Assembly (NCBI GenBank): GCA_029062725.1
Contig: JAIDPP010000364.1
Location: forward strand, 1-11,295
Direction: 5' to 3'
Length of the DNA stretch: 11,295 bases
Source: Muribaculaceae bacterium
GTDB taxonomy: Bacteria; Bacteroidota; Bacteroidia; Bacteroidales; Muribaculaceae
Part shown: one piece after another, positions 1 through 11,295 of the stretch
How positions within the stretch are numbered: position 1 is the first letter of the stretch
Layout: each line of letters opens with the position of its first letter
Made by a program: the position numbers and the translations under genes
Notes under the pieces: generated by a model
The model's database searches: none
Told to the model about the DNA's origin: nothing
The model's input: only the letters and a program-made list of their open reading frames with translations

Positions 1-40
1 TTTCATTCTCTAAAGAGGAGTTCGACTCTCCTATGGACTA
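1..40 (+). tRNA. tRNA 3' fragment, probably tRNA-Glu(UUC)
   Basis: This is the 3' part of a tRNA cut by the window edge. The T arm is clear: a 5-bp stem (16-20 with 28-32) closes a 7-base loop TTCGACT, which fits the TTCRANY consensus. It is followed by seven acceptor-strand bases (33-39) and a discriminator A at 40; no CCA is encoded. Reading back with a 4-base variable loop (12-15) and the 3' anticodon stem at 7-11, the loop ends TTTCAT. That places T at position 33, anticodon TTC and A37, hence Glu. The T arm is seen directly. The amino-acid identity is inferred and depends on the variable loop being four bases long, as I recall for other Bacteroidales tRNA-Glu. The 5' half lies outside the window. 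Confidence 0.75.
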
Positions 41-64
41 CTTCCCCAAATCCATCCTATCCCC

Positions 65-107
65 GAGACCGGCTGTCGTTTTAATGACTGTCGGTCTCAA
101 CCTTTTT
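65..107 (+). terminator. Intrinsic terminator after the tRNA
   Basis: Bases 65-77 pair with 86-98: seven perfect pairs (GAGACCG/CGGTCTC), then a G-T wobble, one C-G pair, one T-T mismatch and three more pairs, around an 8-base loop (78-85). A run of five T follows at 103-107. The position, 24 bases after the tRNA end, fits termination of the tRNA transcript. The T run ends only seven bases before the next start codon at 115. Confidence 0.8.
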
Positions 108-114
108 AAATCCT

Positions 115-1596
115 ATGATTCAACGACTGCTTTTCCGCCTCTGCGCTTTATGCGCCCTCCTTTCGATCACCTCCCCTCTCGGAGCACGAGCCGAATGGAA
201 CGACTCTATCCGCTATCACGGTGAAATCGGAGCTACATTCTCCGCCGGTCAGCACACACCATTCTGGATGGCCAACAACAAGTATGGTTTCTCCTCGATA
301 ACCCGCAACAACGCCTGGCTGCGGCTGGGAGCATTCCATGATATGGATACGACGCGGCGCTTCACATGGGGGGCCGGAGCGGATCTCGCGGTAGCGGCAA
401 GATTCACTTCCGTTTTCGTGGTGCAGCAGCTATATGGCGAGGTGAAATACCGATGTCTTAACCTTATGATCGGAGCCAAAGAGCTGAACGGATTCATGGA
501 GAATAATGATCTCGGCTCAGGAAACCTGCTCTTCTCCGGAAACGCCCGCCCGATTCCGCAAGTGAGGGCAGGAATATTCGACTATGCCGATTTCTGGGGC
601 ACAAAAGGATGGTTCGCGGTGAAGGGCTATCTCGCTTTCGGAATGACTACCGATAACCGGTGGATCAAGAGTTGGGTGGCCGCGGACGCTGCCTATACCC
701 TGAACACTCTCTATCACTCCAAGGGGATAGCCTTCAGGGTAGGAAACACGCGCGTATTCCCACTCTCTTTCGAGGTCGGAATGGAGATGGCCACACAGTT
801 CGGAGGCGATTACTATGATGACGGCCGTCTGGTGCGCAAGATGCCGAGAGGCTGGAAAAACTGGGTGAAGGCCGTAATCCCTATGAAAGGCGGAGGCGAC
901 ACTCCCACGAGCGATCAGCTGAACGTGGAGGGAAATATGCTCGGCACCTGGAATTTCGCCCTTGCCTGGAATCCCGCAGCCGACTGGAGCGTGAAGCTCT
1001 ATTACGAGCATTTCTTCGAAGACCATTCGATGATGACTTTCGACTATCCCTGGAAGGATGGCCTCTACGGAGTGAAAGCACAGCTGCCGAAGAACAGATG
1101 GGTTTCCGAGGTGGTCTATGAGTTTCTTTATACCAAAGATCAGGCCGGACCCGTCTATTGGGACCACACCGACAAAATCCCCGAACAGGTCTCCGGTGTC
1201 GATAATTACTACAACAACTATAACTACAACGGCTGGGAGCACTGGGGAATGGGTATCGGAAATCCTTTAGTGATCTCCCCCATCTACAATCCCTCCCATA
1301 CGCTCGGCTTCAACTGCAACCGAGTATGGGGCCATCATCTCGGGATCAAAGGGGAGCCTTCCTCCCGTATCGGCTACCGCCTCCTTGCTTCCTACTCCAA
1401 AGGCTGGGGCAACTATGGCGCGCCATTCGCCGATGCGAAGAGCAATTTCAATCTCCTCGGGGAAGTCTGCTGGCGTCCGGAGAAACTGAAAGGCTGGGAA
1501 GGGACACTCGGGTTAGGCATGGATGCAGGGTCGATGCTTGGAAACAGCTACGGCATATCCCTCAAGATCGCCAAGACCGGTTGGTTCCTGAAATGA
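115..1596 (+). CDS. Capsule assembly Wzi-family outer-membrane protein
   Basis: The 493-residue protein matches the Bacteroidales branch of the Wzi capsule-assembly family (Caps_assemb_Wzi) by overall character; this is recognition from memory, not a search. Wzi proteins are outer-membrane beta barrels that help anchor or assemble surface capsular polysaccharide. A signal peptide is clear: basic start, hydrophobic stretch at residues 5-20, likely cleavage after the ARA motif at 24-26. The mature part opens with an RYHGEIGATFSAGQHTPFW-type segment, with the HTPFWM stretch common in this family. It is rich in alternating aromatic strands ending in a short hydrophobic and aromatic C terminus, as in a barrel. 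The start at 115 is the only upstream ATG that keeps the signal peptide. Capsule genes are not adjacent, which is common for this family member. Its promoter is not obvious because a terminator lies directly upstream. Confidence 0.85.
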   Translation: MIQRLLFRLCALCALLSITSPLGARAEWNDSIRYHGEIGATFSAGQHTPFWMANNKYGFSSITRNNAWLRLGAFHDMDTTRRFTWGAGADLAVAARFTSVFVVQQLYGEVKYRCLNLMIGAKELNGFMENNDLGSGNLLFSGNARPIPQVRAGIFDYADFWGTKGWFAVKGYLAFGMTTDNRWIKSWVAADAAYTLNTLYHSKGIAFRVGNTRVFPLSFEVGMEMATQFGGDYYDDGRLVRKMPRGWKNWVKAVIPMKGGGDTPTSDQLNVEGNMLGTWNFALAWNPAADWSVKLYYEHFFEDHSMMTFDYPWKDGLYGVKAQLPKNRWVSEVVYEFLYTKDQAGPVYWDHTDKIPEQVSGVDNYYNNYNYNGWEHWGMGIGNPLVISPIYNPSHTLGFNCNRVWGHHLGIKGEPSSRIGYRLLASYSKGWGNYGAPFADAKSNFNLLGEVCWRPEKLKGWEGTLGLGMDAGSMLGNSYGISLKIAKTGWFLK

Positions 1597-1643
1597 TTCC
1601 CTGTGAAAGCCGATGATTAAAACCCACCAAACCGAATAATCCG

Positions 1644-2063
1644 ATGAAATTCATTAAATATATCTTCTCCGCCGTTATCCTCTTTGCAGCTGTCTGCGCC
1701 ATCTCCTCCTGCCGAGTGGCCTCCCATAACGGAAAACTCGACGGACAATGGCAGATAATGTCGATCGAGGAGACGGCCACGGGCCTCTCTGCGGCGCCCG
1801 AGACACGGTCCTACCTCTGCTTCTACCTCCATATCCTTCAGGCCTACGGACCGACCTACCGCCTGACGGCCAATATGACCTACGACAAGGAGGAGGAGGT
1901 TCTGACAGCGGATTTCCCTTACATTTCCCAGGGGGATGTCGATAAGAACCTGAAGCCTTACGGTATCTGCTCGAACCCCGTGACGATCGAAGTGGTGAAG
2001 GCCGACAGCAAGGAGCTCGTGCTCCGCACTCCCGAGACCGTTATCACCTGTCGCCGTTTCTGA
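1644..2063 (+). CDS. Lipocalin-like small lipoprotein
   Basis: A 139-residue envelope lipoprotein. Residues 1-22 form a lipoprotein signal ending in the lipobox ISSC with the lipidated cysteine at C23. The mature part starts with a [17 protein letters not shown] segment, which resembles the first strand of the small lipocalin-like domains common in Bacteroidales. The rest alternates short strands and ends in a strand containing VITCRRF. No enzyme motif is visible and the ligand is unknown. It lies 47 bases after the Wzi gene and 13 bases before rnhB, so it is probably co-transcribed with rnhB. I recall lipocalin-like proteins beside rnhB in other Bacteroidales, which supports a conserved arrangement, not a functional link. 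The family call is moderate; the lipoprotein call is firm. Confidence 0.7.
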
Positions 2064-2076
2064 ACCGGAACGCCCC

Positions 2077-2667
2077 ATGCTTCTGCCTTTCATGGTGCCC
2101 GGTATTCCGGAGGCCGGATGCGATGAGGCCGGCAGAGGTTGCCTCTGCGGGCCTGTGGCGTGTGCGGCTGTTATTCTCCCGGAGGATTTCCTATGCGAAG
2201 AGCTGAATGATTCCAAACAGCTTTCCGCCAAAAGCCGGGAGATGTTGCGTCCTGTGATAGAACGCGAGGCTCTTGCCTGGGCAGTAGTAATGGTCGGTCC
2301 CGAGGAGATCGACCGTATAAATATCCTCAAGGCTTCGATTGCAGGAATGCAGCGGGCCATTGATGCGCTTGAGCTGCGCCCGCGTCATATTATAGTTGAC
2401 GGCAACCGATTTACCCCTTACCGAGACCCTGAATCATTCATGGAGATTCCGCATACCACTGTCGTTAAAGGCGATGGAAAATATATGTCGATCGCGGCCG
2501 CCTCGATCCTTGCCAAGACCCACCGCGATGAGCTTATGCAGGAGTATGCCCGTCAATACCCCGGATATGGTTGGGAACGCAACGCCGGCTATCCTACCAA
2601 GGAACACCGTGAGGCTATCTCACGGCTGGGAATAACCCCCATCCACCGCAAAACCTTCCGAATGTAA
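2077..2667 (+). CDS. rnhB: Ribonuclease HII
   Basis: Ribonuclease HII cuts the RNA strand of RNA-DNA hybrids and starts removal of single ribonucleotides misincorporated in DNA; it acts in the cytoplasm. The signature AGCDEAGRG lies at residues 13-21 and gives the metal-binding D16 and E17. The other acidic residues expected of the active site are visible as D108 (in IIVDGNRF) and D151 (in KTHRDELM). The VKGD and [10 protein letters not shown] segments typical of the family lie between them. At 196 residues the length is normal. The start at 2077 gives MLLPF, matching the usual family N terminus; a second ATG at residue 6 is possible but less likely. The stop codon overlaps the next gene's start in TAATG, suggesting translational coupling. 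Confidence 0.95.
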
Positions 2668-4466
2668 TGATGATGCAGCTGCTGAAATATATCCCTACAA
2701 TCATATTGTCGCTCCTCCTTCTCATCATGTTGCAAGGTTGCGACCGCTATGACGGCAACCAGGTTCTCAACGGATTGGCCGAGACTCTCAATCGTCCTGA
2801 CCTCACTGTTGACGAAGCTACAGGGATTCACAGCCGCCTCGCCGCCATCAGCTCCGATTCCCTCACCGAAGCGGAAAAGCATTATCGTGACTTTCTGATC
2901 ATAAAATCGGCCGACAAGGCTTACATACCGCATACCTCCGACTCCCTCTTCCTGACTGTCCGCGATTTCTTTGAGAAACAAGACGATGACACATTCACCG
3001 AGACGCTTTATTACGGAGGCCGCGTATATTCCGATATGGGGGTATATCCTATGGCGCTTGAATATTATCAGGAAGCAATCAAACGTCTGGACGGAGATGA
3101 CCACCATATTGCTCTTCGAAGACGACTCCTTAGTCAAACGGGGAGATTACTTTCAAAACTGGGAATATACAACGAGGCTCGAAGCTACGTAGTAAAAGCC
3201 ATCGAAATAAACCGTTGCTTAGACGATACTCTGAATCTGATCTATAACTTCGAACTGGCCGGTGATATCGCGTTGCGGATGGAGAACTATCCTGAAGCTA
3301 TAAGTAATTTTAACCGAGCAACAATTATAAGCCGGGAACATTATCCTATAGAGCATGATTTCAATAGATTCCGGCTTGGCCATGCCTTGTTTTTAAAGGG
3401 CGACGCACCGGAGGGACTGCAAATCATGGAATCTATCAGGAATGATGACGACAGTATGAGGGTTAATTTCACTTTCCCCGTGCTGGCACAGGCTTATTTG
3501 GAGACCGGCAGATCGGATTCCGCTTTAAGGTATGCAAAGAAAATGATAGCATTGCCAAATTCTCAGAATAGGAAATTCGGTTATAGAATTCTTCTATCAG
3601 ATTCACTACGTCCCCGGCTTCCCCTTGACACTGTCAGAGAGTATGTCGAAAAACTTGACTGTTTGCTTGCGACTGCCAAGGAGGAGAGCATGATGGAGAC
3701 GGCACGCCTACAACACACAATGTATAATTATTCGGTACATGATCATGCGCGTAACCTTGCTGAAAAGGAACGGGATAATTTGAGGTTTTGGCTTGTCGTG
3801 GCGGTAGCCGTGTCTGCTCTCCTGGGACTTGCCATAGCAATAATATGGATCCGGAAAAAGAAACATACATTGGATTTCTTGAAGACAATAAATCGAGGGA
3901 TAAGAGACTTGGCCAACGGTGAGAAGACAGACAGCAAGAATGAAGGTGGCATAGGATCCGAGACTGAGGTGTCCGACAACGCGGCTCAATCCGAGTGCGG
4001 TATTGTCAAGGCAATGGAGTCAATGACAAATCGGGAAGAAAATGAGTTGGTAAAACTACGAGAGAATCTTCTAAGTCTGTGTGTATTGGCCGAAAAGGGA
4101 AGTTATATCGATTCACTGCCAAAAGATTTTCTGAACTGTGATGTCTATAAGAGAATTAAGGAGAGGATAGCGGAAAGTATGCCTTTAAAGGAGGATGATA
4201 TATTATGGGAAGAATTATGGGAGGAGGTATCGACATATTTTCCCTTCTTTAAAGATCGCCTGTGGCTACTATCCGGAGGCACATTGACTGTGGCGGAGGA
4301 AAGGACCGCCCTTATGGTAAGATGTGGTTTCAGGATAAAAGAAATGGAGGTAGTGTTTGGCAGGACAAAAGGTACCTTTGTCTCACGCCGAGATTCAATC
4401 TCGATAAAGATTTTCGGAGAGAAAAAGGGGTCTAAGATCATCGACCGATTTATAAGAAAACTGTAG
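2667..4466 (+). CDS. Membrane-spanning TPR protein with C-terminal HTH-like domain (putative regulator)
   Basis: This 599-residue protein seems built to carry a signal across the inner membrane. Residues 1-24 are hydrophobic and end in LQGC, a lipobox-like motif followed by Asp. Residues about 110-295 hold at least five TPR-type helix pairs, for example the stretches around YSDMGVYPMALEYYQEAI and LAQAYLETGRSDSALRYAKK. A charged, probably coiled-coil stretch precedes one transmembrane helix at about 374-396, followed by RKKKH. The remaining 200 residues would be cytoplasmic and end in a helix-turn-helix-like segment (about 540-585) of the sigma-region-4/LuxR kind, containing AEERTALMVRCGF and RTKGTFVSRRDSI. 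Proteins with TPRs outside, one membrane helix and a DNA-binding-like tail are common in Bacteroidales. Control of the peptide cassette downstream is inferred from position alone. The start could also be at the second or third of three consecutive ATGs/near codons. From about 3090 onward the gene is more AT-rich and uses more AGA/AGG than rnhB. Confidence 0.75.
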   Translation: MMMQLLKYIPTIILSLLLLIMLQGCDRYDGNQVLNGLAETLNRPDLTVDEATGIHSRLAAISSDSLTEAEKHYRDFLIIKSADKAYIPHTSDSLFLTVRDFFEKQDDDTFTETLYYGGRVYSDMGVYPMALEYYQEAIKRLDGDDHHIALRRRLLSQTGRLLSKLGIYNEARSYVVKAIEINRCLDDTLNLIYNFELAGDIALRMENYPEAISNFNRATIISREHYPIEHDFNRFRLGHALFLKGDAPEGLQIMESIRNDDDSMRVNFTFPVLAQAYLETGRSDSALRYAKKMIALPNSQNRKFGYRILLSDSLRPRLPLDTVREYVEKLDCLLATAKEESMMETARLQHTMYNYSVHDHARNLAEKERDNLRFWLVVAVAVSALLGLAIAIIWIRKKKHTLDFLKTINRGIRDLANGEKTDSKNEGGIGSETEVSDNAAQSECGIVKAMESMTNREENELVKLRENLLSLCVLAEKGSYIDSLPKDFLNCDVYKRIKERIAESMPLKEDDILWEELWEEVSTYFPFFKDRLWLLSGGTLTVAEERTALMVRCGFRIKEMEVVFGRTKGTFVSRRDSISIKIFGEKKGSKIIDRFIRKL

Positions 4467-4517
4467 GTAAGGCAGAGTCTCGAATATAGAAATAGCAATG
4501 TAAAGGAGTAAATTGTG

Positions 4518-4566
4518 CGGAAAAAGTACGGAAATTGTATGAAAAGTACGGAAAAAGTACGGAAAT
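4518..4566 (+). repeat. Direct repeats of an 18-base element (GTACGGAAA core)
   Basis: The 18-base string CGGAAAAAGTACGGAAAT occurs exactly twice, at 4518-4535 and 4549-4566. The 9-base core GTACGGAAA occurs at 4526, 4546 and 4557, with a further inverted copy at 4581-4589. Spacings between direct cores are 20 and 11 bases, close to two and one turns of the helix. That would put bound proteins on one DNA face and suggests operator-like sites, though this is inference. A dispersed genomic repeat family is the main alternative. Confidence 0.7.
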
Positions 4567-4595
4567 GCGACCTGTTGGCATTTCCGTACTTTTTC
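4551..4595. terminator. 18-bp perfect inverted repeat, likely terminator
   Basis: Bases 4551-4568 are the exact reverse complement of 4578-4595, leaving a 9-base loop (4569-4577). The 3' arm ends in CTTTTTC and the 5' arm starts with an A run, so the hairpin could end transcription from either side. It lies 85 bases after the stop of the TPR/HTH gene and before the -7 box of the next gene, which fits a boundary between transcription units. The arm contains one of the GTACGGAAA repeats, so it may also be an operator. Confidence 0.65.
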
Positions 4596-4620
4596 AATGA
4601 AGGGGTCTGAAATGAATTAT

Positions 4621-4628
4621 TATCTTTG
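4621..4628 (+). promoter_or_regulatory. Bacteroidetes -7 promoter box (TATCTTTG)
   Basis: TATCTTTG matches the Bacteroidetes -7 consensus TAnnTTTG exactly. Transcription would start at about 4633-4636, roughly ten bases before the ATG at 4645, so the leader would be very short. No clear -33 TTG element lies at the expected distance, which lowers confidence. If right, the in-frame ATG at 4597 is upstream of the transcript and cannot be the start. Confidence 0.6.
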
Positions 4629-4644
4629 CAAAAAAAATGACATT

Positions 4645-5049
4645 ATGAGGCAACTAATTTTTATTTTGATGGTGACATTCGCTATTGGTATATTGCCGAA
4701 AGAATTTGGCAATTCAGCTTCCGCTGCTTATCCCACATACAGACCCCCCGTATCAATAATTGTGGGAAAGTTCTTACCTAAAGATGATGAAATTCCAGAA
4801 ACACCCGTTAAGGGAGATCGGACACCTTCTATGCGTATTCCGGTGACAATCTCGATGGATTGGGTAGAGATCTCCGGAGTGGATTCCAACGATATCCTTA
4901 CATACGGGATTTATGACCTTGACGGAGGCTGTATGGGTATCTTCAATGATGCACCATCTTTTACCGACATCTTCTTTTCCCTCTCCGGAGAGTATGAACT
5001 TCGCTTCACTACCGATGAATATTTATACATCGGATATGTGGAATTGTGA
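4645..5049 (+). CDS. Small secreted beta-rich protein (DUF3244-like)
   Basis: A 134-residue protein with a signal peptide: M-R-Q, a hydrophobic stretch at 4-17 and likely cleavage after the ASA motif at 25-27. There is no lipobox cysteine, so it should be periplasmic or secreted. The mature part has a proline-rich opening (YPTYRPPV). A beta-rich domain then runs from about residue 70 to the end, with segments such as MDWVEISGVDS, YGIYDLDGGCM and RFTTDEYLYIGYVEL. The pattern of a strand, an I-x-D-x-x-G turn and a final TDEYxYIGY strand resembles the small Ig-like DUF3244 proteins of Bacteroidales; I judge this from memory. An upstream in-frame ATG at 4597 is disfavoured because it would break the signal peptide and precede the promoter. 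The gene sits 77 bases upstream of the precursor, so it may belong to the cassette, for example as a chaperone, immunity or surface partner, but no role is proven. Confidence 0.65.
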   Translation: MRQLIFILMVTFAIGILPKEFGNSASAAYPTYRPPVSIIVGKFLPKDDEIPETPVKGDRTPSMRIPVTISMDWVEISGVDSNDILTYGIYDLDGGCMGIFNDAPSFTDIFFSLSGEYELRFTTDEYLYIGYVEL

Positions 5050-5054
5050 ATGAG

Positions 5055-5099
5055 TAACTTGTCTCATCATTCATGTAAATAGAGTAAAGAGACAAATTA
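5055..5099. promoter_or_regulatory. Dyad symmetry upstream of the precursor gene
   Basis: TAACTTGTCTC (5055-5065) pairs with GAGACAAATTA (5089-5099): seven perfect pairs at the loop side, one mismatch, then three more, around a 23-base loop. It lies between the secreted protein's stop and the precursor's start. It could be an operator, a weak RNA hairpin or a processing site protecting the precursor mRNA. No T run follows directly, so a terminator is unlikely. Confidence 0.4.
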
Positions 5100-5126
5100 A
5101 TGTTAATCCTTTAAAACAATTTGATT

Positions 5127-5369
5127 ATGGACAAATTTTTTCTTGAAGTGTTCAATCAGGGAATGTCTCCGCAGGAGATGAATGCCGTAAGAGGGGGAGG
5201 TGCCGATCCTCTCGGAGTATGTACCTGTTATTCAGGTGCAACCTATGACTGTGGATGCTACTCTGACTATATCTGTACCTGTCACGGAGGTGCTACTTCT
5301 CTCGTATGTTCCGCTAACTCATGTGCTTGTAACAGCGCTACCCCCTATAAAGAGTTAGGCAAGCAATAA
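5127..5369 (+). CDS. Cysteine-rich RiPP precursor peptide with double-glycine leader
   Basis: An 80-residue peptide precursor. The leader (1-24) ends in MSPQEMNAVRGG, which fits the C39 consensus LSxxELxxIxGG with hydrophobic residues at -12, -7 and -4. Cleavage after G24 would release a 56-residue core starting GADPLG. A third glycine (G25) makes cleavage one residue later possible but breaks the spacing. The core holds nine cysteines (32, 34, 42, 44, 50, 52, 61, 66, 68), eight of them in four CxC pairs. It contains two related units, VCTCYSGATYDC and ICTCHGGATSLVC, 18 residues apart. Layout and neighbours match the precursors of the GG-Bacteroidales radical SAM systems (TIGR04149-type, as I recall). 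The ATG at 5127 is chosen over a TTG six bases upstream; TAAAACAATTT precedes it, as it does the maturase start. The chemistry of the finished product cannot be read from the sequence; Cys-derived thioethers are the leading idea. Confidence 0.85.
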   Translation: MDKFFLEVFNQGMSPQEMNAVRGGGADPLGVCTCYSGATYDCGCYSDYICTCHGGATSLVCSANSCACNSATPYKELGKQ

Positions 5370-5392
5370 TTGAGCCTTAGTATCGACTTCAT

Positions 5393-5444
5393 GAATAAGA
5401 GACCGGTATTAACATCGATCCGGACTCTTATTCTTAAACTTTTT
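5393..5444 (+). terminator. Attenuator-like hairpin between precursor and maturase genes
   Basis: GAATAAGAGACCGG (5393-5406) pairs with CCGGACTCTTATTC (5420-5433), 13 of 14 positions matching with one A-A mismatch, around a 13-base loop. Five T follow at 5440-5444. It sits 23 bases after the precursor stop and 15 bases before the preferred maturase start. A leaky terminator here would give many precursor transcripts per maturase transcript, as is usual in RiPP operons. It could also serve to stabilise the 3' end of a processed precursor mRNA. Confidence 0.65.
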
Positions 5445-5459
5445 CAACTAAAACAATTT

Positions 5460-6794
5460 ATGGACAATCAGAAACTGATACTTTCGCCTTATACCTTTCT
5501 TTTTGAAGATAATGAAGATTGCTACCTCTTCAATTCGGAAAGTCTTTTCTTCTCACGTATTGATAGAAAACTCTACATCAGTCTTTATGACCGTGACCTT
5601 GAGAGTCTGGATAAAGATACGTTGGATTTTTTAAAAGAGAAGAGGATTATTATTTCCGCAGAGGAGAGATATAACTGCTATAATCACCTCAAGACCCGAC
5701 ATCTTACCTCCGCTTACGGCGATGATACAATGAGCCTAATCATCGCACCAACAACTGCCTGTAATTTTGCGTGTCCCTATTGCTTTGAACCTAAAAAGAA
5801 TCCTAAAACCATAACTAAGGAAGTCGAGGATAAACTGATAGAATATATCAATAATCAGACCCATATCAAGAATATATCACTTACATGGTATGGAGGGGAA
5901 CCTTTGCTGGTTCCGGAGACAATAAGAAGAATCTACGATAGAATTATATCGGAGACAGAAAAGACGATTATTTCCCACGAGATCATAAGTAATACTTTCT
6001 TGGTTGACGATGAGGTGATTAAAATTTTGGGAGATATAAAGATTAACACGATGCAGGTTTCGATAGACGGAACCAAGGATCACCATGATGCCACCCGTTT
6101 CCTTAAGGCGGACAAGTCCCCCACATTTGAAATCATCGAGAGAAATATAGAAAAGATTGCAAAGGCGTTGCCGGAATTGCATATTTCCATACGTGTCAAT
6201 ATAAGAAAAGAGAACTGGAGAGATTTCGTAGAACTCTACCATAAATATCATGGCGAGGATTGGCATGCCAACATCGGGCTTTATCCCGGCATCATTCGAG
6301 AGGACAGCTCGGATGGTTGCCGGATGAAACATTCATGTTTTCAGCTATCCGACCTTCCCGACCTTTACTTCAAGCTTGCGGAAAACGGTGTCAATGTGAA
6401 CTTCTTTCCCGCTAACCGCTTCAAAGGATGTATGCTTCAAAGGGCGAATGCCTTCATTGTCGGTCCGGAGGGGGAACTTTATAAATGCTGGAACGATGTC
6501 AGCAACCCGGAGAAGAGAGTGGGTAGTATCATGGACAACAAGCTTCGCAACTATACACTGCTTATGAGATATATGCATGAGTGTGAGCCGATAAGGACCG
6601 AATGTCGGAACTGTCACGTCTATCCCGTATGCGATGGAGGGTGCGGTCAGCAACAATACCGCAACAGATTTGAAAACGGGGAGTTTCAGTTATGCACTCC
6701 TTTGAAGGATAAAGAGAATATGAAAAGAATCTTGCTTTATTGCAGCCGCGAAAATCCGAATAAACAGAATAAACGGCTGAACTTCGGAGTTTAA
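5460..6794 (+). CDS. Radical SAM/SPASM peptide maturase (GG-Bacteroidales type)
   Basis: A 444-residue radical SAM enzyme that would modify the adjacent precursor in the cytoplasm. Residues about 5-70 look like the N-terminal domain of such maturases, probably for leader binding. The [4Fe-4S]-SAM motif CX3CX2C is C101, C105, C108 (TACNFACPYCF). TWYGGEPLL is the GGEP motif, and MQVSIDG a typical core strand. The SPASM domain is complete: C324-X13-G338-X4-C343, then CX2CX5CX3C at C382, C385, C391, C395, and a last cysteine at C412. SPASM enzymes in this setting commonly form thioether or carbon-carbon links; which one cannot be told. The reading frame is open from 5370 and an ATG also exists at 5391. 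I prefer 5460 because it gives the family-like N terminus (SPYTFLFEDNE), lies after the hairpin, and shares the TAAAACAATTT leader with the precursor. Confidence 0.9.
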   Translation: MDNQKLILSPYTFLFEDNEDCYLFNSESLFFSRIDRKLYISLYDRDLESLDKDTLDFLKEKRIIISAEERYNCYNHLKTRHLTSAYGDDTMSLIIAPTTACNFACPYCFEPKKNPKTITKEVEDKLIEYINNQTHIKNISLTWYGGEPLLVPETIRRIYDRIISETEKTIISHEIISNTFLVDDEVIKILGDIKINTMQVSIDGTKDHHDATRFLKADKSPTFEIIERNIEKIAKALPELHISIRVNIRKENWRDFVELYHKYHGEDWHANIGLYPGIIREDSSDGCRMKHSCFQLSDLPDLYFKLAENGVNVNFFPANRFKGCMLQRANAFIVGPEGELYKCWNDVSNPEKRVGSIMDNKLRNYTLLMRYMHECEPIRTECRNCHVYPVCDGGCGQQQYRNRFENGEFQLCTPLKDKENMKRILLYCSRENPNKQNKRLNFGV

Positions 6795-6835
6795 TAAAAC
6801 ATACTATTAGAAGTTCCATTAATATTACCGAACCT

Positions 6836-9040
6836 ATGAATAGACGCCTCCCGGCCCTGTCACTTCTGATGGGGAAACTCCTGACGATAGTGTCCGCATT
6901 TCTCCTTACCCTCTCATTTCCATGCTCGCTGACCGCACAGACCACCGAGACTGCCGATTCGATTTCGGCTGAAATTCCGGAAATAAACCGGCTATCCACC
7001 GATAAATCCGTAGGGTCGGCGACCCCGGATTCGCTGTCGGTTCCCGGTTATGACCTTCAGGAGGTAGTGGTAAATAGCGAGGGTGTTGTGAGGAAAGGAA
7101 ACCTTACGGAACTCTATCCCGGAAAGCGCGACCGGCGTTTTGCCGCCGGGGCGATCGACGTCCTCTCCAACATGAACATAAGCGAGGTGAGGGTCGATCC
7201 GTTGACCAACGAAGTTACCTCCTCCGATGGTCGGCCGGTCAAGATGTTCATAGACTTCCAGCCGGCAACCTCGCAGCAACTTCGCGACGTGCGTCCGCAG
7301 GATATACAGCGCATCGACATAATACGAAATCCCACCGACCCGAGGTTCATGGGAGCCGAGATCGCGGCCAACTTCATCATGAAGAAATATGAATACGGAG
7401 GATATACCAAAGCCGACGTCACACAGTCTGTGCCGGTTTACAATTCCAATTACGGCCTCTACTCCAAATTCTCCTACCGTAAGATGACCTACGATCTCTC
7501 GACCGGACTCGACTATACCCGCGCCGGTAACAGTAATGGAACCGGAGAGGTGTCGCGTTACCTGTTCGACACGGGTGAGGTTATCCGCAACGCACAGACT
7601 ACCGGCTGCAAGGGCCGCTATCTTGCTCCGCGGGCAACCCTGCGGGCGATCTACAACAAGCCGGGCGTGTCGGTATCGAACCTGTTTGGTTTCAATTTCA
7701 CCAAAACACGCCCCAATACGCGGACCGGGACCGTGGAGTATTCCTCGCTTTATCCCACCACTACTTACGAAGATAACATGCAGAGCTATACCCGTGGATT
7801 TTCATGGAAGGGAAACGTCTTTTTCCCTCTCGGGCGGGGATGGACAATGAACGTTAACACGGGTATAGACTGGGGAAGCAACAGCGACTGGTCGGATTAC
7901 CGGTTGACAGGGGCCGACCCCATCATAAACGATATCAGGGAGCATATCATAGACGGGGTTGCCTCCGTCAACGCCGGGAAAAGTTTCCGATCCCATAACC
8001 TGAATCTCTGGGCATCCGGAGGATGGAACCGTCACAAACTCTTATACCGGACCATTCTTGATACGGATGTTTACCAGCGCAAAGGTTACGGTCAAATAAG
8101 AGGTCAGGTCTCTTTCAATTTCGACGGCTTCTCGATCTCCCCGAGCGCGAAGCTGTCGGTGCAGTCGGAAAGAATCAACGACCGCACCTATACCCGCTGG
8201 CTCCCGCATACGTTCATTCCCTTCTACCTGCAACTCACGCGCCGTTCCTCGCTCAGCGGCAGCTTTGAGTTCGCAATGGGGGCCGAACCGGCTTCCTCCT
8301 ATAGCCCGGTACTCGTTCAGATCAACGAAGTGCTCGCCACGCGTGGAAACGAGGATCTCGAGAATTACCGTTACATCAATGCCCGCCTGGGCTACAACCA
8401 TTACTTCGGTCAGTGGCTGTCGATAAGGGCAGAGGCGAGACACACGCGTAATGACAACGTGGTTGTTTCGGTCTATTCCCAGGGTGTGGCTCCGGGAGGC
8501 ACACCGATGATGGTGTCCGACTTTATAAACGACGGCAGCACATCCTACTCCACCCTCTCGCTCTCGCTCAATGGCAAATACTTCAGCGACCGTCTGGCTG
8601 TAAGCCTGTGGGGATCGATGGGGTATTTCGACCAGCGGGGAGAGAGACGACGTCACGCGTGGTATCCGAAGTTCAACGGGTCGGCGACATACTATATGGG
8701 GAATTTCCGTCTCAGCGCTCTCTATTCTCCTTCCAGCAAGAGCTACTTTGCCAACAGCAGTGAGAGGACACCGGCCTATTGGGCCCTTTCTGTGGCCTAT
8801 TCCTATGATGACCTCTATGTTGACCTGCGTTTCAGCAATCCGTTCAGCCGGTCATACATGAGAAGCGAGGAGTCGTTCTCGTCACCCCTGTATTCCTCCG
8901 ACTTTACCTATTACAGTCCTACCTACCATCAGTCACTTCGCCTGACGCTCTCTTATTCCATCGGATATGGAAAGAAGCTTGACCGCAGGGACGAGGTCGG
9001 AGGCATAGCCGGTCCGGAGTCCATCATCTTGAAGAAATAG
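6836..9040 (+). CDS. TonB-receptor-like outer-membrane beta-barrel protein
   Basis: A 734-residue outer-membrane protein. The signal peptide ends near SLTAQ with cleavage about residue 34. A starting Met at residue 12 is an alternative that also leaves a good signal. A plug-like domain follows at about 74-185: it opens with LQEVVVNSEG, then has the DGRPVKMFID stretch, the RPQDIQRIDIIRNPTDPRF segment and NFIMKKYEYGGY. The remaining 550 residues are alternating, aromatic-rich barrel strands. It fits the outer-membrane barrel family (OMP_b-brl_3) of Bacteroidetes, without the N-terminal carboxypeptidase-regulatory-like domain often found there. It lies 41 bases after the maturase and 5 bases before the exporter, so it is very probably part of the cassette. 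It may pass the mature peptide through the outer membrane or bind it there; direction is not determined by the sequence. Its base composition is more GC-rich than the maturase. Confidence 0.8.
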   Translation: MNRRLPALSLLMGKLLTIVSAFLLTLSFPCSLTAQTTETADSISAEIPEINRLSTDKSVGSATPDSLSVPGYDLQEVVVNSEGVVRKGNLTELYPGKRDRRFAAGAIDVLSNMNISEVRVDPLTNEVTSSDGRPVKMFIDFQPATSQQLRDVRPQDIQRIDIIRNPTDPRFMGAEIAANFIMKKYEYGGYTKADVTQSVPVYNSNYGLYSKFSYRKMTYDLSTGLDYTRAGNSNGTGEVSRYLFDTGEVIRNAQTTGCKGRYLAPRATLRAIYNKPGVSVSNLFGFNFTKTRPNTRTGTVEYSSLYPTTTYEDNMQSYTRGFSWKGNVFFPLGRGWTMNVNTGIDWGSNSDWSDYRLTGADPIINDIREHIIDGVASVNAGKSFRSHNLNLWASGGWNRHKLLYRTILDTDVYQRKGYGQIRGQVSFNFDGFSISPSAKLSVQSERINDRTYTRWLPHTFIPFYLQLTRRSSLSGSFEFAMGAEPASSYSPVLVQINEVLATRGNEDLENYRYINARLGYNHYFGQWLSIRAEARHTRNDNVVVSVYSQGVAPGGTPMMVSDFINDGSTSYSTLSLSLNGKYFSDRLAVSLWGSMGYFDQRGERRRHAWYPKFNGSATYYMGNFRLSALYSPSSKSYFANSSERTPAYWALSVAYSYDDLYVDLRFSNPFSRSYMRSEESFSSPLYSSDFTYYSPTYHQSLRLTLSYSIGYGKKLDRRDEVGGIAGPESIILKK

Positions 9041-9045
9041 AGAGG

Positions 9046-11253
9046 GTGAGATTGTTTAAGTGGATACCGCAGAGGGATGCCATGCAGTGCGGGGTCGCCT
9101 CTTTGGCCATGATATGCCGATGGTATGGGAAAGGCTACAGTGTAGCCGAACTTGAGGGATACTGTCATCCGACAAACGAAGGGGTTTCGCTAAAGGGGAT
9201 AGCGGATGCCGCTGCTGAACTCGGATTCAAGGCTCACGCCAATAAAATGGATACGGAGACTCTCAAGAAGGCACCTCTTCCGCTGATTCTCCATTGGAAC
9301 CGGAATCATTTTGTAGTCCTTTATGGGATCTCAAAAAACGGGAAGCGGTTTTATGTCGCGGATCCGGCAAAAGGGAAGGTAAAATACAAAGAAGAGGAGT
9401 TTAAAGAGCATTGGATTTACGGAGATTTTGAGAACGAGGGAAGAGGGATAGCAATGTATATGAACCCCGACGATGCAACCGTCAGATCTCCCGAAAAGAA
9501 GATAGAAAATATAACGGGGATCAGGAGACGATCTATCTCTTTTCTTTTGGGGTATCTTAAAAAATACCGTAAGGATTTTGTAAAGGTCTTTCTGACACTC
9601 CTTATAGGCTGCCTTCTCCAGCCGATTCTCCCGTTCCTGACGCAGTCGATAGTGGATAAAGGGATTCATCATCAGGACATCGGTTTTATATGGCTTATAC
9701 TTTTAGGTGAACTCCTTATTGTAACGGGATATACAGTGACAGATTTCTTCCGGCGTTGGTTGCTTCTGCATATCTCCATGCGTGTCAACATCTCCCTGAT
9801 CAGCAATTTCTTTATAAAGCTCCTGCGGCTCCCGATGTCTTTTTTCGACACCAAGCTGCTGGGAGACCTGTTGCAGAGGATCGGAGATCACGGGAGGGTA
9901 CAGGATTTCCTGAGCGGTCAATTCCTTAACGTGGTGTTCACATTGGTTACGCTGCTTGTTTTCGGAATAATTCTGGCGGTGTATAATCTTACAATATTTC
10001 TTGTTTTTTTAGGCGGAAGTATATGCTACGGAGGATGGATAACGCTGTTCCTGCGCAGGAGAAGGATCCTAGACTATGAGTTGTTCGAGCGTCAGGCTCG
10101 GAATCAGAACAGGACCTATCAGTTTGTCACCGCCATGCAGGAGATAAAACTACAGGATTGTGAGGAACGGCGGCGTCAGGAATGGGAGGATACCCAGACA
10201 GCTCTCTTTGAGGTTAGGATGAAGAACCTGAAACTACAGCAGACACAGGAGGCAGGAGCCATATTTATCAACGAGGTAAAGAATATCTTGATTACCGTTC
10301 TGGCAGCCACCGCCGTTATAAATGGGGAGATGACTCTGGGAGCCATGCTTGCCGTGCAGTATATAATCGGTCAGCTAAACTCTCCTGTCGAACAACTGAT
10401 GGGATTCGTATATACCCTTCAGGATGTAGGCTTATCCTTAGAACGTATCGACGAGATACATAACGGACGTGAAGAGGAACGTGACGAAGGGTTCGCTACT
10501 GATTTTCTCAGTGAAAAGGGTATAGAACTCAGGAATATAACGTTCCGCTATGACCGGCATGCATTGCATGATACCATCACCGGGGTAACTGTTGATATTC
10601 CGGCCGGTAAAACATTAGCCATAGTCGGGGCTTCCGGCAGCGGAAAGACGACCCTTCTTAAATTGATCTTGGGATATTATCCGGTGCTTTCCGGAGAGAT
10701 TGTCGTGGCGGGACGTCCCATAGAGGAATACAGCTTAAAATGGTGGCGTCGTCATTGTGGGGTAGTGATGCAGGATGGAGTGATTTTTTCAGAGTCTATA
10801 GCCCGTAATATAGCAGTGGGGGATGGAGAGATAGATATAGACCGTGTAAGGGAGGCGGCCCGTATAGCTTGTATCGACCGATATGTAGAGACTCTACCGC
10901 TGGGTTATGATACTATGGTAGGACGTGACGGGGTGGGATTGAGTCAGGGGCAGAAGCAACGGATTCTAATAGCACGCGCGGTTTACAAGAATCCTGACTT
11001 TATCTTCCTTGACGAGGCTACAAACGCCCTTGATGCAAAGAATGAACGTGAGATCGTAAGAAATCTTAAGGAGTTCTATAAGGGAAGAACGGTCGTGTTA
11101 ATCGCACATCGTCTTTCCACCGTCAGGGATGCCGACCGGATTATTGTTCTGGACAATGGAAAGGTCACGGAGAACGGTACACATTCCGAGCTTATCGAAC
11201 TGCGAGGAACCTATTATAACCTGGTCAGGAACCAACTTGAATTAGGCAACTAA
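9046..11253 (+). CDS. C39 peptidase-containing ABC transporter (leader-cleaving peptide exporter)
   Basis: A 735-residue inner-membrane exporter that cuts double-glycine leaders and pumps the peptide out using ATP. The N-terminal C39 protease has its full active site: Q9 and C15 (PQRDAMQCG), H88 (NHFVVLY) and D106 (VADPAKG). Transmembrane helices lie in about residues 165-450. The ATPase domain follows: Walker A GASGSGKTT (528-536), signature LSQGQ (632-636, Q in place of the common G at the third-fourth region), Walker B FIFLDE (652-657) and the H-loop His688. The start is GTG at 9046, five bases after the barrel's stop, which gives the family-like MRLFKWIPQRDAMQCG; no ATG would retain the whole protease. 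Tight spacing and the GG leader upstream make the precursor its obvious substrate. No HlyD-type adaptor is seen in the window. Confidence 0.93.
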   Translation: MRLFKWIPQRDAMQCGVASLAMICRWYGKGYSVAELEGYCHPTNEGVSLKGIADAAAELGFKAHANKMDTETLKKAPLPLILHWNRNHFVVLYGISKNGKRFYVADPAKGKVKYKEEEFKEHWIYGDFENEGRGIAMYMNPDDATVRSPEKKIENITGIRRRSISFLLGYLKKYRKDFVKVFLTLLIGCLLQPILPFLTQSIVDKGIHHQDIGFIWLILLGELLIVTGYTVTDFFRRWLLLHISMRVNISLISNFFIKLLRLPMSFFDTKLLGDLLQRIGDHGRVQDFLSGQFLNVVFTLVTLLVFGIILAVYNLTIFLVFLGGSICYGGWITLFLRRRRILDYELFERQARNQNRTYQFVTAMQEIKLQDCEERRRQEWEDTQTALFEVRMKNLKLQQTQEAGAIFINEVKNILITVLAATAVINGEMTLGAMLAVQYIIGQLNSPVEQLMGFVYTLQDVGLSLERIDEIHNGREEERDEGFATDFLSEKGIELRNITFRYDRHALHDTITGVTVDIPAGKTLAIVGASGSGKTTLLKLILGYYPVLSGEIVVAGRPIEEYSLKWWRRHCGVVMQDGVIFSESIARNIAVGDGEIDIDRVREAARIACIDRYVETLPLGYDTMVGRDGVGLSQGQKQRILIARAVYKNPDFIFLDEATNALDAKNEREIVRNLKEFYKGRTVVLIAHRLSTVRDADRIIVLDNGKVTENGTHSELIELRGTYYNLVRNQLELGN

Positions 11254-11295
11254 AATATAATCAGCAAGTTAATAAAATTTTACGAAGTATATGAA
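11254..11295. other. AT-rich tail with possible start of a further gene
   Basis: These 42 bases after the exporter stop are AT-rich and hold no convincing terminator hairpin. An ATG at 11291 followed by AA could begin another gene of the same operon, but only two codons fit in the window, so this is a guess from position. Confidence 0.25.

Follow-up and report, generated by a model that had tools for sequence, protein, structure and literature searches.

A predicted operon for the production and export of a cysteine-rich modified peptide in a Muribaculaceae bacterium

Known systems and organization of the locus

Several described systems share part of their organization with the operon reported here. 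In Bacteroidales, the RiPP clusters BGC1-9 of Fernandez-Cantos et al. (2023; PMC10352776) likewise combine a GG precursor, a C39 peptidase-containing ABC exporter (PCAT), a radical SAM enzyme and an outer-membrane protein, along with a TPR gene in some of them. BGC6-9 contain a PCAT and an outer-membrane protein, no MFP having been found, and the part of the paper considered here leaves open whether transport follows a distinct mechanism or an MFP went unseen. No stub of the kind described below is reported in that part, and the clusters shown are other ones. Bacteroidetocins (PMC6671954) are also GG peptides accompanied by a PCAT in Bacteroidales; in the portion of the source used here, their exit across the outer membrane is open, as lysis could not be ruled out. 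They differ in being class II-like, most of them with a thiol oxidoreductase gene, and no radical SAM enzyme is reported in the same portion.

Colicin V and hemolysin type I systems, composed of a PCAT or HlyB, an MFP and TolC, share with the present family a C39-type exporter and, in relatives of our locus, the N-terminal part of an MFP. Unlike them, the family features a stub devoid of the periplasmic MFP part, and a plugged barrel adjoins the PCAT. A TonB-dependent transporter is required for PopC secretion in Myxococcus, according to the sections considered of PMC6434023: TonB-dependent exit of a periplasmic substrate through Oar would be alike, but the cargo there is a protease, and the likeness is one of analogy only. 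As to the maturase, the ranthipeptide maturase CteB and the families Clo7bot TIGR04334, TIGR04463 and CefB NF038107 likewise feature radical SAM/SPASM with a leader-binding-like N-terminal part, and Cys-rich targets, whereas the present operon has CxC cores and Gram-negative export genes, and scores far below the family cut-offs. Finally, the GG-Bacteroidales system, defined by TIGR04148 and TIGR04149, shares GG leader, SPASM maturase and bacterial order, but the present operon fails both models.

The window, that is the whole stretch of 11,295 nucleotides analysed, is an entire contig (C295:1-11295). All operon genes lie on the forward strand, in the order secreted protein, precursor, maturase, barrel and PCAT, as already recognized in the preliminary description, which placed at the same positions a secreted protein, a Cys-rich GG precursor, a SPASM maturase, a barrel and a C39 exporter. 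That description had passed over the regulator next to the operon (2667-4466) and, at 4515-4628, the promoter region with its repeats and promoter box. The features are as follows:

2667..4466, forward strand: predicted transmembrane regulator, with a lipobox-like Cys25, a TPR domain, one transmembrane segment (about residues 373-393) and a C-terminal HTH-like region
4515..4595, forward strand: GTACGGAAA repeats, direct copies plus an 18-nt inverted repeat (4551-4568 / 4578-4595)
4621..4628, forward strand: TATCTTTG, candidate Bacteroidetes -7 box, fitting TAnnTTTG
4645..5049, forward strand: small secreted DUF3244-like protein, predicted to have an Ig-like fold
5127..5369, forward strand: precursor, 80 aa; leader 5127-5198 ending in GG, core 5199-5366
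5460..6794, forward strand: radical SAM/SPASM maturase (Radical_SAM, 1.7e-20), in a reading frame open from TTG 5370 (5370-6794)
6836..9040, forward strand: predicted outer-membrane plug and barrel with TonB-dependent transporter fold (AF2 model, Foldseek; LQEVVV)
9046..11253, forward strand: PCAT with a GTG start (Pfam), placed by the tree within the stub-bearing PCAT clade
11254..11295, forward strand: contig edge, where the adaptor-stub gene of most relatives would start, within or past these 42 nt

We predict that this gut-bacterial operon directs synthesis and export of a modified peptide rich in cysteine, and its original reading as a RiPP operon is supported by precursor-maturase co-occurrence and by domain matches. 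The initial description of the cassette as complete and apparently functional goes further than the sequence allows: the window is the entire contig, with just 42 nt left behind the PCAT, and the periplasmic adaptor expected for a Gram-negative exporter of this type is a stub in most relatives.

Precursor and maturase

The precursor is made of a 24-aa leader and a 56-aa core, and it is the core that contains 9 Cys and four CxC units; four such units also occur in each of the three most similar complete precursors (shuffle p 0.007-0.021 in each case). Protein search returned a sole relative, 95% identical, and no product of this kind appeared among the papers listed in literature searches, in line with the initial remark that none had been described. 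Failure of maturase and precursor to co-occur would, according to the preliminary description, speak against the assignment. The two do co-occur: when one set rule was applied throughout, 32 of the 46 maturase relatives having 500 nt upstream turned out to lie beside a GG peptide that contains 3 or more Cys, as compared with 2 of 50 in a reverse-strand control scored by the same rule. One of the 32 matches, at locus L071, looks like a chance occurrence. Where identity is at least 38% over most of the maturase, 13 of 14 loci carry a GG/Cys precursor, L042 being the one without; L076 and L078, partial maturase matches, stand outside this count.

The maturase probably starts at ATG 5460, as suggested by sequence comparison: the reading frame begins at this position in 10 of 13 close relatives, and opens further upstream in L036, L037 and L039. 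Ten Cys are invariant in 14 aligned sequences, which bears out the motifs first assigned to the enzyme: C131, C135 and C138 form the CX3CX2C motif, and C354, C373, C412, C415, C421, C425 and C442 are the seven SPASM Cys. CteB is the nearest solved sequence (1e-16), and the nearest folds are CteB (5why/5wgg), anSMEcpe, TigE, SuiB and ChlB. No NCBIfam family scores above its own cut-off among the 25 listed of 70 matched. Membership in Clo7bot TIGR04334, TIGR04463 and CefB NF038107 was rejected, the scores being 207.9, 198 and 192.7 bits against cut-offs of 600, 525 and 600, respectively. The enzyme falls in a family that carries no name, CteB being its nearest solved relative.

That the operon is a member of the named GG-Bacteroidales system, the kind to which it was initially ascribed, is very improbable. 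GG leader, Bacteroidales host and SPASM maturase would all fit, but the maturase reaches 45.8 bits with TIGR04148 (cut-off 300), matching through the radical SAM core only (model positions 18-177), and the precursor 7.7 bits with TIGR04149 (cut-off 25, E 9.2); filing under these models was rejected, both cut-offs being missed.

Maturase fold and Cys content together make thioether formation likely. Bound to the GG leader, the SPASM maturase would use the core Cys, with their four CxC units, to form thioether links, at a loss of 2 Da each. A different maturase chemistry (epimerisation, cyclophane formation or a reaction making no use of Cys), combined with a CxC core folded by disulfides or binding metal in a metallothionein-like fashion, is in our judgement quite unlikely. 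The epimerase EpeE and cyclophane-type maturases match fold or family models as well, and CxC units are frequent in metal-binding proteins; however, both by fold and by sequence, the best match of the maturase is a thioether enzyme, and the cores of neighbouring loci have Cys in common and little else, which argues against non-Cys chemistry.

Regulator, promoter region and secreted protein

The regulator matches TPR_12 (1.6e-12, Pfam). Eight aligned candidates, 14-22% identical, share an invariant Cys25; GerE was matched in one of the eight (2.7e-5) and Sigma70_r4_2 in two.

Between regulator and secreted-protein gene, GTACGGAAA occurs in 4 copies vs 0.07 expected, the repeats were reached in none of 200 shuffles, and the hairpin formed there is strong (z -5.8). 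Nine regions upstream of the secreted-protein gene, with start codons placed by hand, were compared: 6 of them, window included, hold an inverted repeat equalled in no more than 1 of 200 shuffles, its sequence differing each time, while L029, L030 and L037 have no such repeat. The gap in L032 spans 1.7 kb and contains other genes, for which reason this locus was excluded from the comparison. Within the genome bin, the 20-nt double motif is found at this locus alone, and Rfam gave no match. The GTACGGAAA repeats may either serve as an operator or mark where transcription of the regulator ends.

The Bacteroidetes -7 box has the consensus TAnnTTTG; all 9 regions have such a box no more than 90 nt ahead of the gene for the secreted protein, vs 0.45 expected from base shuffles. 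The membrane-spanning TPR/HTH regulator would switch on this promoter. The secreted protein alone has no Pfam match; a profile of 11 neighbouring secreted proteins matches PDB 3sd2 (DUF3244) with an E of 5e-4, and PF11589 (DUF3244) is matched in 3 of the 11 aligned neighbours and not in the window protein.

Exporter, adaptor stub and outer-membrane barrel

The PCAT contains Peptidase_C39 (2.2e-33), ABC_membrane and ABC_tran domains (Pfam), and the GG-leader precursor lies nearby. Its C39 domain would cleave the leader off behind GG, with the exporter carrying the core across to the periplasm.

A Gram-negative PCAT is expected to work with a periplasmic adaptor, which as a rule spans the distance between the two membranes. 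Among the 29 other loci of the family that score best, counted in both orientations, 28 have next after the PCAT a gene for a small stub of 46-88 aa, whose homology to HlyD adaptors is confined to their N-terminal segment and membrane helix. In the lists comparing the stub profile with full-length adaptors, which cover forward-oriented loci only, nine full-length adaptors are matched within residues 2-69, with a short extra piece in L151; both of those scanned, out of the nine, contain HlyD_3. Of 7 test loci, 6 give stub scores of 34-100 bits, vs at most 12.5 in 1000 shuffles, L034 being marginal at 12.8; with a full-length adaptor profile, the small ORF of L034 falls within the shuffles (0.4 vs 5.5) and that of L030 barely above (8.1). 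A search for the stub family yielded 366 clusters, with no Pfam domain among the 120 listed. No stub was seen in L037 and L040; L260, classed as having no adaptor, yet carries a 46-aa stub.

A full-length adaptor follows the PCAT in none of the 40 PCAT regions of the family, and a search of 37 genomes from the genus brought up no cognate adaptor of full length. Exporter counts are lower bounds, 2 or 3 candidates having been scored per genome. No stub belonging to the window's own operon was found in the genome bin, which is 80% complete, its position lying off the contig. The TolC-type protein of L032 (PF02321), used as a single-sequence query, matched 1 of 40 regions (L195).

Export might be of the ordinary tripartite type, a general adaptor encoded elsewhere bridging PCAT to TolC and the stub being a dying remnant. 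Seven HlyD_3 matches over cut-off elsewhere in the bin could supply such an adaptor in trans, and the second stub-like piece of L182, missing its first half, fits decay. None of the seven, however, scores as a cognate adaptor at 1e-10; motif and place of the stub are kept across the family, and dN/dS is 0.03-0.10 in three close pairs, being low in close pairs only (median 0.50 over 107 pairs, partly saturated). On this evidence ordinary tripartite export appears rather improbable. The stub kept in relatives, homologous to part of an adaptor, would engage the exporter but form no tunnel towards TolC.

Sequence comparison of the barrel gave no significant Pfam match (Plug 0.079) and, by profile, nothing in PDB; the fold search alone matched. 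With an AF2 model of pLDDT 79, Foldseek found Cir (2e-19), PirA (1e-18), FepA (9e-18) and BtuB (4e-17), with TMt of 0.49-0.63 in the ten best matches. As modelled, the protein has the plug and large barrel fold of a TonB-dependent transporter. It also contains a TonB-box-like LQEVVV, and the strict motif is found in 23 of 60 homologues vs 2.9% of shuffles.

A TonB-dependent-type barrel is encoded upstream of the PCAT in 35 of 39 loci with a stub or half-size adaptor vs 4 of 42 with a full adaptor; in the nine loci with no recognised adaptor, it is upstream in 4, downstream in 1 and absent in 4. The barrel model was seeded with stub-type loci and built from barrels around these same PCATs, and for this reason a further count took in every ORF of 500 aa found at the barrel place. 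Of 38 other full-adaptor loci, 24 have no such ORF, and nine of the remaining 14, when scanned, gave no barrel match, L212, L232, L234, L235 and L239 being outside the scan. Large ORFs found there correspond to lantibiotic dehydratase, in three cases, and to AMP-binding, ankyrin, RDD, CHAT/TPR and LanC-like families; the two proteins of L203 have CarbopepD_reg and TPR matches only. Scarcity of barrels at full-adaptor loci is, on these two grounds, not just a matter of poor sensitivity. In the tree, the window PCAT falls within the starred 37-row clade, together with 31 stub loci and 5 with no recognised adaptor, L260 included. With 3 changes of adaptor state and 3 independent pairs (sign test p 1), the correlation between barrel and stub amounts to about one evolutionary series, and is insignificant once relatedness is counted.

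Import is the main role of TonB-dependent transporters, and the best fold matches of the barrel are receptors for colicins, siderophores and vitamins; a predicted membrane sensor, moreover, adjoins the operon. The barrel could thus act as receptor for a peptide made by the operon itself or by a rival, serving reuptake, sensing through the TPR regulator or self-protection, while the peptide leaves by lysis or vesicles; lysis was left open for bacteroidetocins in the portion used of PMC6671954. We hold this role to be unlikely, as the barrel gene immediately precedes that of the PCAT and accompanies a reduced adaptor.

Most relatives keep a mere adaptor stub, and the peptide therefore likely exits via the neighbouring outer-membrane gate, the plugged barrel then playing the part that Oar would have for PopC in Myxococcus. 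Taken as a whole, we find it somewhat probable that the operon makes a cross-linked Cys-rich peptide exported in two steps, by a leader-cleaving PCAT, whose relatives mostly have a stub, and then by the neighbouring TonB-dependent-type barrel. More tentatively, and with some doubt, this may represent a new secretion layout in a large Bacteroidales clade: a PCAT with neither periplasmic adaptor nor tunnel, an activating subunit of 46-88 aa that retains just the N-terminal helix and membrane anchor of the adaptor, and a dedicated TonB-dependent barrel as exit. If so, the barrel would be a TonB-powered exporter encoded in the operon of its own cargo, and the several hundred clusters of the tiny subunit would make up a protein family so far overlooked. 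Export by the barrel, if it occurs, would add small modified peptides to the range of TonB-powered secretion. Stub and neighbouring barrel make the question of how GG peptides leave Bacteroidales testable through named genes, and the CxC-rich core, with a maturase family of its own, is a fresh target for thioether chemistry.

Gene order, precursor peptide and maturase

The window spans an entire contig (C295:1-11295 of bin G000) of a metagenome bin of 1.83 Mb, in 441 contigs and 80% complete. Bins with the labels Porphyromonadaceae, Muribaculaceae or Bacteroides are its nearest named relatives; the host is probably one of the Muribaculaceae. From 2667 onward, all genes lie on the same strand:

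2667-4466, + strand: TPR/TM/HTH regulator
4645-5049, + strand: small secreted protein, DUF3244-like by the profile of its family
5127-5369, + strand: precursor peptide
5460-6794, + strand: radical SAM/SPASM maturase (probable start)
6836-9040, + strand: plug-plus-barrel outer-membrane protein
9046-11253, + strand: C39 peptidase-containing ABC exporter (PCAT)

5' of the regulator gene are rnhB and genes for a lipocalin-like protein and a 493-aa protein, the last with no family match. As the preliminary description had noted, precursor, maturase, barrel, C39 exporter and secreted protein are present on one strand; the cassette cannot be claimed to be complete, as it had been called there, because the contig ends 42 nt beyond the exporter gene.

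The precursor has a 24-residue leader with a GG end and a 56-residue core holding nine Cys. A protein search with it returned a single relative, 95% identical, and nothing more. Of the complete precursors, the closest three (one in locus L029 and two in locus L030 of other genomes) have in common the leader end N-x-V-R-G-G and a YDCGC- or FSCDC-like turn; the window core and each of the three contain exactly four CxC units (p 0.007 to 0.021 in shuffled cores). Among 11 distant cores, seven have no CxC, and those of L035 and L038 have four.

In a scan limited to one genome for each species, 50 loci encode a maturase relative. By a fixed rule, requiring an adjoining GG-type peptide with at least 3 Cys and applied where the upstream sequence exceeds 500 nt, such a peptide lies beside the maturase relative at 32 of 46 loci (the match at one of them, L071, looks like chance), versus 2/50 in the reverse-strand control; where identity is at least 38% over most of the maturase, 13 of 14 loci, all except L042, have a precursor-type peptide. 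The co-occurrence anticipated in the preliminary description was thus borne out.

In Prevotella and related loci (L051, L058, L062, L063, L065, L066, L067) the core beside the maturase relative is near-constant, of C-D/N-PWSDCDAWNC...CK type, with a PCAT close by in several. In Victivallis-type loci (L069, L070, L071, L073), where the maturase relative is 28-31% identical, the adjoining cores are of CGLQTCAMDACG type and have long leaders reminiscent of Nif11/NHLP. A Wallbacteria-labelled contig (L053) carries the gene for the maturase relative twice and encodes several tandem Cys-rich peptides that start near WIEKPE.

In 10 of 13 aligned relatives the ORF starts where the window has ATG 5460, which points to a maturase of probably 444 aa. 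Its radical SAM motif and seven SPASM cysteines are invariant in 14 aligned sequences, and the strands and helices near its N-terminus resemble a putative leader-binding (RRE) part. The solved relative best matched by its sequence is CteB (5wgg, E 1e-16), which also heads the fold matches of the predicted structure (pLDDT 86), followed by anSMEcpe, TigE, SuiB, ChlB and SkfB. From this closeness in sequence and fold we infer the chemistry of the predicted maturase, for which thioether formation would be the likeliest step. The family models assign it to none of the named kinds: it scores 208 of 600 bits with TIGR04334, 198 of 525 with TIGR04463 and 193 of 600 with the CefB model. The GG-Bacteroidales kind, proposed in the preliminary description, fails as a named family, the maturase reaching 45.8 of 300 bits with TIGR04148 and the precursor 7.7 of 25 with TIGR04149.

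Adaptor stubs and the outer-membrane barrel

In relatives, the gene directly 3' of the PCAT encodes a tiny protein. An ORF of 49-88 aa follows the PCAT at 28 of the 29 best-scoring other family loci, the exception being L121. Typical of this stub are the motif ELRSEKVRxLxGEIPPSLVRWG and a membrane helix, often together with a PYPYSNGESILRHF tail; it is homologous to about the first 70 residues of the 434-457 aa adaptors found 3' of other Bacteroidales PCATs, both scanned examples of which contain HlyD_3. Eight close loci encode the operon's own maturase and extend far enough past the PCAT; six of them have a stub-type ORF, and L037 and L040 have none. Five of these ORFs score 36-100 bits with the stub profile, where the highest of 1000 shuffles reaches 12.5; the small ORF of L034 is marginal (12.8). 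One of the five, L030, which shares the CxC core with the window, scores 39.3 bits, but only 8.1 versus 5.5 by the full-length adaptor profile alone. With the stub as query, a protein search gave 366 clusters; the 120 listed all lack a Pfam domain and, where named, are called "hypothetical protein". No mention of an adaptor stub was found in the portions covered of PMC10352776, PMC6671954, PMC4446572, PMC8277102 and PMC6434023.

Across 37 genomes from the genus of the window, the full-length adaptor profile found no such adaptor, its single match, in genome G007, being the stub itself; of 24 genomes from other families, 7 gave full-length adaptors and a further 3 gave pieces. A counterpoint is that seven HlyD_3 matches over cut-off occur elsewhere in the window's bin, in proteins which may belong to other pumps.

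In a sample of 100 PCATs, 40 from the family and 60 from the order, 46 have a full adaptor (407-469 aa), 33 a stub (47-88), 11 a half-size adaptor (153-228) and 10 none; within the family there are 31 stubs, 1 half-size adaptor, 8 loci with none and no full adaptor. With contig edges removed, a barrel ending within 2.5 kb upstream was found at 27/29 stub, 8/10 half-size, 4/9 adaptor-less and 4/42 full-adaptor loci, one further locus in each of the last two classes having a barrel downstream. Reduced and full adaptors thus differ sharply (35/39 versus 4/42, Fisher p 5e-14), also in the order sample alone (9/11 versus 4/42, p 7.5e-6). Poor sensitivity does not explain the scarcity of barrels at full-adaptor loci, since 24 of the other 38 lack any ORF of 500 aa where the barrel would lie, and in nine of the remaining 14, which were scanned, no large ORF matched the barrel. 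On the PCAT tree, the adaptor states form one nested series, full, half and stub, with only 3 changes, and independent pairs give the link no significance; the association, strong as a description, is therefore weak as a test. The stub clade (37 rows, 100*) includes the PCAT of the window.

Half-size adaptors of 153-226 aa that follow PCATs outside the family (L136, L138, L139, L141-L144, L147, L148, L157) consist of a membrane helix and a short further part, intermediate between HlyD and stub. Lanthipeptide-type clusters also occur in the order: a lantibiotic dehydratase gene precedes the full-adaptor PCATs of L202, L204 and L221, and a DUF4135/LanC-like gene that of L250.

The barrel has the fold of TonB-dependent transporters (Foldseek 2e-19 to Cir, 1e-18 to PirA) and a TonB-box-like LQEVVV. 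Its place, the reduced adaptor, the known Oar/PopC case of exit through such a barrel (PMC6434023) and the role in transporter activation reported for the HlyD N-terminus (PMC4446572) make it a candidate exit, although sequence alone cannot tell exit from entry.

Regulator and upstream region

The protein encoded at 2667-4466 combines TPRs with a lipobox-like Cys and a single membrane helix. An alignable candidate is present at seven close loci (14-22% identity; on the opposite strand in L037, separated by intervening genes in L032); L038 and L043 have partial ORFs, judged by eye, and none was recognised in L033 and L039. At the C-terminus, at most 3 of 8 aligned candidates show weak matches to GerE or sigma-r4.

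The gap between regulator and secreted protein contains four GTACGGAAA copies, versus 0.07 expected, and, in the same region (4515-4595), an 18-nt inverted repeat. The same stretch also holds a strong hairpin between regulator and operon, and it may be an operator or else a transcript end. A TAnnTTTG box lies within 90 nt of the gene in all 9 regions compared, versus 0.45 expected; six of the nine (the window and five relatives) hold an inverted repeat that no more than 1 of 200 shuffles equals, and the repeats differ in sequence from region to region, which suits candidate operators diverging along with their regulators.

The export module in the family

Modules of this kind also accompany other peptides and enzymes. 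L179 combines regulator, DUF3244-like protein, barrel, PCAT and stub with two Cys-bearing GG peptides and a 484-aa protein, and L180 has the export module with two GG peptides and another protein, bearing CNLRCKYC. In L171 (1176-5401), a module with two GG peptides (GGWANPEK..., GGATQINC...) lacks this maturase, whose place is taken by one protein of 504 aa and two of about 300 aa. L182 (G007 contig 8, 10202-15450) features two rSAM/barrel modules in tandem, the second ending with a stub-like piece without the first half of the motif.

Of 397 family genomes, 28 have a member of the maturase family (E 1e-50) and at least 108 an exporter of this kind; the export module is therefore broader than this single product.
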